A DNA stretch of 64,000 nucleotides from Marinobacter sp. (GTDB lineage Bacteria; Pseudomonadota; Gammaproteobacteria; Pseudomonadales; Oleiphilaceae): NCBI GenBank assembly GCA_018402255.1, contig JAGYIS010000006.1:1-64000 (forward strand), given 5' to 3'. How positions within the stretch are numbered: the stretch's first letter is position 1; each line of letters opens with the position of its first letter. Shown one piece after another: positions 1 to 64,000 of this stretch. The notes beneath the pieces were generated by a model. The model searched no databases. It was not told where the DNA came from and worked only from the letters and a program-made list of their open reading frames with translations. The translations under genes were made by a program, and so were the position numbers.

Positions 1-48
1 GGATTGAAAATCCTCGTGTCGGTGGTTCGATTCCGCCTCCGGGCACCA
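1..48 (+). tRNA. tRNA-Phe (GAA), 3' part
   Basis: The window opens inside a tRNA. The anticodon stem-loop with loop TTGAAAA (anticodon GAA), a variable loop, the T arm containing GGTTCGATTCC and an acceptor end finishing in GGGCACCA at 48 are all visible. The layout matches bacterial tRNA-Phe from about position 29 to 76. The D arm and 5' acceptor strand lie before the window. CCA is encoded. Confidence 0.93.
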
Positions 49-60
49 TTAAGAATTCTG

Positions 61-90
61 ACAAAACCCGCCTTGTGCGGGTTTTGTTGT
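61..90 (+). terminator. Intrinsic terminator of the tRNA-Phe gene
   Basis: A perfect 11-bp stem (61-71 with 77-87, ACAAAACCCGC / GCGGGTTTTGT) with a 5-base loop begins 12 bases after the tRNA CCA end. The T-rich right arm serves as the release tract. Confidence 0.85.
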
Positions 91-115
91 TTCTGCCCTC
101 TTCGTTTCTTCTCGA

Positions 116-739
116 CTACCTCACCACATCCCGCACAAGCGACAACTCAGCCGCTATGTAATGGCCAATCATACTCGCCAGTCCGTCCGCCATTTCATCG
201 AAACTGACCATCGGATCCGGGTCCGACAAATGGCGGATAACGGCGAATATGCCGCCATTGATTCCGATGTAGGTTATGGCAGGAACACGGCTAACCCGAA
301 GGGTTTCCGGGTGCTCCATCAGGTAACGCATGATTACGTTGTTGAGTACCTTGTAGAGCGGGTCCAGGTGGAGCTCAAAGTCCACCGCCATGGCATGCCG
401 AACACACTTCAGATATCGGCCATCGTCTCGCTCAAGAAAATTCCGGAACTCATTCAGCAATGTGCGAATGGCCTCATCAATGGGCATCTGCACCAGCGTT
501 GGCGTCAAAGGCTGGATCATCGCTGCCGTATCAGAAATGAAACGCTGGCTCATAGCGCTGAAGATCGATTGCTTGTTCTCAAAGTACTCATAAAGCGACC
601 CCACCCCTACTCCAGCAATTTCTGCAATGTGTCGAGTCGTTGTGTCGGCGGGCCCCCGCTGGCTCAGGGCAATAAACCCGGCTTCTACGATCGCGTCCAC
701 TGTGGCGCGCGAACGATCCTGTTTTGGTTTTCTAGGCAT
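116..739 (-). CDS. TetR/AcrR-family transcriptional regulator
   Basis: DNA-binding repressor of about 207 residues. The N-terminal helix-turn-helix is clear (about residues 8-55, ATVDAIVEAGFIALSQRG, then TTTRHIAEIAGVGVGSLYEYF, the classic TetR recognition helix). The rest is the variable ligand-binding half. A longer frame runs to 835, but the start at 739 (MPRKPKQDR) puts the helix-turn-helix at the usual distance from the N-terminus. It is divergent from the SDR/diiron/monooxygenase genes, and a palindrome lies just upstream in the shared promoter region, so it probably represses that cluster and itself. The ligand is unknown; a hydrophobic ketone or related substrate would fit the neighbours. 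Confidence 0.9.
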   Translation of the reverse strand: MPRKPKQDRSRATVDAIVEAGFIALSQRGPADTTTRHIAEIAGVGVGSLYEYFENKQSIFSAMSQRFISDTAAMIQPLTPTLVQMPIDEAIRTLLNEFRNFLERDDGRYLKCVRHAMAVDFELHLDPLYKVLNNVIMRYLMEHPETLRVSRVPAITYIGINGGIFAVIRHLSDPDPMVSFDEMADGLASMIGHYIAAELSLVRDVVR

Positions 740-757
740 ATTTTTCCGAATTGAATC

Positions 758-771
758 CGAACAAGCGTTCG
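758..771. promoter_or_regulatory. Candidate TetR operator
   Basis: A perfect inverted repeat CGAAC-AAGC-GTTCG lies 18 bases upstream of the TetR start and in the divergent promoter region toward the SDR gene. Short GAAC/GTTC palindromes are common TetR-family operators. The assignment is positional inference. Confidence 0.5.
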
Positions 772-905
772 CTCTAATCTGCAGTGAGGTTGACGCAAAC
801 ACAAGCAGGACAAGGCTCTTAGGCCCATCGGGCACTGGTTCTGTCCCTTTCGGGTAGCGAAAGCCCCGGCAGCGTCACAACAACATCATTACTGCGGAAG
901 ACTTC

Positions 906-1736
906 ATGTTCGATAAATCTCTGACAAGAAACGCCCGCGCCGTCATCACCGGCGCCGGCAGCGGCATCGGTAAAGCGCTGGCACTGGAACTCGCCCGGCG
1001 CGGGGGCCTTGTGGTGTGCTCTGACATCAATCTGGACGCCGCGGAACAAACCGCCAGCGAAGTCCGCCGCCTCGGTAGTCGGGCTTGGGCGGTCGCCTGC
1101 GATGTCAGCAAGCTGGAACAGGTGCAGGCGCTGGCTGAAAAGGCCGACGAGTTGCTGCCGGAACCGGTCAATCTGGTCATCAACAACGCCGGTGTTGGCG
1201 TGGGTGGCAAAACCATTGGCGAAACGTCTATCGAAGACTGGGAGTGGACGGTCAACATCAACCTGTGGGGCGTGGTCTATGGCTGCCATGTGTTCGCCCC
1301 CCGGCTGCGCCTGCAGGAACGGGCCGGCATTATCAATGTTGCCTCAACCGCCAGCTTCTCCGCCGCACCGCTTATGGGCCCCTATAACGCCACCAAGGCG
1401 GCCGCGCTGGCGATATCAGAAACCCTGGCGGCAGAACTCTCCGGCACCGGCGTCAGCGTCACCGCGCTTTGCCCTACCCTCGTGAAAACCAACATCTCGG
1501 CCAATGGCCGCATACAGGGCGAATCCAATGACCTGTTTAACCGGCTGATGGACCGCATCGGCATGTCCGCCGATAAGGTCGCTCGCATGGCTCTGGATGG
1601 CCTGGACAAGAAACAGCTGTATGTCATGCCACAGGTCGATGCCCGCATGATCTGGCGAATCAAACGCCTGCTGCCGAATTCCTATGCCGCGATCACGGGG
1701 CTTATCAATCGCCGGATGACGTCCAAGTTCGTCTGA
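906..1736 (+). CDS. SDR-family NAD(P)-dependent oxidoreductase
   Basis: Short-chain dehydrogenase/reductase of 276 residues, longer than the minimal 250. It has the Rossmann motif TGAGSGIGKA near residue 17, NNAG at about 96, a catalytic Ser around SFSAAP and the YxxxK motif YNATK near 160. It is the first gene of a three-gene set with the ferritin-like protein and the flavin monooxygenase, all on the same strand with gaps of 39 and 22 bases. It likely interconverts an alcohol and a ketone that the monooxygenase then uses. The exact substrate cannot be read from the sequence. Confidence 0.9.
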   Translation: MFDKSLTRNARAVITGAGSGIGKALALELARRGGLVVCSDINLDAAEQTASEVRRLGSRAWAVACDVSKLEQVQALAEKADELLPEPVNLVINNAGVGVGGKTIGETSIEDWEWTVNINLWGVVYGCHVFAPRLRLQERAGIINVASTASFSAAPLMGPYNATKAAALAISETLAAELSGTGVSVTALCPTLVKTNISANGRIQGESNDLFNRLMDRIGMSADKVARMALDGLDKKQLYVMPQVDARMIWRIKRLLPNSYAAITGLINRRMTSKFV

Positions 1737-1775
1737 TGACAGGCCCTAACACTCCCCACAAGCCAGGAGACTGAC

Positions 1776-2702
1776 ATGGCAAAGATTGATCTCGATAACA
1801 TGCTGGAAAAGATCAAAAACACTCAGTGGAGCCTGTCGGATGTCGACTGGGATGCTCCGGGCGCTGAGCTGATTACCCCTGAACAGTGGCCAAAACTGAA
1901 AGCCTTCATGGCGGACCTGATGTGGATCGAGCATGTGGGTGCCAGGGCCTTTGCGGCCATGGCGAAAAAGGCGCCGGACGACACCTTGCGCCAGATCTAC
2001 ACCTATTTCCATGCCGAAGAACAGCGCCACGCCAACGCCGAAATGGCGTTAATGAAACGCTGGGGCATGCTGGAAGATGGCGAATTGCCGGAGCCGAACA
2101 ACAACCTGAGGCTGGTGATTGAGTGGCTGGACAGGTTTGCCGATGATCAGCCCGTTTATGTGCTGGGCACCGTTGTACCCATGCTGGAAATCGCACTCGA
2201 CGGCGCGCTGTGTAAATTCCTGCTGGATACGGTAGACGACCCCGTTTGCCATCAAGCCTTCGAACTGATCAATGGTGATGAGGCACGGCATCTTGGCGTG
2301 GGCTTCAGCGTGATGGAAATGCAGGGCCACGGCAAAACCTACATCGAGCTTATTCGGATGACCGCGCAGCTGATGGACCCCAGGCTGATTCTGGGCATTG
2401 CCTCTTATTTTCCGCTGCTTAACAAGATGCGGGACAACATCGTCGAGATGGGGTTGCCTGAAGAGAAGCTATACGAAGCCATGCGCAAGTTCGAGAAGAT
2501 CGGAGGGCGCACAGGGGACGGCCGAAGGAACCCCTGGTTCCAGATCATCAAGCACCACGGCCGGTTTGTTGTCGACCGGAAAAAGCGCTTCTACCACGCG
2601 CCCATCGATGCTCTGGTGAAGGTGGCCGACGTCATCCCAAAGAAGGCATTTCCGGCCGTACCCAGCTGGGTCAAAGAGATCACCTATCACCCGACCGCCT
2701 GA
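1776..2702 (+). CDS. Ferritin-like diiron-domain protein
   Basis: A 308-residue, mostly helical protein with carboxylate/histidine motifs typical of ferritin-like diiron proteins: WIEHVGARAF near 50, FHAEEQRHA near 75, MLEIALDG near 133 and NGDEARHLG near 170. The spaced E..E/DxxRH pairs are what a two-iron site needs. Oxygenases, desaturase-like and hydroxylase-like enzymes share this fold. An annotation as a metal-dependent hydrolase is sometimes attached to similar proteins, but the residues argue for diiron. It sits between an SDR and a Baeyer-Villiger-type monooxygenase with a good ribosome site (CCAGGAG) before ATG 1776, which suggests a joint oxidative pathway. Its specific reaction is not known to me. 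Confidence 0.75.
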   Translation: MAKIDLDNMLEKIKNTQWSLSDVDWDAPGAELITPEQWPKLKAFMADLMWIEHVGARAFAAMAKKAPDDTLRQIYTYFHAEEQRHANAEMALMKRWGMLEDGELPEPNNNLRLVIEWLDRFADDQPVYVLGTVVPMLEIALDGALCKFLLDTVDDPVCHQAFELINGDEARHLGVGFSVMEMQGHGKTYIELIRMTAQLMDPRLILGIASYFPLLNKMRDNIVEMGLPEEKLYEAMRKFEKIGGRTGDGRRNPWFQIIKHHGRFVVDRKKRFYHAPIDALVKVADVIPKKAFPAVPSWVKEITYHPTA

Positions 2703-2724
2703 CCACCGTTTACGAGATTACCTG

Positions 2725-4233
2725 ATGAAGAACAACCAACCGCTTGCTCAACAGCAGCCGCCCGCCGACGCATTGATTATCGGTGCCGGTTTTGCCGGCC
2801 TGGGTACCGCTATTCGCCTGCAACAGCAGGGCATTCGCAACATCACCATTCTGGAGCGATCAGATGATGTTGGAGGCACCTGGCGAGACAATCAGTACCC
2901 GGGAGCTGCCTGCGACATCCCCTCCAACCTCTATTCTTTCTCGTTCGCCCAGAACCCGAACTGGTCCCGAAGTTTCTCCGGAAGCCGGGAAATTCTGGAG
3001 TACATCCATCACCTGGTGAATCACTTCAACCTTCGGCAATACATCCGGTTCAACCAGAATGTCAGTAACCTGGCCTGGGACCAGGACAAGGGCCTCTGGC
3101 AAGCAACGACCACGGATGGAGATGTATTTTCAGGCCGTACCACCGTGATGGCCCAGGGGCCGCTTTCCAATCCCGGCTGGCCCGGCATCGTGGGCATTGA
3201 AGACTTCGAGGGCAAGAAGTTACACAGCGCCGCCTGGGATCACGATTACGACCTCAAGGGCAAACGCATCGCGGTGATCGGCACGGGTGCCAGCGCCATA
3301 CAGATCGTACCGGAGCTGGCCAAATGCGCCGACAAGCTGACGGTTTTCCAGCGCACGCCGCCTTGGATCATGCCACGGCCGGACTTCACCACACCAGACT
3401 GGAACAAGACTCTGTTCCGCAAAGCGCCGGTGAGTCAGACCGCCGTCCGCAAGGCACTCTATCTGGCCCATGAGTCCATGGCCCTGGCCGTTATCTGGAA
3501 CTCGCCGCTGACCCGTTTTGCCGAACGCCTCGGGCGGTGGCACTTGCGCAAACAGGTACCGGACCGCTGGCTACGCCGGCAGCTTACCCCCGACTACCGC
3601 ATGGGCTGCAAGCGCATTCTGGTATCCAACGACTACTACCCGGCCCTGCAGAAACCAAACACCAAGCTGATTACCTGGCCGATAGACCGGATCAGCGAAA
3701 ACGGCATTCGCACCGTAGAGGGCATCGAACACCAGTTCGACTGTATTGTGTTTGCAACCGGTTTTGAGGTGAGCAACGCCGGTACGCCGTTTCCGATTAC
3801 CGGCATCGGCGGGCGCTCACTGAACGAAGAATGGAAGCGAGGCGCCCAGGCGTATAAAAGCATCAACGTGTCGGGCTACCCCAATCTGTTTTTCACCTTC
3901 GGGCCAAATTCCGGACCGGGCCACAACTCCGCACTGGTCTACATGGAATCCCAGATGGATTACATTGTCCGCAGCATTCGCACCATCCAGAGCCTCAAGC
4001 TCAAAGCCCTGGATGTTCGGCAATCAGCGCAGGATGACCACAACCGAAGCATCCAGAGCCGGCTGGCCAAAACCAACTGGAATTCCGGATGCCAGAGCTG
4101 GTATCTCACCGAGGATGGATTCAACGCGACCATGTACCCCGGCTTCGCAACACAATACGCGAAGCAGATGGCCGATCTGGAGCTGGAGGATTATCGCCTG
4201 CTGGCAGAAGAGGCCGCGAGCGAGACCGTTTAA
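2725..4233 (+). CDS. Flavin-containing monooxygenase, Baeyer-Villiger type
   Basis: A 502-residue NADPH/FAD monooxygenase. The N-terminal FAD Rossmann motif IIGAGFAGLG starts at about residue 18 and the NADPH motif VIGTGASAIQ near 185. The Baeyer-Villiger fingerprint FxGxxxHxxxW(D) is present as FEGKKLHSAAWD near 162. Such enzymes insert oxygen next to a ketone to give an ester or lactone. Third gene of the TetR-controlled cluster. Its stop overlaps the stop of the convergent symporter gene by three bases. A role in ketone, steroid or long-chain hydrocarbon oxidation is inferred from the family and context. Confidence 0.9.
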   Translation: MKNNQPLAQQQPPADALIIGAGFAGLGTAIRLQQQGIRNITILERSDDVGGTWRDNQYPGAACDIPSNLYSFSFAQNPNWSRSFSGSREILEYIHHLVNHFNLRQYIRFNQNVSNLAWDQDKGLWQATTTDGDVFSGRTTVMAQGPLSNPGWPGIVGIEDFEGKKLHSAAWDHDYDLKGKRIAVIGTGASAIQIVPELAKCADKLTVFQRTPPWIMPRPDFTTPDWNKTLFRKAPVSQTAVRKALYLAHESMALAVIWNSPLTRFAERLGRWHLRKQVPDRWLRRQLTPDYRMGCKRILVSNDYYPALQKPNTKLITWPIDRISENGIRTVEGIEHQFDCIVFATGFEVSNAGTPFPITGIGGRSLNEEWKRGAQAYKSINVSGYPNLFFTFGPNSGPGHNSALVYMESQMDYIVRSIRTIQSLKLKALDVRQSAQDDHNRSIQSRLAKTNWNSGCQSWYLTEDGFNATMYPGFATQYAKQMADLELEDYRLLAEEAASETV

Positions 4234-5631
4234 GGCCGCCCGACAGCCTCCTGAGCCCGGGCACCCGGGTACAGCCAGGCAATCAGCAAACTGACCAGGC
4301 TGGATGCCAGCAAGGCGCCAAGGAACGGCGCGAGCGTTGGAATGCTGTCCGGAAAGCTCGCCGCCAGCGCACCTGCGGTGAAGCTCCCCTGGCTCACCCA
4401 GCCGGGAAGCACGGCACCGAGCAACCCGGCCAGGCCACCAGCCACCGCTGCCAGCGGCGACATACGGCGCCACAATCCCAGCAGAGACCGGCACCACAAT
4501 CGCCGCACACAGCAAGTCTGCAATCAGGAACAGCCGAAGCACAGAGAAGCCCTGAAGCGCCACCCAGATCACTGGCACCATCAGTATCACCGTCGCCCAC
4601 CGGGCAGCGCGCACTGACAGGCCGCGCCTTCCCGAACTGGCCACCGCCATGGATGCAATGGCGTTCTGCAAAGTATCGACACTGGAGGCCACCAGCGTCA
4701 CCGCCAGAACCAGCGCCGGCAAAGCAAGCCAGGCGGGCGCGGCGGAGAGCAACGCGAAGAATGGAATGGGAGGCTCACCCAGCGGTAATGCATGCATGGC
4801 CGCCAGCATCCCCAGGCCACCAATGGCCATCACCACCATGAACGTGCTGGTGCCGCCCAACACCGCGCCGCGCCCAAGGGCACGGTCCGTTTCAGCTGCC
4901 CACACCCGCTGCCAATAGCCCTGATGAAACAGGTTGGCGGCAGTCACCGCAATCACCAGAGTGAGCGCCACAGACAGCGCACTGCCAACCGGCACGGAAG
5001 GCATGACCGCCTCTGTTGGCATGGAGGGCAGCCAGTACCAGGCCACACCACCCACCAGCAGCAACAGGGCCAACAACAACCAGGCCTGCCAACGGTCAGT
5101 GGCCAGGCTCGCCCTCAATCCACCGACAGAGGTATAAATGAGGGTGACCAGAGCCACACCGAGAATCACCAACGCAGGCGGTACATCGGAAAGCAGCGCG
5201 GCAATGGCGCCGATAGCGGTAAGCTCCGCCGCCAGGAAACACGCCATGTAGGCTACTGAAACCAACGACACCCAGCGTCGTACCCCGGCGCCATAGCAAG
5301 CCTCGGCAAACTCGCCGATACTGCGGCCTGCCGGTAAACGCTTACGGATGGCAGGGCCGTAGAACCCCAGAACCAGAAACGGCAACCCGGAGCCGACCGC
5401 ATAACCCGCCAACGCCACAGGCCCTACAAACGCACCGATTTCCGGTGGTGCGAAGAGAATCCACGCGCCCATACCGGAGGCAAGAAACGACAAGCCGATA
5501 GCTTGCGCACTCTGGGAGTTTCGGGCGGTGACATAGTCGTCCAGCAGACCGTCTGCCCGTCGTGCGCGTAGGCCAAGAACAGCAAAACCGAGGAGCGCCG
5601 CGCTGAGCACGGCAACCGTTAGATAGAACAA
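4230..5631 (-). pseudogene. Sodium:solute symporter (SSS family), thiamine-linked, frameshifted
   Basis: Membrane transporter with about a dozen hydrophobic segments and SSS-like features (ASGMGAWILFAPPEIGAF near the N-terminus, GYWQRVWAAE mid-protein, SSVDTLQNAIASM later). The reading frame is intact from 5631 to about 4486, then a single extra base near 4485 shifts it. The other frame resumes at LLGLWRRMSP and ends naturally at 4230 with hydrophobic C-terminal helices. Without the extra base the protein would be about 466 residues. The start is TTG at 5631, chosen because GGAGGA at the end of the TPP riboswitch lies eight bases upstream and no ATG is available. TPP control suggests uptake of thiamine or a precursor; a ThiV-like role is an inference. 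Confidence 0.82.
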
Positions 5632-5639
5632 GTCGCACT

Positions 5640-5728
5640 TCCTCCGCCGGTATTAACCGGATCAGGTTCCAGGGTCGGCACTTGGCCCTCTCAGCCCCCG
5701 CATCGGCGGTGGGACTCCCCTGGCGACG
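5640..5728 (-). promoter_or_regulatory. TPP riboswitch (THI element)
   Basis: Read on the minus strand, the region has the conserved THI-box pieces in order: GGGGAGTCCC, GGGGGCTGAGAGGG, GACCCTGGAACCTGATCCGG and TTAATACCGGCGGAGGAA. These form the pyrophosphate- and pyrimidine-binding arms. The last segment carries the Shine-Dalgarno sequence for the TTG start at 5631, so TPP binding probably hides the ribosome site. There is no separate terminator between aptamer and gene. Confidence 0.95.
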
Positions 5729-5745
5729 AGTAAATGAAATGTTAA

Positions 5746-5773
5746 GCCAACTGTTGGATTATCAACAGTTGGC
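5746..5773 (-). terminator. Hairpin, likely terminator of hiuH
   Basis: A perfect 11-bp stem (GCCAACTGTTG / CAACAGTTGGC) with loop GATTAT sits about 60 bases past the hiuH stop. It is followed on the minus strand by an AT-rich stretch (TTAACATTTCATTT). It also separates hiuH from the riboswitch of the symporter. Confidence 0.65.
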
Positions 5774-5832
5774 AGGCACGAGTGTAGAACCGATACTACT
5801 CGCTTACAACGGTCACTGACTCAATCAAATGC

Positions 5833-6244
5833 TCAGTTACCGCGATAAGTTGAAAAACCATAGGGGCTGAGCAGCAGCGGAACATGGTAATGATCCAGCG
5901 CGGCATCCATGGTGAAGACCACAGGAATTTCCGGGAAGAAGGTGCTGGTATTGTGCTCTGCAAACCAGTCGCCCGTTGCGAACACCACCCGATAGGTTCC
6001 CTCAACCAGACTTTCTCCGTCCGGATACAACTCACCAATACGACCCTGTTCGTTGGTGACCGCCTGGTTCAACTCAACCCACTGACCACTCTCTTTACGC
6101 TCCAGGGTGACCGATCACATCCGGTGACGGCAGGCCGTTCTCAATATTCAGAACGTGCACACTCAACGGGTTACCCGCCGCAAACGCCATACTGGAAGTA
6201 CCGGCAATCAACATACCCGCAACAACAGATTTCATGGAAAACAT
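5833..6244 (-). pseudogene. hiuH: 5-hydroxyisourate hydrolase (transthyretin-like), exported, frameshifted
   Basis: Hydrolyses 5-hydroxyisourate from urate oxidation. The start at 6244 has GAGGAG eight bases upstream and gives a signal peptide (MKSVVAGMLIAGTSSMAFA), so the product is periplasmic like E. coli HiuH. One extra base near 6114 breaks the frame after GLPSPDV. The second frame continues with VTLERKESGQW and NEQGRIGELYPDG, then HYHVPLLLSPYGFSTYRGN, the family's C-terminal signature (usual ending YRGS). Repaired, it would be about 136 residues, the normal length. It is divergent from an HprR/HprS-type two-component system, the same arrangement as in E. coli. Confidence 0.87.
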
Positions 6245-6429
6245 ACTGTTTACTCCTCGACTGCATTCAATTTTTCAGGATTTGGATAACTTCTACAGCC
6301 CAGAATGGACGACCAACGGGAACAGAATGGGAACAGCTTTATTAACTTTTATTCACTGAAATACAGCTTCGATTTCTCCAATCTTTCGTACCCTGGCGAG
6401 CAAGCCCGCGTCTGATTTCCGGAGGCCCG

Positions 6430-7110
6430 ATGCGTATTCTTTTGGTAGAAGATGAAGTGAAAGCAGCCGAGTATCTGCGCAAGGGCCTCACCGAATCGGG
6501 CTATCTCGTGGAAGTCGCCAATACCGGGCTTGATGCAAGGCATCTGATTGAAGAAGAAAGTTTCGACCTGGTGGTTCTGGATATCATGCTCCCGCAGCTA
6601 AACGGCTGGCAGTTACTGGAGATTCTGAGGAAACGCGCCTCGACTCCAGTGCTGTTTCTGACCGCCAGAGACTCGGTAGAAGACCGGGTACGCGGCCTGG
6701 AATCGGGAGGAGACGACTATCTGGTCAAACCCTTCTCCTATGCAGAGTTTCTGGCCCGGGTTCGTTCGCTGTTGAGGCGGGGAGGGACGACTCGTGAGCT
6801 GGACCATTTAACGGTGGCCGATCTGGAGCTGGACGTCACAAGCCGCAAGGTGACACGAGATGGTAAAGAAATCACTTTGACGCCCCGTGAGTTTTCTCTG
6901 CTACACCTTCTGCTCACCCACCAGGAACAAGTTCTGGCAAGAACCGATATAGCCACTCAGCTTTGGGATATGAACTTTGATAGCGATACCAAAGTTGTCG
7001 ATGTTGCCGTCAGGCGGCTAAAAGCAAAAGTTGATGATGGCTACTCCATGCGCCTTATCCACAACGTCAGGGGCGTCGGTTACGTGCTCAGGGCGGAACC
7101 TCATTCATGA
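6430..7110 (+). CDS. hprR: OmpR-family response regulator, HprR/CusR type
   Basis: A 226-residue regulator. Receiver domain residues 1-115: acidic pocket ED near 8-9, phospho-acceptor Asp in LVVLDIMLP at about 51, and Lys in YLVKPFSYAEF near 100. The C-terminal winged helix is OmpR-type (LTPREFSLLHLLL, RTDIATQLWDMNFDSDTKVVDVAVRRLK). The sequence is typical of the CusR/CopR/HprR branch, which answers copper or oxidants. Divergent hiuH points to the peroxide-responsive HprRS branch over copper; this is inference from synteny. GGAGG precedes ATG 6430. The kinase gene overlaps its stop by four bases. Confidence 0.88.
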   Translation: MRILLVEDEVKAAEYLRKGLTESGYLVEVANTGLDARHLIEEESFDLVVLDIMLPQLNGWQLLEILRKRASTPVLFLTARDSVEDRVRGLESGGDDYLVKPFSYAEFLARVRSLLRRGGTTRELDHLTVADLELDVTSRKVTRDGKEITLTPREFSLLHLLLTHQEQVLARTDIATQLWDMNFDSDTKVVDVAVRRLKAKVDDGYSMRLIHNVRGVGYVLRAEPHS

Positions 7111-8476
7111 GCAATCTGCCGCTCAGCCAGAGGTTGGCTCTCGTATTTGCAATCATCAGCCTGCTCACGCTGGGCTCGATTGGCTTCTTCCTGTACTCAT
7201 CACTGGCGAAAGAGCTTGCCTGGCGGGACGATCAAACGCTGCTCGGACGACTGGAACGCATGGAGGCGCTGCTCAACAGCGCAGATTCAGTGTCCGACCT
7301 TCAGGGCCAGCCTCAACTCTATGCCAATATGCTGGGCAACACAGACAATGTTCTGTGGGTTATCGACCAGCAGGGCAACACCCTGATTGAAATTAACCCA
7401 CCAAAACTACCTGTACCCGCCCCTCCCAGACAAACTCAGTCAGTTATTTCACAGGAGACACGCCGCTCCGCTACCGGGCGGCAACAGTAACCACACGCAT
7501 AACCGATCAGGAACTGACGTTGATAGCGGGCACCACGCTGATCGAACGAGATACCATGCTGGCAAGTTATCGATGGACACTCTCCTGGGCCATTGCCCTT
7601 GGCACCGCCATCGTCGCCTTGCTTGGCTGGCTGATCAGTTCCAGGGCGCTGAGCCCTGTAAAGCAGATCTCCGACACCATTGCCCGCATTCGATCAGACA
7701 CACTGAACGTGCGTTTACAGGCAGCCGATCATGCTCCCGAAATCCGACAACTGCAGGCTCGCCTGAACGCCATGATTGCCCGCCTGGAAAGCGGTTTCGG
7801 CCAGCTCAGCCGCTTTTCAGAAGACCTGGCTCACGAAATGCGCACCCCGCTCAATAATCTTATCGGGCATACCCAGCAGTGTCTGTCGAAGCCACGAAGT
7901 AGCGAGGAATATCAGGCGTTGCTACTGTCAAATCTGGAGGAACACGAACGTCTGTCTCGAGTCATCAACAGCATGTTGTTTCTGGCGCGTACTGAACAAA
8001 CGGAGATGGCTCCCGAACAACAAGCGTTCCCAGTCAGCCCCTTGGTCGACCAACTGATCGATTATTTCTCAGACATCGCAGCGGATGCCGGGATGACGAT
8101 GACGAATAACACACAGGGTTCCGTCGTCGCATCAAAAGAACTGGTGCAACGGGCACTGGCAAATCTATTGGATAATGCGCTGCGATACGGCGATCACGGT
8201 GGCAAGATAGAGATAGCAAGCAACAGAGAGCAAGGCAGTACCCGCCTGATCGTCTTCAATACCGGCGATCCCGTAGCGGATGACGACCTGCCACGGCTGT
8301 TTGATCGTTTCTACCGCTGTGATCCAGCAAGACAGACGATGACAGAAACCGGAGGCCTTGGTCTGGCAATCGTTGATTCCATCATGAGGCACCACGGGGG
8401 TGAAGCCACTGTTCGCAACGCGCCCCATGGTGTGGAAGTTCAACTGATATTTCCGGGCATAGCTGACATGGATTAG
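7107..8476 (+). pseudogene. hprS: Sensor histidine kinase, HprS/CusS type, frameshifted
   Basis: Membrane sensor paired with the regulator upstream (ATGA overlap). The N-terminal part has one transmembrane helix (residues about 8-30) and a periplasmic domain. A second helix (WTLSWAIALGTAIVALLGWL), a HAMP segment, the phospho-acceptor His in FSEDLAHEMRTPLNNL and ATP-binding boxes (NLLDNALRYGDHG, GGLGLAIVDSIMRHHGG) follow. The frame breaks near 7435, where one base seems missing in CCC. Restoring CCCC joins PAPP to QTNSVSYFTGDTPLRYRAA and gives about 456 residues, a normal length for this family. The downstream frame alone, from TTG 7520, would lack the sensor domain. Confidence 0.88.
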
Positions 8477-8495
8477 TCAGCGATCACCAAAAGGC

Positions 8496-9161
8496 TCAAG
8501 CTGGCCCAATGATGGTCGCCAGAAAGTGATCAAGAGCCTGAACTTCCTCCAGACAAAGACTGTGCTCCATTCCATAGCTGTGATATTCCGGCTCAAAACC
8601 CAACGATTGTAACTTCTGATGCGCTGCCTGCCCCAGGTGCTCGGCGACAATCGGATCAAATCGGCCATGGGCAATGAAAACCGGAAGCTGGCGATTGGCG
8701 TCGCTGAGTTCGATAGAGTCCGCAGTGGCAAAATACGTGGAGAGTGCAAAAAGCCCGCCCAGCCGCTCCGGGTAACTCAACGCCAGCTCATAGGCAACCG
8801 CGCCGCCCTGGGAGAATCCACCCAGGATAATGTTCTCGCTGGCAATACCCCGTTCCCGCTCCTGCTTGACCAGCTCAGCGACCCTATCGGCTGAGGTACG
8901 CAACTGCACGGTATCCACCTTACGATCCACATCCATGGCCAGAATGTCGTACCAGGCAGGCATTACCATGCCCCCGTTGATGGTCACCGGCAGTTCGGGC
9001 GCATGCGGAAAAATAAAGCGAACCGCCTGCTCCCGGGAGAAACCGAATTCCGGAACCACGGGTTCAAAATCGTGGCCGCTGGCACCTAATCCATGCAGCC
9101 AGATGATGGTGATCTGGGGGTTGTCGCCGGTATCGATTTGCAAAGCATTCAAAGTGGTCAT
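8496..9161 (-). CDS. Alpha/beta hydrolase, phospholipase/carboxylesterase family
   Basis: A 221-residue cytoplasmic esterase of the acyl-protein thioesterase/EstB type. An oxyanion region IIWLHGLGASGHDF lies near the N-terminus, the nucleophile elbow is GFSQGGAVA, the catalytic Asp is in AHGRFDPIV and the His in YGMEHSLC close to the C-terminus. The start at 9161 (MTTLNALQ) is preferred to the longer frame because GGAGA sits just upstream. It is divergent from hscC. The physiological ester is unknown. Confidence 0.9.
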   Translation of the reverse strand: MTTLNALQIDTGDNPQITIIWLHGLGASGHDFEPVVPEFGFSREQAVRFIFPHAPELPVTINGGMVMPAWYDILAMDVDRKVDTVQLRTSADRVAELVKQERERGIASENIILGGFSQGGAVAYELALSYPERLGGLFALSTYFATADSIELSDANRQLPVFIAHGRFDPIVAEHLGQAAHQKLQSLGFEPEYHSYGMEHSLCLEEVQALDHFLATIIGPA

Positions 9162-9309
9162 TCGTTCTCCATTTCGTCGGTAACAGCTTGTCTTCAGCAT
9201 ACAGATTCGATAGTTTTCAAATCTGCCGTGATCGGTCTCATGGACATTGAGAACCGACTACCTGCCGTTTCTCATTCGGCAGATCACTATAATTGAACAT
9301 GGACGTACA

Positions 9310-10992
9310 ATGACAACCATTGGCATAGACCTTGGCACTACAAACAGTGCCTGCGGCGTCTGGACAAAAGATGGCGTAAAGCTCATTCCCAACCGCCTTG
9401 GCGAAATCCTGACACCCTCCGTGATCAGCCTGGACACGAACAACGAACTCATCGTGGGCCGTGGCGCCCGGCAACGCCTGATCAATCACAGCGACCGTAC
9501 CGTTGCCACGTTCAAAAGACTGATGGGCACAGACCACACAATTTTCCTTGGACGCATGGGGTTCAATGCCACCGAACTGTCCTCTCTGGTTCTCCGGTCC
9601 CTGAAAGAGGATGCCGAAGCCTATCTCGAAGAACCTGTCTCCAGTGCGGTAATCAGCGTGCCCGCCTATTTCAACGACAATCAGCGCCAGGCAACACGAC
9701 AAGCCGCTGAACTGGCCGGGCTGAAGGTGGAACGGCTGATCAATGAACCGACTGCCGCAGCCATTACCTATGGCCTGCACCAAAAGCAGGAAGGTATGTT
9801 CCTGATTCTCGATTTCGGCGGTGGCACCTTTGATGTCTCCCTGCTGGAATACTTTGATGGCGTGATGGAAGTGCACGCCAGCGCCGGCGACAACCACCTC
9901 GGCGGCGAAGACTTTGTCGACGCCATGGTTGCCAACGTGCTGGCACAGAATCAACTTTCCAGAGACACAATCTCAGCACTCGACCTGCAGAATCTGTATT
10001 TGCAGATGGAAGGCGCAAAACGGAAATTGGGGCCGGGGCAAACCCTGACACTCACGCTGGGTAAGAAAACCATAGAATTCGAGGTTACCCAGGACTGGTT
10101 TATCGAAGTCTGTACCCCGTTGTTGCTACGGGCCAAAACACCGATCGAGAGAGCCCTGCGTGATGGAAAGATACCGGTATCCAGCATCGACGATGTGATT
10201 CTGGTGGGAGGCTCAACCCGACTGGCACCCTTCCGGTCCATGGTTGGACGAATGTTTGGCAGACTGCCTTCCTGCCACATTGACCCGGATACCGTAGTCG
10301 CCATGGGTGCGGCCATCCAGGCCGGGCTGGTCATGCGGGACGAAGCGCTGGACGACGTCGTACTAACCGATGTCTGCCCATTCACACTGGGTACCGCCGT
10401 CGCCAATGAACCCTACGACCGTGATCTGAGCTATTTGCCGATCATCGAACGTAATTGCGTGGTACCCATCAGTATTGTGCGCAGGCTTTTCACCGCAAGC
10501 CACAACCAGTCGGTCGTGCGTGTGAATGTCTATCAGGGCGAGAGCCCTGACATTAAAAAGAACATCTTCCTCGGCGAGATAAAGGTTCGGGTGCCCAAAG
10601 GCCCCAAAGGCGACGAAGCAGTGGATGTCCGTTACAGTTATGACGCCAACGGCATACTGGAGGTGGATGTCACCGTTGTCTCTACCGGCGTGAACAGGCA
10701 ACTGGTTATCGAGCGAGCACCGGGGGCACTCAGTGACGCTGAAAAACAGGCCGCCAGGGCTAAACTCGCCGGACTCAAATTTCATCCCCGGGAGGGTGAG
10801 GAAAACAGGATGCTTGTGGCAAGGGCTGAGCGCCTCTACGAATCGAGCCTGGACCACCGGCGAGAGTTTGTGGGCAAACTGCTGGACCATTTTCATTACG
10901 CTCTGGACCGGCAGCTTCCCCACGAGATAGAGCAAGCTCAGGCCTACATGAAAGACATGCTGAACCAGATGGAAAGCGAGAACTGGTTCTGA
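9310..10992 (+). CDS. hscC: Hsp70-family chaperone, HscC type
   Basis: A 560-residue Hsp70, shorter than DnaK and equal to HscC in size. The ATPase domain shows [15 protein letters not shown] at the start, [22 protein letters not shown] near 115, [24 protein letters not shown] and [11 protein letters not shown] near 300. A shortened substrate-binding domain follows, and there is no DnaK EEVD tail. ATG 9310 is chosen because it starts exactly at the ATPase fold. The stop overlaps the next gene's ATG by one base. The next gene encodes a J-like protein, matching the HscC/DjlB-DjlC partnership known in E. coli. The specialised client is unknown. Confidence 0.9.
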
Positions 10993-11942
10993 TGTGGCCC
11001 TGGTCTGAGCTCGGGCTGGAGTCAACCGACGATGTCCGTGCCATCAAGAAGGCCTACGCCAGGCTCCTGAAACAGACCAGGCCCGACGAACATCCGGAAG
11101 CATTTCAGCGCCTGCACCAGGCTTATAAAGACGCGTTGGCCAGCGCCCAACCACAATACCACCAGCCGGCTCCCACATTGGCTGAGCCGGCACCACTGGA
11201 ATCGACAAAGGCAGCGCAAGAACCATCGTTGGCCTCAGGTCTGTTCCAACCCCTGAACCACGCCGAGGACAAGCCACCGCCAAACGTCGATCCATTCCCG
11301 GGCCAGCCGGCGGATGAAACGCCTTTTCAGCCTGATAACCAGCCACCCGACAACAAGCCATTTCTTGATAAAACAGATGGCGAGCCCTCATATCTCAAAA
11401 GCGCCGTAATCAAACTTGAACAGGAGCCGCCGCCTCAGATAGACATCGACACTGCCAAAACGGTGCGGGGGCGAAAGATACTTCAGTTTGTCCGGGGTGG
11501 CCGCAGTACCGCTGCACCGCCACCGATTGACTCTACGCCGGCGGCAGGTTATGGATTGCGGATTCTGGCCTTTGCACTGGATATGCTTGTTATTGCGTTG
11601 GTCCTGATCATCGGGCAATTCGTCTGGGCAAAGACCATGGGCAACGCCGGCCTGCCACTGTGGCTGGCGGCGCCTGCTCTTTATCCGTTGACGGCCTTGC
11701 TGTGTGAGGGTTCTCGAATGCAGGCGACGCCCGGAAAGAGACTCCTGGGACTGAAAGTCGTGAACCCCGACCTGATGCCGCTCTCCCAACTCCACAATGC
11801 GGGACGATTCCTGGTGTTCGTTCTGACCACGGCTCTGCTCTGGAAAGGTATCTGGCTGATTAATGCGTTCCTCCACGGCCGCCTGCTGCATGACCGGATC
11901 AGCAGAAGCTATGTGGTGCATGTGCGCCACCTTGGCGGTTAG
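10992..11942 (+). CDS. J-domain-like protein fused to an RDD membrane domain
   Basis: A 316-residue protein in three parts. Residues 1-48 resemble a J domain (DDVRAIKKAYARLLKQTRPDEHPEAF), but the canonical HPD is RPD, as I recall for DjlB/DjlC-like proteins. Residues about 50-150 are a proline/acid-rich linker. Residues about 180-310 form an RDD domain with hydrophobic helices (RILAFALDMLVIALVLIIGQ, LVFVLTTALLWKGIWLINAF). Translationally coupled to hscC, so it probably recruits that Hsp70 to the inner membrane. The missing His is odd because the HPD His is needed to stimulate DnaK. The fusion to RDD is the unusual part. Confidence 0.8.
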   Translation: MWPWSELGLESTDDVRAIKKAYARLLKQTRPDEHPEAFQRLHQAYKDALASAQPQYHQPAPTLAEPAPLESTKAAQEPSLASGLFQPLNHAEDKPPPNVDPFPGQPADETPFQPDNQPPDNKPFLDKTDGEPSYLKSAVIKLEQEPPPQIDIDTAKTVRGRKILQFVRGGRSTAAPPPIDSTPAAGYGLRILAFALDMLVIALVLIIGQFVWAKTMGNAGLPLWLAAPALYPLTALLCEGSRMQATPGKRLLGLKVVNPDLMPLSQLHNAGRFLVFVLTTALLWKGIWLINAFLHGRLLHDRISRSYVVHVRHLGG

Positions 11943-11964
11943 TCGCCCTTGAGCGACAAACAAT

Positions 11965-12732
11965 TTATCGACGCGATTGCTTACGGCCGAGACCAAGATC
12001 GCTCTGAATGTGTTGCCACATCTTCCGGTATTCGACGGCGGCAGAACTGCGAGGTGCCAACAATTCCAACGGCAACCCTTCCTCCCCCATTCGCTCAACC
12101 ACACTGGCATAAGGAACGTCTGCAATCACCGATGTACCAAGCAGTTCTGTCGCCTGGTCCAGTATCTCCCTGTGCAGGTTCTTGCGCCTGTCCACCATCG
12201 AGAAAAACGGTCGCAGTTTCTTGTTGCCCAGCTTCTTGTCTTTCACAAACTCTCTTAACTGGTTCCAGCTGTTCAGTGACAGCCAGGTTGGCACCAGGGG
12301 CACGTAAACCTTGTCTGCCACCTCCAGTACCTGTTCGGTCAACCGGGACAGTGTCGGCGGGCAGTCCAGAATAACCAGACTGGTATCTTCCGAAAGCGGC
12401 GCCAAAAGATCCTTGAGGGCATTATGGCCTTCTTCCTGCTCCAGCTTGATATCAAAATTGCGAAAGCTGCTATGGGCAGGAATAAAGTCGAGTTCGGGGT
12501 AGACGTTTTCGTGGATAAACCGGGCAATGGGAGACGTGCCTTCCAGCAATTTGGATAGCTTACGGCCTTTGATCATTTCCGCGCCGGCCAGGTAGAAGCT
12601 GGCCGCCCCTTGCGGGTCCAGATCCCAGAGCAAAGTGCTGATATTCTCGCGGCTGGCCAGGTAGGCCATATTGACAGCAGCGGCGGTTTTACCCACGCCG
12701 CCTTTGGGACTGTAGAAGGCAATTATTCTCAT
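11965..12732 (-). CDS. ParA/MinD-family ATPase (orphan)
   Basis: A 255-residue deviant-Walker ATPase: FYSPKGGVGKTAAAVNMAYLA at residues 5-25, Walker A' DLDPQGAASFYL near 38 and Walker B LVILDCPPTLS near 115. The start at 12732 places the Walker motif at the usual distance; the longer frame to 12789 has no support. No parB or parS-like gene is beside it, so chromosome partition is not implied. ParA proteins also position membrane or cytosolic cargo. It is convergent with the J-like/RDD gene, 22 bases away. Confidence 0.85.
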   Translation of the reverse strand: MRIIAFYSPKGGVGKTAAAVNMAYLASRENISTLLWDLDPQGAASFYLAGAEMIKGRKLSKLLEGTSPIARFIHENVYPELDFIPAHSSFRNFDIKLEQEEGHNALKDLLAPLSEDTSLVILDCPPTLSRLTEQVLEVADKVYVPLVPTWLSLNSWNQLREFVKDKKLGNKKLRPFFSMVDRRKNLHREILDQATELLGTSVIADVPYASVVERMGEEGLPLELLAPRSSAAVEYRKMWQHIQSDLGLGRKQSRR

Positions 12733-12848
12733 GACGGGGGCTCCTGCCGTGTCTGTTGTCAGCAAACAGTACAGGATAACAGCCACCACAGGAGCATCTA
12801 TGAAGCTTTTATGACAGTTCCCGGAATCAGGATCAACGTCATGCGGGC

Positions 12849-12900
12849 ATGGAAGGCTTTCGTAAAACCACGCTCACGCGGCTTTGCGGAAGCCCTCCAT
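12849..12900 (-). promoter_or_regulatory. Long hairpin spanning the arfA-like stop codon
   Basis: On the minus strand, 12900-12878 pairs with 12871-12849: 23 positions, of which 21 pair (three are G-U). The six-base loop holds the TGA stop. No T tract follows, so it looks more like an RNase III substrate or translation block than an intrinsic terminator. E. coli arfA mRNA is cut by RNase III at a hairpin in the end of its coding region, so the protein is made only from nonstop mRNA when trans-translation fails. The same logic may apply here. Confidence 0.6.
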
Positions 12901-13029
12901 CCGCACAGTTTTGTCCCGGTTGCGCTTATACCTGGTTTTGTCTTCAACCACGCGCATCTGGTACTTTGGCGTTCTCAGTTCCCGTTGCACAGCGCTGTGC
13001 TGTGTGGCTTTCGCCCGTTTCTTCGCCAT
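12874..13029 (-). CDS. arfA: Small basic protein, probable alternative ribosome-rescue factor ArfA
   Basis: A 51-residue, very basic protein (MAKKRAKATQHSAVQREL, then RTPKYQMRVVEDKTRYKR, ending FRKAA) with GAGGAG seven bases before ATG 13029. The order of an aliphatic N-terminal part, an R-x-P-x-(Y/F)-x-x-RV block and a Lys/Arg/Tyr-rich tail resembles ArfA, which brings RF2 to ribosomes stalled on nonstop mRNA. The KGKGSY stretch of E. coli ArfA is replaced by EDKTRYKR. Strong support comes from the hairpin enclosing the stop codon, a known hallmark of arfA genes. It could instead be an unrelated small conserved protein. Confidence 0.6.
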   Translation of the reverse strand: MAKKRAKATQHSAVQRELRTPKYQMRVVEDKTRYKRNRDKTVRMEGFRKAA

Positions 13030-13104
13030 CTCGGTTTCTCCTCGTTTGGCTGGATTCTAACGGCACGTATGATACCACTTTCCTGAATTTCACGAGCGTA
13101 AGCA

Positions 13105-13725
13105 ATGACACTCACTGTGTGGCTCACATTTCTGGTCGCAGCACTTCTGATCAGCGTTTCTCCCGGTGCCGGCGCGGTTAACTCCATGAGCAGCGGTCTG
13201 CGCTATGGCGTTCGCAAATCTCTGCCCACCATTGCCGGCCAGCAGTTCGGTTATGGTGTGCAGATTGTGCTGGTGGGTGCAGGCCTGGGCGCCATAGTGG
13301 CGTCGTCCAATACGGCTCTGATGGTCATCAAGTGGATCGGTGTCGCGTACCTGATCTGGCTGGGCATCCAGAAATGGCGTGAAGAACCGGTGCAGGCATC
13401 CCGCGCAGACTTGTCTGGATTCAGCCCCCGCCAGCAGTTCTGGAATGGCGCGCTGGTGAACCTCACCAACCCGAAAGCCACGATCTTTCTGATCGCCCTG
13501 TTCCCGCAATTCCTGGTGGCCGGTACACCCCATGGTCAGCAGCTGGCTACCATGGGAACAACATTGATTCTGGTGGATATCCTGGTGATGGTGGGTTACG
13601 CCCTGCTGGCCAGCCAGTTGTTCCGGTTTATGACAACGCCCATGCGACAACGGCAAATGAACCGTTTGTTTGGTGGGCTGTTTGTGACGGCGGCGGTGGT
13701 TCTGGCCAGCTTCAAGCGTAGCTAG
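13105..13725 (+). CDS. LysE/RhtB-family amino-acid exporter
   Basis: A 206-residue inner-membrane protein with about six hydrophobic segments. The N-terminal family motif is ISVSPGAGAVNSMSSGLRYG, followed by WIGVAYLIWLGIQKWR and NLTNPKATIFLIALFPQF, both standard in LysE/RhtB. It likely exports an amino acid, such as homoserine, threonine or lysine, or a similar small solute. A single-gene unit closed by a terminator. Confidence 0.92.
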   Translation: MTLTVWLTFLVAALLISVSPGAGAVNSMSSGLRYGVRKSLPTIAGQQFGYGVQIVLVGAGLGAIVASSNTALMVIKWIGVAYLIWLGIQKWREEPVQASRADLSGFSPRQQFWNGALVNLTNPKATIFLIALFPQFLVAGTPHGQQLATMGTTLILVDILVMVGYALLASQLFRFMTTPMRQRQMNRLFGGLFVTAAVVLASFKRS

Positions 13726-13746
13726 CATACCCCGCCAGAAAGCATT

Positions 13747-13770
13747 GCGGCCCTTTATCAGGGCCGCTTT
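13747..13770. terminator. Bidirectional terminator between the exporter and acylase genes
   Basis: GCGGCCCT-TTATC-AGGGCCGC followed by TTT lies between two convergent genes (stops at 13725 and 13777). An 8-bp GC-rich stem. Confidence 0.8.
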
Positions 13771-13776
13771 GTTCGA

Positions 13777-16293
13777 TCACTCGCGAAGCTCAAGTGTTTC
13801 TACCACAGCCTCCGCGACCTCTCCTTCAGCAAACAACATCGGACGCCACTCAAGACCACTGTATAGCTCCGTCTGATCCGAAAAGTTCTCACTTTCCGGG
13901 TCATGACTCTGGCTATAGCTCAAGAACATTTCAGCTTTTGGACCATCCTCTGTGTACTCCAGCGCCATAACAAAGCTGGAGCCATAATTGATCCTGTAAG
14001 CCAACTCGTCAGTGCCATCGCCATTTTCATCCAGTGCAAACAGAGGGCTACCGCCCACCGGTCTGCCTATAAGGGTATTGGCAAGATCAGACGTGCTTCT
14101 TGAGCTGGCTTTGGTCTCCGCCATATTGAATACACCCTCAAAAGAGTAACCTCCGGAGATGGCAATCGGCTGGTCGCCTTCGGCTTTGAGAACATACTGA
14201 ACACTGCCCAGCGGCGCATCTAATGCAATTCCGGCATTGTTCAATCTGTCTGCCGCTGCAGCCAAAGCCTGGAGCACCGGATCATTGTTGGCATTGGCTG
14301 TATCTATGGGTGCCAGACCAGAGGGCGTGCTGACAGGCGCTTCAGGATCAAACGCCGTGGAGAACAACTCATCGGAGAGCTCCCGGTGACGAGACACCCG
14401 GAACGCCGCCAGAAATTCGCGCATCAGGTGAGCGCCTTTACTGTCGGTATTGTAGCGACCATCCCAGTTGATCAGCGTTTGACATGCCGCACCCAGGTTA
14501 AAAGATTCGCCTTCATATTCCACGGTAGGATACGTCGTACAACGACTGGTCAATTGATTCTTCCACTCTCCGCCAAATAGTGAGCCGTTGTGGGTCATCA
14601 CGGTTTTGAGCTCTTCCAGAGAAAAATGGCCATCAGCGCCAGCCAACCCGGAACTGCTGTTGTCAGAAATCAACTGGGCGTTGTAACGGGTACGAGTGCT
14701 GCGAATGGTGCCCTCAGGGCCATACATAATACTGAAACCTTCAAGCGGCTCGTCCAGATTGGAAAGCCAATGGCTACTGTTGGCGTTGAACACGTAATCA
14801 CGGCGGGTCTGTTGGGGCGCTTGGGCGAATGGCACAACACCGGGTGATCTGGTGGTGCCAGTATCAACCCACTCGTATTTGGCGTCATCACCCGGGAACA
14901 AGACGCTTCCGGCGCCGTCCTGCCAGATCGGTGCCAGCAAGGGCAACTGCGAAGCCTGCCGCCAGTACTGCTCTGCCATCAGACCCAAGTTAGGAACTTG
15001 TGTGCCGTCGATGTAGTTGGCAGTGCCCTCTTTATCAATCATCAGGGTATTAACCCAGGGAATGCCCTGATGCTCTTCGAAGGCGCTGAAAAAGGCCTCT
15101 CGACTGTCCGCTTTGCCCATCGCAAGCCACTGGTCCAGCATGCGGGTATTACCGGCATTGGCATCCCGGAACGCTACAGCTGTGTCGCTATTCCAACCCA
15201 GCGCTGGTGACAGGGATGCAAGATTAACAACCGGCCCATGGTGACTGAAGTACACCGGCTGGCTGTAATCGGCAAGACTACCATCAGGCTGTTTGACCTG
15301 GATCTGCACCGTTTTAGTCGTCATGTCGCGGTATTCTGGGGACTGACCATTTGAAGAATACTTGTAACGGGTCGGGTCATTAGGGTTTAACTCAAGCTGG
15401 TATAAGGTAAAGCGCTTGGACTGCGATACCGTGTGTGTCCACCCAAGATTCTGGTTAAACCCGACCACCACCGCTGGCACACCGGTCATCGTCACGCCGT
15501 TGATATCCAGCTCGCCGGGAATGGTCAGATGGTTCTGGTAAAATCGCAGTTCGCCGTCCCAGGGAAAGTGTGGGTTTCCTAGCAGCAAGCTTTTGGTACC
15601 TTCCTCGACCTTGTCCTCGCCCAGTGCCCAGCCATTGCTGCCGATGCCCTCTGAGGTGAACACCCTGGCAGCATCCAGTTCCAGGTCGAAAGCTGCCATA
15701 GTGGCCGTTGGTGGCCGTGCCGCGGCAATGGCGCTGATAAAGTTACGCGCGCTGGCCAGGCCTGCCAGGTCAAGATGGTAGGCCAGTAAGTCCTCAGCGG
15801 TAATGGGTTCGACCCATTCGGCGCCCCGGCAAGGCGACGGGTAATCCATCGGGCCGGCTCGTTCAGCCAGTGAGCGGTTGAATCCTGCCGCGTAGCCTTT
15901 TAAAAGCTCACTCGACGTTTCCGAAAGTTCACTGAACAATTCAGAGGCTTGTGCCGGATAGTCCAGAGCTTTGTAGCCAACGTCCGTGAGGATGTTCTTG
16001 CTCCTCTCACCGGGGCCAAAGTACCGGGACTTCTGAGACTTCAGTTTCACCAACTGCTCGGAAAGTGTGCATAGATTATTTCTGGCGTGATCGTATCCGG
16101 CACCGTAACCTAATGATCCATAATCATTGGCGATGATGTGCGGTACTCCGAATTCGGTGTAACGTATATCAACCTGATAGACGGGGTTTCGCTCCGATTC
16201 GGTTGACGAACTTGAGCCACCAGATCCTCCGTTACAGCCCGACAGAAGTAACGGGAAAATCAGCGAAATTGTTGTTAACGAGCGAATGTTCAT
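13777..16293 (-). CDS. Penicillin acylase/AHL acylase-family lipoprotein (Ntn hydrolase)
   Basis: An 838-residue protein with a lipobox (LLLSGC, Cys20) followed by a Gly/Ser linker, so a lipid-anchored periplasmic or outer-membrane enzyme. The acylase fold starts at about 40 (IRYTEFGVPHIIANDYGSLGYG). The self-cleavage site is Gly218-Ser219 in EGIGSNGWALG; Ser219 would become the N-terminal nucleophile of the beta chain. Later landmarks are NPHFPWDG, GVPAVVVGFNQNLGWTHT and a C-terminal ISGGYSFEGVFNMAE. Relatives cleave beta-lactams, aculeacin or acyl-homoserine lactones (PvdQ, QuiP). Substrate is not decidable here. Divergent from a membrane AraC regulator. Confidence 0.9.
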   Translation of the reverse strand: MNIRSLTTISLIFPLLLSGCNGGSGGSSSSTESERNPVYQVDIRYTEFGVPHIIANDYGSLGYGAGYDHARNNLCTLSEQLVKLKSQKSRYFGPGERSKNILTDVGYKALDYPAQASELFSELSETSSELLKGYAAGFNRSLAERAGPMDYPSPCRGAEWVEPITAEDLLAYHLDLAGLASARNFISAIAAARPPTATMAAFDLELDAARVFTSEGIGSNGWALGEDKVEEGTKSLLLGNPHFPWDGELRFYQNHLTIPGELDINGVTMTGVPAVVVGFNQNLGWTHTVSQSKRFTLYQLELNPNDPTRYKYSSNGQSPEYRDMTTKTVQIQVKQPDGSLADYSQPVYFSHHGPVVNLASLSPALGWNSDTAVAFRDANAGNTRMLDQWLAMGKADSREAFFSAFEEHQGIPWVNTLMIDKEGTANYIDGTQVPNLGLMAEQYWRQASQLPLLAPIWQDGAGSVLFPGDDAKYEWVDTGTTRSPGVVPFAQAPQQTRRDYVFNANSSHWLSNLDEPLEGFSIMYGPEGTIRSTRTRYNAQLISDNSSSGLAGADGHFSLEELKTVMTHNGSLFGGEWKNQLTSRCTTYPTVEYEGESFNLGAACQTLINWDGRYNTDSKGAHLMREFLAAFRVSRHRELSDELFSTAFDPEAPVSTPSGLAPIDTANANNDPVLQALAAAADRLNNAGIALDAPLGSVQYVLKAEGDQPIAISGGYSFEGVFNMAETKASSRSTSDLANTLIGRPVGGSPLFALDENGDGTDELAYRINYGSSFVMALEYTEDGPKAEMFLSYSQSHDPESENFSDQTELYSGLEWRPMLFAEGEVAEAVVETLELRE

Positions 16294-16453
16294 TAACGGT
16301 TCCTCTTTATTATGTTTGTGTTTCTGGAGCCGTCATTAGAGCAACCAAAATCAATGGAATCGTCCTCGACGATAGAGCCGAACTGATTTTTATTAAATAC
16401 ATAAAAACAACAGGTTAAAGGTTCGAACAGATCGATTCGAACGTGGAGAAAGG

Positions 16454-17635
16454 ATGAATTACTGGACGGGTACTGTTGCTCTGATCTGCCTTTGCATTGG
16501 CGTCATTCTGCTTTTTGCCAGCCTGAGCTGGTTTGTAAACCGGCAGAACGACAGGTTACCAATGGCATACCTGCTTGCGCTCGTCTGCCTGATGGTGCTG
16601 CAGTCATTGGAGTTCGTGTATCAGGCGAGCGAATGGATGGAGCGCGCTCCATTCTTTCTAAAGCTGGTCGACCCGATTATCGTGATGATTCCGTTTTGTC
16701 TCTATGGGTACATCCGAGCCATTCAGGGTGAAAATGCTCTGCGCCGGCCTTTGGATTGGTGGTTACACGCATCACCGATGCTTCTGGTTGCGTTGCTGGC
16801 CATACCATTCTGGAGCATGCCAGGTGAACTGAAGGTCCACTGGATGCTTCAGGGTAGAATCGCCGAATCACTCTGGCAGCCGGTCACGCTCCACGGAAAT
16901 GCCTATCTGGCTGTCATCGCGGTCACGAGCCTATTCTATTGGCTACTGCAGCGGAATCAGGGCATTCACACTCGAAAACCGGCTGTGCGCGAGTGGGTGG
17001 GCCATTTTCAGCTCATTCAATTAATTATCGCGGTGAGTATGGTGCTGCGAATCGCCATTTATCATGTTTTTGGTGAAAGCTTTTCTGTTGCTTATGTCTT
17101 GGCCCCCACCACGGCGTACCTCACTTATCTTTTGCTCACCCACGCACACCCACCGACACATGTACCAAGAGCTGTCAAAGCGCCCCTCGAATCAGCACCA
17201 TCGAACGGGCCAGAACATGAACCTGCAGTCGATAGCGCAGATATGGCCCTTTTCGAACACCTAAGTCAATCCATGGCAGATGGACTCTTCAAAGACAATA
17301 ATCTGACGCTCAGAACTCTGGCAGAAACGTGCGGTACTACCACTCATCAGGCTTCTGCGGTGATCAATCTATGCTCTGGCTCAAACTTCTATGAGTGGAT
17401 TAATCGATACCGTATCGACGAGGCCTGCACTGCTCTGAAAAGCACTGATATTGGCATATCGCAAATATGTTATGCGGTAGGATTTAACTCAAAATCCACA
17501 TTCAATACCGCTTTTCGCAAGCAAGTGGGTTGTACACCTACTACGTACCGCAAGAACGCGCGGCAAGCTCAGACGGGTTCATCAGGTGAGACAAAAAGGC
17601 CAGATGAGATCAGCCAATCCATCACGGGCGGGTAG
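16454..17635 (+). CDS. Membrane-anchored AraC-family transcriptional regulator
   Basis: A 393-residue protein. The first 240 residues hold about seven hydrophobic segments (for example GTVALICLCIGVILLFASL, PIIVMIPFCLYGYI, YLAVIAVTSLFYWLL), and the C-terminus (about 275-375) is an AraC helix-turn-helix pair (LTLRTLAETCGTTTHQASAVIN, GISQICYAVGFNSKSTFNTAFRKQVG, TPTTYRK). Such fusions read an extracellular or membrane signal and act on nearby genes. It is divergent from the acylase gene with a 160-base shared promoter region, which suggests it controls that gene. The 3' end overlaps the convergent Nmad3-like gene by 67 bases. Confidence 0.88.
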   Translation: MNYWTGTVALICLCIGVILLFASLSWFVNRQNDRLPMAYLLALVCLMVLQSLEFVYQASEWMERAPFFLKLVDPIIVMIPFCLYGYIRAIQGENALRRPLDWWLHASPMLLVALLAIPFWSMPGELKVHWMLQGRIAESLWQPVTLHGNAYLAVIAVTSLFYWLLQRNQGIHTRKPAVREWVGHFQLIQLIIAVSMVLRIAIYHVFGESFSVAYVLAPTTAYLTYLLLTHAHPPTHVPRAVKAPLESAPSNGPEHEPAVDSADMALFEHLSQSMADGLFKDNNLTLRTLAETCGTTTHQASAVINLCSGSNFYEWINRYRIDEACTALKSTDIGISQICYAVGFNSKSTFNTAFRKQVGCTPTTYRKNARQAQTGSSGETKRPDEISQSITGG

Positions 17636-18441
17636 TCGTCAAGATCCAACACGAACTCCTGGCCCCGGGCAACACTCTTCAAACGGCAATAGTCCGGACT
17701 ATCATCCACCCGCCAGCGTGCCAAATTATGATGATAGCTTAAAGGCTGCTGACCAGGTCTTGGCATAAAGACCGCCGGTAACCGCCAGTCAGTCACCTGC
17801 ACCGCATCCGGAGCCGTCAGTCGCTGGGGGTTTGTCAGTCGTCCAACGATTCCAGCTCCTGTCTTTTTCATCTCCACTCCTGGCAGATCAAGCCGATCAC
17901 TGCCCACATAAAGACAGTTCTGCCGGGAGCGCTCACCATGCAGGTGCGGATGATAAGCGGCCCAAGGTGGTACCTCTGTCATTCCATCCAACGGCCAGAC
18001 TTCGCCCACCTGCAACCATCCCCAGATGGCATGGAACGCCCGACTGCCCGGCACGAATCGCCAGCGCCCACGGTACTTTTCAACCGGCCGGAATAACGCA
18101 AAAAATAGAAATAGATCTCCCTGCCCCACTCCGCAATTAACAAGGTGAGCCTGGGCTGAGCTGTGCTGGCCAAGCATCGGCCGCCAACCTGGTTGCCGCG
18201 GGAATGCATCTTCAATCACATCCGGGTCCAGATGGGCACCTTTTCGGGAAAAGGCCGGCTTGCCGGTTAGCTGGGATACCAGTCTGCCAATGCTGTGACC
18301 CTGATGCTGAATCTGACCGTAGCGAATCGGTGATTGGTCATCAGGGATGGGCAGCGCCAGAAAACGTCCGTCGGGAAAGACGGGGTTGGGGCAGCCACCG
18401 GCGGAACTGTCAAAGCCTTTTCTACTGAGTATGAGCTTCAT
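17569..18441 (-). CDS. Nmad3-like (nucleotide-modification-associated) protein
   Basis: A 290-residue cytosolic protein. The N-terminus MKLILSRKGFDSSAGGCPNP and FPDGRFLALPIPDD match my memory of the Nmad3 family, found by context near DNA-modifying enzymes. Several conserved-looking Asp/His residues (HLDPDVIEDA, HPHLHG) would suit a catalytic or metal site. Here there is no adjacent methylase, phage or restriction gene. The 3' end runs antisense to the last 67 bases of the AraC gene. A function cannot be stated. Confidence 0.65.
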   Translation of the reverse strand: MKLILSRKGFDSSAGGCPNPVFPDGRFLALPIPDDQSPIRYGQIQHQGHSIGRLVSQLTGKPAFSRKGAHLDPDVIEDAFPRQPGWRPMLGQHSSAQAHLVNCGVGQGDLFLFFALFRPVEKYRGRWRFVPGSRAFHAIWGWLQVGEVWPLDGMTEVPPWAAYHPHLHGERSRQNCLYVGSDRLDLPGVEMKKTGAGIVGRLTNPQRLTAPDAVQVTDWRLPAVFMPRPGQQPLSYHHNLARWRVDDSPDYCRLKSVARGQEFVLDLDDYPPVMDWLISSGLFVSPDEPV

Positions 18442-18474
18442 AACTGCACATTATTTACGAAAGCCATCTCAACA

Positions 18475-18510
18475 AAAAGGGCCTGCCAGAGATCACTCGC
18501 GGGCCCTTTT
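18475..18510 (-). terminator. Terminator of the siderophore-binding lipoprotein gene
   Basis: AAAAGGGCC (18475-18483) pairs with GGCCCTTTT (18502-18510); read on the minus strand it ends in CCTTTTTGTT. It lies 23 bases past the stop of the lipoprotein gene. Confidence 0.75.
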
Positions 18511-18532
18511 ATGAACGCCCCGTTGGCAGGCA

Positions 18533-19399
18533 CTACCGGACTGCGCTGACCACCTCATCCACCTGCAGACGGACACTCTGCAGGCCACCACCTGAGAGGT
18601 ACCACAGGCCCGGGTTCAGAATCATCACCCTGGTTGAGACGCCCCTCTGACTCAAGGCAGATTGCAAGGTCAACCGTGCCAGCGGCTCACCACCAATGGC
18701 TGCACTTCGATCCACCACCAGTAGGGTATCCGGCGCCATCTCAGCAAGAATATCCTCAGTCACCGGGTAGAAAGTGCGCTCGCCACGAGTGACCGGTTGG
18801 ACAGTATCCGGAACGGTGGCAGCGGTCAGCTCCAGCAAATCAAAAACAACTGGCTCGCTGCGCAGCGACAGGTTACCGTCGTTATGGGTTAATACCGTCA
18901 CGGTTCCCCCAGCAGCCACTGCGGCTTTCTGTTCAGCGACATGCTGCCAGAGCGCATCCAGTTTGGTGCCGGCGGTTTCCTCGAGCCCGTAGTAACCCGC
19001 CAGACTGATCACCCGCTCATTCACCGCTTCGCGATAATCACCTTCCGCCAACGTCACATCGCGCACCGGGGCAAGCCGGGCCACTTGCATTTGGATCTCA
19101 GTATCCTGACGACTGGTCATCAGCACCAGACCCGGGTTCAGCTCGTCAATCAGTTCCTGGTCTGGCAGTTTCAGGCTGCCCGCATCAGGCACCCTGGACT
19201 GCATCCCATTCAGGTAGTCGGGCAGGCCACGATGAGGCAGCGCCAAAATCTGTTCATTTACACCCAGCTCAACGAGGGTGTCCAAAGCGCCGTGGTCGTA
19301 GCTGATGACTGTGGGACCATTTATAGAGCCGGTTGTCGCACAACCCGCCAGAGCAATCGCGGCAACCGAAGCCGTCAGTATCGTTGTATGGTTTTTCAT
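18533..19399 (-). CDS. Siderophore ABC transporter substrate-binding lipoprotein
   Basis: A 288-residue periplasmic binding protein with lipobox LAGC (Cys19). It has the helical-backbone binding-protein layout of the FecB/FatB group: VISYDHGALDTLVELGVNEQI, then ELIDELNPGLVLMTSRQD, and a C-terminal lobe around ILNPGLWYLSGGGLQSV. It has no permease or ATPase of its own and probably uses the transporter genes at 21.5-24.4 kb. A Fur-like box lies 61 bases upstream, so iron starvation probably induces it. Confidence 0.85.
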   Translation of the reverse strand: MKNHTTILTASVAAIALAGCATTGSINGPTVISYDHGALDTLVELGVNEQILALPHRGLPDYLNGMQSRVPDAGSLKLPDQELIDELNPGLVLMTSRQDTEIQMQVARLAPVRDVTLAEGDYREAVNERVISLAGYYGLEETAGTKLDALWQHVAEQKAAVAAGGTVTVLTHNDGNLSLRSEPVVFDLLELTAATVPDTVQPVTRGERTFYPVTEDILAEMAPDTLLVVDRSAAIGGEPLARLTLQSALSQRGVSTRVMILNPGLWYLSGGGLQSVRLQVDEVVSAVR

Positions 19400-19459
19400 G
19401 GTCTTTCCTGAATCAACTGGTCTTGAATACCTGCAAGGCGTTCAAACCCGAACGTTTAT

Positions 19460-19478
19460 GGGAATGCTTATCAATTTC
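19460..19478 (-). promoter_or_regulatory. Candidate Fur box
   Basis: The minus-strand 19-mer GAAATTGATAAGCATTCCC agrees with the Fur consensus GATAATGATAATCATTATC at 14 of 19 positions. It lies in the promoter region of the siderophore-binding lipoprotein. Confidence 0.6.
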
Positions 19479-19503
19479 AGGAAAGTTACCACAGCCCAAC
19501 GCG

Positions 19504-20469
19504 TCAAGTACCGGTATGATGCGTTCCGGTTTCCGGAACAGCCGTCGCCATGACCCGATCCCCGAGCCATTCATCCGGCACGCTGGAACGCAGGTGCGCC
19601 ATGAAAGCCCTGACCCTTCGGGGCAAACAACCGTGAGGATACAGCAAGGTCACCGGCAACAGTGGTCCTTGCCACTCTGGCAGGCACAACTCGAACTGTC
19701 CCGGATGCGCTTCCAGCCTGCGATCAGCGAGCCAGCGCGGGATCAACCCCAAGCCTCGGCCAGCCGCTATGGCATCGCCCTGAACGCACGACTGATCGAC
19801 AGTAAACGCGCGGACAGGCGTGGCAAGCGGATAGTTTCCCTGCTGGGGATGACGCAAAACCAGATCCTGCTCTGACACACCAAGCAGATCAATCCAACGG
19901 TGGCCATCAAGCTGCCCTGGTGAGGTCGGTATACCATACCGCTCGAAATAGCTCGGACTACCGTAGATGCCCTGACTCAGACTCCCCAAAAGCTCTTGGC
20001 GAAGGGTGGTTTGACCCACCTCCCCAAGCCACAGGCAAACGCCCTCATCCAGCTCGCCGGGCATGGTTTGCTGGGTGCCTATCGACACCCGCACATCACC
20101 ATGCATTTCCAGAAATGATCGAACCACGCCAGAAAACCAACCACGAACAAAGGCTTCATGGCAGCGGAGCTCCAGTTTACCGCTGACATCTTCTTTTAAC
20201 TCGTCCAGTGCCTCGCGCCCCTGAGTCACCAACTCCAGAATGTCACTGCTGTAGCGATAGAAAACCCTGCCCGCATCATTCGGCACAATGCGCCGGGATT
20301 GGCGTAGCAACAAAGGCTGCCCTACCGCCTGCTCCAGCTGGCGAATTTTCCGGCTCAGCGTCGATTTCGGCAGACCAAGGTCTCGGGTACTGGCCGTCAG
20401 GCTGCCTGTTCGAACCACTGAGACAAACGCTTCCAGTTCTGAGAGATCGTACATCTTGTCGTTCCACAT
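19504..20469 (-). CDS. LysR-family transcriptional regulator
   Basis: Regulator of about 320 residues with the N-terminal LysR helix-turn-helix (LSELEAFVSVVRTGSLTASTRDLGLPKSTLSRKIRQLEQAVG) and a periplasmic-binding-like effector half. The start is uncertain: GTG 20481, ATG 20469 or ATG 20454 are all in frame with weak ribosome sites. Divergent from the siderophore binding-protein gene at 20577 with a Fur box between them, which is uncommon for LysR proteins. It may adjust siderophore uptake to the presence of a ligand. Effector unknown. Confidence 0.9.
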   Translation of the reverse strand: MWNDKMYDLSELEAFVSVVRTGSLTASTRDLGLPKSTLSRKIRQLEQAVGQPLLLRQSRRIVPNDAGRVFYRYSSDILELVTQGREALDELKEDVSGKLELRCHEAFVRGWFSGVVRSFLEMHGDVRVSIGTQQTMPGELDEGVCLWLGEVGQTTLRQELLGSLSQGIYGSPSYFERYGIPTSPGQLDGHRWIDLLGVSEQDLVLRHPQQGNYPLATPVRAFTVDQSCVQGDAIAAGRGLGLIPRWLADRRLEAHPGQFELCLPEWQGPLLPVTLLYPHGCLPRRVRAFMAHLRSSVPDEWLGDRVMATAVPETGTHHTGT

Positions 20470-20505
20470 ACTGAAACCCACTGTCTCAAGTTATCGCTTT
20501 AAAAT

Positions 20506-20524
20506 TATAATGCGAACCATTATC
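20506..20524 (+). promoter_or_regulatory. Fur box upstream of siderophore uptake operon
   Basis: TATAATGCGAACCATTATC agrees with the 19-base Fur consensus at 15 of 19 positions and lies 52 bases upstream of the binding-protein start. It could control both the operon and the divergent LysR gene. Confidence 0.8.
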
Positions 20525-20576
20525 ATTACTTTCCAGCTTACTTTGCAAACTATCTTTTCCCCGGGGTCCAAGTCTC

Positions 20577-21527
20577 ATGAGCCAACACCAGCCAATCAAA
20601 CGCTTTTTCACAGCCGCCGCAGCCCTCTTAGGCGCCATGGCTCTGGGGCAAGCCAGCGCGGCGACTCACAGCGTGGACACGGCATATGGCACAGTCACTA
20701 TCAACGGCGAACCACAACGGGTTGTCACCCTTTATGAAGGCGCACTGGACTCCGCCCTGGCAGTCGGAGCCAACGCCATTGGCGCGGTGATCACTCGGGG
20801 CGGCAACGACGTCGCTGAATACATCAAGCCGTTGGCCGGTGATATCGCCATTGTGGGCGCACCGGCAGAAACCAATATTGAGGCGGTGATTGCAGCCCGC
20901 CCGGATATTATCCTGGCGCCAGCCCAGACCAACCAGCAGCAGTATCAACTGCTGTCCCGGATTGCCCCGGTGGTGGTGTCGAACGTACCGTTATTCCAGG
21001 CAGACAGCTGGGAACAGGAAACCCGGCTGTTTGGCCGGGCACTGGGGCGCGAAGAAGCCGCTGAAACCGTCATTGAAGACGTCAAAGCCCGCATTGCCGA
21101 AGTCGCAGCCCTGGTGGAAAAAGCAGTGCCTGAGGATCAACGCGATGCCACGCTTGTGCGCTGGATGCCGCAAGGGCCCTTGGTGATGGCAGAGGGGCTG
21201 TTTTCCGCCACTCTACTGCAAGCGGTCGGTTTTAAGGTGACCGACAGCGGTCTGGTGGGCGACAGCCGCCCCCACAGCCAACCCCTGAGCCTGGAAAATC
21301 TGGTCCGCATGGATCAGAACTGGGTGTTCCTGGCCACCCTGAATGCCGATGGCCAGCAGGCACTGGAGGCCGCCCGCCAAACACCCGCCTTCAATCGTCT
21401 GAAGGCCAATGGCCAGGACCGGGTGGTCGCCGTCAACGGCCAACTCTGGACCAGCGCCACCGGCCCGCTGGCAGCCAACGCCATTCTTGACGACATCGAG
21501 ACGGCGCTGGCCAAACTGGCACCGTGA
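20577..21527 (+). CDS. Iron-siderophore ABC transporter, periplasmic binding protein
   Basis: A 316-residue FecB/FhuD-type protein with a signal peptide (FFTAAAALLGAMALGQASAA). The N-lobe shows TINGEPQRVVTLYEGALDSALAVG and NIEAVIAARPDIILAPA; the C-lobe has FNRLKANGQDRVVAVNGQLWTS. It delivers ferri-siderophore to the two FecCD-type permeases that follow, the first overlapping by four bases (GTGA). Fur-controlled. Siderophore type is unknown. Confidence 0.92.
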   Translation: MSQHQPIKRFFTAAAALLGAMALGQASAATHSVDTAYGTVTINGEPQRVVTLYEGALDSALAVGANAIGAVITRGGNDVAEYIKPLAGDIAIVGAPAETNIEAVIAARPDIILAPAQTNQQQYQLLSRIAPVVVSNVPLFQADSWEQETRLFGRALGREEAAETVIEDVKARIAEVAALVEKAVPEDQRDATLVRWMPQGPLVMAEGLFSATLLQAVGFKVTDSGLVGDSRPHSQPLSLENLVRMDQNWVFLATLNADGQQALEAARQTPAFNRLKANGQDRVVAVNGQLWTSATGPLAANAILDDIETALAKLAP

Positions 21528-22559
21528 GCGCTTCGTCGTCTGCCAGAGCAAAACCGCGAAACGTTGTTGCGTCTCGCCCCTTACTCCTGCCGCTGACCGC
21601 GGCAGGTTTTTTCTTTTTGGGTGATTGTTGCCAGCCTGGTATACGGCGCCGGCCCGGTTACCCCGCTGGAAGTCCTGGCCACGCTGGTTGGCCAGGGTTC
21701 CAGTGAGGCCTGGTTTGTCGTCACTGAACTGCGCCTGCCGCGAACCCTGATTGGCCTGACCACCGGCCTGGCCCTGGGCATTGCCGGGGCCCTGCTGCAA
21801 GCCATGACCCGCAACCCTTTGGCCGAACCGGGATTGCTTGGCGTCAGCGCCGGCGCGGGGTTTGCCGTAGCTGTTGCTATTCTAGTCGGTGCCAGTACCG
21901 CCACGCTCACCACCCTGATTGCCCAGGCCGGTGCGCTGGCAGGTTGCTCTCTGGTGATTGCCGCCACACGTGTGCAAGGGCTGGGCAACGATCCGGTTCG
22001 ACTGGTTCTGGCCGGGGCAACACTCAGTGGTTTGTTGCTCGCACTCACCTCCATGCTGATGCTGATGGATCAACGGGCGGCAGACGAAATCCGCTTCTGG
22101 ATTACCGGCAGCATTGCGGGCAAATCCCTGGCAACGTTTCAGGCCACCCTGCCCTCCCTGGTCATTGCACTGGCGTTGGTCGTCGTGGTGGCCAGACCGC
22201 TGGCAGCCATGGCACTGGGTGAGCGTGCAGCAGTGGGGCTTGGCCACCATCCCGGCCGTATCCGTTTTTTGATCACCATTACCGTTGCCCTGCTGGTCGG
22301 CGCTGCCACGGCTCTGGCCGGGCCGCTGATCTTTGTTGGTCTGGTCGTGCCCTTTATTGCCCGCGCCTTTGCCGGGCCAGACATTCGCAACACCCTGTGG
22401 CTGTGCCTGCCCATCGGCCCCGCCGTGGTGTTGGCAGCCGACGTGGTTTCCCGTTTGATTGCGGCGCCGGCGGAAATGCCTCTGGGCGTGGTCACCGCCC
22501 TGATCGGAGCCCCGGTTTTGCTGGCGATTGTTCGCGCCGGCCGGATGCCTTCACTGTGA
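21524..22559 (+). pseudogene. Siderophore ABC transporter permease 1 (FecCD type), frameshifted
   Basis: The gene starts at GTG 21524, overlapping the binding-protein stop. After SRPLLLPLTAAGFFFL one extra G in GGG (21619-21621) shifts the frame; the true protein would continue VIVASLVYGAGPVTPLEVL. The downstream frame carries the FecCD signature ELRLPRTLIGLTTGLALGIAGALLQAMTRNPLAEPGLLGVSAGA and a C-terminal GPLIFVGLVVPFIAR. Repaired length is about 344 residues, typical. An ATG at 21621 would give only a truncated product without the first helix. Confidence 0.87.
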
Positions 22560-23572
22560 TGCACCGATACCCTTTCACCATGCCCGACCAACGCACTCTG
22601 GTTGCCAACCTTGTTCTTCTGGTGCTGGCCGGTGCCGCGGTCATGACGTCGCTGTCCATGGGGACCGTGCAAATTGCGCCGGCGGAGGTTATCCGCGCCC
22701 TCACCGGCACCACTGACGATCCGATGGCCGCCTTTGTGATCAACGAACTGAGACTTGGCCGGGTCATGGCAGGCCTGCTCAGTGGCGCCGCGTTAGCTCT
22801 GGCCGGCTGTCTAATGCAAACCCTGGCCCGCAACCGGCTGGCCACCCCCGGCATCATCGGTATCGACAACGCAGCTACCGCCTTTGCCGTCGCCTCTGTT
22901 GTGGGCACGGGCATCGCCCTGGCCCCCTCGGCCATGGCTCTGGCGGGCGCTGCCACCGCCACGGTTCTGGCCTTCGGATTGGCCGGGGCCAATGGCACCC
23001 GCGGCTATCGCTTTATTGTTGCGGGACTGGGCATTGGCGCCATAGCCGGCGCGGTCACGCAGGTCATGCTCAGCCAGGTCGCCATCGACGATGCCAATGC
23101 CGCCTATCCCTGGACCGTGGGCAGCCTTAACGCACGCACCCCTGAAAGTGTGCAGTTACTGGCCCTAGGGCTGGCCGTCGGCTGCCTGGCCCTGATGTGC
23201 CTCAGCCGCGCCGTGAATAGCCTTCAGTTCTCAGATCCGGTGGCCATAACGCTGGGCATAAAACTGAAGCGCACCCGATTATTGGGGCTGGGATTGTCAG
23301 TGCTGATGACCGGCCTGGCGGTATCAGTTTGCGGCCCGGTCGGGCTGGTGGCCCTGCTGGCCCCTGAACTGGCCAGAAGCCTGTGCCGCCCCGGCAAAGT
23401 TCCCCTCACGGCATCTGCTCTGGCGGGCGCTGGCTTTATGGTAGTGGCCGATCTGCTGGGCCGCACTCTGTTCTCCCCGCTGGAGATTCCGGTCGGCATC
23501 ATCACCGCCATCGTTGGCAGTCCGTACCTGCTGTGGATTCTGCTGAGACCCTCAACACGGAGCCTGACATGA
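22559..23572 (+). CDS. Siderophore ABC transporter permease 2 (FecCD type)
   Basis: A 337-residue multi-helix permease with FecCD hallmarks: INELRLGRVMAGLLSGAALALAGCLMQTLARNRLATPGIIG, TLGIKLKRTRLLGLG and PVGLVALLAPELARSL. The ATG at 22559 overlaps the upstream stop by one base, and the stop overlaps the ATPase ATG by four. It forms the heterodimeric channel with permease 1. A longer frame to 22397 is not supported. Confidence 0.92.
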   Translation: MHRYPFTMPDQRTLVANLVLLVLAGAAVMTSLSMGTVQIAPAEVIRALTGTTDDPMAAFVINELRLGRVMAGLLSGAALALAGCLMQTLARNRLATPGIIGIDNAATAFAVASVVGTGIALAPSAMALAGAATATVLAFGLAGANGTRGYRFIVAGLGIGAIAGAVTQVMLSQVAIDDANAAYPWTVGSLNARTPESVQLLALGLAVGCLALMCLSRAVNSLQFSDPVAITLGIKLKRTRLLGLGLSVLMTGLAVSVCGPVGLVALLAPELARSLCRPGKVPLTASALAGAGFMVVADLLGRTLFSPLEIPVGIITAIVGSPYLLWILLRPSTRSLT

Positions 23573-24369
23573 TCCCAACCGATACCCTTGCGGCCGAGCG
23601 CATCACGCTGGCGCACCGACACCTCACTGTGGCGAAAGACCTGAGCGTGCAACTGCCGCCAGCCAAAGTCACCGCCATTGTCGGCCCCAATGGCTGCGGC
23701 AAGTCTACTTTGCTTAACGGATTAGCCCGGATTCACGCACCGTCGTCCGGAACCGTCTTGTTGAACGGCAAGGACATTCACCGGTTGCCGACCAAAGAAG
23801 TGGCCAGGAAACTGGCCCTGCTACCACAGGAAAATACCGCACCGGAGGGGCTCACCGTCGGCGACCTGGTGCGCTTTGGCCGCCAGCCCCATCAAGGCTG
23901 GATGACACCCTGGTCAGAAGGGGATCAACGGGCGTTTGACCACGCGGTTACCGCCGCCGATGTTGGCTATCTGATCAACCGACCACTGGATACGCTGTCC
24001 GGCGGACAGCGCCAGCGGGCCTGGATTGCCATGGCCGTAGCCCAGGAGACACCGCTACTGCTACTGGATGAGCCCACATCGGCGCTGGATCTGGGCCATC
24101 AGATTGAAGTCTTTGAGCTGATTCGCCACCTGAGCGGGCAAGGCAAGACCGTTGCCATGGTGGTCCATGATCTGGCCAGCGCTTGCCGTTACGCGGACCA
24201 CATGGTCGCCATGAAGCAAGGCGTGATCATTGAAGAAGGCGCACCGGCCCAGATCGTCTCACCGGCGTTGGTGCAGGAACTTTACGGCGTTAGCTGTGAC
24301 CTGATCCACGATCCCGCCACCGGCAGCCCACTGTTGATCAACGTGCGGCGCCACATCCAGAAGCGCTAA
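23569..24369 (+). CDS. Siderophore ABC transporter ATP-binding protein (FecE type)
   Basis: A 266-residue ATPase. Walker A is GPNGCGKSTLLNGL near residue 38, Q-loop LPQENTAPEG, signature LSGGQRQRAWIAMAVAQ, Walker [13 protein letters not shown] and the H-loop VVHDL. It energises the two permeases. The start at 23569 is fixed by the ATGA overlap and by the family N-terminus. The stop overlaps the stop region of the convergent MFS gene by four bases. Confidence 0.94.
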   Translation: MIPTDTLAAERITLAHRHLTVAKDLSVQLPPAKVTAIVGPNGCGKSTLLNGLARIHAPSSGTVLLNGKDIHRLPTKEVARKLALLPQENTAPEGLTVGDLVRFGRQPHQGWMTPWSEGDQRAFDHAVTAADVGYLINRPLDTLSGGQRQRAWIAMAVAQETPLLLLDEPTSALDLGHQIEVFELIRHLSGQGKTVAMVVHDLASACRYADHMVAMKQGVIIEEGAPAQIVSPALVQELYGVSCDLIHDPATGSPLLINVRRHIQKR

Positions 24370-25574
24370 CCCGGTGATCCGGCTGCCTCGGCGGCCTTCT
24401 CCCGGGCAACCGCCATGGGCGCGCCCCAGGCCAGCACAACCGCACCGGCAGAACAGGCCATCATACTGACAACAATAGGCAACAAGGCGCCGCCACCAAA
24501 CGCTGAAGACAGCGCACTGACCCCGCCCGCCAGGGTAAACTGCGAAGCCCCCAGCATGGCCGCCGCCGTGCCACCCAGGTGCGGGAAAAATTCCAGCGCG
24601 TTGGCCATGTTGTTCGGCACGATCCCGCCTTGAAAACCAATGGCTGCAATAATGCAGGCGGCCACCATCCAGAATGGCCCGCCCATCACCACAACAGTGA
24701 CCAGCGCAATCAACGCCACAAACTGGAGAATGACCTGGATCCTGAGCAACACCACTGACGGGAAGAACTTCAGCAAGGGCCGATTGATCAGATTGAGCAC
24801 TGCCATCAACGCAATATTCGCTGCAAACAGCATCGAGAAAGCCTTGTTGGAGAGACCAAACCACTCCTGATAGATAAACGACGAGTGGGTGATGAACAAC
24901 AACATGGTGCTGAAGCACATCACCTGAATACCGATGAAGCGCATGGTGGTTTTGTGCCGCAGCACCAACAGGTAGTTGGTTACCAGCGTCTTCACCGGTG
25001 TTGTGGCCCGGGGCCTGGGTTTCAGGCGGGGGAACAGCGCCAGCTGCAATACCAGTGCGACAAGAGCGGCGTAGCCGGCCAGGACCAGGAAAATCCAGTG
25101 CCAGTCACCCAATGCCAGCATCAACGTCCCGAGGGCAGGTGCCGCCGCCGGGGCGATAAACATGATCAGGCCGATCAATCCGTAGAGCCGGGCGGCATCC
25201 TGCCCGCCCACCTGGTCCCGCACAATCGCAGGTACAGACACAGCGCAGAACGCACCACCAACGCCCTGAACCACCCGCCACGCGATCATGACACCCAGAG
25301 TTTCCGCTTGCGCAATCATTACACTGGCGATCGCAAAAACGGCAAGACCGCCAAACAGGATGCCCTTGCGCCCGTAGCGATCAGACAACGGACCACCCAC
25401 CAGCTGGGCCATTCCCAGCGTTGCTACATAGGCACTCAAGGTAAGCCCGACATCGCCGTGGGCAATAGCGAAACCCCGGGCAATTTCAGGAAAAGCGGGC
25501 AAATAGGCATCCAGGGCGAGGGGCCCCAGTGCCACCGTTATACCGAGCAGCAACGCAAGCTGAAAGTGAGACAA
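24366..25574 (-). CDS. MFS transporter, Bcr/CflA family
   Basis: A 402-residue, 12-helix transporter. The N-terminus LALDAYLPAFPEIARGF and the loop motif GPLSDRYGRKGILFGG identify the Bcr/CflA drug-resistance branch of MFS. It is convergent with the siderophore ABC operon. Export of a siderophore or of bicyclomycin-like compounds are both possible; the neighbour suggests the first, weakly. Confidence 0.9.
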   Translation of the reverse strand: MSHFQLALLLGITVALGPLALDAYLPAFPEIARGFAIAHGDVGLTLSAYVATLGMAQLVGGPLSDRYGRKGILFGGLAVFAIASVMIAQAETLGVMIAWRVVQGVGGAFCAVSVPAIVRDQVGGQDAARLYGLIGLIMFIAPAAAPALGTLMLALGDWHWIFLVLAGYAALVALVLQLALFPRLKPRPRATTPVKTLVTNYLLVLRHKTTMRFIGIQVMCFSTMLLFITHSSFIYQEWFGLSNKAFSMLFAANIALMAVLNLINRPLLKFFPSVVLLRIQVILQFVALIALVTVVVMGGPFWMVAACIIAAIGFQGGIVPNNMANALEFFPHLGGTAAAMLGASQFTLAGGVSALSSAFGGGALLPIVVSMMACSAGAVVLAWGAPMAVAREKAAEAAGSPG

Positions 25575-25650
25575 AATCTACCCCCCAAGAGAAGGTAGAT
25601 AGCTAACAATAACAGGCTGATTTTAGCAATGAGCGCTTTCCGAAATACGA

Positions 25651-26082
25651 CTAATTAAGCATGCACTCGCGGCTGTAAGACTGGCTCAATTCTCGTCGCT
25701 TCTGCCTGAGGTTATTACCCCGATCATTGCCATAGCCAGCCCTCAATCTGGTTTGCAGTCGGTCCAGTTGCTTACGTTTTTTTTCGCACTGTTTGTTACG
25801 GGTCTCTTGTTCGCGCCGGGATTGAGCGTAACGCTCTTTACTGTTTGGCGCGAGCAGTTGGTCCAGCTCCTTGCGCTGTCGGCTAACGCGATCGGCCTGG
25901 AGAATATTCTCGTTCATTGGCACCGTCGCCGGCGACCGCAACTCAATCCGTGAGTGCCCACCCATCACCGGCGGCGTATCCGAAAAGTGAATAGAACCGT
26001 TGGCATCAATCCAGCGGTAAGCTTCCGCCTGAGCGGAGCAGGACAACAAAAAAAGCAGAAACAGGGCCACGGTCCTTGGCAT
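25651..26082 (-). CDS. Exported DUF4124-domain protein
   Basis: A 143-residue protein with a signal peptide (ALFLLFLLSCSAQAEA) followed by YRWIDANGSIHFSDTPP, the DUF4124 signature. The C-terminal half is very basic and coiled-coil-like, with two Cys (NKQCEKKRK and SRECMLN) that might form a disulfide. The start at 26082 is where the signal peptide begins. It lies downstream of glcF on the same strand after a possible terminator. No function is known to me. Confidence 0.85.
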   Translation of the reverse strand: MPRTVALFLLFLLSCSAQAEAYRWIDANGSIHFSDTPPVMGGHSRIELRSPATVPMNENILQADRVSRQRKELDQLLAPNSKERYAQSRREQETRNKQCEKKRKQLDRLQTRLRAGYGNDRGNNLRQKRRELSQSYSRECMLN

Positions 26083-26161
26083 AGGTTCACATCCTGTGAG
26101 ATTGAATTTAATCCTTTGATCCCGGTGCCAGTTGCAGACACCGGGCTGAACTATACGGTAA

Positions 26162-26188
26162 TAAAATCGATCCTGTTGGGATCGGTTT
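26162..26188 (-). terminator. Probable terminator of the glcDEF operon
   Basis: Minus-strand hairpin AACCGATCC / GGATCGATT with one mismatch and a 5-base loop, then TTTATT. It overlaps the glcF stop codon. Confidence 0.5.
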
Positions 26189-27395
26189 AACGGTCCAGCA
26201 ATTCGATCCAGTGCTGCACCGGCACCTCGGATTTGGTGCCCAGGTGCAACTGGCAACCAATATTCGCGGTCACGATTTTTACCGGGTTATCCATCGTCAG
26301 CGCCCTGAGTTTGTTGTCCAGCAGCTTCTGGCTCATCTCGGGTTGCAGGATGGAGTAGGTACCGGCAGAACCGCAACACAGATGCTTGTCTTTGGTTATG
26401 GCCAGATCCACGCCGGCCCGGGCCAGCACCTGTTCAACCACACCACTCTGCTTCATGGCATGCTGCAGCGTACAGGGGCAATGAAAGGCCACTTTGCCAG
26501 CCTGAGCGCCCCCCTTCAGGGACGCCAGATCCTGTTTCAACAGGAAGGCACCAAGATCGGTGCAGAGCTCACTGACCTTACGGGCCTTGTTGGCATACAC
26601 CGGGTCGTCTTTCAGCAGGTGGCCATAGTCCTGCACCATCGCACCGCACCCGGAGGCGGTCATCACAAGCGCTTCGGCGCCGGCTTCGATGGCCGGCCAC
26701 CAGGCATCAATGTTACGACGCATCTGCTCGAGGCCACGTTCATGCTCTGACAGGTGATAATTGACCGCACCACAGCAGCCTGCTTTGGGCGCTTCCACCA
26801 GGGTTATGCCCAGCTTGTCCAGCACCCGTGCCGTCGCGGCATTGGTGTTGGGTGCAGCAGACGGCTGCGCGCAGCCGGCAAGGCCCAGCACAATGCGGTT
26901 GTGGCTGGATGCCGGCCATGGTCTCGCTTCGCGGCGAGCCGGCACCTTGACGCGCAGTCTCTCGGGCAGTATCGGCCGAAACACCTGCCCGAGCCTGAGC
27001 AGCAAACCGAACAACCGGCGGTCTGGCAGGATGCGGGTCAACGCCCAGCGCAGCCATCTTTGCCGACGGGTTCTCGGCAGTTCCTTTTCCAGCAAGCCCC
27101 GGCTGATATCGACCAGCCGGCCGTATTGCACGCCAGAGGGACAAGTCGTTTCGCAGCTGCGACAGGTCAGGCAGCGGTCCAGATGTTCGCGGGTTTTCTC
27201 GGTGGCTTCGCCGCCTTCAAGAAACATCTTCATCAAATAGATGCGCCCCCTGGGGCCGTCACGCTCGTCGTTCAGCTCCTGATAGGTCGGGCAGGTTGCC
27301 GTGCAGAAACCGCAGTGCACGCAGGCCCGGAGGATTTCCTCCGCCTCCTGTCCTTCGGAGGTATTGGCAAATTGTTGAACCAGATTCGTTTGCAT
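26187..27395 (-). CDS. glcF: Glycolate oxidase, iron-sulfur subunit
   Basis: A 402-residue membrane-associated electron-transfer subunit. Two 4Fe-4S ferredoxin motifs lie at the N-terminus (CVHCGFCTATCP and CLTCRSCETTCP). Two CCG domains follow, with GLAGCAQPS, KAGCCGAVNYHLS and KHLCCGSAGTYSILQP. It passes electrons from the FAD subunits to the quinone pool. The start follows glcE by two bases. Third gene of the glcDEF set. Confidence 0.93.
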   Translation of the reverse strand: MQTNLVQQFANTSEGQEAEEILRACVHCGFCTATCPTYQELNDERDGPRGRIYLMKMFLEGGEATEKTREHLDRCLTCRSCETTCPSGVQYGRLVDISRGLLEKELPRTRRQRWLRWALTRILPDRRLFGLLLRLGQVFRPILPERLRVKVPARREARPWPASSHNRIVLGLAGCAQPSAAPNTNAATARVLDKLGITLVEAPKAGCCGAVNYHLSEHERGLEQMRRNIDAWWPAIEAGAEALVMTASGCGAMVQDYGHLLKDDPVYANKARKVSELCTDLGAFLLKQDLASLKGGAQAGKVAFHCPCTLQHAMKQSGVVEQVLARAGVDLAITKDKHLCCGSAGTYSILQPEMSQKLLDNKLRALTMDNPVKIVTANIGCQLHLGTKSEVPVQHWIELLDR

Positions 27396-27397
27396 AA

Positions 27398-28474
27398 TTA
27401 CAACCAGCTATAGAGACGACCGGGATTGAAGATGCCGTCGGGGTCAAACGAGTTTTTCACGCGGCGCTGGATGGTTTTCAGCGCCTCGGGCTGGGAGTGC
27501 ATCACCTCGCCATTGCGATCACCGCCACGGAACAAGCTGACCTGACCGCCCGCCGCCCGGGCCAACGGCTCCAGATCACTGATTGACGCCTCACCGCGGT
27601 ACCAGCGCTGCGAGCCGATCCAGTCGATCATCCAGGGGCCGTCAAGGGCGGGCATGTTAGCGGTGGAGCCAACAGAGAAGCGCCACAGTGGCGTGTTCTG
27701 ATCATCGAAAAAGCCCAGCTGAAGATCCTGAACCTGCCGCCAGAAGGTGTCGCCATCGGCCACAACATCCCCACCCCACTTGTCCGCAGTGGCCTCCACC
27801 GCGGAACGGGCACCCGCCAGGCGCAGGTAAACCCTGCCATCCACCCAGCAGGCACCGGTAATGGGCTTGGGCTCGGCAGCCCGGCGGTTCGTGTAGTCGA
27901 CCACCTCATCCATGGCCATCTCGCGTACCAGGGTTGTGGTTGCCGCAGGCCTGGGCATGACTTTGAGACTGATTTCAGTGATCGCGCCCAGGGTACCCAT
28001 TGCTCCAGCCTGTAGCCGAGAAACATCGTAACCCGCCACATTCTTCATCACCTGACCACCAAAACGCAGATGCTCGCCCTTGCCGTTAAGCAGGCGAACG
28101 CCCAGCACCTGATCCCGCACAGAGCCAGCCCACGGCCGGGACGGCCCGGACAGGTTGCAAGCCAGGGTGCCGCCAATGGTGGAGGTCTCGCTGATGTGGG
28201 GCGGTTCAAAATGCAGACACTGGCCATGCTCCGCCAGTACCGCTTCGATTTCCGTCAATGGAGTTCCTGCGCGCACGGTCAGCACCAGTTCTACCGGGTG
28301 ATACTCAACCACACCGGTGTGTTCGGCAAGGCTCAGAGTGCCAGCCGCTGGGTCTGCGTTCCGCCCCATGAAAGCTTTGGAGCCGCCACCCAGAATATTG
28401 AGTTTGCGCCCTTCACTGCGGGCCTGGAGCACTTGCTCCTGCATCCTTTGTATCTGATCAGCCATGGGCAGCAT
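27398..28474 (-). CDS. glcE: Glycolate oxidase, FAD-binding subunit
   Basis: A 358-residue FAD-binding PCMH-type subunit, with GGGSKAFMGRN at about 30 and GGTLACNLSGPSRPWAGSVRDQVLG near 105. Shorter than GlcD, as in E. coli. It overlaps the end of glcD by 17 bases; ATG at 28465 is an alternative start. GlcE works with GlcD and GlcF to oxidise glycolate to glyoxylate, or sometimes D-lactate. Confidence 0.92.
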   Translation of the reverse strand: MLPMADQIQRMQEQVLQARSEGRKLNILGGGSKAFMGRNADPAAGTLSLAEHTGVVEYHPVELVLTVRAGTPLTEIEAVLAEHGQCLHFEPPHISETSTIGGTLACNLSGPSRPWAGSVRDQVLGVRLLNGKGEHLRFGGQVMKNVAGYDVSRLQAGAMGTLGAITEISLKVMPRPAATTTLVREMAMDEVVDYTNRRAAEPKPITGACWVDGRVYLRLAGARSAVEATADKWGGDVVADGDTFWRQVQDLQLGFFDDQNTPLWRFSVGSTANMPALDGPWMIDWIGSQRWYRGEASISDLEPLARAAGGQVSLFRGGDRNGEVMHSQPEALKTIQRRVKNSFDPDGIFNPGRLYSWL

Positions 28475-29939
28475 CCGCCTGTTCGTGCTTGTGTTGCTTG
28501 TGCTCGATGGAGCGGTATTCCTGGCAGAATTTCAGGGTAGGCACTCCTTTACCGGGATTAAGAATGCCGGTGGGATCAAACGCCGCTTTCACATCGTGGA
28601 ACTGCTGCAGTTCTTCGTCATTGAACTGCACCGCCATCTGGCGAATTTTTTCAACGCCCACGCCATGCTCGCCGGTAATACAGCCGCCCACCGCCACACA
28701 CAGCTCCAGAATGGCGCTGCCAAAGGCTTCCGCTCTGTCGAACTCACCGGGCACATTGGCATCGAACAGAATCAAAGGGTGCAGGTTGCCGTCACCGGCG
28801 TGGAACACATTGGCCACCCTCAGGCCGAATTGCTCTGACATGGTTTCCATTTCAAGCAGTACCCTGGCCAGATGCCGGCGCGGGATGGTGCCATCCATAC
28901 AGTAGTAATCCGGCGAAATCCGGCCCACCGCCGGGAACGCCGACTTGCGGCCCTTCCACAACAGTGCTCGCTCTTCTTCACTCTGGGAGGTACGAATCGA
29001 CGTTGCCCCCAGTTTGCGGAAAACACCCTCCGCCTCGGTGATGTGCTCGTGCACCTCTTCTTCGGTGCCGTCCACCTCACACAACAGCAGGGCTTTGGCA
29101 TCCCGGGGGTAGCCAGCGCCACAAAAATCATCGGCAGCCAGAATAGCGTGGCCGTCCATCATCTCCAGACCACCGGGAATAATGCCGTGGGAAATCACCG
29201 CGCCCACGGCATCACCGGCTTTTTCGATGCTGTCGAAGCCGGCCATGATCACCTGAGCCACTTCCGGCTTGGGCAGCAGTTTTACCTTCACCTCGGTGAC
29301 CACACCCAGCAAGCCTTCAGAGCCGGTCAGCAACGCCAGCAAGTCCATACCGCAACCGTCCAGGCCATCGCTGCCGACCGTCACCCGGTCACCCTCGGCG
29401 GTGATGATGTCCACGCTGAGGATGTTGTGCACGGTCAGGCCGTATTTGAGGCAGTGCACACCGCCGGAATTCTCGGCAACGTTACCGCCGATGGTGCAGG
29501 CGATTTGCGACGACGGGTCTGGCCCGTAATAGAGCCCGTGTTGCGCCGCCTCTTCGCTGATGGCCAGGTTGCGAACGCCTGGCTGCAATCTGGCGGTGCG
29601 ACCCACCGGGTCTATCTCCAGGATGCGGTTAAATTTCGCCAGCGACAGCACCACGCCCTCTTTGTGGGGCATGGCACCGGCGCACAGACCAGTGCCCGCA
29701 CCCCGGGCGACGACGGGAACACCGTGCTCATGGCAGATACGCATCACCCGCTGCACATGCGCCACGGTGTCTGGCAGCACCACCATCATGGGCATTTCCC
29801 GGTACATGGCCAGGCCATCGCACTCGTAGGGTTTCAGCGTTTCATCATCCGTGATCACGAATTCCGGATCGATAAAGGATCGGAACTGCTCGGCCAGCAT
29901 CGCCTTGCTGGCTTTGGCTTCAGTTTTCATATCAGACAC
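28458..29939 (-). CDS. glcD: Glycolate oxidase, large FAD subunit
   Basis: A 493-residue FAD-dependent 2-hydroxyacid dehydrogenase. The FAD-binding landmarks are VPVVARGAGTGLCAGAMP near 75 and IACTIGGNVAENSGGVHCLKYG near 135. The C-terminal cap includes NVFHAGDGNLHPLILFD and ITGEHGVGVEKIR. The start is GTG 29939 or ATG 29930 (residue 4); neither has a strong ribosome site. A GntR-type operator lies 172 bases upstream. The set is glcD-glcE-glcF, with its regulator divergent. Confidence 0.92.
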   Translation of the reverse strand: MSDMKTEAKASKAMLAEQFRSFIDPEFVITDDETLKPYECDGLAMYREMPMMVVLPDTVAHVQRVMRICHEHGVPVVARGAGTGLCAGAMPHKEGVVLSLAKFNRILEIDPVGRTARLQPGVRNLAISEEAAQHGLYYGPDPSSQIACTIGGNVAENSGGVHCLKYGLTVHNILSVDIITAEGDRVTVGSDGLDGCGMDLLALLTGSEGLLGVVTEVKVKLLPKPEVAQVIMAGFDSIEKAGDAVGAVISHGIIPGGLEMMDGHAILAADDFCGAGYPRDAKALLLCEVDGTEEEVHEHITEAEGVFRKLGATSIRTSQSEEERALLWKGRKSAFPAVGRISPDYYCMDGTIPRRHLARVLLEMETMSEQFGLRVANVFHAGDGNLHPLILFDANVPGEFDRAEAFGSAILELCVAVGGCITGEHGVGVEKIRQMAVQFNDEELQQFHDVKAAFDPTGILNPGKGVPTLKFCQEYRSIEHKQHKHEQADAAHG

Positions 29940-30110
29940 CGGTTACTGGCGTTTGTGTAAAAAATTGATCGATGCCCACCCCGGCACAATCCACGTAATG
30001 TTGCAGCGAGCCGGGGTTCAAGCCAATGCCGCCAACACACACGGAAGCACTGAACACGATCCTTAAGCGTGATACTCCTGACCACAACAGTTTTAGTCCA
30101 GAAAATAGCC

Positions 30111-30127
30111 AACTGGTCAGACCAGTT
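30111..30127. promoter_or_regulatory. GntR/FadR-type operator 1
   Basis: A perfect 17-base palindrome AACTGGTC-A-GACCAGTT lies between glcD and the divergent regulator. The TGGTC-N-GACCA core is the usual FadR-subfamily site (PdhR, LldR, GlcC). Probably the glcD repression site. Confidence 0.8.
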
Positions 30128-30229
30128 TGTGGATCTGGCAAAATGGACGAAACCGCTGCCATGGGCCATAGTTAGCGGTCTGGAGAGCGTATACAGGGAA
30201 GGATTCTAGATCTACACAACTGACAACAA

Positions 30230-30242
30230 CTGGTCAGACCAG
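30230..30242. promoter_or_regulatory. GntR/FadR-type operator 2
   Basis: CTGGTCAGACCAG, the same core as operator 1, ends seven bases before the regulator's ATG at 30250. It would block transcription or ribosome binding of the regulator gene, which suggests autoregulation. The two sites are 115 bases apart, centre to centre. Confidence 0.75.
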
Positions 30243-30249
30243 AGCGATC

Positions 30250-31017
30250 ATGCAGGTAAAGACGATGGGCATATCCCAGGAAATATCCTTCCGGCTGGAA
30301 CGACTGATACTGGATGGCGGACTGGCCCCCGGGCAGAAGATGCCATCAGAACGTCAGCTCGCAACCCGACTGGGAGTGTCGAGGGCAATCATCCGCGAGG
30401 CCCTGCACGAACTTCAGGGTCGCGGGGTCATCAACACCCAGCACGGCCGGGGCTCTTTTGTCGCCAACATCGTACCCAGCACCAACGACGACAACAGTCC
30501 ACTGATGCATCTGTTTGCCGGCCACCCACGCACCCTGTACGACCTGCTTGAAGTCAGAGAACAGCTGGAAGGCCAGGCCGCCGAACTCGCCGCCCAACGA
30601 GCCACCCACGGCGATCGCCACCGCATTACCAAGGCCTACCAGGCGCTGGAAGAGACCGATCCACTGAGCAATGCCCGGCCCGACCATGGTTTCCACCAGG
30701 CCATTGTTGAGGCCTCCCACAACCCGATCCTGGTACACGTGCTCAATGGCCTGAAAAACATGATGCTGTTGACGGTGCATGCCTCCGTTGCCAACCTGAA
30801 TCCCAGGGCAGACATGCGCGAACTGATCATGAAACAGCACAAACAGATTTATCAGGCTGTCATGGCCGGCAAGGCGGCCAGCGCCAGAAAGGTCGCCATG
30901 GCCCATGTCCGGTTTGTTCAGGATTCCCTGCGCGGCCTTGAAAGCCAGGGGGCGGAGGTCATCAGAGTGCCGCTTTTTTCCGACAACTTTCACGAAAACC
31001 CAACAAAACGGTATTGA
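30250..31017 (+). CDS. GntR-family (FadR/FCD) transcriptional regulator
   Basis: A 255-residue regulator: winged helix in the first 70 residues (MPSERQLATRLGVSRAIIREALHELQGRGVI) and a helical FCD ligand domain after about 90 (LLEVREQLEGQAAELAAQRAT, DHGFHQAIVEASHNPILVHVLNGL). It belongs to the PdhR/LldR/GlcC subgroup, whose effectors are 2-oxo or 2-hydroxy acids such as pyruvate, lactate and glycolate. Two matching palindromes flank it. It sits divergent from glcDEF and just upstream of the amino-acid transporter, which it may or may not also control. Confidence 0.9.
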   Translation: MQVKTMGISQEISFRLERLILDGGLAPGQKMPSERQLATRLGVSRAIIREALHELQGRGVINTQHGRGSFVANIVPSTNDDNSPLMHLFAGHPRTLYDLLEVREQLEGQAAELAAQRATHGDRHRITKAYQALEETDPLSNARPDHGFHQAIVEASHNPILVHVLNGLKNMMLLTVHASVANLNPRADMRELIMKQHKQIYQAVMAGKAASARKVAMAHVRFVQDSLRGLESQGAEVIRVPLFSDNFHENPTKRY

Positions 31018-31078
31018 TTTCCGTGGCGACAGTCCGTAAAACTTGCGCCCTTATCAAGACAAGCCCAGGAGTCACCCC

Positions 31079-31849
31079 ATGGCGGAAACAGCGCCTCTGA
31101 TTTGCAGGGACATCCACAAGACCTTCGACCAGCTCGAAGTCCTGAAAGGCATCTCTCTGGAAACCCGTAAAGGCGATGTCATTTCCCTGATCGGCAGTTC
31201 CGGCTCTGGTAAGAGCACCTTTTTACGCTGCATCAACTTGCTGGAAACTCCCACCTCCGGCGACATAATCGTGCACGGTGACCCAATCCGGTTCAAAAAT
31301 AACCGCAAGGGTGAGCGCATTCCGGCCGACAACCGCCAGGTTGAATTGATCCGGGCCCGGCTTTCCATGGTTTTCCAGAGTTTCAACCTGTGGTCCCACA
31401 TGACCGTGCTGGAAAACATTATTGAAGCCCCGATTAACGTGCTGAAAATTCCCAAGAAGGAAGCCATCGAGCGTGCCGAGTCTTACCTGAACAAGGTTGG
31501 CATCTATGAGCGTAAAGACTATTACCCGGCCCAGATGTCAGGCGGCCAGCAGCAGCGTGCCGCCATTGCCCGTGCCCTGGCGATGGAGCCGGAGGTGATG
31601 TTATTTGACGAGCCCACATCCGCTCTTGATCCGGAACTGGTGGGAGAAGTTTTAAGGGTTATGCAGAGTCTGGCTGAGGAAGGCCGCACCATGATCGTGG
31701 TCACCCACGAGATGGCGTTTGCAAGGGATGTGTCCAATCAGGTCCTGTTCTTGCATCAGGGCGTGATTGAGGAGCAGGGTTCGCCCGACAAGGTCTTCGA
31801 CCACCCGGAGTCGGAACGCATGAAGCAATTTCTTGCTCCCAAGTTCTGA
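31079..31849 (+). CDS. aotP: Basic amino-acid ABC transporter ATP-binding protein (AotP/HisP type)
   Basis: A 256-residue ATPase: Walker [20 protein letters not shown]-loop [17 protein letters not shown], signature [16 protein letters not shown], Walker [21 protein letters not shown] and H-loop VVTHEM. The HisP-type insert with a basic stretch ([15 protein letters not shown]) is present. ATG 31079 is preceded by AGGAG. It heads the transporter operon ahead of the binding protein. Likely arginine, ornithine or lysine, because the aru genes lie close by. Confidence 0.9.
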
Positions 31850-31877
31850 GTACCGGTGCTATCTTGAAACCGGTACT
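31849..31877 (+). other. Intercistronic hairpin before the binding-protein gene
   Basis: AGTACCGGT (31849-31857) pairs with ACCGGTACT (31869-31877), a 9-bp stem overlapping the last base of aotP. It has no T tract. It may act as a processing or stability element that sets different expression levels of the ATPase and the binding protein. Confidence 0.5.
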
Positions 31878-31936
31878 GGAACTGAAACTTCCACAAAGAA
31901 TAAAGCCATAACGGCAACATACTGGAGAAGTGACAC

Positions 31937-32689
31937 ATGAAAAAACTGATTGTTGCAGCAAGCTGTGCCCTGGCCATGATCGCCGGCACCGCCCAGGCCC
32001 AGGATCGTAACCTGCGGGTTGCGTTTGACATTCCCTACGAGCCCTTCGAATACCGTGATGAAAATGGCGAGCTGACTGGCTTCGAAGTGGAACTGGCCAC
32101 CGCCATGTGTGAAGAGCTGAACGCCAACTGTGAATTCGTCATCCAGGCGTGGGACGGTATGATTCCAGGCCTGCTGGCGCGCAAGTTCGACATTATCATG
32201 TCATCCATGTCGATCACCCCGGAGCGCGCCGAGCGTGTGCTGTTCTCCGAACCCTACTACATCACTCCGGGTGGCTGGTTTGGCCCTGAGTCTTTTGACA
32301 CCGACGTTACCGACATGGATGCCATGAAGGGCAAGAATGTGGGCGTGCAGCGCGGCACCACCATGGATACCTACGTAACCGAGAACATGGGCGGCGTGGT
32401 TTCCATCAAGCGCTACACCACAGCAGAAGACATGGTACTGGACCTGGAAGGCCAGCGTCTGGACGCCGTATTTGTTGACTACCCGGTAGGCGAGCAAACC
32501 ATTCTGAACCGCGACGGTTTTAAAGAAGTTGGCGAGTCAGTAAAACTGGGGGACGGTGTGGGCGTTGCCATGCGCAAGCGTGACACCCAACTGGCCGAAG
32601 ACATCAACGCAGCGCTTAAAAAGCTGAAAGACGATGGCACCTACGACGCCATCATGAACAAGTACTTCAGCTACGATATCAAGATCTAA
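31937..32689 (+). CDS. aotJ: Basic amino-acid ABC transporter substrate-binding protein (AotJ/ArgT type)
   Basis: A 250-residue periplasmic protein with signal peptide LIVAASCALAMIAGTAQAQ. It carries the family block LRVAFDIPYEPFEYRDENGELTGFEVELATAMCEELN, then DGMIPGLLARKFDIIMSSMSITPERAERVLFSEPYY. These residues bind the alpha-amino and carboxyl groups of amino acids. Between ATPase and permease genes of a His/Arg/Orn-type transporter. Substrate is likely arginine or ornithine by context. Confidence 0.92.
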   Translation: MKKLIVAASCALAMIAGTAQAQDRNLRVAFDIPYEPFEYRDENGELTGFEVELATAMCEELNANCEFVIQAWDGMIPGLLARKFDIIMSSMSITPERAERVLFSEPYYITPGGWFGPESFDTDVTDMDAMKGKNVGVQRGTTMDTYVTENMGGVVSIKRYTTAEDMVLDLEGQRLDAVFVDYPVGEQTILNRDGFKEVGESVKLGDGVGVAMRKRDTQLAEDINAALKKLKDDGTYDAIMNKYFSYDIKI

Positions 32690-32698
32690 CAAGACCCC

Positions 32699-32722
32699 GG
32701 GAGCAGTCACCTGGCTGCTCCC
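32699..32722 (+). other. Intercistronic hairpin after the binding-protein gene
   Basis: GGGAGCAG / CTGCTCCC, an 8-bp stem with an 8-base loop between aotJ and aotQ. Hairpins in this place often protect binding-protein mRNA or partly terminate, raising binding protein relative to permease. No T tract. Confidence 0.55.
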
Positions 32723-32740
32723 CGCTTTCCGGATATTTCC

Positions 32741-33445
32741 ATGCTTGATCTGAAAGGCTACGGCCCGGCCCTCGCTGAAGGGGCAGTGGTTACCATTGAG
32801 CTGGCCTTCCTCTCGCTTGCTCTCGCACTCACCCTGGGATTGCTTGGCGCCTCGGCCAAACTCTCTGGCAATCGCGTACTGACTGGCGTGGCGACCGCCT
32901 ACACAACTCTGATTCGTGGCGTGCCCGATCTGGTGATGATGCTGCTGTTCTATTACGGTGGTCAGGTGGCGGTGAATGCGCTTTCCGATTATCTGTGGGA
33001 AACCCGACAAGTCGACTTTTTCTTTCAGTTTGATCCATTTATCTCTGGTGTAGTGACGATCGGGCTGATCTTTGGTGCCTATATGACGGAAACCTTCCGG
33101 GGCGCGTTTCTGGCAGTGGATGTTGGCCAGATTGAGGCGGCGAAGGCCTACGGCTTTTCCCGCTGGCACACCTTTCGGCGGGTGATGATTCCGCAGATGC
33201 TGCGCCATGCCCTGCCCGGTATCGGCAATAACTGGCAGGTACTGCTGAAAACCACGGCCCTGGTGTCGATTATCGGCCTGACCGATATGGTCCGGGTGGC
33301 GGAAGAGGCCGCCAAGGCTGAGCGCATGCCGTTTCACTTTTTTATCCCGGTGGCGGCAGTTTATCTGTTGCTGACCGCGGGGTCGGAATTGTTTATCAAG
33401 TGGCTCGACAAAAGAGCCAATGTCGGCGTGGTTCGGGGGAATTGA
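32741..33445 (+). CDS. aotQ: Basic amino-acid ABC transporter permease (AotQ/HisQ type)
   Basis: A 234-residue inner-membrane permease. It begins GYGPALAEGAVVTIELAFLSLALALTLG, shows YTTLIRGVPDLVMMLLFYYGG and the EAA loop QIEAAKAYGFSRWHTFRRVMIPQMLRHALPG. Partner of the HisM-type permease that follows three bases later. Same-strand operon with aotP and aotJ. Confidence 0.92.
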   Translation: MLDLKGYGPALAEGAVVTIELAFLSLALALTLGLLGASAKLSGNRVLTGVATAYTTLIRGVPDLVMMLLFYYGGQVAVNALSDYLWETRQVDFFFQFDPFISGVVTIGLIFGAYMTETFRGAFLAVDVGQIEAAKAYGFSRWHTFRRVMIPQMLRHALPGIGNNWQVLLKTTALVSIIGLTDMVRVAEEAAKAERMPFHFFIPVAAVYLLLTAGSELFIKWLDKRANVGVVRGN

Positions 33446-33448
33446 TCG

Positions 33449-34172
33449 ATGCCTGATTTCATTGCCGAATGGTTAAACAAGAACGATATCTTCAACGCCA
33501 TGACCCTGATGGAATACTGGGGCGGCATGGTGACAACGGTGCAACTGGTGTTCTTGTCGCTGGTGATTGGCCTGTTGATTGCCCTGCCGCTGGCCATCCT
33601 TGCGCACGGTGCGCAATCCATTTGTGTCTGGCCCGATCTGGCTGTACACCTATCTGTTCCGCGGCACACCGCTGCTGATTCAGCTCTATATTATCTATTA
33701 CGGTGTGGCGCAGATTCCGGGTATTCAAGAAACCTTCTGGTGGACCATTTTCCGGGAGCCGTTTTACCCGGCGTTGTTGGCTTTCACACTGAATACGGCG
33801 GCCTATACCACGGAGATTCTTCGGGGCGCGATTGTGGCCACGCCCAATGGCGAGATTGAGGCGGCGAAGGCTTACGGCATGAACTGGCTGTTGCGGATGC
33901 GCCGGATTATTCTGCCCAATGCCGCGAGGCGGGCGGTGCAGGCATACTCGAATGAGGTGATTTTTATGCTGCATGCGAGTGCGATTGCCAGTGTTGTGAC
34001 GATTATTGATCTGACCGGGGCGGCTCGGAATATTTACTCGCGGTTTTATGCACCGTTTGAGGCGTTCATTTTTGTGGCGCTGCTTTATATGGTGCTGACA
34101 TTTATTCTGGTGTTCGCTTTCCGTAAGCTGGAAAATTATTTGTTGCGACATCAGCGGCCGGCCGGCTCCTGA
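33449..34172 (+). pseudogene. aotM: Basic amino-acid ABC transporter permease (AotM/HisM type), frameshifted
   Basis: The first 51 residues (MPDFIAEWLNKNDIFNAMTL to LPLAIL) are a normal HisM-type start. An extra T at about 33600 (CCTT for CCT) then shifts the frame. The second frame carries RTVRNPFVSGPIWLYTYLFRGTPLLIQLYIIYYG, the EAA loop IEAAKAYGMNWLLRMRRIILPNAARRA and a proper stop at 34172. Repaired, it would be about 240 residues. The loss of this gene alone would disable an otherwise intact transporter. Confidence 0.88.
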
Positions 34173-34186
34173 CCCTTCTTGTGCAA

Positions 34187-34300
34187 GGTCAGCCGGCGGG
34201 ACAGGCTTTCCGGGAAACGCTACAAGCACATCCATGTGCGCTTCGTTCCGGCCATCCATGGCCTCCAAGATTCCCGGAAAGCCTGTCCCGCCGGCTGACC
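34187..34300. repeat. Structured palindromic repeat, copy 1
   Basis: A perfect 30-bp inverted repeat (34187-34216 and 34271-34300) encloses a 54-base core that itself holds two perfect mini-hairpins, GCACATCCATGTGC (34226-34239) and GGCCATCCATGGCC (34250-34263). The whole could fold as a three-branched cross. The core is 51 of 54 identical to copy 2 at 45.4 kb, but the outer arms differ. It lies between aotM and astE. No coding frame is likely. Confidence 0.9.
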
Positions 34301-34322
34301 CCAAACTTATTGCGGGGAGTCT

Positions 34323-35372
34323 ATGAACGTTTCAAATCACCTCTTTGACTTCCATCCTGACTGGCTGGCTCATACCCTCGCCAATGCCGACGACGACCTC
34401 CCCGAAATCAAAACCCGGCTTGCCGATGGCACTCAGGTTTCCCGCAAAGCCAACGGCGTGCTGTGGCTGACGCCGCCGACCGGACGGGCAAATCCGAACG
34501 GCGAGGCGTTGATCATCTCCGCCGGCATTCATGGTAACGAGACGGCGCCTATTGAGGTGTTGAACAAGCTGGTGTCAGAGCTGTTGGCCGGAGCATGGCC
34601 GCTAGCGTGTCCGCTGTTGCTGATACTGGGCAATCCGCCTGCGATGAAGGCCGGCACCCGGTTTATCGAGGTGAACATGAACCGGCTGTTTAACGGGGCC
34701 CATGACAAGGCAGACTACGCGGGGTTGCCGGAGGCCCGGCGGGCGCAGTTTCTGGAGGAGATGTGTCGGCAGTTTGCGATGGCGCATCAGGAGTTGGCGC
34801 TGAGTCATTATGATTTACACACTGCGATCCGACCGTCGAAGCGGCAGCGGTTTGCGTTGTATCCGTTTGTGGAGGGGCGTTCGGTGCCCGCCGGTCAGTG
34901 TGAGTTTATGCTGGAGGCGGAGGTGGAGACGCTGCTGCTTCAGCATAAGGAATCCACGGTGTTTTCGTCGTTCACAGCAAGCTTGCTGAACGCGGAAAGT
35001 TTCACGGTGGAGCTCGGTAAGGTGGAGCCGTTCGGGCGCAATGATTTGAGGCGGTTTCGCGGTATTGAGCGAGCGTTGCGGCGGCGCTTCTGCGGTGAGT
35101 CAGCGCCTGCCGTTGCGCCGCCGTTTGATCACCTGACGGTGTTTGAGGTGGTGCATGAGATCCTCAATACCGGGCCGTCGTTCACCTTTCATGTGCCGGA
35201 TGACGTGGCCAATTTTACCGAATACCAGCCCGGCACGGTGATCTGGGAAGACGATCAGACCTGCTACCGGGTGGGCACGGCGCCGGAGGCGATTATATTC
35301 CCCAACCGGGATGTCCCGGTTGGGCAGCGGGTCGGTCTGATGGTCAGGCCGGGGCGTTCTCCGGTTCGCTGA
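34323..35372 (+). CDS. astE: Succinylglutamate desuccinylase
   Basis: A 349-residue zinc enzyme. It carries the M14/AstE zinc motif SAGIHGNETAPIEVLNKL near 62, GNPPAMKAGTRFIEVNMNRLFNG, the third ligand in SHYDLHTAIRPS and the catalytic Glu in SFTVELGKVEPFG. It splits N-succinylglutamate to glutamate and succinate, the last step of the arginine succinyltransferase pathway. GGGGAG precedes ATG 34323. Separated from the other aru genes by an efflux cluster. Its 3' end overlaps the convergent RND gene by 29 bases. Confidence 0.93.
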   Translation: MNVSNHLFDFHPDWLAHTLANADDDLPEIKTRLADGTQVSRKANGVLWLTPPTGRANPNGEALIISAGIHGNETAPIEVLNKLVSELLAGAWPLACPLLLILGNPPAMKAGTRFIEVNMNRLFNGAHDKADYAGLPEARRAQFLEEMCRQFAMAHQELALSHYDLHTAIRPSKRQRFALYPFVEGRSVPAGQCEFMLEAEVETLLLQHKESTVFSSFTASLLNAESFTVELGKVEPFGRNDLRRFRGIERALRRRFCGESAPAVAPPFDHLTVFEVVHEILNTGPSFTFHVPDDVANFTEYQPGTVIWEDDQTCYRVGTAPEAIIFPNRDVPVGQRVGLMVRPGRSPVR

Positions 35373-38370
35373 CCGGCAGTTTGATCAGCCTGGTACACAC
35401 AGACGGGATCACCAGCAAGGTCAGTACGGTGGATGCCAGCAGGCCAGAGATGATCGCCCAGGCCATGGGCGGCCACAGGGTGGAACTGGAGAATGCCAGG
35501 GGCAACAAGCCAGCGACGGTGGTCGCGGTGGTAAGCAGGATGGGGCGGGTGCGGCGTTCAACGGCGGTTCTGACCGCATCACGGATCGCCCTACCCTTCT
35601 CCAACTCACGATCCATCACATCCAGCAGCACAATGGCGTTGTTCACCACGATACCCACCAGCGCAATAACGCCCAATAGCGACTGAAAGCCGAACGGCGA
35701 CCCAGACAACACCAGGCCCGGGAAGATACCAACGGTGGCCAGAGGCACCGTCAGCAGGATAATCCCGACCCTGCGGAACGAGTTGAATTGCAACAGCAGG
35801 AAAAACAGCAGCAACAGCATGCCGATGGGTGCAGCTGTCAGCAGTGCGGTGTTGGCATCGCTGGAACCCTCAGCATCGCCGCCCATTTCGAGGCGGGTAC
35901 CCGCAGGTAAAGGCTGTTGCGCCAGTGCGGTATCCAGGCCATCCAGTACCTGGCTGAAGCTGAAGCCGGTGTCGAGGTTGGAGCTGACGGTATTCACCCT
36001 CACGCCGTTACGCAGGTATCTGGCCGCAGGCTCCCAAGTCGTCTCTACCGTAGCGACGGCAGACAGTGGAATAGCATCACCCTGGTCGTTATAGGTGTTA
36101 ACGGACAACAGCCGTGACAGCGACAGCGACGTACCTTCCCGGGACCGCAGGATCATGGGGATGGGATCGTCTTCCTGGCGGTAGCGCTCGGCCACCGCAC
36201 CAAAGCTCTGGCCATACAGGCTCTGGGCAACGTCAGCCCGGTTCAGCCCGTAGCGGGCAGCGGTCGCATCATCCACGTTGATGGCGATGCTGGGCACGCC
36301 AATATCCAGGTCGTGACGCACATCCACCGTACCTTTCACACCTCGCAGCAGAGCGAACAGCTGCTCTGTCGCCCTTGCCCGGGCATCATCATCGGCGTGG
36401 TACACCCGCACCTCGACCGGAGCCGCTCGGGGCGGACCCTGGCCCAGAATACCGACCGACAGATCGACCTCTGGCAGGTGAGCAGCCACTTCTTCCCGAA
36501 TCCAGGGGATCAGCTCATTGGTGTCTTCCAGAGTGGGTGTCCGGATAACCAGTCTGGCGCGATTTGGTGCCTGCGGGGAGCGCTGCAGGTTATAGTAAAA
36601 GGCCGGGCCTGCGTAGCCGACAAAACGATGCACTTCGAGAGTTTCAGGCCGGGTACGCACCGCCCGCTCAAGGCGCTCAGTGACCTCTGCGGTGCGAACC
36701 TGATCAGTGCCCTCCGGCATGTATAGTTCAACAATGACTCTGGGCCGGTCCGCGTTCGGGAAAAACTGCTGGGCCATGAACGGTGTCATGCCCAGGCTCA
36801 TGATCACCAACAAAGCACCCGCCAGAATCAGCCGACCGGGATAACGATAGACTAATCCGCCCAGAAAGCGCGCCAGGCCCATCAAGCGGTCACCCTGCAC
36901 ATTCTTCCTCGGCTTGAGAAAGCGGGCTGCCAGCAGTGGCACCGCAGAGATGGCCAGGAGATAGCTGACCGACAATGTCAGCATGATCATTACCGGCACA
37001 CCGCGGGTAAAATCTGCTGCGCCACCCTTGGCCATGAGCAGGGGGGCAAACGCCGCAAGCGTAGTTCCGGTAGAGGCACCAAGAGGGCCCGCAAGCTCAC
37101 CCACGGCTTTTCGTAAGGCATCCAGGCGGCGCATGCCCTCATCAAGGTGGCCCTGTATGTTCTCCACAATCACAATGGCGTTGTCGATCAGAATACCCAG
37201 CGAAATCACCATGCCGATCACGGCGATCTGGTGCAGCACACCACCACCCAGGTCATACAGACCGATACTGATCAACGCCACCATGGGCAGGATCGACGCC
37301 ACCAGCAGGCCCATTCGGATACCCATGCCGGTGAACACGACTGCCACGATGATCAGCACCGACAGCACCAGGCTCCAGGCCAGGTTGACCAGGCGCTCCG
37401 AAACCTTGTCTGGCTGAAAGAACATCTCGCGGATTTCGTAGGGGCCGATATCCGCTCGCACCTCGTCCAGTCGGTCGCGGATGCGCTCACCAAAACGGAT
37501 AGCATCGGTGCTGCCCTCCTCCATGATGATCGACAGCAACACCACGCGTTCACCGTCAAACCAGGTTTCTGGCTGGCGCGGCTCTGCGGGCCCCCGCCAT
37601 ACATCGGCAGCGGCAGCCAGGGGCACCTGAGAGCCATCGGGCAAGGCAATGGGCGTTGCCCGGATGTCATCGATATCGGCAAATTCGGTATTGGGCAGAA
37701 CGGATAGACGTTTGCCATCCACCACCACAAAACCGCCAGGGATGGTCTGGTTGCGCTGAGCCAGGGTTTCCAGCACACGTTTCGGCGAAATACCCAGGCG
37801 GAACAACGCGGCATCGTCCAGGGCCAGGGTGATCTGTTCATCGGCATCACCTTCCAGCTCAATCCGGGAGATGCCCTGAATGTCGGAGAGGTTCTGCTTC
37901 AGACGCTCGGCCACTTTCGACAGCTCGGTCACCGAAGACGACCCACCCACCGCCAGAACCACCGCCGGAATATCGATCAGGCGGTCATCCAGAGTCATCT
38001 GGCCGACGTCATCAGGAAAGTCCTGCCTGGCCCGTTCCATGGCCTGTCGCACCCTGTCCCAGGCGGGATCGGTATCGTAAATGTTGTCCCTGAGCTTGAG
38101 TCGAGACAGCGCCACGCCCGTTCGGGCAGTGCCAAAACTGAAATCCAGCTCTTCAACCTGGCGTAACTCATCGGTCAGGGGCCGCAGCACAAGGCGTTCA
38201 ACCGCTTCGGCACTGGCACCGGGGTAATTGACTGTGATCATGCCGGCCCGGTACGGAAAGCTCGGATCTTCCTGCCTGGGCATGGTGCTGTAGGCAGCAA
38301 TCCCCAGCAGGCAAAGCATGGTGACCACCATGCCCAGCAGGCGTTGGTAATTGAGCAGTCGGCGGGTCAT
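35344..38370 (-). CDS. RND-family efflux transporter, inner-membrane pump
   Basis: A 1008-residue RND pump, full length, with two halves of six helices plus large periplasmic loops. Features: N-terminal QEDPSFPYRAGMITVNYPGASAEAVERLV, the IDNAIVIVENI block near 390, the proton-relay region in the fourth helix, and VVNNAIVLLDVMDRELEKGRAIRDAV in the second half. Its partner adaptor is the next gene upstream on the strand (one-base overlap). No outer-membrane channel gene is nearby. Substrates unknown. Confidence 0.93.
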   Translation of the reverse strand: MTRRLLNYQRLLGMVVTMLCLLGIAAYSTMPRQEDPSFPYRAGMITVNYPGASAEAVERLVLRPLTDELRQVEELDFSFGTARTGVALSRLKLRDNIYDTDPAWDRVRQAMERARQDFPDDVGQMTLDDRLIDIPAVVLAVGGSSSVTELSKVAERLKQNLSDIQGISRIELEGDADEQITLALDDAALFRLGISPKRVLETLAQRNQTIPGGFVVVDGKRLSVLPNTEFADIDDIRATPIALPDGSQVPLAAAADVWRGPAEPRQPETWFDGERVVLLSIIMEEGSTDAIRFGERIRDRLDEVRADIGPYEIREMFFQPDKVSERLVNLAWSLVLSVLIIVAVVFTGMGIRMGLLVASILPMVALISIGLYDLGGGVLHQIAVIGMVISLGILIDNAIVIVENIQGHLDEGMRRLDALRKAVGELAGPLGASTGTTLAAFAPLLMAKGGAADFTRGVPVMIMLTLSVSYLLAISAVPLLAARFLKPRKNVQGDRLMGLARFLGGLVYRYPGRLILAGALLVIMSLGMTPFMAQQFFPNADRPRVIVELYMPEGTDQVRTAEVTERLERAVRTRPETLEVHRFVGYAGPAFYYNLQRSPQAPNRARLVIRTPTLEDTNELIPWIREEVAAHLPEVDLSVGILGQGPPRAAPVEVRVYHADDDARARATEQLFALLRGVKGTVDVRHDLDIGVPSIAINVDDATAARYGLNRADVAQSLYGQSFGAVAERYRQEDDPIPMILRSREGTSLSLSRLLSVNTYNDQGDAIPLSAVATVETTWEPAARYLRNGVRVNTVSSNLDTGFSFSQVLDGLDTALAQQPLPAGTRLEMGGDAEGSSDANTALLTAAPIGMLLLLFFLLLQFNSFRRVGIILLTVPLATVGIFPGLVLSGSPFGFQSLLGVIALVGIVVNNAIVLLDVMDRELEKGRAIRDAVRTAVERRTRPILLTTATTVAGLLPLAFSSSTLWPPMAWAIISGLLASTVLTLLVIPSVCTRLIKLPVSEPENAPA

Positions 38371-39464
38371 CAGCGAACCTCCACCCGGTCACCGTCCACC
38401 AGACGGGTGGTACCGGCATACACCACCTGATCACCGGCGGCCAGCTCACCGGGATGCACCATCACGCGTTCACCGATAACACGGTCTATCTCCACCGTTA
38501 CCCGATGGGCAATCGCATCTTCAACCCTGAACACACTGGTGCCGGAGTCGTTACGCACCACCGCCAGCAAGGGCACGGTCATGGCAGACGCACGCACCGG
38601 CGTGATACCGACTTCTACCGGCTCGCCAGCACCAAGGGCGTGCACCGGCAAGCTCACCAGAACCGGATGCAGCTCACCACGAATGGAGCTACCCCGGGCG
38701 ATTTCGATCACGGTGCCGGTTTCCGGCGCTCGATTGCGATCCTGAACAGACCAGACCGGCAGCTCCTGCCCAACCCGCACATGACTCAGCAAGTGCGCCG
38801 GCACCCGAACTTCCACCTCCCGGCCAAGCGGGGAAGACAAACGCATCACCGGCTGGCCGGCCGATACAAACTCATCCCGCTCTACCAGCAAAGCCTCAAC
38901 CTGACCGCCGAATGGCGCTTTCAGTACACTTTCTTCGAGCAGGCGCGTGGCTTCTGCCAGTGACGCCTCGGCAGTGGCCATGCTGGCTCTCAGGGAATCC
39001 CGGCGGGCAGCAATCTGTTCCAGATTCTGCTCGGATACCACACCACGCTGATGCAGTCGGCTGGAGCGTTCCCACTCTCTCTGGGCCTGATCAAACTGGG
39101 TTCTGAGTTCTTCTATGCGGGCAAGGGCGGAGTCTCTGGCGGGCTCCAGGGCCGGGTTATAGAGCCGGGCGAGCACATCGCCGGTCTTTACGTTCTGGCC
39201 CAACTCGATGGCGCGCTCCCTCAGCGTACCGCTGACCTGAAACGTCAGCGTCGCGCGCTGGGAAGCGCGCACAATACCGGAGAAGCGCAGCGGGATTTCT
39301 TCAATTTCGCCGCCGGTGACCTCGGCCACACGCACAGACACTGCCGTGTTTTCCGACGAGCTTTCGCCGGAGCTGTCAGTACCACCACGACAACCCGACA
39401 GCACCAGAACCGCCAGCACAAGGCCAACAAAAGTAGATAAAACACCGCGCTTGATGAGAGACAT
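38370..39464 (-). CDS. RND efflux periplasmic adaptor lipoprotein
   Basis: A 364-residue membrane-fusion protein with a lipobox (LVLSGC) after a hydrophobic N-terminus. Barrel-sandwich landmarks are VSGTLRERAIELGQNVKTGDVLARL and, on the far side of the coiled coil, LEESVLKAPFGGQVEALLVERDEFVSAGQPVMRL. The start at 39464 gives the lipoprotein signal; the longer frame to 39536 does not. First gene of the efflux operon, divergent from the TetR gene. Confidence 0.9.
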   Translation of the reverse strand: MSLIKRGVLSTFVGLVLAVLVLSGCRGGTDSSGESSSENTAVSVRVAEVTGGEIEEIPLRFSGIVRASQRATLTFQVSGTLRERAIELGQNVKTGDVLARLYNPALEPARDSALARIEELRTQFDQAQREWERSSRLHQRGVVSEQNLEQIAARRDSLRASMATAEASLAEATRLLEESVLKAPFGGQVEALLVERDEFVSAGQPVMRLSSPLGREVEVRVPAHLLSHVRVGQELPVWSVQDRNRAPETGTVIEIARGSSIRGELHPVLVSLPVHALGAGEPVEVGITPVRASAMTVPLLAVVRNDSGTSVFRVEDAIAHRVTVEIDRVIGERVMVHPGELAAGDQVVYAGTTRLVDGDRVEVR

Positions 39465-39551
39465 AAGGTTCAGCCCCTTTCCCTGAAAAGTTGATTGTTG
39501 GCCCACCGTCCAATGGCGGCCGCCGATTATTTTCAAACATCATGTCATTCT

Positions 39552-39566
39552 TTGACAAATTGTCAA
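39552..39566. promoter_or_regulatory. Candidate operator for the efflux TetR regulator
   Basis: A perfect palindrome TTGACAA-A-TTGTCAA in the divergent promoter region between the adaptor gene and the TetR gene. TTGACA could also double as a -35 element. Confidence 0.6.
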
Positions 39567-39627
39567 TAATCGGTTTTCATTCACTTTCAGGTATCATGCA
39601 GCCAACGCACAGGAAGCCGGGAACACG

Positions 39628-40263
39628 ATGAACGAACCCCTGAAGTCACGACGGGAACGGGAAAAGCAGGCAAGGTATGAGGCCATTCTGGACGCCGCTG
39701 AGCAGGTGTTCTCGGAGAAAGGCTATGAGCGTACCTCGATGGACGACATCGCCCGTGTTGCCAGCCTCAGCCGGGCACTTCTCTACGTCTATTTCAAAGA
39801 CAAAGCGGCGATTCAGCGCGGCATCATGTTGCGGGCCGGCCAGAGCCTGGTAGCGCGTTTCGAGAACGCTCGCAGTACCGCCGATTCAGGTTTGGCGCAA
39901 ATACGGGCCATGGGTGAGGCTTATTATCGATTCTACCTTGAAGAGCCGGATTATTTTTCAGCACTGACCACGGCCGCTACCGTCCTCGCCGAGGCGGATG
40001 AAGATCAGACCAGAGAGATGCTCTGCTCCAAGAATGAACTGATGACGCTGATGACCGCCGCCATCCACACCGGCCTTGAAGACGGCACCATGAGTCGCGA
40101 ACGAATCAGCTCGCCCGCCTACACCGCACTTTACCTGCGCGGCGCCCTGCACGGCGTGATTATGCTGTGCCAGGCAGAAACCACGCAGACCAGCAGCTTT
40201 CCGGCGGATGCGTTGATTCGCCACACCATGGACATGCTGACCCGCTCTATCGCCAGCCAGTAA
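39628..40263 (+). CDS. TetR/AcrR-family regulator of the efflux genes
   Basis: A 211-residue repressor. Helix-turn-helix: YEAILDAAEQVFSEKGYERTSMDDIARVASLSRALLYVYFKDK, residues about 13-58. The remaining helical part is the drug-binding half. Divergent from the RND adaptor/pump operon with a palindrome between them, the usual AcrR-type arrangement. Convergent with astB, nine bases apart. Confidence 0.9.
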   Translation: MNEPLKSRREREKQARYEAILDAAEQVFSEKGYERTSMDDIARVASLSRALLYVYFKDKAAIQRGIMLRAGQSLVARFENARSTADSGLAQIRAMGEAYYRFYLEEPDYFSALTTAATVLAEADEDQTREMLCSKNELMTLMTAAIHTGLEDGTMSRERISSPAYTALYLRGALHGVIMLCQAETTQTSSFPADALIRHTMDMLTRSIASQ

Positions 40264-40272
40264 CGTCCCGGC

Positions 40273-41613
40273 TCACAACTGGAAGTCGTAGATTGAGCCA
40301 AGACCCAGAATCCCGGTGAGCTCGTCCAGTGCCTTACGCACCTCGTCGAGCAACATCGGGTCGGCCAGGTCCTGTTGATCAAGCTCCGTGCGGTAATGGG
40401 CATTCACCCAGGCAACCAGACGGTCATACAGGGCATCGGTGAGAATCACCCCCCGGTTGATGGCGTGCAGTTCCTCATCGTTGAGCACCACGCGCAGTCT
40501 CAGGCAAGCCGGGCCGCCGCCGTTTCTCATGGACTGTTTAACGTCAAATACCTCAACATGGGTGATCGGGCCGTCCGCTTTCACCAGTTGATCCAGATAA
40601 CGGCTCACCGATGCAATCTCCCGGCATTCGCCAGGCACCGCCAGCAACATGCCATCGGGCGTGTTCAGCAGCTGACTGTTGAACAGATAAGAGGCAACGG
40701 CGTCTGCCATCGGCACGTCGGCAGCAGATACTCTGACTGCCGCCAGTTCTGCACCCGTCAACCGGTCACGTATATCGGACAGCATCCGATCTTCGTCCAG
40801 AAACGCCAGTTCGTGATAGAACAGACAATTACCGTTGCCCACAGCAATCACATCGTTGTGGAACACACCGGCATCGATGGCGGCCGGGTTCTGCTGGGCA
40901 AACACTGCATGACGGTCGGTCAGCCCGTGCAGCCGGGCCACTGACCGGGACGCTTCCAGGGATTGCCGGGCGGGGTATTTTGCCGGTGCCGGAGCCTGCT
41001 CATTAAAGGCCACCTGGCCGTACACAAACAACTCCACCCCCGGCTCACCGTAACGACCGCACAGGCGGGTGTGGTTGGCGGCGCCCTCATCCCCGAAATG
41101 ACTCACCGACGGCAAGGCCGGGTGATGGGCAAAATAGCTCTCATCGGTAAAGATCGATTTCAGCGCACGCCCGGTGACTTTGTGCTCGATGGAACGATGG
41201 AACTTTGCGCTCAGGTTGGCGGGGGTAAAGTGCACCCGGTGATCCGCGGTATCGGCGCTGGGCGACACCGTAGCTGCGTTGGCCGTCCACATGGCGGATG
41301 CCGAAGACACCGCCGCCAGAATCGACGGATCGGTCGCAGCGGCACGCTCCAGAATCTGCCGGTCGTTACCCTCAAAGCCCAACGCTCGCAAAGTCGGAAT
41401 ATGGGGCCGTTCATGGGGCGGCAAAATGCCCTGCACGTAGCCACGGTCCGCCAGCTGTTTCATCTTGGCCAGGCCTTGCAGGGCAGCCTCTTTAGGATTG
41501 GCTACCGAGTTAACATTGGATTTGGACGCCACATTCCCCCAGGACAAGCCGGCGTAGTTATGGGTGGGCCCAACCAGCCCGTCAAAATTCGCTTCAACCG
41601 CGTGTTTCACCAT
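40273..41613 (-). CDS. astB: N-succinylarginine dihydrolase
   Basis: A 446-residue enzyme of the arginine succinyltransferase pathway that removes two ammonia and CO2 from N2-succinylarginine to give succinylornithine. The N-terminus [25 protein letters not shown] is the strong family signature, and [17 protein letters not shown] contains the catalytic Cys region. Last gene of the aruCFGDB block (aruB in Pseudomonas). Full length. Confidence 0.95.
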
Positions 41614-41627
41614 AGCTGGCTTTCCTG

Positions 41628-43109
<1,482 letters not shown>

Positions 43110-43147
43110 TTACCTCCCGGATCGGAAATTCACCAGCCAGTGCAGCA

Positions 43148-44280
43148 TTAATCCTGCCCGTGCCGGTTATGATAATTGCGGACTCGGTCAAGAATCCTGT
43201 CATCCTCATCGTCCTGCCCTCTCAGGTTATGGATGGGCGATAAACTGCCTTCCTTCAAGGGGGCAAGGCGAACCGGATCGCCGGATTCCACCTGCAGGGC
43301 GTCGGCGACCTCACGGGTAATGCGCACCGTGTCTGGCCCTATGCAATCCATCGGTACGGTGGTCACCCGGAAGTTCCGGAACGAGCGATTGGAGATCATC
43401 GCCCTTTGCTCAGGCGGCACATCCAGATTGATCGGTTTACTGACCACCATGGCGTGCCGGTTAATAGACTCCCGCACACTGCGGATGGTGTTGATGAAGG
43501 CTTCAACCACCGGCCCACCGTCAAAAATATCCACCATTCCGTTAAAGTTAAAGCCTTCCGCCTGCAGCATCTTCAGGGCCGGGCGGGTGTTCTCGTGCAC
43601 CATGCCCACCACTGCCCGGGCCGCGTCTGGCAGCATCGGAAGGTAAATCGGGTACTTGGGCATCAACTCGGCAATAAAAGATTTGTTGCCAAGGCCCGAG
43701 AGCATGTCGGCGCGGATGAATTCCATATCAAAGAACTTGCTGCCCAGCGCATCCCATAACGGACTCCGCCCCTCTTTATCAGAGACGCCTCTCATTTCTG
43801 CAATTACTTTGTCGGAGAAGTTCTTGCGAAAATCGTCCAGATACATGAATCGGCAGCGCGATAAAAGCAGGCCATTTCCTCCCCCTTGTAATCGTCCGAC
43901 AACAGTAGCGAGCAAATTTCAGTATGGTCGGTCATGTCGTTAGACAAATGCAGCGTTGGCGTGCGCACGTGCACTCCCAGCTCCCGAGAGGCGTTTACCG
44001 TCACGCTCAGCCGGTAGTTATAGAACACTTCCTCCAGCCCTACCCGGGCCTCAATTCCGCTGATGCCCACCGTTTGTTTGGCGCGGGTATCTTCCAGGGC
44101 AAACAGGTAAAGGCCGGCTTCTGGCGCGCACCGCTGGCTGAACGAGTCTCGGGTACGTTCGATCTTGCGTTGCAGCAAATCCCGATCTGCAGGCAGGGTG
44201 GTCAGACCTTTCCCCGCGTTCTGTGCCATTCGGTAGAGATCTTCAAGATCGCCTTCCTGCAACGGGCGGATAACCAGCAT
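43148..44280 (-). pseudogene. aruG: Arginine N-succinyltransferase, second subunit, frameshifted
   Basis: One of two paired acyltransferase subunits that succinylate arginine. The N-terminal frame (MLVIRPLQEGDLEDLYRMAQNAG, LTTLPADRDLLQRKIERTRDSF) breaks at DDYKG, where one C of a CCCCC run (43881-43885) seems missing. With six, the protein would run YKGGGNGLLLSRCRFMYLDDFRKNF and reach the normal stop at 43148. Repaired length is about 378 residues or slightly less. The break is within a homopolymer in a conserved motif, so error is likely. Confidence 0.88.
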
Positions 44281-44307
44281 ATTACGCCCTCCCCTGCGTG
44301 ATGGTTG

Positions 44308-45324
44308 TCATAGCGGCGAGATCCTTACCGGGTCCCCGGCATTGCGGTTGAGTGCATGCCAGGTGCTCACGGGCACTTTGACTTCGTCGGCCAGGGTTTC
44401 CGCAACGGGGGTCAGCAGGCATCGGAAATCTGCCCCTTCGCCGGCACTGATCAGGCAGGTTTCACCATCGGGCGTTTCGCTGCCGTGAAGGGTTTTGCAC
44501 TGGCTGGTCACGAGGGTTTTCAGGCTGTCGGTGCGGGCTTCCAGCACTGGCCCGCCGTCGAAGATGTCGACATAACATCCAGGCTGAAAGCCTTCCCGTT
44601 GCAGCAGGCTGTAATTGGCCTGGGTCAGCGGGTGCGCCTCGCCCAGTGCTGCTTGTGCTTCTGTGCTGAGCAAGGTGACGTAAACCGGGTTGGGTGGCAT
44701 CAGTTCGGCAATAAAGGTTTTGCTGAGCTGGCCGGAATATTGGTCGGCGGTTTCAAAATCCATGTTGAAGAAGTGCCGGCCCAGGCTGTCCCAAAACGGG
44801 ACGCTGCCGTCTTCATGCTGTATGCCCTGGATTTCAACCACGGTGCGGTTAGTGAACCATTCCCGATGGCTGGCAATGAACATCATTCTGGCGCGGGAGA
44901 GCAATTCGAACGCGGAGGTTTCGCGCAGTTCGGGCTGCAGGGTGAAGGCGCACAGCAGGGTGAGGTCGGTCAGGGCGTGGCTTGGATAGAGCACTTCCAC
45001 GCGACGGGAGACGTTGAGTTCGTGGGAGGCATGGATGAGGTTGTCACGGCGGTAGTTGTAGAACGGTTGGCCGTTGCCTGCCCGAGTGTCTATGCCGGCG
45101 GTGCCGGCGAGTTGGCCGGTGTCGGTGTCTTCGAGTACGAAGATCAGGCGGCGCGCGGTGTTGGCGTCGGTTTTGTTGGCGAAGCTGGCCTGGGAGTGTT
45201 CGAGCTTTCGGGCCAGGGTTTCTTCGATTTTGGGCAGGGTGGACGATAACCTGCCTTTTTGGGCATTGGCCAGTTCCAGAATCTGCTGTAGATCATCCAG
45301 CCTGGCTGGTCTTACTTGCCACAT
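44308..45324 (-). CDS. aruF: Arginine N-succinyltransferase, first subunit
   Basis: A 338-residue AstA-family protein: MWQVRPARLDDLQQILELANAQKG at the start, GIDTRAGNGQPFYNYRRDNLIHASHELN, and FWDSLGRHFFNMDFETADQYSG near 185. It is homologous to aruG, as in Pseudomonas where AruF and AruG form one heteromeric enzyme. Same strand as aruC, aruG, astD and astB. Confidence 0.92.
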   Translation of the reverse strand: MWQVRPARLDDLQQILELANAQKGRLSSTLPKIEETLARKLEHSQASFANKTDANTARRLIFVLEDTDTGQLAGTAGIDTRAGNGQPFYNYRRDNLIHASHELNVSRRVEVLYPSHALTDLTLLCAFTLQPELRETSAFELLSRARMMFIASHREWFTNRTVVEIQGIQHEDGSVPFWDSLGRHFFNMDFETADQYSGQLSKTFIAELMPPNPVYVTLLSTEAQAALGEAHPLTQANYSLLQREGFQPGCYVDIFDGGPVLEARTDSLKTLVTSQCKTLHGSETPDGETCLISAGEGADFRCLLTPVAETLADEVKVPVSTWHALNRNAGDPVRISPL

Positions 45325-45373
45325 GGCAATGACTCCCGGGGTCTAACTGCGACTGTTGAGATTGCCGACCGGT

Positions 45374-45479
45374 GGCGAGGCGGGCACTGCTTCCGGGAAC
45401 CGCTACAAGCACTTCCCTGTGCGCTTCGTTCCGGCCATCCATGGCCTCCAAGATTCCCGGAAGCAGTGCCCGCCTCGCC
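45374..45479. repeat. Structured palindromic repeat, copy 2
   Basis: A perfect 26-bp inverted repeat (45374-45399 and 45454-45479) encloses a 54-base core differing from copy 1 at only three positions. The GGCC mini-hairpin is kept; the GCAC one is weakened by two of the changes. The innermost nine bases of the arms are shared with copy 1, while the outer arms differ yet remain perfectly complementary. It lies between aruF and aruC. Confidence 0.9.
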
Positions 45480-45501
45480 CCCTTCCACTTACTATGCCGT
45501 C

Positions 45502-46719
45502 TTACTGCACCGTCAGCTTTTTAACCGCCGCTTCAAACCGCTCAAGCGCATCATCAATATCGGATTCCGGGATGATCAGCGACGGCGCGAGACGCACGAC
45601 GTTGGCGCCGGCAATCAGCACCATCACGCCTTCATCCAGGCCGGCGTTGAGGAAATCTTTGGCTTTGCCCTGCCACTTTTCAGTCAGCACACACCCCAAG
45701 AGTAGACCAGCACCGCGCACTTCGGAAAACACGCCGTAGCGTTCGCCGATGTCCATCATGCCTTTGCGCAGTTTGTCAGAACGGGCTTTGACGCCTTTCA
45801 GAATGTCTGGCTGGCTGACCGTGTCGATGACTTTCTGGGCCACGGCGCAGGCCAGGGCGTTGCCGCCGTAGGTGCTGCCGTGGGTGCCGACGCCCAGGCT
45901 TTTAGCGGCTTCGGCGGTGGTCAGCATGGCGGCTACCGGGAAGCCGCCGCCCAGGCCTTTGGCGCTGGTGAGGATGTCGGGCACCACGTTGTACATTTCA
46001 TAGGCGTACAGGTGGCCGGTGCGGCCGACGCCGCTTTGTACTTCGTCAAAGACCAGCAAGGCGTTGTTGTCGTCGCACAGCTGACGCAGGCCTTTCAGGA
46101 ATTCTGGGTCTGCGGGCATGACGCCGCCTTCGCCCTGGATGGGTTCAACCACCACGGCGCAGGTTTTTTCTTTGGAGATTAATGCCTTTACCGAATCCAG
46201 GTTGTTGAACTCGGCATGGTGGATGCCGCCCGGGGCAGGCTCGAAGCCTTCCAGGTATTTGGGCTGTCCGCCCACGCTGACGGTGAACAGGGTGCGGCCA
46301 TGGAAGGAGTTGGTGAACGAGATAATCTCGTGCTTCTCCGGGCCGTAATGTTCCCAGGCGTAACGGCGGACCAGTTTGAAGGCGGCTTCGTTGGCTTCAG
46401 CGCCGGAGTTGGCGAAGAACACGCGGTCAGCGAAGGTCTGGTCACACAAGGTTTTGGCGAGGCGCAGGGCGGGCTCGTTGGTCATGACGTTAGACAGGTG
46501 CCAGATTTTTTCGGACTGTTCCTGCAATACGCCCACCAGGCCTGGGTGGCAATGGCCGAGGCTGGTGACGGCTATGCCACCTTGCAGGTCAACAAACTCC
46601 CGGCCCTCCTGATCCCACACGCGGGAGCCCTCACCTCGCACCGGGATGATGTTACCGGGGGCGTAGTTGGGCACCATTACTTCATCAAACAGTTCGCGGG
46701 AGACAGGTTCTCTGTTCAT
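45502..46719 (-). CDS. aruC: Succinylornithine/acetylornithine aminotransferase
   Basis: A 405-residue class-III PLP aminotransferase. FANSGAEANEAAFKLVRRYAWEHYG lies near 103, SFHGRTLFTVSVGGQ near 138, and the Schiff-base Lys sits in ILTSAKGLGGGFPVAAML near 250. In Pseudomonas AruC/ArgM converts succinylornithine to its semialdehyde and can also act in arginine synthesis. First gene of the aru block. Naming argD or astC would be equally fair. Confidence 0.9.
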   Translation of the reverse strand: MNREPVSRELFDEVMVPNYAPGNIIPVRGEGSRVWDQEGREFVDLQGGIAVTSLGHCHPGLVGVLQEQSEKIWHLSNVMTNEPALRLAKTLCDQTFADRVFFANSGAEANEAAFKLVRRYAWEHYGPEKHEIISFTNSFHGRTLFTVSVGGQPKYLEGFEPAPGGIHHAEFNNLDSVKALISKEKTCAVVVEPIQGEGGVMPADPEFLKGLRQLCDDNNALLVFDEVQSGVGRTGHLYAYEMYNVVPDILTSAKGLGGGFPVAAMLTTAEAAKSLGVGTHGSTYGGNALACAVAQKVIDTVSQPDILKGVKARSDKLRKGMMDIGERYGVFSEVRGAGLLLGCVLTEKWQGKAKDFLNAGLDEGVMVLIAGANVVRLAPSLIIPESDIDDALERFEAAVKKLTVQ

Positions 46720-46777
46720 GGATCTCTCTCAGTGACTCATTGCTAAGTGACGGGGTGAATGCCCCATAATACGCCAC

Positions 46778-48229
46778 TCAGGGCATAAGAACAGCCGGTT
46801 GAGTCAAAGGTGGTAGTTCGATAATTCGATGCGGCTTTCGGTCACGGCCCAACAGGGCTTTGACCAGCAGTTTGTAGGAGTCGAGATCGAAAGTGACTGG
46901 CTCCTGGCCTGGCTCATAGTTTTCCAGTTCCTGCTCACTGTGCACGGTGGCGATGTGTATCCAGTTGCAGATCACCAGGATGTCGGTGCGGCCAGTGTCC
47001 GGATTTTCTTCCACCAACCCGACCGGGCCTGGCCAGGGCCAGGTTTTCAGGCGCAGGGCGTGGAAGGCAATTTGCATCCGCAGGTTGTAGCGGGTGGTGT
47101 CTTCTGCACCGTCGCAGGCGCCTTTGCAACGACCCAGGCTGCGCTGAAAACAAGGGCCGGCACTTGGCGGTTCCAGGCCCAGCAACTTGCCGCACAGATC
47201 GTTTTTCGCAGCAATGCCGCGGATCGCCGTTTGCGCATCCCGCTTGCTGCGGAATAAACCGAAGTAATCACCCAGCCGGTCCGGCGCAATGGAGCGCACA
47301 AGTTCTGCCTGCAGGTAACCATCACTGTTAGTGCGCAAGGCAATACTGGACAAACTCTTGGCCGCCCGTGATCGTCGATTGTAAAGCGGGCTAAGGGATT
47401 TGATCTGTTTGAGCTCCAGCAGCAGCGCTCCAAGCTCACCCGCAGTTTGAGTGCACTCCACCCGGCGCAGGCTTTCGGACATGCGCAAGCCGCGGCTGGA
47501 CTGGTGATCACCAGAAAAGTGCGACGCCACCCGCTGGGCAATATTGGTGCTCTTGCCCACGTACAGCAGCACATCGTTATCGCCGTAAAAGCGATACACA
47601 CCCGGCGACGGGGGCAGCTCCGCAAAGATCTCAGCCGGTACATTGGAAGGTGTGCTCTGGCGTTGCAGCAGTCGGTGAACGGCCTCATTCAAAACATCAT
47701 CACCGTGTTCACGCCGCGCATGCTCAAAAAACGCCAGCATGGCCGCCACATCGCCCATGGCCCGGTGCCGTTCAACCTGCGGCAGATGGTGCCGGGCGAT
47801 CAGGGCATCCATGTTGTGCCGGGCTTCGTCCGGGTATAGCGCCCGAGACAGCCGGACCGTGCACAACACCCGCGCTGTGAAGGCTCGCTCCAGCCGGCGG
47901 AATTCGGCTTTGATAAAGCCGTAATCAAAGCGGGCGTTGTGGGCGACAAAAATCGCACCGTCCAGTTGCTGCTCAAGCTCTCCCGCAATATCCGCAAACA
48001 GAGGCGCATCGGCCACCATGGCATTGGATATGCCCGTCAGCCGCTCGATAAAGCCGGAAATCCGGGCTTCCGGATTGAGCAGGGTTTGCCATTCCCCGAC
48101 GAGCTCACCGGCCCGCCAGAACCGGATGCCAATCTCGGTAATCCTGTCCCGCTGCGGGTTACCGCCAGTGGTCTCGATATCAAGGAAAGCAAATGTCTCG
48201 TTCTGAAGCGCTGTTGGTATTTGAGTCAT
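46778..48229 (-). CDS. DEDD exonuclease fused to a GIY-YIG endonuclease (Cho/UvrC-like)
   Basis: A 483-residue, two-domain nuclease. Residues about 10-180 are a DnaQ-type 3'-5' exonuclease (FAFLDIETTGGNPQRDRI, AHNARFDYGFIKAEF, HRAMGDVAAMLAF). Residues about 205-290 are a GIY-YIG nuclease (SPGVYRFYGDNDVLLYVGKSTNIAQRVASHF). The tail resembles UvrC N-terminal homologues with Cys residues (DLCGKLLGLEPPSAGPCFQRSLGRCKGACDG). Likely DNA repair. Divergent from the porin gene. Confidence 0.9.
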   Translation of the reverse strand: MTQIPTALQNETFAFLDIETTGGNPQRDRITEIGIRFWRAGELVGEWQTLLNPEARISGFIERLTGISNAMVADAPLFADIAGELEQQLDGAIFVAHNARFDYGFIKAEFRRLERAFTARVLCTVRLSRALYPDEARHNMDALIARHHLPQVERHRAMGDVAAMLAFFEHARREHGDDVLNEAVHRLLQRQSTPSNVPAEIFAELPPSPGVYRFYGDNDVLLYVGKSTNIAQRVASHFSGDHQSSRGLRMSESLRRVECTQTAGELGALLLELKQIKSLSPLYNRRSRAAKSLSSIALRTNSDGYLQAELVRSIAPDRLGDYFGLFRSKRDAQTAIRGIAAKNDLCGKLLGLEPPSAGPCFQRSLGRCKGACDGAEDTTRYNLRMQIAFHALRLKTWPWPGPVGLVEENPDTGRTDILVICNWIHIATVHSEQELENYEPGQEPVTFDLDSYKLLVKALLGRDRKPHRIIELPPLTQPAVLMP

Positions 48230-48391
48230 CCCGTCCTTTACGACCGAAAATCAAAGCTGGATGCGACAGGGGCCGCCCTCAGCCGCTATAGACATTCGTC
48301 TAAATATCCACCAATTATGTTTGAAATGTCATCAATTCGTAACTACCTTGAATTCGGGTCCGACAACAATAAACGTGTGGAGACAACAACA

Positions 48392-49525
48392 ATGCAAAGT
48401 AACAAATTACGAATGGCAATCCGTGCGACGGCGGCGATGGCTGCGTTGGGCATTGCCGGGCAAGTCAGTGCGGTTGAGCTGAATACCGGCGAGTACAAGA
48501 CAAACCTTTACGGTTTTGCGCGTGTTGCAGCTTCCTATGATATTGACGAAGACCTCGCGTCTGGCGGTCAATCAGCCAACTTTTCCAACATCTCAGGTGG
48601 AAGCAACACCAGCGATGGCCACTTCGGTATGGACGCCAACACCAGCCGCGTTGGCCTCTCCGTCGTTGCCCCAAGTGGCATGAAAGCCGTTGTCGAGTAC
48701 GACTTTGACCGTGACGACTCACTCACGCCGCGCCTGCGCCTTGCCTACGGTGAGTATAACGGCGTACTGATTGGTCAGAACTGGTCCAACTACAACAGCT
48801 TTGTTGGCAATACCTCAAGTCTGGATTTTGATGGTGTTCCCGGCCTCGCAGGTACCCAGGGCCGAGCCGTTCAGGTTCGCTACACTACTGGCGCTCTGTC
48901 TTTCTCAATTGAAGAGCCTGCCAACTCGATTTCAGGTGCCGCAGATGATGATGTCAGAGATGGCACACCGGCCTTCACCGCAAGACTCGAAGATTCCCAG
49001 GGCGGTCTCTCCTATTCTGCAGCAGTCATGGCCAAGCAACTGACCTTTGACAATGGATCGGATGATGATTCGTCGATCGGTTATGCCGCGTTCCTGGCAG
49101 CGAAGTTTGCCGTGACCGATATGATTTCGGTCCAGGGCGCTGTTAACTACGGCGATGGCGCGGGCGCATACGTTTGGCGTGCTGGCGGCAACTTCGGGCA
49201 AGATGATGGCTATCTCGACGGTACTGATGTTGAGACCAACGAGGCCTGGGGTGCTGCATTGGGCGCCAGCATGAATCTTGGCGGCGGTCGCTCCGTCAAC
49301 CTCGGCTACGGCACGGCATCCGTTGATCTTGACGACGCAGTAGATGCTGGACAGGCAGCGTCCACGGCTACTGACACCAACACCATGGTCTTCCTGAACT
49401 ATCAGTGGAGCCCGGTTGAGAAGGTCAACATGGGTGTGGAGTACGCCTATCTTGAAACCGAAACCCAGGGCGGAAACGACGGCGATGCAAACCGGCTGAT
49501 GTTCCTGGCTCAGTACAGCTTCTAA
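48392..49525 (+). CDS. Outer-membrane porin
   Basis: A 377-residue general porin. Signal peptide MAIRATAAMAALGIAGQVSA, then LYGFARVAASYDIDEDLASGG, alternating beta strands throughout and a C-terminal Phe (MFLAQYSF), the outer-membrane assembly signal. ATG 48392 is preferred; the frame extends upstream without a start context. Closed by a strong terminator. Confidence 0.92.
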   Translation: MQSNKLRMAIRATAAMAALGIAGQVSAVELNTGEYKTNLYGFARVAASYDIDEDLASGGQSANFSNISGGSNTSDGHFGMDANTSRVGLSVVAPSGMKAVVEYDFDRDDSLTPRLRLAYGEYNGVLIGQNWSNYNSFVGNTSSLDFDGVPGLAGTQGRAVQVRYTTGALSFSIEEPANSISGAADDDVRDGTPAFTARLEDSQGGLSYSAAVMAKQLTFDNGSDDDSSIGYAAFLAAKFAVTDMISVQGAVNYGDGAGAYVWRAGGNFGQDDGYLDGTDVETNEAWGAALGASMNLGGGRSVNLGYGTASVDLDDAVDAGQAASTATDTNTMVFLNYQWSPVEKVNMGVEYAYLETETQGGNDGDANRLMFLAQYSF

Positions 49526-49555
49526 ACCTTCCGGTTAGAAGTTAACTCAGGATTA

Positions 49556-49578
49556 CCCCGGCTTCGGCCGGGGTTTTT
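49556..49578 (+). terminator. Terminator of the porin gene
   Basis: CCCCGGC-TTCG-GCCGGGG followed by TTTTT, starting 31 bases after the stop: a 7-bp GC stem with a stable TTCG tetraloop. Confidence 0.95.
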
Positions 49579-49687
49579 CGTTCCAGGTCAGTGCAAACTG
49601 CACCATACTGAATCATGGGTTTTACCTGCCCCGCACGCCGCTCCGAAAAATCCTTTATTTTTCAGCAGACAAGAACTCACTACATCG

Positions 49688-49705
49688 TTGGCATAGCTCA
49701 TGCTT
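49688..49705 (+). promoter_or_regulatory. Candidate sigma-54 promoter
   Basis: TTGGCATAGCTCATGCTT carries GG and GC exactly 10 bases apart, with flanks close to the sigma-54 consensus (TTGGCAC and TTGCTT). It is 84 bases upstream of the small ORF at 49789. No activator site was identified. Confidence 0.55.
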
Positions 49706-49788
49706 AGTCCTTAGTGCAAAGCTTATTGCCAAGCAGCCAGCGGACTTGCCGCCAGGTTTACTCTGTTGCAACCCGATGAGGTGACACG

Positions 49789-49899
49789 ATGAAAAAGGCC
49801 AAAAGCGAAAACCTTCTGTTTGAACTGACCCAGCCCTTTGAACAACTTGCCATGCAAGACCTGCACAACTACTTCGACTGGATGTACTTCGCCAACTGA
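49789..49899 (+). CDS. Small protein of 36 residues, unknown
   Basis: ATG 49789 has GAGG seven bases before it and encodes MKKAKSENLLFELTQPFEQL followed by AMQDLHNYFDWMYFAN, then TGA. It is acidic-aromatic at the C-terminus with a basic start, and is not a signal peptide. It lies alone between the porin terminator and its own terminator-like hairpin, and a sigma-54-like promoter lies upstream. Nothing in the sequence identifies a function. It may be a regulatory peptide, a modified peptide precursor or an attenuator leader. Confidence 0.55.
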   Translation: MKKAKSENLLFELTQPFEQLAMQDLHNYFDWMYFAN

Positions 49900-49905
49900 T
49901 CAGCA

Positions 49906-49940
49906 GCCAAGGCCGGAGCGTTCAGGCCCGGCCTTGGCTT
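49906..49940. terminator. Bidirectional terminator-like hairpin
   Basis: A perfect 11-bp stem GCCAAGGCCGG / CCGGCCTTGGC (49906-49916 and 49928-49938) lies between the small ORF and the convergent old-yellow-enzyme gene. Only two T residues follow. Confidence 0.65.
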
Positions 49941-49945
49941 AACAC

Positions 49946-51196
49946 CTACCCCGCCCGCAATCGGGTGCGAACACCTCTCGTGGTCATCACGCCAATCACT
50001 TCTATCAACGACAACAGCCCACGATCATGCTGCCTGGGAGACTTGCCCCTGGCGATTCGGGCGATCTGGCGGGTGTACCAACTCACTTCCATCAGCGCCA
50101 TGTCGTCAATCAGCCGAATTCCTGTTTTAATCGGCCGGACCGCGCTGGTCACCGGCTCGCCCTTCATGATCCGGTTCGGCAAATCCGGCTCTACCACTAA
50201 AGGACGGGCCAGGCCGACAAGATCCGTAGCGCCGCTGGCTACCGCGTCCGCCATGCCGCTTTCGGTACGGAATCCGCCCGTCACCATCAGTGGCACCTCA
50301 GTCAGCTGGCGAACCTTTTCTGCGAACGCTAAAAAGTAGGCTTCCCGTGCCTGGGTACTGGCCTTTACCTCACCGTTTTCGGCACCTCTGGCCATGGCGG
50401 GGTTTTCGTAATTGCCGCCGGAGATTTCGATCAGGTCTATTCCTTCAGCCACCAAAGCCTCAATCACCGCCAGTGACTCTTCCTCGGTAAAGCCACCCCG
50501 CTGAAAATCCGCCGAGTTCAGTTTGATTCCGATATTGAAGCTCTCGCCACAGGCTTCCCGAATAGCCCGGTACACTGCCAGCACAAATCGCCGGCGGTTG
50601 GCAGCAGAGCCTCCCCACTCATCGGTACGCTGATTGTGATGGGGCGACAGGAACTGACTGACCAGATAACCATGGGCTCCATGAATCTGCACACCGTCAA
50701 AACCGGCTTTTTGCACCACCACCGCACTGCGGGCAAAGCGCTGGATGATGTCTTCAATCTCCGGCCCGGTGAGCGCCCTGGGCGTTGCAAACATGCCCCG
50801 CAGTTCCTTCTTGAACGGAATTGCGCTGGGCGACACCGGATCGCGGTTCAGGATCTTCGGGCTCTGCTTGCCAGGATGATTCAACTGCACCCAGATTTGC
50901 CGGCCCGCCACCTGCCCGGCCTGCGCCCAGGCCGACAGCAATTCCAGGTCGGATTCGTCTTCCACCACCACATTCTGCGGCTCCCCGGTGTGCCGGCGAT
51001 CAATCATCACATTGCCGGTAATCGACAGGCCGGCGCCTCCCTCGGCCCAGGCGCGGTACAAGGTGACCAATTCTTTGGTTGGGTGATTATCAATGGTACC
51101 CAGGGTCTCGCTCATGGCGGACTTGGCAAAACGGTTGGGCAAGGTAGAGCCGTTCGGGAGCTTGAAGGGCTGGGAGAGACGTTCAGCGGGAATCAT
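49946..51196 (-). CDS. NADH:flavin oxidoreductase, old yellow enzyme family
   Basis: A 416-residue FMN enzyme. LSQPFKLPNGSTLPNRFAKSAMSE at the N-terminus, IWVQLNHPGKQSP near 105, FDGVQIHGAHGYLVSQFLSPHHNQRTDEWGG near 170 and a phosphate-binding VTGGFRTESGMADAVASG near 310. These are typical of the TIM-barrel OYE/2,4-dienoyl-CoA-reductase-like group, here without the C-terminal 4Fe-4S domain. The start at 51196 (MIPAERLSQP) fits the family better than 51259. Confidence 0.88.
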   Translation of the reverse strand: MIPAERLSQPFKLPNGSTLPNRFAKSAMSETLGTIDNHPTKELVTLYRAWAEGGAGLSITGNVMIDRRHTGEPQNVVVEDESDLELLSAWAQAGQVAGRQIWVQLNHPGKQSPKILNRDPVSPSAIPFKKELRGMFATPRALTGPEIEDIIQRFARSAVVVQKAGFDGVQIHGAHGYLVSQFLSPHHNQRTDEWGGSAANRRRFVLAVYRAIREACGESFNIGIKLNSADFQRGGFTEEESLAVIEALVAEGIDLIEISGGNYENPAMARGAENGEVKASTQAREAYFLAFAEKVRQLTEVPLMVTGGFRTESGMADAVASGATDLVGLARPLVVEPDLPNRIMKGEPVTSAVRPIKTGIRLIDDMALMEVSWYTRQIARIARGKSPRQHDRGLLSLIEVIGVMTTRGVRTRLRAG

Positions 51197-51335
51197 AGGT
51201 GGCCTCGAATGGTTGTTGTTACTTCCATGAGGCTGATGGTGGAACTGTTCAACGGCCATAGCATTGGCCGCCGAGACAGTGATCTGACCTTCAACGCTCC
51301 CACCGCCAGGCGGTTGGGAGCGGATTCGGCAATTT

Positions 51336-52988
51336 CTACAGCAGCAGAGTACGAATATCCCCCAGCAGCTGCGTCAGCAGGTTGGTAAATCGGGCAGCAT
51401 CCGCCCCATTCACCGCCCTGTGGTCGTAAGACAGCGACAGCGGCAGCATCAGCCGTGGCTGGAACTCCTTGCCATCCCACACTGGCTTCATTGCGGCTTT
51501 GGAGACACCCAGAATCGCCACTTCCGGCGTGTTCACGATCGGCGTGAACGCGGTGCCACCGATGCCACCCAGGCTGGTGATGGTAAAACAGGCGCCCTGC
51601 ATTTCTGCCGGCTTCAGCTGCTTGTCCCTCGCCTTCTGGGCCAGCTCGGCGCTTTCGGCCGCCAGTTCCCACAGGCCTTTCTGGTCGACGTCCCGGATCA
51701 CCGGCACCATCAATCCATTGGGCGTGTCGACCGCAATGCCGATGTGGATGTACTTTTTGCGCACCACTTCCTTGCGGTCCATATCCAGCGCCACGTTGAA
51801 CTGAGGCAGTTCCGCCAGGGCAGCCGCGCAGGCCTTGAGCAGGAACGGCAGCGGTGTCATTTTCACACCCCGTTTCTCGCCTGCGGCTTTCTGGCCCTTA
51901 CGGAAAGCTTCCATCTCGGTGATGTCGGCGTCGTCAAACTGGGTGACATGTGGCACGTTCAGCCAGCTGCGCTGCATGTTATTCGCCGTGGCGAACATCA
52001 TGCGCGACATGGCCTCACGCTCAACATCACCGAACTGACTGAAGTCTGGCAATTTCACACCCGGAATGCCGGAGCCAGTGCCTACGGAGCCACCCTGCTG
52101 GGATTGCTGCAACTGGCTCTTCACATAAGCGTGCACGTCGTCCTTGATGATGCGGCTTTTCGGGCCTGAGCCTTTTACACGTGCCAGATCGGCACCCAAT
52201 TCCCTGGCCAGCTTACGCACGGCAGGGCCGGCGTGAACCTTGGTGCCCGGTGATGGGGGTTCGTAGGTGGAGCCCTGTGGCTCAGGCGCAGACTCTTGCT
52301 TATCCGTCTTTTGCTCAGGCTGACGATCCTGGCTTTTGCTTTCTGACTTGTCGTCAGAATCCGCGGATTCGTCGTCTGCATCGCCCTCTTCTTCGACCGT
52401 CATTTCCAGCAGGTCTTTGCCTTCCGAGAGCTTGTCGCCCTCTTTCACCAGGATCTTGCTGATCTTGCCGGCAAACGGAGACGGGATCTCCATGGTGGCT
52501 TTGTCTGACTCCACGGTGACCAGCGGATCGTCCACGCCAATGGTGTCGCCTTCGGCCACGTTGATTTCAATCACCGGCACGTCGTCAAAGCCATCCAGCG
52601 ACGGCACCTTGACCAGCTCGGTACGGGAGCCACCGGATTTCTTCTTCGGCGCCGGCTTGCTGTCTTCGGATTTGGCTTCCGGTTGCTCGGGAGCCTTGTC
52701 ATCCGATGACTCATCACCAGCATCGCTATCGTCTGCGCTGTCAGTGTCATCGCTGGCTGACATCACGCCGATCACATCACCTTCCTTGACCTTGTCACCC
52801 ACCTTTACGGTGATTTTGGTGATCTTGCCCGCCGCCGGCGCCGGCAATTCTACTGAGGCCTTGTCTGACTCCACGGTCAGTATCGAATCTTCTGCCTCAA
52901 CAGAGTCCCCGACGCTGACGGTGATTTCGATAACCTCGACTTCGTCCGCACCGCCGAGATCCGGAACCTTTATTTCCTGTTCACTCAT
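51336..52988 (-). CDS. aceF: Pyruvate dehydrogenase E2, dihydrolipoamide acetyltransferase
   Basis: A 550-residue protein: two N-terminal lipoyl domains (VESDKASVELPAP and VESDKATMEIPSP, modified Lys in each), acidic linkers rich in Asp/Ser/Glu, a peripheral-subunit-binding domain (AGPAVRKLARELGADLARVKGSG) near 250 and the acetyltransferase domain ending with the catalytic His in YDHRAVNGADAARF. It lies directly downstream of aceE (10 bases), same strand. No lpd gene is adjacent. Confidence 0.95.
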   Translation of the reverse strand: MSEQEIKVPDLGGADEVEVIEITVSVGDSVEAEDSILTVESDKASVELPAPAAGKITKITVKVGDKVKEGDVIGVMSASDDTDSADDSDAGDESSDDKAPEQPEAKSEDSKPAPKKKSGGSRTELVKVPSLDGFDDVPVIEINVAEGDTIGVDDPLVTVESDKATMEIPSPFAGKISKILVKEGDKLSEGKDLLEMTVEEEGDADDESADSDDKSESKSQDRQPEQKTDKQESAPEPQGSTYEPPSPGTKVHAGPAVRKLARELGADLARVKGSGPKSRIIKDDVHAYVKSQLQQSQQGGSVGTGSGIPGVKLPDFSQFGDVEREAMSRMMFATANNMQRSWLNVPHVTQFDDADITEMEAFRKGQKAAGEKRGVKMTPLPFLLKACAAALAELPQFNVALDMDRKEVVRKKYIHIGIAVDTPNGLMVPVIRDVDQKGLWELAAESAELAQKARDKQLKPAEMQGACFTITSLGGIGGTAFTPIVNTPEVAILGVSKAAMKPVWDGKEFQPRLMLPLSLSYDHRAVNGADAARFTNLLTQLLGDIRTLLL

Positions 52989-52998
52989 TGCGGTCTCC

Positions 52999-55662
52999 TT
53001 AGCTCAGCACCGGGTTCGTTTTATTGCGATCGATTCCGTACTTGCGCATCGCTTCAAGAACCACATCGTTCTTCACTTCACCATCCTGCGCCAGGGCAGA
53101 CAGCGCGCTGACCGCCACGTGGTAACGGTCCACTTCAAAGAAGCTGCGCAGCTTTTCCCGGGTGTCACTGCGGCCGAAGCCGTCGGTACCCAGGGTCAGG
53201 TAGGTTTTGGGAATGAACGCCCTGAGCTGCTCGGAGTGCAGCTTGATGTAGTCAGTGGAAGACACCACCGGCCCGGCCTGCTTCTCCAGGCACTGGGTAA
53301 CGTAAGCCTTCTTGGGTTTGTCGTCCGGGTGCAGGCGGTTCCAGCGCTCAATGTGCTGACCTTCACGGGCCAACTCGTTAAAGCTGGTCACGCTCCACAC
53401 ATCGGAAGCCACACCCCAGTCGTCTTTCAACATCTGGGCTGCGGCACGCACCTCATTGAGGATGGCACCGGCACCAAGCAACTGAACCCGTGAAGCTTTC
53501 TTGCCACCTTTGGCTTCGACCGACTCGTACTTGTACATGCCTTTGATGATGCCGTCTTCGCAACCCTTCGGCATCGCCGGCTGTTCGTAGTTTTCGTTCT
53601 CGATAGTCAGGTAGTAGAAGACGTTCTGGTTGTCTTCGAACATCTCCTTCATGCCATGACGAAGCACCACGGCCATTTCGTAACCGTAAGCCGGATCGTA
53701 GGCTTTGCAGTTCGGGATGGTGTTGGCCAGCACGTGACTGTGACCATCCTGGTGCTGCAGCCCTTCGCCATTCAGGGTGGTGCGACCGGCAGTGCCTCCG
53801 ATCAGGAAGCCCCGCGCCTGGATGTCACCAGAGGCCCAGGCCAGGTCGCCAACACGCTGGAAGCCGAACATGGAGTAGAAAATGTAGAACGGAATCAGCG
53901 GGAAGTTGTTGGTGCTGTAGGACGTTGCCGCGGCCATCCAGGCCGCCATGGAGCCGGCCTCGTTGATGCCTTCTTCAAGGATCTGGCCTTTTTTATCTTC
54001 CCGGTAGTACATGATCTGATCACGGTCTTCCGGGACGTACTTCTGCCCTTCGGCGGTGTAAATACCCAACTGGCGGAACATGCCTTCCATACCAAAGGTA
54101 CGGGCTTCGTCCGGCACGATCGGCACCACGCGCTTACCAATCCTTTTGTCTTTGGTGAGTGCGGTCAGGATGCGGACAAACGCCATGGTGGTAGAGATCT
54201 TCCGATCACCGGAGCCCTCCAGCACCGCTTTGAAGATATCCAGATCCGGAATCTGCAGCGGCTGACTGTCTTTGCGGCGCTTGGGATAGAAACCACCCAG
54301 TTCCTGACGACGCTTCTTCATGTAGACGATTTCCGGGCTGTCCGGCGCTGGCCGGTAGTAGGGAACGTCTTTGAGCTCGTCGTCTTTCAAGGGCACCGCA
54401 AAGCGGTCACGGAATGACTTCAGTTGCTCGATGTCCAGCTTCTTAAGGGAGTGAGCGGTGTTCTGGGCTTCACCTGCTTCACCAAAGCCGTAGCCCTTGA
54501 TGGTGTGGGCCAGAATCACGGTCGGCCGGCCACCGTTTTTATTGATGGCGTGGTGGTAGGCGGCGTAGATCTTGTAGGGATCGTGACCACCGCGGTTAAG
54601 TTTGTTGATGTCTTCATCCGAGAGACTTTCAACCAACTTGGCCATCTCCGGGTACTTGCTGAAGAAGTGCTTGCGGGTGTAGGCCGGGCCGTTGCTCTTG
54701 TAGTTCTGCAACTCGCCGTCGCAGACTTCGTCCATGGCCCGCTGCATTTTGCCGTCTTTGTCGTTCTCGAACAGCGGGTCCCAGTGACGCCCCCAAATCA
54801 CTTTGGTCACATTCCAGCCCGCACCACGGAAGACGCCTTCCAACTCCTGGATAATCTTGCCATTACCCCGCACCGGACCATCCAGCCGCTGCAGGTTGCA
54901 GTTGACCACAAAGACCAGGTTGCTCAGGTTTTCGCGGCCAGCCATGGAGATGGAGCCCAGGGTTTCAGGCTCGTCACACTCGCCATCACCGACAAAGCAC
55001 CAGACTTTGCGATCGCCCATTTCGATGAGTTCCCGGCTGTCCAGGTACTTCATAACATGGGCCTGATAAATGGCCTGAATCGGGCCCAGGCCCATGGACA
55101 CCGTCGGGAACTGCCAGTAATCGGGCATCAGCCAGGGGTGTGGGTAGGAAGACAGGCCGGTGCCGTCCACTTCCTCACGATACTTGTCGAGGTCGGCTTC
55201 TTCGAACCGCCCTTCAAGGAAGGAGCGCGCATAGATGCCGGGCGATGAGTGGCCCTGAAAATACACCAGATCGGATTCGCGCTTTTCATCCCCGCCATGG
55301 AAGAAGTAGTTGAAGCCAACATCATAAAGGGTGGCTGCAGAAGAGAAGGAGGACACATGACCACCCAAGTCACCCGGGCGCTGGTTGGCACGCATGACCA
55401 TTGCCATGGCGTTCCAGCGAATCAGCGAGCGAATTCGACGCTCCATAAACAGATCACCAGGCATGGGTGCCTGCTGGGCAACAGGTATGGTGTTCCGGAA
55501 CGGTGTGGTAATCGCGTAAGGGAGTTCGGTACCGTCCCTGCTCGCTCGCTCAGACAACCTCTCCAGAATGAATTTGGCCCGGTCTACGCCTTCGTTCTCG
55601 ATCAGAGATTCCAGCGCATCAAGCCATTCACTGGTTTCAATGGGATCATCGTCCTGGTACAT
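52999..55662 (-). CDS. aceE: Pyruvate dehydrogenase E1 (homodimeric)
   Basis: An 887-residue thiamine-diphosphate enzyme of the gammaproteobacterial AceE type. Thiamine-binding motif GDGECDEPETLGSISMAGRENLSNLVFVVNCN is near 230, with HSSPGIYARSFLEGR at 143. The start at 55662 (MYQDDDPIETSEW) has GGGGGAGGAATTG upstream. It decarboxylates pyruvate and feeds AceF. A long palindrome-bearing gap lies upstream. Control by the pyruvate-type regulator PdhR is not evident from a classical site. Confidence 0.95.
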   Translation of the reverse strand: MYQDDDPIETSEWLDALESLIENEGVDRAKFILERLSERASRDGTELPYAITTPFRNTIPVAQQAPMPGDLFMERRIRSLIRWNAMAMVMRANQRPGDLGGHVSSFSSAATLYDVGFNYFFHGGDEKRESDLVYFQGHSSPGIYARSFLEGRFEEADLDKYREEVDGTGLSSYPHPWLMPDYWQFPTVSMGLGPIQAIYQAHVMKYLDSRELIEMGDRKVWCFVGDGECDEPETLGSISMAGRENLSNLVFVVNCNLQRLDGPVRGNGKIIQELEGVFRGAGWNVTKVIWGRHWDPLFENDKDGKMQRAMDEVCDGELQNYKSNGPAYTRKHFFSKYPEMAKLVESLSDEDINKLNRGGHDPYKIYAAYHHAINKNGGRPTVILAHTIKGYGFGEAGEAQNTAHSLKKLDIEQLKSFRDRFAVPLKDDELKDVPYYRPAPDSPEIVYMKKRRQELGGFYPKRRKDSQPLQIPDLDIFKAVLEGSGDRKISTTMAFVRILTALTKDKRIGKRVVPIVPDEARTFGMEGMFRQLGIYTAEGQKYVPEDRDQIMYYREDKKGQILEEGINEAGSMAAWMAAATSYSTNNFPLIPFYIFYSMFGFQRVGDLAWASGDIQARGFLIGGTAGRTTLNGEGLQHQDGHSHVLANTIPNCKAYDPAYGYEMAVVLRHGMKEMFEDNQNVFYYLTIENENYEQPAMPKGCEDGIIKGMYKYESVEAKGGKKASRVQLLGAGAILNEVRAAAQMLKDDWGVASDVWSVTSFNELAREGQHIERWNRLHPDDKPKKAYVTQCLEKQAGPVVSSTDYIKLHSEQLRAFIPKTYLTLGTDGFGRSDTREKLRSFFEVDRYHVAVSALSALAQDGEVKNDVVLEAMRKYGIDRNKTNPVLS

Positions 55663-56329
55663 CAATTCCTCCCCCTTGGCATCTAAAGATGCAGCGTGGG
55701 CCACGATCAGCAGCCACTCACGGTGCAATAGCAAAAAGCTGCGTTAAGCTGCAGTTTTATTGTGAATACATCAGCCGGTAAAACGCTGATTGGAACTAAT
55801 TAGTTAGTGTTCCCAAAGCATAGAACAGCTTTCGTATTTTTCCTGCCCGGGAACCGGCCAGCTACAGAGCTTTTGACCCCAAACCGACCCAAAACTTTCA
55901 TTTGACGTCAGATGAAATCGTACTTCTTACGAAACTTTCGTATTTTTACTACAAAAACACCTAAAAACACAAACAAACAGGCGTTTGAATGTTGCAAACC
56001 TGGCTTTATGTACCTTTAGTTACGTAATAATGGCAATTTACCCTCATGAAAACAATCAGACTCCGACCAATGTCTGCACCCCACCAGACTACAAACACTT
56101 TGCACAGCTAAACAATTTTAATAGCTTTATTTGAGCGATCATAAGTACTTTTAGCGATAGATCACGACTTTTACGCGACTTTTTAGCTACAAGTACATCC
56201 TGCAGGCATCAACTATTAATTAGACCTGAAAATGAATTTCGATTTATGTATACTTGCTGCCCGTTTTTTAACCAGTAAGGCAGGGACAGCACCCTCCTTG
56301 TATTTTTGGCACCCAATAGAGGGCGATCT
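55663..56329. other. AT-rich divergent regulatory region between aceE and kamA
   Basis: A 667-base gene-free gap, clearly more AT-rich than its neighbours. It holds a perfect 12-base palindrome AACTAATTAGTT (55794-55805), a 22-base near-perfect palindrome centred on TGACGTCA (55896-55917, one mismatched pair), a perfect 15-base palindrome TACGAAACTTTCGTA (55928-55942) and a 13-base direct repeat CTTTCGTATTTTT (55829-55841 and 55935-55947), 106 bases apart. The second half, about 55950-56200, is low-complexity AT sequence. I find no small ORF of merit in it. Confidence 0.7.
55896..55917. promoter_or_regulatory. Candidate operator, TGACGTCA-centred palindrome
   Basis: TTTCATTTGACGTCAGATGAAA reads almost the same on both strands; only one base pair (T/G next to TGACGTCA) breaks symmetry. 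It is 234 bases upstream of the aceE start, so it may serve aceE, the radical SAM gene or both. The regulator is unknown. Confidence 0.5.
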
Positions 56330-57694
56330 ATGAACTCCATCGTCACCTTTCCGAACCGCATTCCGGTGCAGGAATTCGAAGAACGCCGGTTCAAGGTTTT
56401 TACTGACCGCCAGCTCGACAAAATAGAAGCCATCCAGAGCCTCCCCGAAGCGACTCTGTTTGAAATGAAAGTGGTGGCCAGCGTGCTGCCGTTCCGGGTC
56501 AACGAGTATGTGATCAATGAACTGATCAACTGGGACAAGGTACCGAACGATCCCATCTATCAGCTGGTGTTCCCTCAGAAGGGCATGCTCAAGGACGAAC
56601 ATTACGAGCAGATGGCGAAGCTGCATCGCGACGGTGCAGACAAGAAAGACATCCAGGCCGCCGCCAAGATCATCCGGGACGAACTGAACCCGCACCCGGC
56701 CGGCCAGATGGAAATGAACATGCCGGAGCTGGACGGCGAAGTGCTGGATGGCGTGCAGCACAAGTATCGCGAGACCGTGCTGTTCTTCCCGGCCCAGGGC
56801 CAGACCTGCCACTCCTATTGCACCTTCTGCTTCCGCTGGGCACAGTTTGTCGGCGACAAAGACCTCAAGATGTCCAGCACCGAAGCCGAGAAGCTGCACG
56901 GGTATCTGCAGGAACACACCGAAGTGACCGACCTGCTGGTGACCGGTGGCGACCCCATGGTGATGAAGACCAAGAACCTGGTTCAGTACCTGGAGCCGCT
57001 GCTGCAGCCGGAGTTTGATCACATCCAGACCATCCGCATCGGCACCAAGGCCCTGACCTTCTGGCCCTACCGTTTTGTCACCGACAAAGACGCGGACGAG
57101 CTGATTGAACTGTTCGCCAAGCTGGTTGATGCCGGCAAACATGTGGCCATCATGGCGCACTACAACCACTGGCAGGAAATCACCACCGACATTGCGGAAG
57201 AAGCCATTCGTCGCATTCGCGCAACCGGTGCTGAAATCCGCGCCCAAGGCCCACTGATCAAGCATGTGAATGACAACGCCGACGACTGGGCCAAGCTGTG
57301 GAAGAAAGAAGTACAGCTCGGCATCATCCCCTACTACATGTTTGTAGAGCGGGACACCGGCGCCAAGAACTACTTTGAAGTGCCCCTGGCAGAGGCTTTC
57401 CGAATCTACCGTGAAGCCATGAAAAAGGTCAGCGGCCTGGCCCGCACCGCTCGAGGCCCCAGCATGAGCGCCGGCCCCGGCAAGGTGGAAGTACAGGGCA
57501 TTGCCGAAATCCAGGGCGAGAAAGTGTTCGTCTTGCGCTTCCTGCAAGGCCGCAACCCGGACTGGGTGCAGCGCCCGTTCTTCGCCAAGTACAGCGAAAC
57601 CGCCACCTGGCTGCATGAGCTGGAACCCGCCTTCGGAGAAGAGAAGTTCTTCTTTGAGGATGAGTATGAAGACATGCGGCGAGGGAATGGCTGA
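56330..57694 (+). CDS. KamA-family radical SAM protein (lysine 2,3-aminomutase-like)
   Basis: A 454-residue radical SAM enzyme. The SAM cluster Cys residues are CHSYCTFC (about Cys160, 164, 167), followed by LLVTGGDPMVMKTKNLVQYLEPL, the SAM-binding strand. The PLP-binding Lys is probably in SMSAGPGKVEVQG near 385, analogous to PGGGGK in lysine 2,3-aminomutases. Length fits the clostridial-type enzyme more than the short EpmB. ATG 56330 is preferred to 56306. No acetyltransferase or EF-P gene is beside it, so a beta-lysine role is unproven. Confidence 0.85.
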   Translation: MNSIVTFPNRIPVQEFEERRFKVFTDRQLDKIEAIQSLPEATLFEMKVVASVLPFRVNEYVINELINWDKVPNDPIYQLVFPQKGMLKDEHYEQMAKLHRDGADKKDIQAAAKIIRDELNPHPAGQMEMNMPELDGEVLDGVQHKYRETVLFFPAQGQTCHSYCTFCFRWAQFVGDKDLKMSSTEAEKLHGYLQEHTEVTDLLVTGGDPMVMKTKNLVQYLEPLLQPEFDHIQTIRIGTKALTFWPYRFVTDKDADELIELFAKLVDAGKHVAIMAHYNHWQEITTDIAEEAIRRIRATGAEIRAQGPLIKHVNDNADDWAKLWKKEVQLGIIPYYMFVERDTGAKNYFEVPLAEAFRIYREAMKKVSGLARTARGPSMSAGPGKVEVQGIAEIQGEKVFVLRFLQGRNPDWVQRPFFAKYSETATWLHELEPAFGEEKFFFEDEYEDMRRGNG

Positions 57695-57750
57695 CCGGTC
57701 AGTAGGCGCTCATAGGTGCAGCTCCGGCTGCCCCGGGCCGGCTACACTCG

Positions 57751-57778
57751 AAAGACGCTGCGACTGCAGCGTCTTTTA
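57751..57778 (+). terminator. Terminator of the kamA-like gene
   Basis: AAAGACGCTGC-GACT-GCAGCGTCTTT then T and ACATTTCTTT; an 11-bp stem 57 bases after the stop. Confidence 0.9.
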
Positions 57779-58032
57779 CATTTCTTTACATAAAAGTTGA
57801 GAATGCAGTAATTTCCAAAAGAAAGCGCCTCAATAGAACAAAATCAACAATATAGATACGACTACCCCCCCTCCCCGATTAACCAACATAGCAATCACCG
57901 GAGCGTCAGCGCCGCCGACTTACCTCAGATGGGGTATGCCTACACGTTACGGATTATTTAGCTTCTTAATGCAATGACTGCAAATCCGACACGATAGCAT
58001 TAGCACCAATTTTAACCCTGAAGGACATTCCG
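57779..58032 (+). other. Intergenic region upstream of the repeat lipoprotein
   Basis: Together with the terminator this makes a 338-base gap without a gene. It contains an AT-rich part, a C-rich run near 57866-57878 and the ribosome site GAAGGA before 58033. No clear promoter boxes, palindromes or ORFs stand out. Confidence 0.6.
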
Positions 58033-60003
58033 ATGAAGGTAAAACTAACGCTTCTGGCGTTGACGGTTGCGCTGTACGGATGCAGCGACAGCTCTTCCTC
58101 CCGAGCCCCGGAGGGCCCCGCAACATCCAATGTCAGCGGGGCAGTTACCAAAGGGCCGGTCGCGGGAGCAACCGTTAACGTCTTTGTCATGGATGAATCC
58201 GGGCAGGCCAGCGGTGAGCCAGTCGCCGGTCCGATTGTAACAGGCGGCAATGGAGACTGGTCGGTGGAAGTTCCGGACAATATAGCCCGCCCCCTGCTGG
58301 TGGTCGCAACCGGCGGCAGCTACACGGATGAAGCCACTGGAGGCAGTGTCGATGTGGGTGAGCGAAGCCTCAGCTCATTCCTGGCGGACGGCGCGACGAC
58401 GTCATCCATAAGCCCTGCATCTGAAGTCGTCGTAAGGGCCGCACGCCGTTACCTCTCCAGTAACCCGGGCTCGTCTGTCAGCGAGGGCGTAGACAGCGGC
58501 CGCCGTACTCTGCAATCGTCTCTCGGCGCAAGCTTTGACCCCCTGACCGTGATCCCTAACCCCAGAGGAAGTGATACCGAGTCACGCCAGTACGCCGCGC
58601 TCCTTGGCGGCCTGTCGACCCTGACCAATAACCAGACCCCGAGTGCAGACCCGCTGGACGCGGCACTGGCACTGGTGACGGATGCAAGCGACGGCGAGCT
58701 TGATGGTGAAGCTGACGGTCAACCGGTTGCTATTGGTGATTCCGGAGAAACGCTGCCCTCACTGAACGCGACCAATCTGACAGATGCCATCAACACCTAC
58801 ACCGCTGACCCGGAGAACGGGGATTTCGATGACATCACCACCTTCTCGGTGTCCAGCTCAGTCACCGCAGGCTCTGGAACGGTAACACCTGAATCGGTAT
58901 CGGTCTTTTCAGGGGCGGCCGTGACCTTCGACATCCTGCCGGCCACGGGACAGAATCTCGTCGGCACCCCACAGGGCTGCCCGGGTTCGCTTACCGACCT
59001 GACATTCACCACGGATCCGCTCGCGGCGGCCTGCACCCTGAGCGTCGCCTTCGAAACGGCCAACTACACCGTATCAGCTGTTGAAGTGACCGGTGGCACC
59101 ACGAATCCACAAAGCCAGACCGTTGCTTTCAATCAGACCGCATCCATGGAGTTCAATGCCGAAACCGGTTACGACCTGGTGTCAGCCACCGGCTGTGGCG
59201 GCTCACTCATTGGCGCCACCTACACCACCGGAGCGGTCACCGGCGACTGTACCGTTACCCCGGTATTTGAGCTGCAGCAGCAGACCGTCGCCATCAACAT
59301 CACCGGTAACGGCACAACCGATCCAGACACCCCTGTCTTAGTGGATTTTGGAGAGAAACTCGAAGTAACGCTGATTCCAGCGCAGGGCTTTGCTATCAGC
59401 GATGTAAGCACCAGCGATGGTGATGTCTGCCCAGGCACGCTCAATGACGATCTATTTACCATTGACAGGGTCAGTGCCGACTGCGAGCTGAACGTGACTT
59501 ACACCCCGGTGCTGTATACCGCCACGGTCTCGGTCTCCGGCCCCGGCAGCGCCACTCCGGCCAGCGCTGAGGGCACATTCGGTGACTCGGTTTCCTTCCA
59601 GCTGAATGCCGAAGAGGGCGCCGCCCTTGCGGACGCCAACGGCTGTAATGGAGCGCTCAGTGGCAACGTCTACACTACTGCCCCGCTGGACAGCAACTGT
59701 AACGTCACGGCGGAGTTCCGAACACTCTACACGGTGACCGCCACAGCGGGCGCCAACGGCTCCATCAGCCCGGGTTCGGTCACGGCGCTCGCGGGCGAGG
59801 CAAAGGAATTTACGGTCACCCCAGACAGCGACTATCAGATCGACACGGTCACGGGTTGTGGTGGCAGCCTCACTGGCAATCGCTACCTGACCGCGGCAAT
59901 TACCACCAATTGTGAGATCAACGCAACCTTCACCGAAATCGAGAGCGACCTCCCCACGGCTGAGTGGGATGCGTTTAACTGGGATGAAGCCAGCTGGCAG
60001 TGA
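58033..60003 (+). CDS. Large surface lipoprotein with repeated beta domains
   Basis: A 656-residue lipoprotein: lipobox ALYGC (Cys17), then a Ser-rich linker. Residues about 35-110 resemble a carboxypeptidase-regulatory-like fold (SGAVTKGPVAGATVNVFVMDE). From about 280, five repeats of roughly 65-75 residues each end in a GC-x-GSL ... T-x-x-I-x-x-x-C-x-(V/I)-x-x-x-F pattern, such as TGCGGSLIGATYTTGAVTGDC and VTGCGGSLTGNRYLTAAI; this looks like divergent InlB-type B-repeats with paired Cys. The C-terminus is an odd Trp-rich tail, EWDAFNWDEASWQ. Likely an exposed adhesion or binding protein. Followed 50 bases later by a second secreted-protein gene. Confidence 0.8.
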   Translation: MKVKLTLLALTVALYGCSDSSSSRAPEGPATSNVSGAVTKGPVAGATVNVFVMDESGQASGEPVAGPIVTGGNGDWSVEVPDNIARPLLVVATGGSYTDEATGGSVDVGERSLSSFLADGATTSSISPASEVVVRAARRYLSSNPGSSVSEGVDSGRRTLQSSLGASFDPLTVIPNPRGSDTESRQYAALLGGLSTLTNNQTPSADPLDAALALVTDASDGELDGEADGQPVAIGDSGETLPSLNATNLTDAINTYTADPENGDFDDITTFSVSSSVTAGSGTVTPESVSVFSGAAVTFDILPATGQNLVGTPQGCPGSLTDLTFTTDPLAAACTLSVAFETANYTVSAVEVTGGTTNPQSQTVAFNQTASMEFNAETGYDLVSATGCGGSLIGATYTTGAVTGDCTVTPVFELQQQTVAINITGNGTTDPDTPVLVDFGEKLEVTLIPAQGFAISDVSTSDGDVCPGTLNDDLFTIDRVSADCELNVTYTPVLYTATVSVSGPGSATPASAEGTFGDSVSFQLNAEEGAALADANGCNGALSGNVYTTAPLDSNCNVTAEFRTLYTVTATAGANGSISPGSVTALAGEAKEFTVTPDSDYQIDTVTGCGGSLTGNRYLTAAITTNCEINATFTEIESDLPTAEWDAFNWDEASWQ

Positions 60004-60053
60004 GGCCATTGGCAAACATTTGACAGAACATCAAGAAATACGAGGAATTAACC

Positions 60054-60725
60054 ATGAAAAAATTCATTATCGCAGGCCTCACCGCAGCCATGGTCAGCAC
60101 GGCAGCTATGGCCGAAGTCACCGGTTACACACCCGCGATTTCTGGTGAGGCGGCAACAGCCGCCGCCATCAACGCCAACTTTGACGCGCTGATCGGCACC
60201 ATCAACCAGAACAGCGCACGCCTGGATGCTCTGGAGAGCTATGATATTTCAGGGAAGACTTACAACTACAAGGAAATTTCGTTCATCAACGCTGCTGAAA
60301 CCTACGGATCCATCGACAGTGAGCCAGGCGGAACCACCAGCCCCAGGGCTGCTGGTTTTGTCAGGCTGGGCATTCTTACCGTGAATGGCACTCTCGCCTT
60401 CAACGCCGACAGGAGCGTAGGTGTAACCATCAGCGAACGTGAAGTGGAGATGTTCGTGAACCCTGCCAGTGACATTGGCCTGGTTGAAAACGGCACCTTC
60501 TCAGAAACCGCAACCTGGACGCAGACTGGCAGCACCGTAACCGCAACCTTCCCGGATGGCTTTAGCCTTGATTTCCAGGTTTCGAAAGGCGCCAACACTA
60601 TAACTGCAATGATCGAGAACGAGACGGAACTGGAGGATACCCAGACCGATCCCGACTTCGGAACCTACCGCCTCTTCAGCACCGAGGCCGCACTGTCGGT
60701 CGGCATTTTGATCGAAGAAGAGTGA
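60054..60725 (+). CDS. Secreted protein, unknown
   Basis: A 223-residue protein with a clear signal peptide (FIIAGLTAAMVSTAAMA, cleavage before EVTGY). A short heptad-like segment (INANFDALIGTINQNSARLDALE) suggests a coiled coil, and the remainder is predicted beta-rich (TYNYKEISFINAAETYGS, GFSLDFQVSKGANTITAM). The AAAINANFDAL motif occurs in many exported proteins next to lipoproteins of this kind, in my experience, but I know no function. GAGGAA precedes ATG 60054. Probably co-transcribed with the lipoprotein. Confidence 0.75.
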   Translation: MKKFIIAGLTAAMVSTAAMAEVTGYTPAISGEAATAAAINANFDALIGTINQNSARLDALESYDISGKTYNYKEISFINAAETYGSIDSEPGGTTSPRAAGFVRLGILTVNGTLAFNADRSVGVTISEREVEMFVNPASDIGLVENGTFSETATWTQTGSTVTATFPDGFSLDFQVSKGANTITAMIENETELEDTQTDPDFGTYRLFSTEAALSVGILIEEE

Positions 60726-60733
60726 CTCAAGCC

Positions 60734-60768
60734 CTGGGTGCCGAGCTCTCTGTACGGCACCCAGCTTT
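60734..60768 (+). terminator. Terminator after the secreted-protein gene
   Basis: CTGGGTGCCG (60734-60743) pairs with CGGCACCCAG (60755-60764), followed by CTTTAT. Starts nine bases after the stop. Confidence 0.8.
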
Positions 60769-60960
60769 ATAGCTCTGTTGAACCACCTGTCAGAATCTGC
60801 ACCCTGATCTGCACAAACTGCAACTACCCCTTCGGCCCCCGCTACGCCGGGCCCATTATGCCGCACCCATCGACAGGGTTACCCTGTGAACTGGCTAACG
60901 CTCCCGCCCTGTGCTTAACTCCAAACCTGATATGTACAAAAAAACAACAGGAGCTGCGTT

Positions 60961-62094
60961 TTGCGACACCTATGGACAACAGCCCCACAACTGTTGGACG
61001 AGCTCTATGAACAAACAACCACTCAGGGACAGTGGCCTCAGTTTTTGAGCCGCCTGGCCGGGGTGTTTGGTTCCGAAACTGCAACGCTCCGGCTGACCGA
61101 CCTGCATGATCCACTGGTGTACCAATCCCACACCACGGGGTTCCACCAGGCAACCAATCAGTACTATGAAAACCAGGCCGTAGACCGAGATCCTTTCCGG
61201 GATGCACTGGCCAGCGCAGATCTGGGCAAGGTGCTCACCTCTGACCAGATCATCAGCGACCAACACTTCAGCGCATCGCACCACTATCAGTTCGTGTTCC
61301 GGCCAAACGGCAACTTTTACGCCATGGGTACCCAATTCGACCGGCATGACGGTCAGGGGCTACATATCGGTATTCATCGCCCGCACAGGAAGGGGCCCTA
61401 TTCAGCGGCAGAAGCGGCATTACTGGAACAGTTCAGCCCGCATTTCCGGCGGGTAGCCAGATTGTCCAGACTTTTCGGAGATCTTAACCAGGCGCTGGAG
61501 CAATCACGGGCCGCGATGGACCACCTCGCCTTCGGTGCCTGGTACATGGACGCAAAACTCAACATTCAGTGGATGAACAAGACCGCCGAGGAGGTCTTTG
61601 CCTCCCGAAGTTTTAGGCTCGAACTTCGAGGTAATCATCTTACCGTTAATGCCCCACAGTCCGCACAAGCGATACGGAAGCTGGCAAAGAGCCTTGTTGA
61701 GCGAAAGGCCAGCTCTGAAACGGTTCGGCTGGGGGCAACCGGGGCCTCTCTGCTAATGACTCTGGCAACCCCAGCCCCAAGTTCCCACTATCACGCTACC
61801 CGCTCAAATGGCACCGGCATCCTGTGCTTCCTGCTGGACCCAAACCAGCCGAACCCCGTCAACCAGAGACATCTCAAGACCCTCTATCTGCTTACGCCCG
61901 CAGAACTGCGGCTGGTTTCATTGCTGGTGCAGGGCCTCGATGTTGGTGAATCCAGTGCCGCGCTGGAAATCTCTCCACACACCGCCAGAACCCAGCTCAA
62001 ATCTATCATGCAGAAAACCGGCGTTAACAGTCAGGCAAACCTCCAACGCAAACTCCTGATCTGCAGCCACCTGTTGCGAACCACCCATGATTGA
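60961..62094 (+). CDS. LuxR-family transcriptional regulator
   Basis: A 377-residue regulator. The C-terminal helix-turn-helix is of LuxR type (LTPAELRLVSLLVQGLDVGESSAALEISPHTARTQLKSIMQKTGVNSQANLQRKLL). The large N-terminal part (about 300 residues) lacks an obvious autoinducer or receiver domain; a PAS-like segment near 180-260 is possible (AFGAWYMDAKLNIQWMNKTAEEVF). The start is TTG 60961, with AGGAG seven bases upstream and no early ATG. It overlaps the following hydrolase gene by eight bases, so they are co-translated. Confidence 0.82.
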   Translation: MRHLWTTAPQLLDELYEQTTTQGQWPQFLSRLAGVFGSETATLRLTDLHDPLVYQSHTTGFHQATNQYYENQAVDRDPFRDALASADLGKVLTSDQIISDQHFSASHHYQFVFRPNGNFYAMGTQFDRHDGQGLHIGIHRPHRKGPYSAAEAALLEQFSPHFRRVARLSRLFGDLNQALEQSRAAMDHLAFGAWYMDAKLNIQWMNKTAEEVFASRSFRLELRGNHLTVNAPQSAQAIRKLAKSLVERKASSETVRLGATGASLLMTLATPAPSSHYHATRSNGTGILCFLLDPNQPNPVNQRHLKTLYLLTPAELRLVSLLVQGLDVGESSAALEISPHTARTQLKSIMQKTGVNSQANLQRKLLICSHLLRTTHD

Positions 62095-62920
62095 ACGAAC
62101 CCTTACTCTCCGGGATGGCCGGCAGCTGACTTTTGCTGAGATCGGAGTTGGCCCCACCTGGCTTCATTGTCATGGCATACCCGGCTCCCGACACGAGCTC
62201 AGCCACCTGGAGTACCAGCTTACAAACCAGGGCTTACGTATCATTATTCCCGACAGACCCGGCTATGGGAAAAGCACCATTTGCCAGGACTATTCCTTTA
62301 AACGACATACCGAAGACCTTGCCGAACTGGCTGACCATCTGCGCCTCCGGCATTTCAGCCTGTCAGGTTTTTCCGGTGGTGGTGTATTTGCCCTGACCAC
62401 AGCCGCTGTACTCGGCACCCGGGTTACCGAAATACGCCTGGCGGCGACGCCAGCCGTGCCACTTATGCCCTCAGGTTGCATGCATGCCGCTGAACTGACC
62501 ACGAACGCATGGCGGTCGGCCATGGAAGACAGAAGCAGACTGGCAAGCGAACTGACCCCACTTTGTGAAGACGCCAAGGGCATGTCAGCGGCTCTGCGGC
62601 AGTCATCTGGCGAGCCGGATGCGACCTACCTGGCAGCGCCCGCCGTTCGCCCGTACTTTGAGCAAAGCACCGTAACCGCACTATCCCAAGGTGCAACCAC
62701 TGCAGCCGCCGCCCTCGCCCGGGACACCGCCCTGATGGTTCACGACTGGGGAAACGGCGTCGCCGACCTGGATCAACCCATACAGCTGCTACACGGCACC
62801 CAGGACCAGCTTGTGCACCTTCCACATCAGGAGGCGTTGGCGAACTACCTGCCCAACGCCAAAACCCGAATCATCCCCGAAACCGGCCACTATGGGTTGC
62901 TCAAGGAGATCTGGCGTTAA
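62087..62920 (+). CDS. Alpha/beta hydrolase
   Basis: A 277-residue enzyme: oxyanion HCHGIPGSRHELSHLE near 28, nucleophile elbow SGFSGGGVFALTTA near 95, Asp in LLHGTQDQLVHLP and His in IPETGHYGLLKEIW close to the end. An ATG at 62087 overlaps the regulator. Such pairs could process a ligand sensed by the regulator. Ester, lactone and epoxide substrates are all possible. Confidence 0.87.
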   Translation: MIERTLTLRDGRQLTFAEIGVGPTWLHCHGIPGSRHELSHLEYQLTNQGLRIIIPDRPGYGKSTICQDYSFKRHTEDLAELADHLRLRHFSLSGFSGGGVFALTTAAVLGTRVTEIRLAATPAVPLMPSGCMHAAELTTNAWRSAMEDRSRLASELTPLCEDAKGMSAALRQSSGEPDATYLAAPAVRPYFEQSTVTALSQGATTAAAALARDTALMVHDWGNGVADLDQPIQLLHGTQDQLVHLPHQEALANYLPNAKTRIIPETGHYGLLKEIWR

Positions 62921-62984
62921 TGTAAAGCCAAATACCCCTTTTGCCTATTGACTTGTCAAAAATAAAGCAATCCAAAACATTATA

Positions 62985-63021
62985 TTTTACAGCAATTTAC
63001 ACTTATAAAATTGCTGTAAAA
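62985..63021. other. Long AT-rich hairpin
   Basis: TTTTACAGCAATTT (62985-62998) and AAATTGCTGTAAAA (63008-63021) form a perfect 14-bp stem with a 9-base loop, downstream of the hydrolase gene. It has no T tract; T residues of the left arm make it look similar on both strands. Confidence 0.75.
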
Positions 63022-63034
63022 CCATTAACAGCCT

Positions 63035-63082
63035 AACGTTTCCTGTAGCCCAATTATACGTAATCGGGCTACAGGAAACGTT
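63035..63082. other. Second long hairpin, bulged inner stem
   Basis: AACGTTTCCTGTAGCCC (63035-63051) pairs perfectly with GGGCTACAGGAAACGTT (63066-63082), a 17-bp stem. After one A/C mismatch the loop continues as ATTA-TACG-TAAT, a further 4 bp with a tetraloop. It begins 13 bases after the first hairpin. No poly-T. Confidence 0.85.
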
Positions 63083-63189
63083 GCCCAGGGATGATCCAGA
63101 CTACTCGCCATCACCCCGGCCGATGTTCCTGTTTCCCCGGCACTGGATTGCAGTGCCGGGCTCAAAAACTAATGACAACGGAAACAGTG

Positions 63190-64000
63190 ATGTTCAAAAA
63201 AAATACTTTGCTACGCGCTTTGATTGCTGCAGGACTGACAACGGGTTTGGCTGCTTGTGGTGGCGGATCTTCTTCTGGCGGCAGCGCCGCCGATCAACCC
63301 CCAGGTGGTGAAAATCCGCCAGCAGGGGCGGAATTGACAGGCCAGTTTGTCGACAGTCCTGTCGGAGGACTCGAGTACCTTCGTTCGAACAAGGGCTCTG
63401 AGGTCTACCTGACCAACGACAACGGCGAGTTCATCTATCAGGACGGCGAAACGGTCACCTTTAAAATCGGCCAACTGACCCTTGGCTCAACCCAGGGTGG
63501 CGCCGTCGTCTCACCGCGCAATCTCGCATCGGAAGCCGGCGCCATTAACGTTGCCCGCGTGCTTCAAACACTTGACGAAGATGGTGATCCTACCAACGGT
63601 ATTACTATTTCCGCAGATGTCAGAAGCAAAGCGGCCAAGGCGACTACCCCAAGAAATATCGCTGAAACTGCTAACCTGGACACTATCGAAGCCGAGATCA
63701 CAGGCCTGGCGTCTGACGCCGGCACATCGCTTGTGTCTGCAGACGAAGCTGAAGCTCACCTCGATGAAACACTGACAAGCATCTCTGGTTCAGATGTAAC
63801 AAGCTGCTCAGACGACGGGGCCGAACAACTCGCTGTCAGTGACTTTCATGACCTCACAATCGGCATGATCGCTGATGACGAAACCCTGTTGTTCCAATTC
63901 AATTCCGACAACACCTTCACCGAATACAACAGCGGTGATGACGAGTCTATCGGTGCGGTTACCTGGGATGGTAACTGGGCATTCGAACGAACAACTCAGC
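63190..64000 (+). CDS. Secreted lipoprotein, cut by window end
   Basis: The frame is open from ATG 63190 to the last base (at least 270 codons). It starts MFKKNTLLRALIAAGLTTGL with lipobox LAAC (Cys23), then a Gly/Ser/Pro-rich linker. An N-terminal segment (LTGQFVDSPVGGLEYLR, VYLTNDNGEFIYQDGETVTFKIGQLTLG) resembles small beta domains found at the start of surface lipoproteins. The later part is acidic (LFQFNSDNTFTEYN). Unrelated in sequence to the lipoprotein at 58 kb, but similar in general layout. No specific function. Confidence 0.8.
   Translation, partial: MFKKNTLLRALIAAGLTTGLAACGGGSSSGGSAADQPPGGENPPAGAELTGQFVDSPVGGLEYLRSNKGSEVYLTNDNGEFIYQDGETVTFKIGQLTLGSTQGGAVVSPRNLASEAGAINVARVLQTLDEDGDPTNGITISADVRSKAAKATTPRNIAETANLDTIEAEITGLASDAGTSLVSADEAEAHLDETLTSISGSDVTSCSDDGAEQLAVSDFHDLTIGMIADDETLLFQFNSDNTFTEYNSGDDESIGAVTWDGNWAFERTTQ

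Follow-up and report, generated by a model that had tools for sequence, protein, structure and literature searches.

The stem-loop of the E. coli arfA gene is described as both an RNase III site and a terminator, and the arfA message as one without a stop codon whose product is tagged by tmRNA, while the full-length protein is unstable; these statements follow the available parts of two papers (PMC10107115, PMC3989581). Leu19, Leu24 and Phe25 of E. coli ArfA contact RF2, according to the accessible part of another paper (PMC5378476). Across more than 15,000 surveyed genomes, ArfA is presented, in the portion available, as the least conserved rescue factor with a narrow distribution (PMC11633108). 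For ArfT, another small rescue factor, a wider family in bacteria, archaea and eukaryotes was claimed in the available part of one paper (PMC6514570). In phages, a PF03889 (ArfA) domain is reported for gp30 of pelagiphage HTVC027P (PMC12753301), and a paper on phage RXM bears on a phage-encoded alternative ribosome-rescue factor (PMC8953757), both as far as the available text goes.

A literature search, with most subscription papers outside its reach, found no paper on ribosome rescue in Marinobacter. A paper on proteobacterial arfA genes reportedly exists. Here we describe a 51-codon gene in the window, the whole 64,000-nt stretch of Marinobacter sp. DNA analysed. It is likely that this gene encodes an ArfA-like backup rescue factor without the KGKGSY motif, which would be produced from a nonstop mRNA after RNase III cleavage, would rescue ribosomes, and would be kept off under tmRNA.

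The 51-codon gene and the hairpin at its stop codon

The product is a 51-residue basic protein, MAKKRAKATQHSAVQRELRTPKYQMRVVEDKTRYKRNRDKTVRMEGFRKAA, translated from an ORF on the minus strand (Table 1). The sequence-only reading had left the strand unstated; its span, 12849-13029, corresponds exactly to the gene and the hairpin together. The pN/pS ratio for codons 2-42 is 0.15 in comparison with 54 homologues, and the coding part is under purifying selection. In all 57 upstream sequences of homologues, GGAG, AGGA or GAGG is present at the place of the ribosome-binding site. The pattern TGnTAnnnT is found at the place of the extended -10 element in 54 of the 57, and a near-consensus -10 hexamer in 40. 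A sigma-70 scan of the window region did not report the site at 13069-13077. The 51-codon gene looks like its own transcription unit because of the ribosome-binding site and the conserved extended -10 pattern.

Table 1. Coordinates of the 51-codon gene, its signals and its neighbours in the window.
Feature	Position	Strand	Basis or remark
51-codon ArfA-like gene	12874..13029	minus	Stop TGA at 12874-12876; ORF, homologues, pN/pS
Conserved core, residues 8-42, ATQHSAVQRELRTPKYQMRVVEDKTRYKRNRDKTV	12904..13008	minus	Aligns with phage DUF7230-type proteins (profile-profile)
Ribosome-binding site GAGGAG	13038..13043	minus	Read directly
Extended -10 promoter-like element TGGTATCAT	13069..13077	minus	About 40 nt upstream of ATG
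24-position hairpin	12849..12900	minus	5' arm, codons 44-51; stop UGA in loop; 3' arm non-coding; proposed RNase III substrate
Apical loop UGAG, holding the stop codon	12873..12876	minus	Fold
Divergent neighbour, LysE/RhtB-like exporter	13105..13725	plus	Putative, by sequence
Downstream ParA/MinD-like ATPase	11965..12732	minus	Putative, by GGVGKT motif

The stop codon had been placed in the loop of a 23-bp hairpin in which 21 of 23 positions pair. This count is right, and the full helix extends it by one position: 12877-12900 opposes 12849-12872, with 22 of the 24 opposed positions paired and two C.A mismatches. The RNA of 12840-12910 (71 nt, minus strand) has a folding energy of -40.9 kcal/mol, where shuffles average -21.7 (z -6.15), and none of 200 shuffles is equally stable. 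An Rfam scan gave no family at the gathering score and two matches far under it.

The hairpin is conserved in the homologues. The 86 loci were reduced to 57 distinct gene-plus-tail sequences, and the stop codon is enclosed by a predicted helix in 56 of them, with all three stop bases unpaired in 35 sequences and one stop base paired in 21. The sole exception, L070, whose match diverges at residue 44 close to a contig end, was left out of all tail counts. A strong hairpin surrounds the stop codon in all 21 gene-bearing genomes among the 58 searched. The stop-codon hairpin is not a chance feature, as all 56 distinct homologous tails show z < -3 against shuffles (mean -6.33). KAA is the C-terminal end of 55 of the 56 full-length products.

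Covariation was analysed in the alignment A3, which comprises 55 distinct tails (one of the 56 was dropped, being identical to another over the 69 aligned bases). In the 24-pair helix, 91.5% of cells are paired, and 12 of the 24 pairs are altered on both sides, in 104 such cells. The covariation score is 0.316 versus 0.186 in shuffled alignments and at most 0.103 when the partner is slid. None of 500 shuffles equals the alignment in any one of five measures, all of which collapse when the partner is slid by 1-3 columns. RNAalifold without guidance predicted 21 pairs, every one within the 24-pair helix. In L108, much of the lower stem is re-paired with different letters. One arm is coding and the other is non-coding; protein constraint alone therefore does not explain the covariation. 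Selection acts on the hairpin. The sequence-only reading had named the lack of a conserved hairpin in relatives as an observation that would speak against it; in the relatives the hairpin is both conserved and covarying.

Two details of the stem were observed. A four-U run in the 3' arm (A3 columns 44-47, within 12849-12872 on the minus strand) is largely kept, even as G.U pairs, which hints at an additional role, perhaps in weak termination. A mid-stem position (A3 columns 24 and 48) is unpaired in 48 of the 55 tails, mostly as C opposite A. This conserved imperfection may position RNase III.

The gene is patchily distributed. A protein match was found in 21 of 58 searched genomes, the window's own among them, and within the genus Marinobacter 65 of 124 genomes carry the gene at E <= 7.4e-25. 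The other 59, some of which are incomplete genomes, have no strong match; six of the 124 have weak matches above 0.1. Beyond the genus, in the samples searched, the gene is found in one other genus of the family and in two genera of another family of the order. Among the 45 named loci, 44 are from Marinobacter and one is from a MAG called Halomonas. In a class-wide sample of 369 genomes, nothing matched beyond the window's own genome and two weak hits, L087 and L088, which were taken as chance. A search of plasmids for homologues found none.

The divergent neighbour, which we take to be a LysE/RhtB-like exporter, lies within the flanks of 17 of the 45 named loci, some of these flanks being cut by contig ends. 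It is no obligatory partner. The downstream gene, presumably for a ParA/MinD-like ATPase by its GGVGKT motif, also lies within the flanks of 17 of the 45, and 11 of 15 searched genomes that do not have the 51-codon gene do have this one. In L110, both neighbours are kept with about 245 bp between them, and tblastn found no trace of the 51-codon gene there. Because the neighbours occur without it and because of the arrangement in L110, the 51-codon gene is an independent, patchily kept unit. Elsewhere in the window, translations indicate an Hsp70-like gene and, immediately after it, a gene whose product begins with a J-domain-like region and is hydrophobic in its C-terminal half (9247-11942), and a long minus-strand ORF resembling a secreted penicillin-acylase-type lipoprotein (13777-16293).

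Phage relatives and the relation to ArfA

The ArfA HMM search proposed by the sequence-only reading was run, and neither the protein nor the family members scanned had an ArfA HMM match. Pfam and NCBIfam scans of the window protein gave 0 families each, and its score is below the PF03889 gathering cut-off (25.5 bits). ArfA is absent among the Pfam matches of 11 family members at E <= 10, and the window's genome has no PF03889 match at E <= 1. None of 37 Marinobacter genomes searched has a PF03889 match over the cut-off. Sub-cut-off PF03889 matches in relatives were rejected as noise, as 6 of 14 control genomes also matched, only one over the cut-off. In NCBIfam, the 11 family members gave one weak unrelated match and ten phage proteins gave none. 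A profile search of PDB chain sequences returned no ArfA; its two matches, with E 0.42 and 0.73, were taken as chance.

KGKGS[YF] is absent from all aligned members and from the 104 combined Marinobacter-type and phage proteins; DK[TS].Y.R stands here instead. The motif EDKTRYKR had been proposed to replace KGKGSY, and the basic DKTRYKR does occupy the place of KGKGSY of ArfA. In the register of the profile alignment, the RF2-contacting Leu19, Leu24 and Phe25 align with Glu17, Lys22 and Tyr23, and the aromatic alone is kept. The contact with a release factor would therefore have to differ.

The protein also has relatives in phages. All 11 family members match phrog_2701 of PHROGs at E <= 1 (best 1.9e-5). 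DUF7230 (PF23876) of Pfam is weakly matched by 3 of the 11; the best match, the L107 protein (E 0.0014, 19.2 bits), is below the gathering cut-off of 27 bits. Single-member searches of phages gave weak matches, mostly to Acinetobacter phages. A 41-residue protein of Acinetobacter phages is present in 71 phage records at E <= 0.1, of which 68 are named Acinetobacter. A scan of viral contigs with the Marinobacter-type alignment alone found no matches; once phage sequences had been added to the alignment, at least 162 loci were confirmed, and 80 were kept. These 80 and ten phage loci correspond to 59 distinct proteins, many of them of the type MKPRNPIAKDLRTPKYRMRVVESKVQYIRQPKHRK. Of ten phage representatives scanned, eight match DUF7230 at E <= 1, five above its cut-off.

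The hhalign comparison of 46 distinct Marinobacter-type proteins with the phage relatives (one of the 59 phage proteins was dropped) gave a probability of 98.6 and an E-value of 8e-16, and none of 300 column permutations scored as high. Judged by these profiles, the Marinobacter-type and the phage DUF7230-type proteins are homologous. The phage DUF7230/phrog_2701 proteins share a near-identical core with the window family (AKDLRTPKYRMRVVESK.Y.R). Unlike the Marinobacter type, the phage genes mostly lack a strong stop-codon hairpin: among the phage tails folded (55 of the 59 distinct proteins, with 4 dropped), 7 of 55 show z < -3 (mean -0.57), and 7 of 55 have at least 15 pairs enclosing the stop codon.

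In four of eight Acinetobacter phage loci (L165, L166, L171 and L173), a short hairpin GGACC..GGTCC abuts or overlaps the DUF7230-type stop codon. A terminator at these stops could in principle yield a nonstop message. The hairpin is after the stop codon in L168 and L170, and there is none in L169 and L172. The idea that the nonstop trick is common to the phage genes was dropped, as 4 of the 8 Acinetobacter phage loci have the hairpin after the stop codon or none.

For the direct comparison with ArfA, 27 true ArfA proteins were collected from E. coli K-12 and from PF03889 searches of relatives, the class and another order; they represent 27 of 32 ArfA loci, 5 being missed by the KGKGS filter. 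Residues 9-43 of the 51-residue protein are aligned with ArfA. The Marinobacter-type profile aligns with ArfA in register and weakly, with a probability of 10.4 and a score of 18.6 versus 8.6 for the reversed profile, and 2 of 600 permutations score as high. The combined profile of Marinobacter and phage proteins without KGKGSY gave a probability of 25.8, also weak, which none of 300 permutations reached.

Several phage proteins are intermediate between the two types. In Pseudoalteromonas phage J2-1, one annotated protein joins an ArfA-type N-terminus to a DKTKYRRKKKHK tail and scores over both curated cut-offs (PF03889, 41.3 versus 25.5; PF23876, 28.6 versus 27). Proteins of phages CRP-212, Cr30, Bambus, XM05 and RXM have KG[KR]GS[YF] together with an N-terminus of the N..A..L type; all pass PF03889, and those of CRP-212 and Cr30 match PF23876 below its cut-off. 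The J2-1, RXM and Bambus proteins are annotated in their own records as ArfA or alternative ribosome-rescue factor, and the CRP-212 and Cr30 ORFs are unannotated, overlapping annotated genes in another frame. Such an overlap in a different frame is seen for the ArfA/DUF7230-like ORFs of Roseobacter phages CRP-212 and CRP-13 (L257, L258) and Caulobacter phage Cr30 (L262), which are either overlapping genes or frameshift products. The related ORF of CRP-13 matched no Pfam family.

Since the intermediate phage proteins mix both kinds of half, it appears that a single small protein has either KGKGSY or DKT.Y as its tail. The evidence for common descent of the ArfA and DUF7230 types is good but not conclusive. 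The term "ArfA-type" of the sequence-only reading is thus supported: homology is backed through the phage intermediates and the hairpin lies at an arfA-like position. A lack of ArfA homology by HMM, which that reading had named as speaking against it, is borne out by half, for the direct HMM search; membership of the ArfA family as Pfam defines it is not supported. The protein is ArfA-like by anatomy and is not filed as ArfA, because it scores below the Pfam threshold and has no KGKGSY motif. That it is of the ArfA type and would work like ArfA is well supported by these comparisons.

Proposed function and rival explanations

The window's genome has a tmRNA, with the tag ANDENYALAA, and therefore the control circuit is available. 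The protein would be a backup factor for ribosomes stalled on mRNAs without a stop codon. RNase III would cut the conserved hairpin, so that the stop codon would be lost and the message would end near codons 44-50, beyond the conserved core. When trans-translation works, tmRNA would tag the nascent peptide, which would be degraded. With trans-translation saturated or absent, the peptide, truncated but with core residues 1 to about 44 intact, would be released and would rescue ribosomes: its basic DKTRYKR..RDK tail would enter the empty mRNA channel, and a release factor would be recruited. An uncut message would be read to the stop codon, giving a full-length product whose -KAA end resembles the -ALAA of the tmRNA tag. 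This product may be short-lived. That KAA is a degron is a guess, and KAA may partly reflect the pairing of the hairpin. In the comparison of folded tails with shuffles, it is the cellular genes that have the strong hairpin, and most phage genes lack it, which is what tmRNA control would predict.

Other explanations have to be weighed. The inverted repeat would have no role in RNA if it were a REP-like DNA element, mobile or repeated, inserted where the gene ends. Strong folding of the antisense strand, which is observed, would fit such an element, although any inverted repeat shows it. Even with 3 mismatches allowed, the 64 kb window contains the 5' arm only once, the stop codon is enclosed in 56 of 57 sequences, and pairs covary over deep divergence, as in L108; an element of this kind is extremely improbable. 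An ordinary intrinsic terminator overlapping the gene end by chance is somewhat less improbable, yet still very unlikely. The four-U run of A3 comes after a short inner stem rich in G+C and is mostly retained despite G.U pairs, and the stem-loop of E. coli arfA is, in the available text, itself both a terminator and an RNase III site (PMC10107115). Nevertheless, the U run is only four long and lies inside a long stem, and a terminator scan of 11900-13300 found none. Among the 14 outer pairs, which a terminator would not need, 8 are altered on both sides. Termination at the U run would also leave the stop codon on the message.

The rival with the largest share, still an unlikely one, accepts the RNase III hairpin and disputes the function. 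The protein, and all of DUF7230 with it, would be a small basic ribosome- or RNA-binding protein with another function, and the hairpin would merely autoregulate or destabilise the mRNA. Pfam describes DUF7230 as of unknown function, and the literature search, again with most subscription papers outside its reach, found no paper naming the family; direct ArfA HMM matches are absent, and the RF2 patch is mostly not conserved. Against this, the cut-offs of ArfA and of DUF7230 are both exceeded by one annotated phage protein, and a further five proteins mix the halves; the hairpin, whose loop holds the stop codon, is about as far from the conserved tyrosine as in arfA. These observations favour the ArfA-like backup rescue factor.

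A wider model is put forward tentatively, as it is somewhat more doubtful than not. ArfA would be one branch of a larger superfamily of rescue factors. Another branch without KGKGSY (DUF7230/phrog_2701) would be found in many aquatic and T4-like phages, where it would be expressed freely, and in Marinobacter-type bacteria, where it would be under tmRNA control through the RNase III hairpin with the stop codon in its loop and would end in the ssrA-like KAA. With its RF2-specific hydrophobic patch replaced, this branch may differ from ArfA in how it recruits release factors, for example by using RF1 as well as RF2. The link between DUF7230 and ArfA suggests that many phages carry rescue factors without KGKGSY. 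The present ArfA model would miss this branch, as 65 of the 124 Marinobacter genomes carry the gene, PF03889 is over its cut-off in 0 of 37, and the phage relatives amount to at least 162 loci. If confirmed, the proposal would give the phage domain DUF7230, so far without a known function, a role and would indicate that KGKGSY is dispensable. A stop codon inside a long covarying hairpin would then be an easily recognised signature for finding further rescue factors regulated through nonstop mRNA.

Comparison with known rescue systems

A distribution complementary to that of another rescue factor was considered. PF00472 has three matches in 116 of the 124 genomes of the genus, with or without the 51-codon gene, and the third may be ArfB; no complementarity is claimed from this. 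ArfT of Francisella (about 40 aa, dependent on RF1 or RF2) is a small basic protein of the same size class as the window protein. Unlike the window gene, arfT has no terminator or RNase III site ahead of its stop codon, according to the available part of the paper (PMC6299226); the window family is set apart from ArfT by this description and may overlap with its claimed wider family. BrfA of Bacillus is made from nonstop mRNA and repressed by trans-translation, as proposed here. It differs in using a terminator in the coding region and not RNase III, and little similarity to ArfA or ArfT is reported, all in the available text (PMC8874680); here, too, the window protein is set apart by description only.

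ArfA (YhdL in E. coli), an RF2-dependent factor made from nonstop mRNA, is the closest system. It is a small basic protein as here, it occurs in a genome setting with tmRNA like that of the window's genome, and in the weak profile alignment an N-terminal pattern N/S-x-I/V...L..P.F/Y..RV and a Tyr-x-Arg tail of the two proteins fall in register. Unlike ArfA, the window protein has no KGKGSY, is three residues shorter in that region, is below PF03889 detection, and has the RF2 hydrophobic patch largely replaced. It also lacks the hydrophobic C-terminal tail and ends in KAA. An ArfA from the same order (L022) ends in ...SLLLAA, and LAA is also how the tmRNA tag ends; this suggests that degron-like ends encoded in the gene itself may be found in other ArfA genes too.

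A hairpin in the 3' coding region that is able to yield nonstop mRNA is a feature of ArfA and is present in the Marinobacter-type genes. The best arfA hairpin, taken as the single hairpin of greatest stability close to the 3' coding end and chosen without a shuffle control, has 16-30 pairs in all 27 parsed genes, and in a fixed window 18 of the 27 ArfA tails reach z < -3. By the same method, the median distance from the conserved aromatic (Tyr/Phe) to the hairpin arm is 9.7 codons in ArfA (-4.0 to 13.3) and 8.0 in the Marinobacter type (5.7 to 10.7), and that to the loop is 19.3 (7.0 to 20.0) and 17.7 (17.3 to 20.3), respectively. The position of the stop codon differs: in arfA it lies after the hairpin (18 of 27) or in the 3' arm (9 of 27) and in the loop in none of the 27, whereas in the window gene it lies in the hairpin loop.
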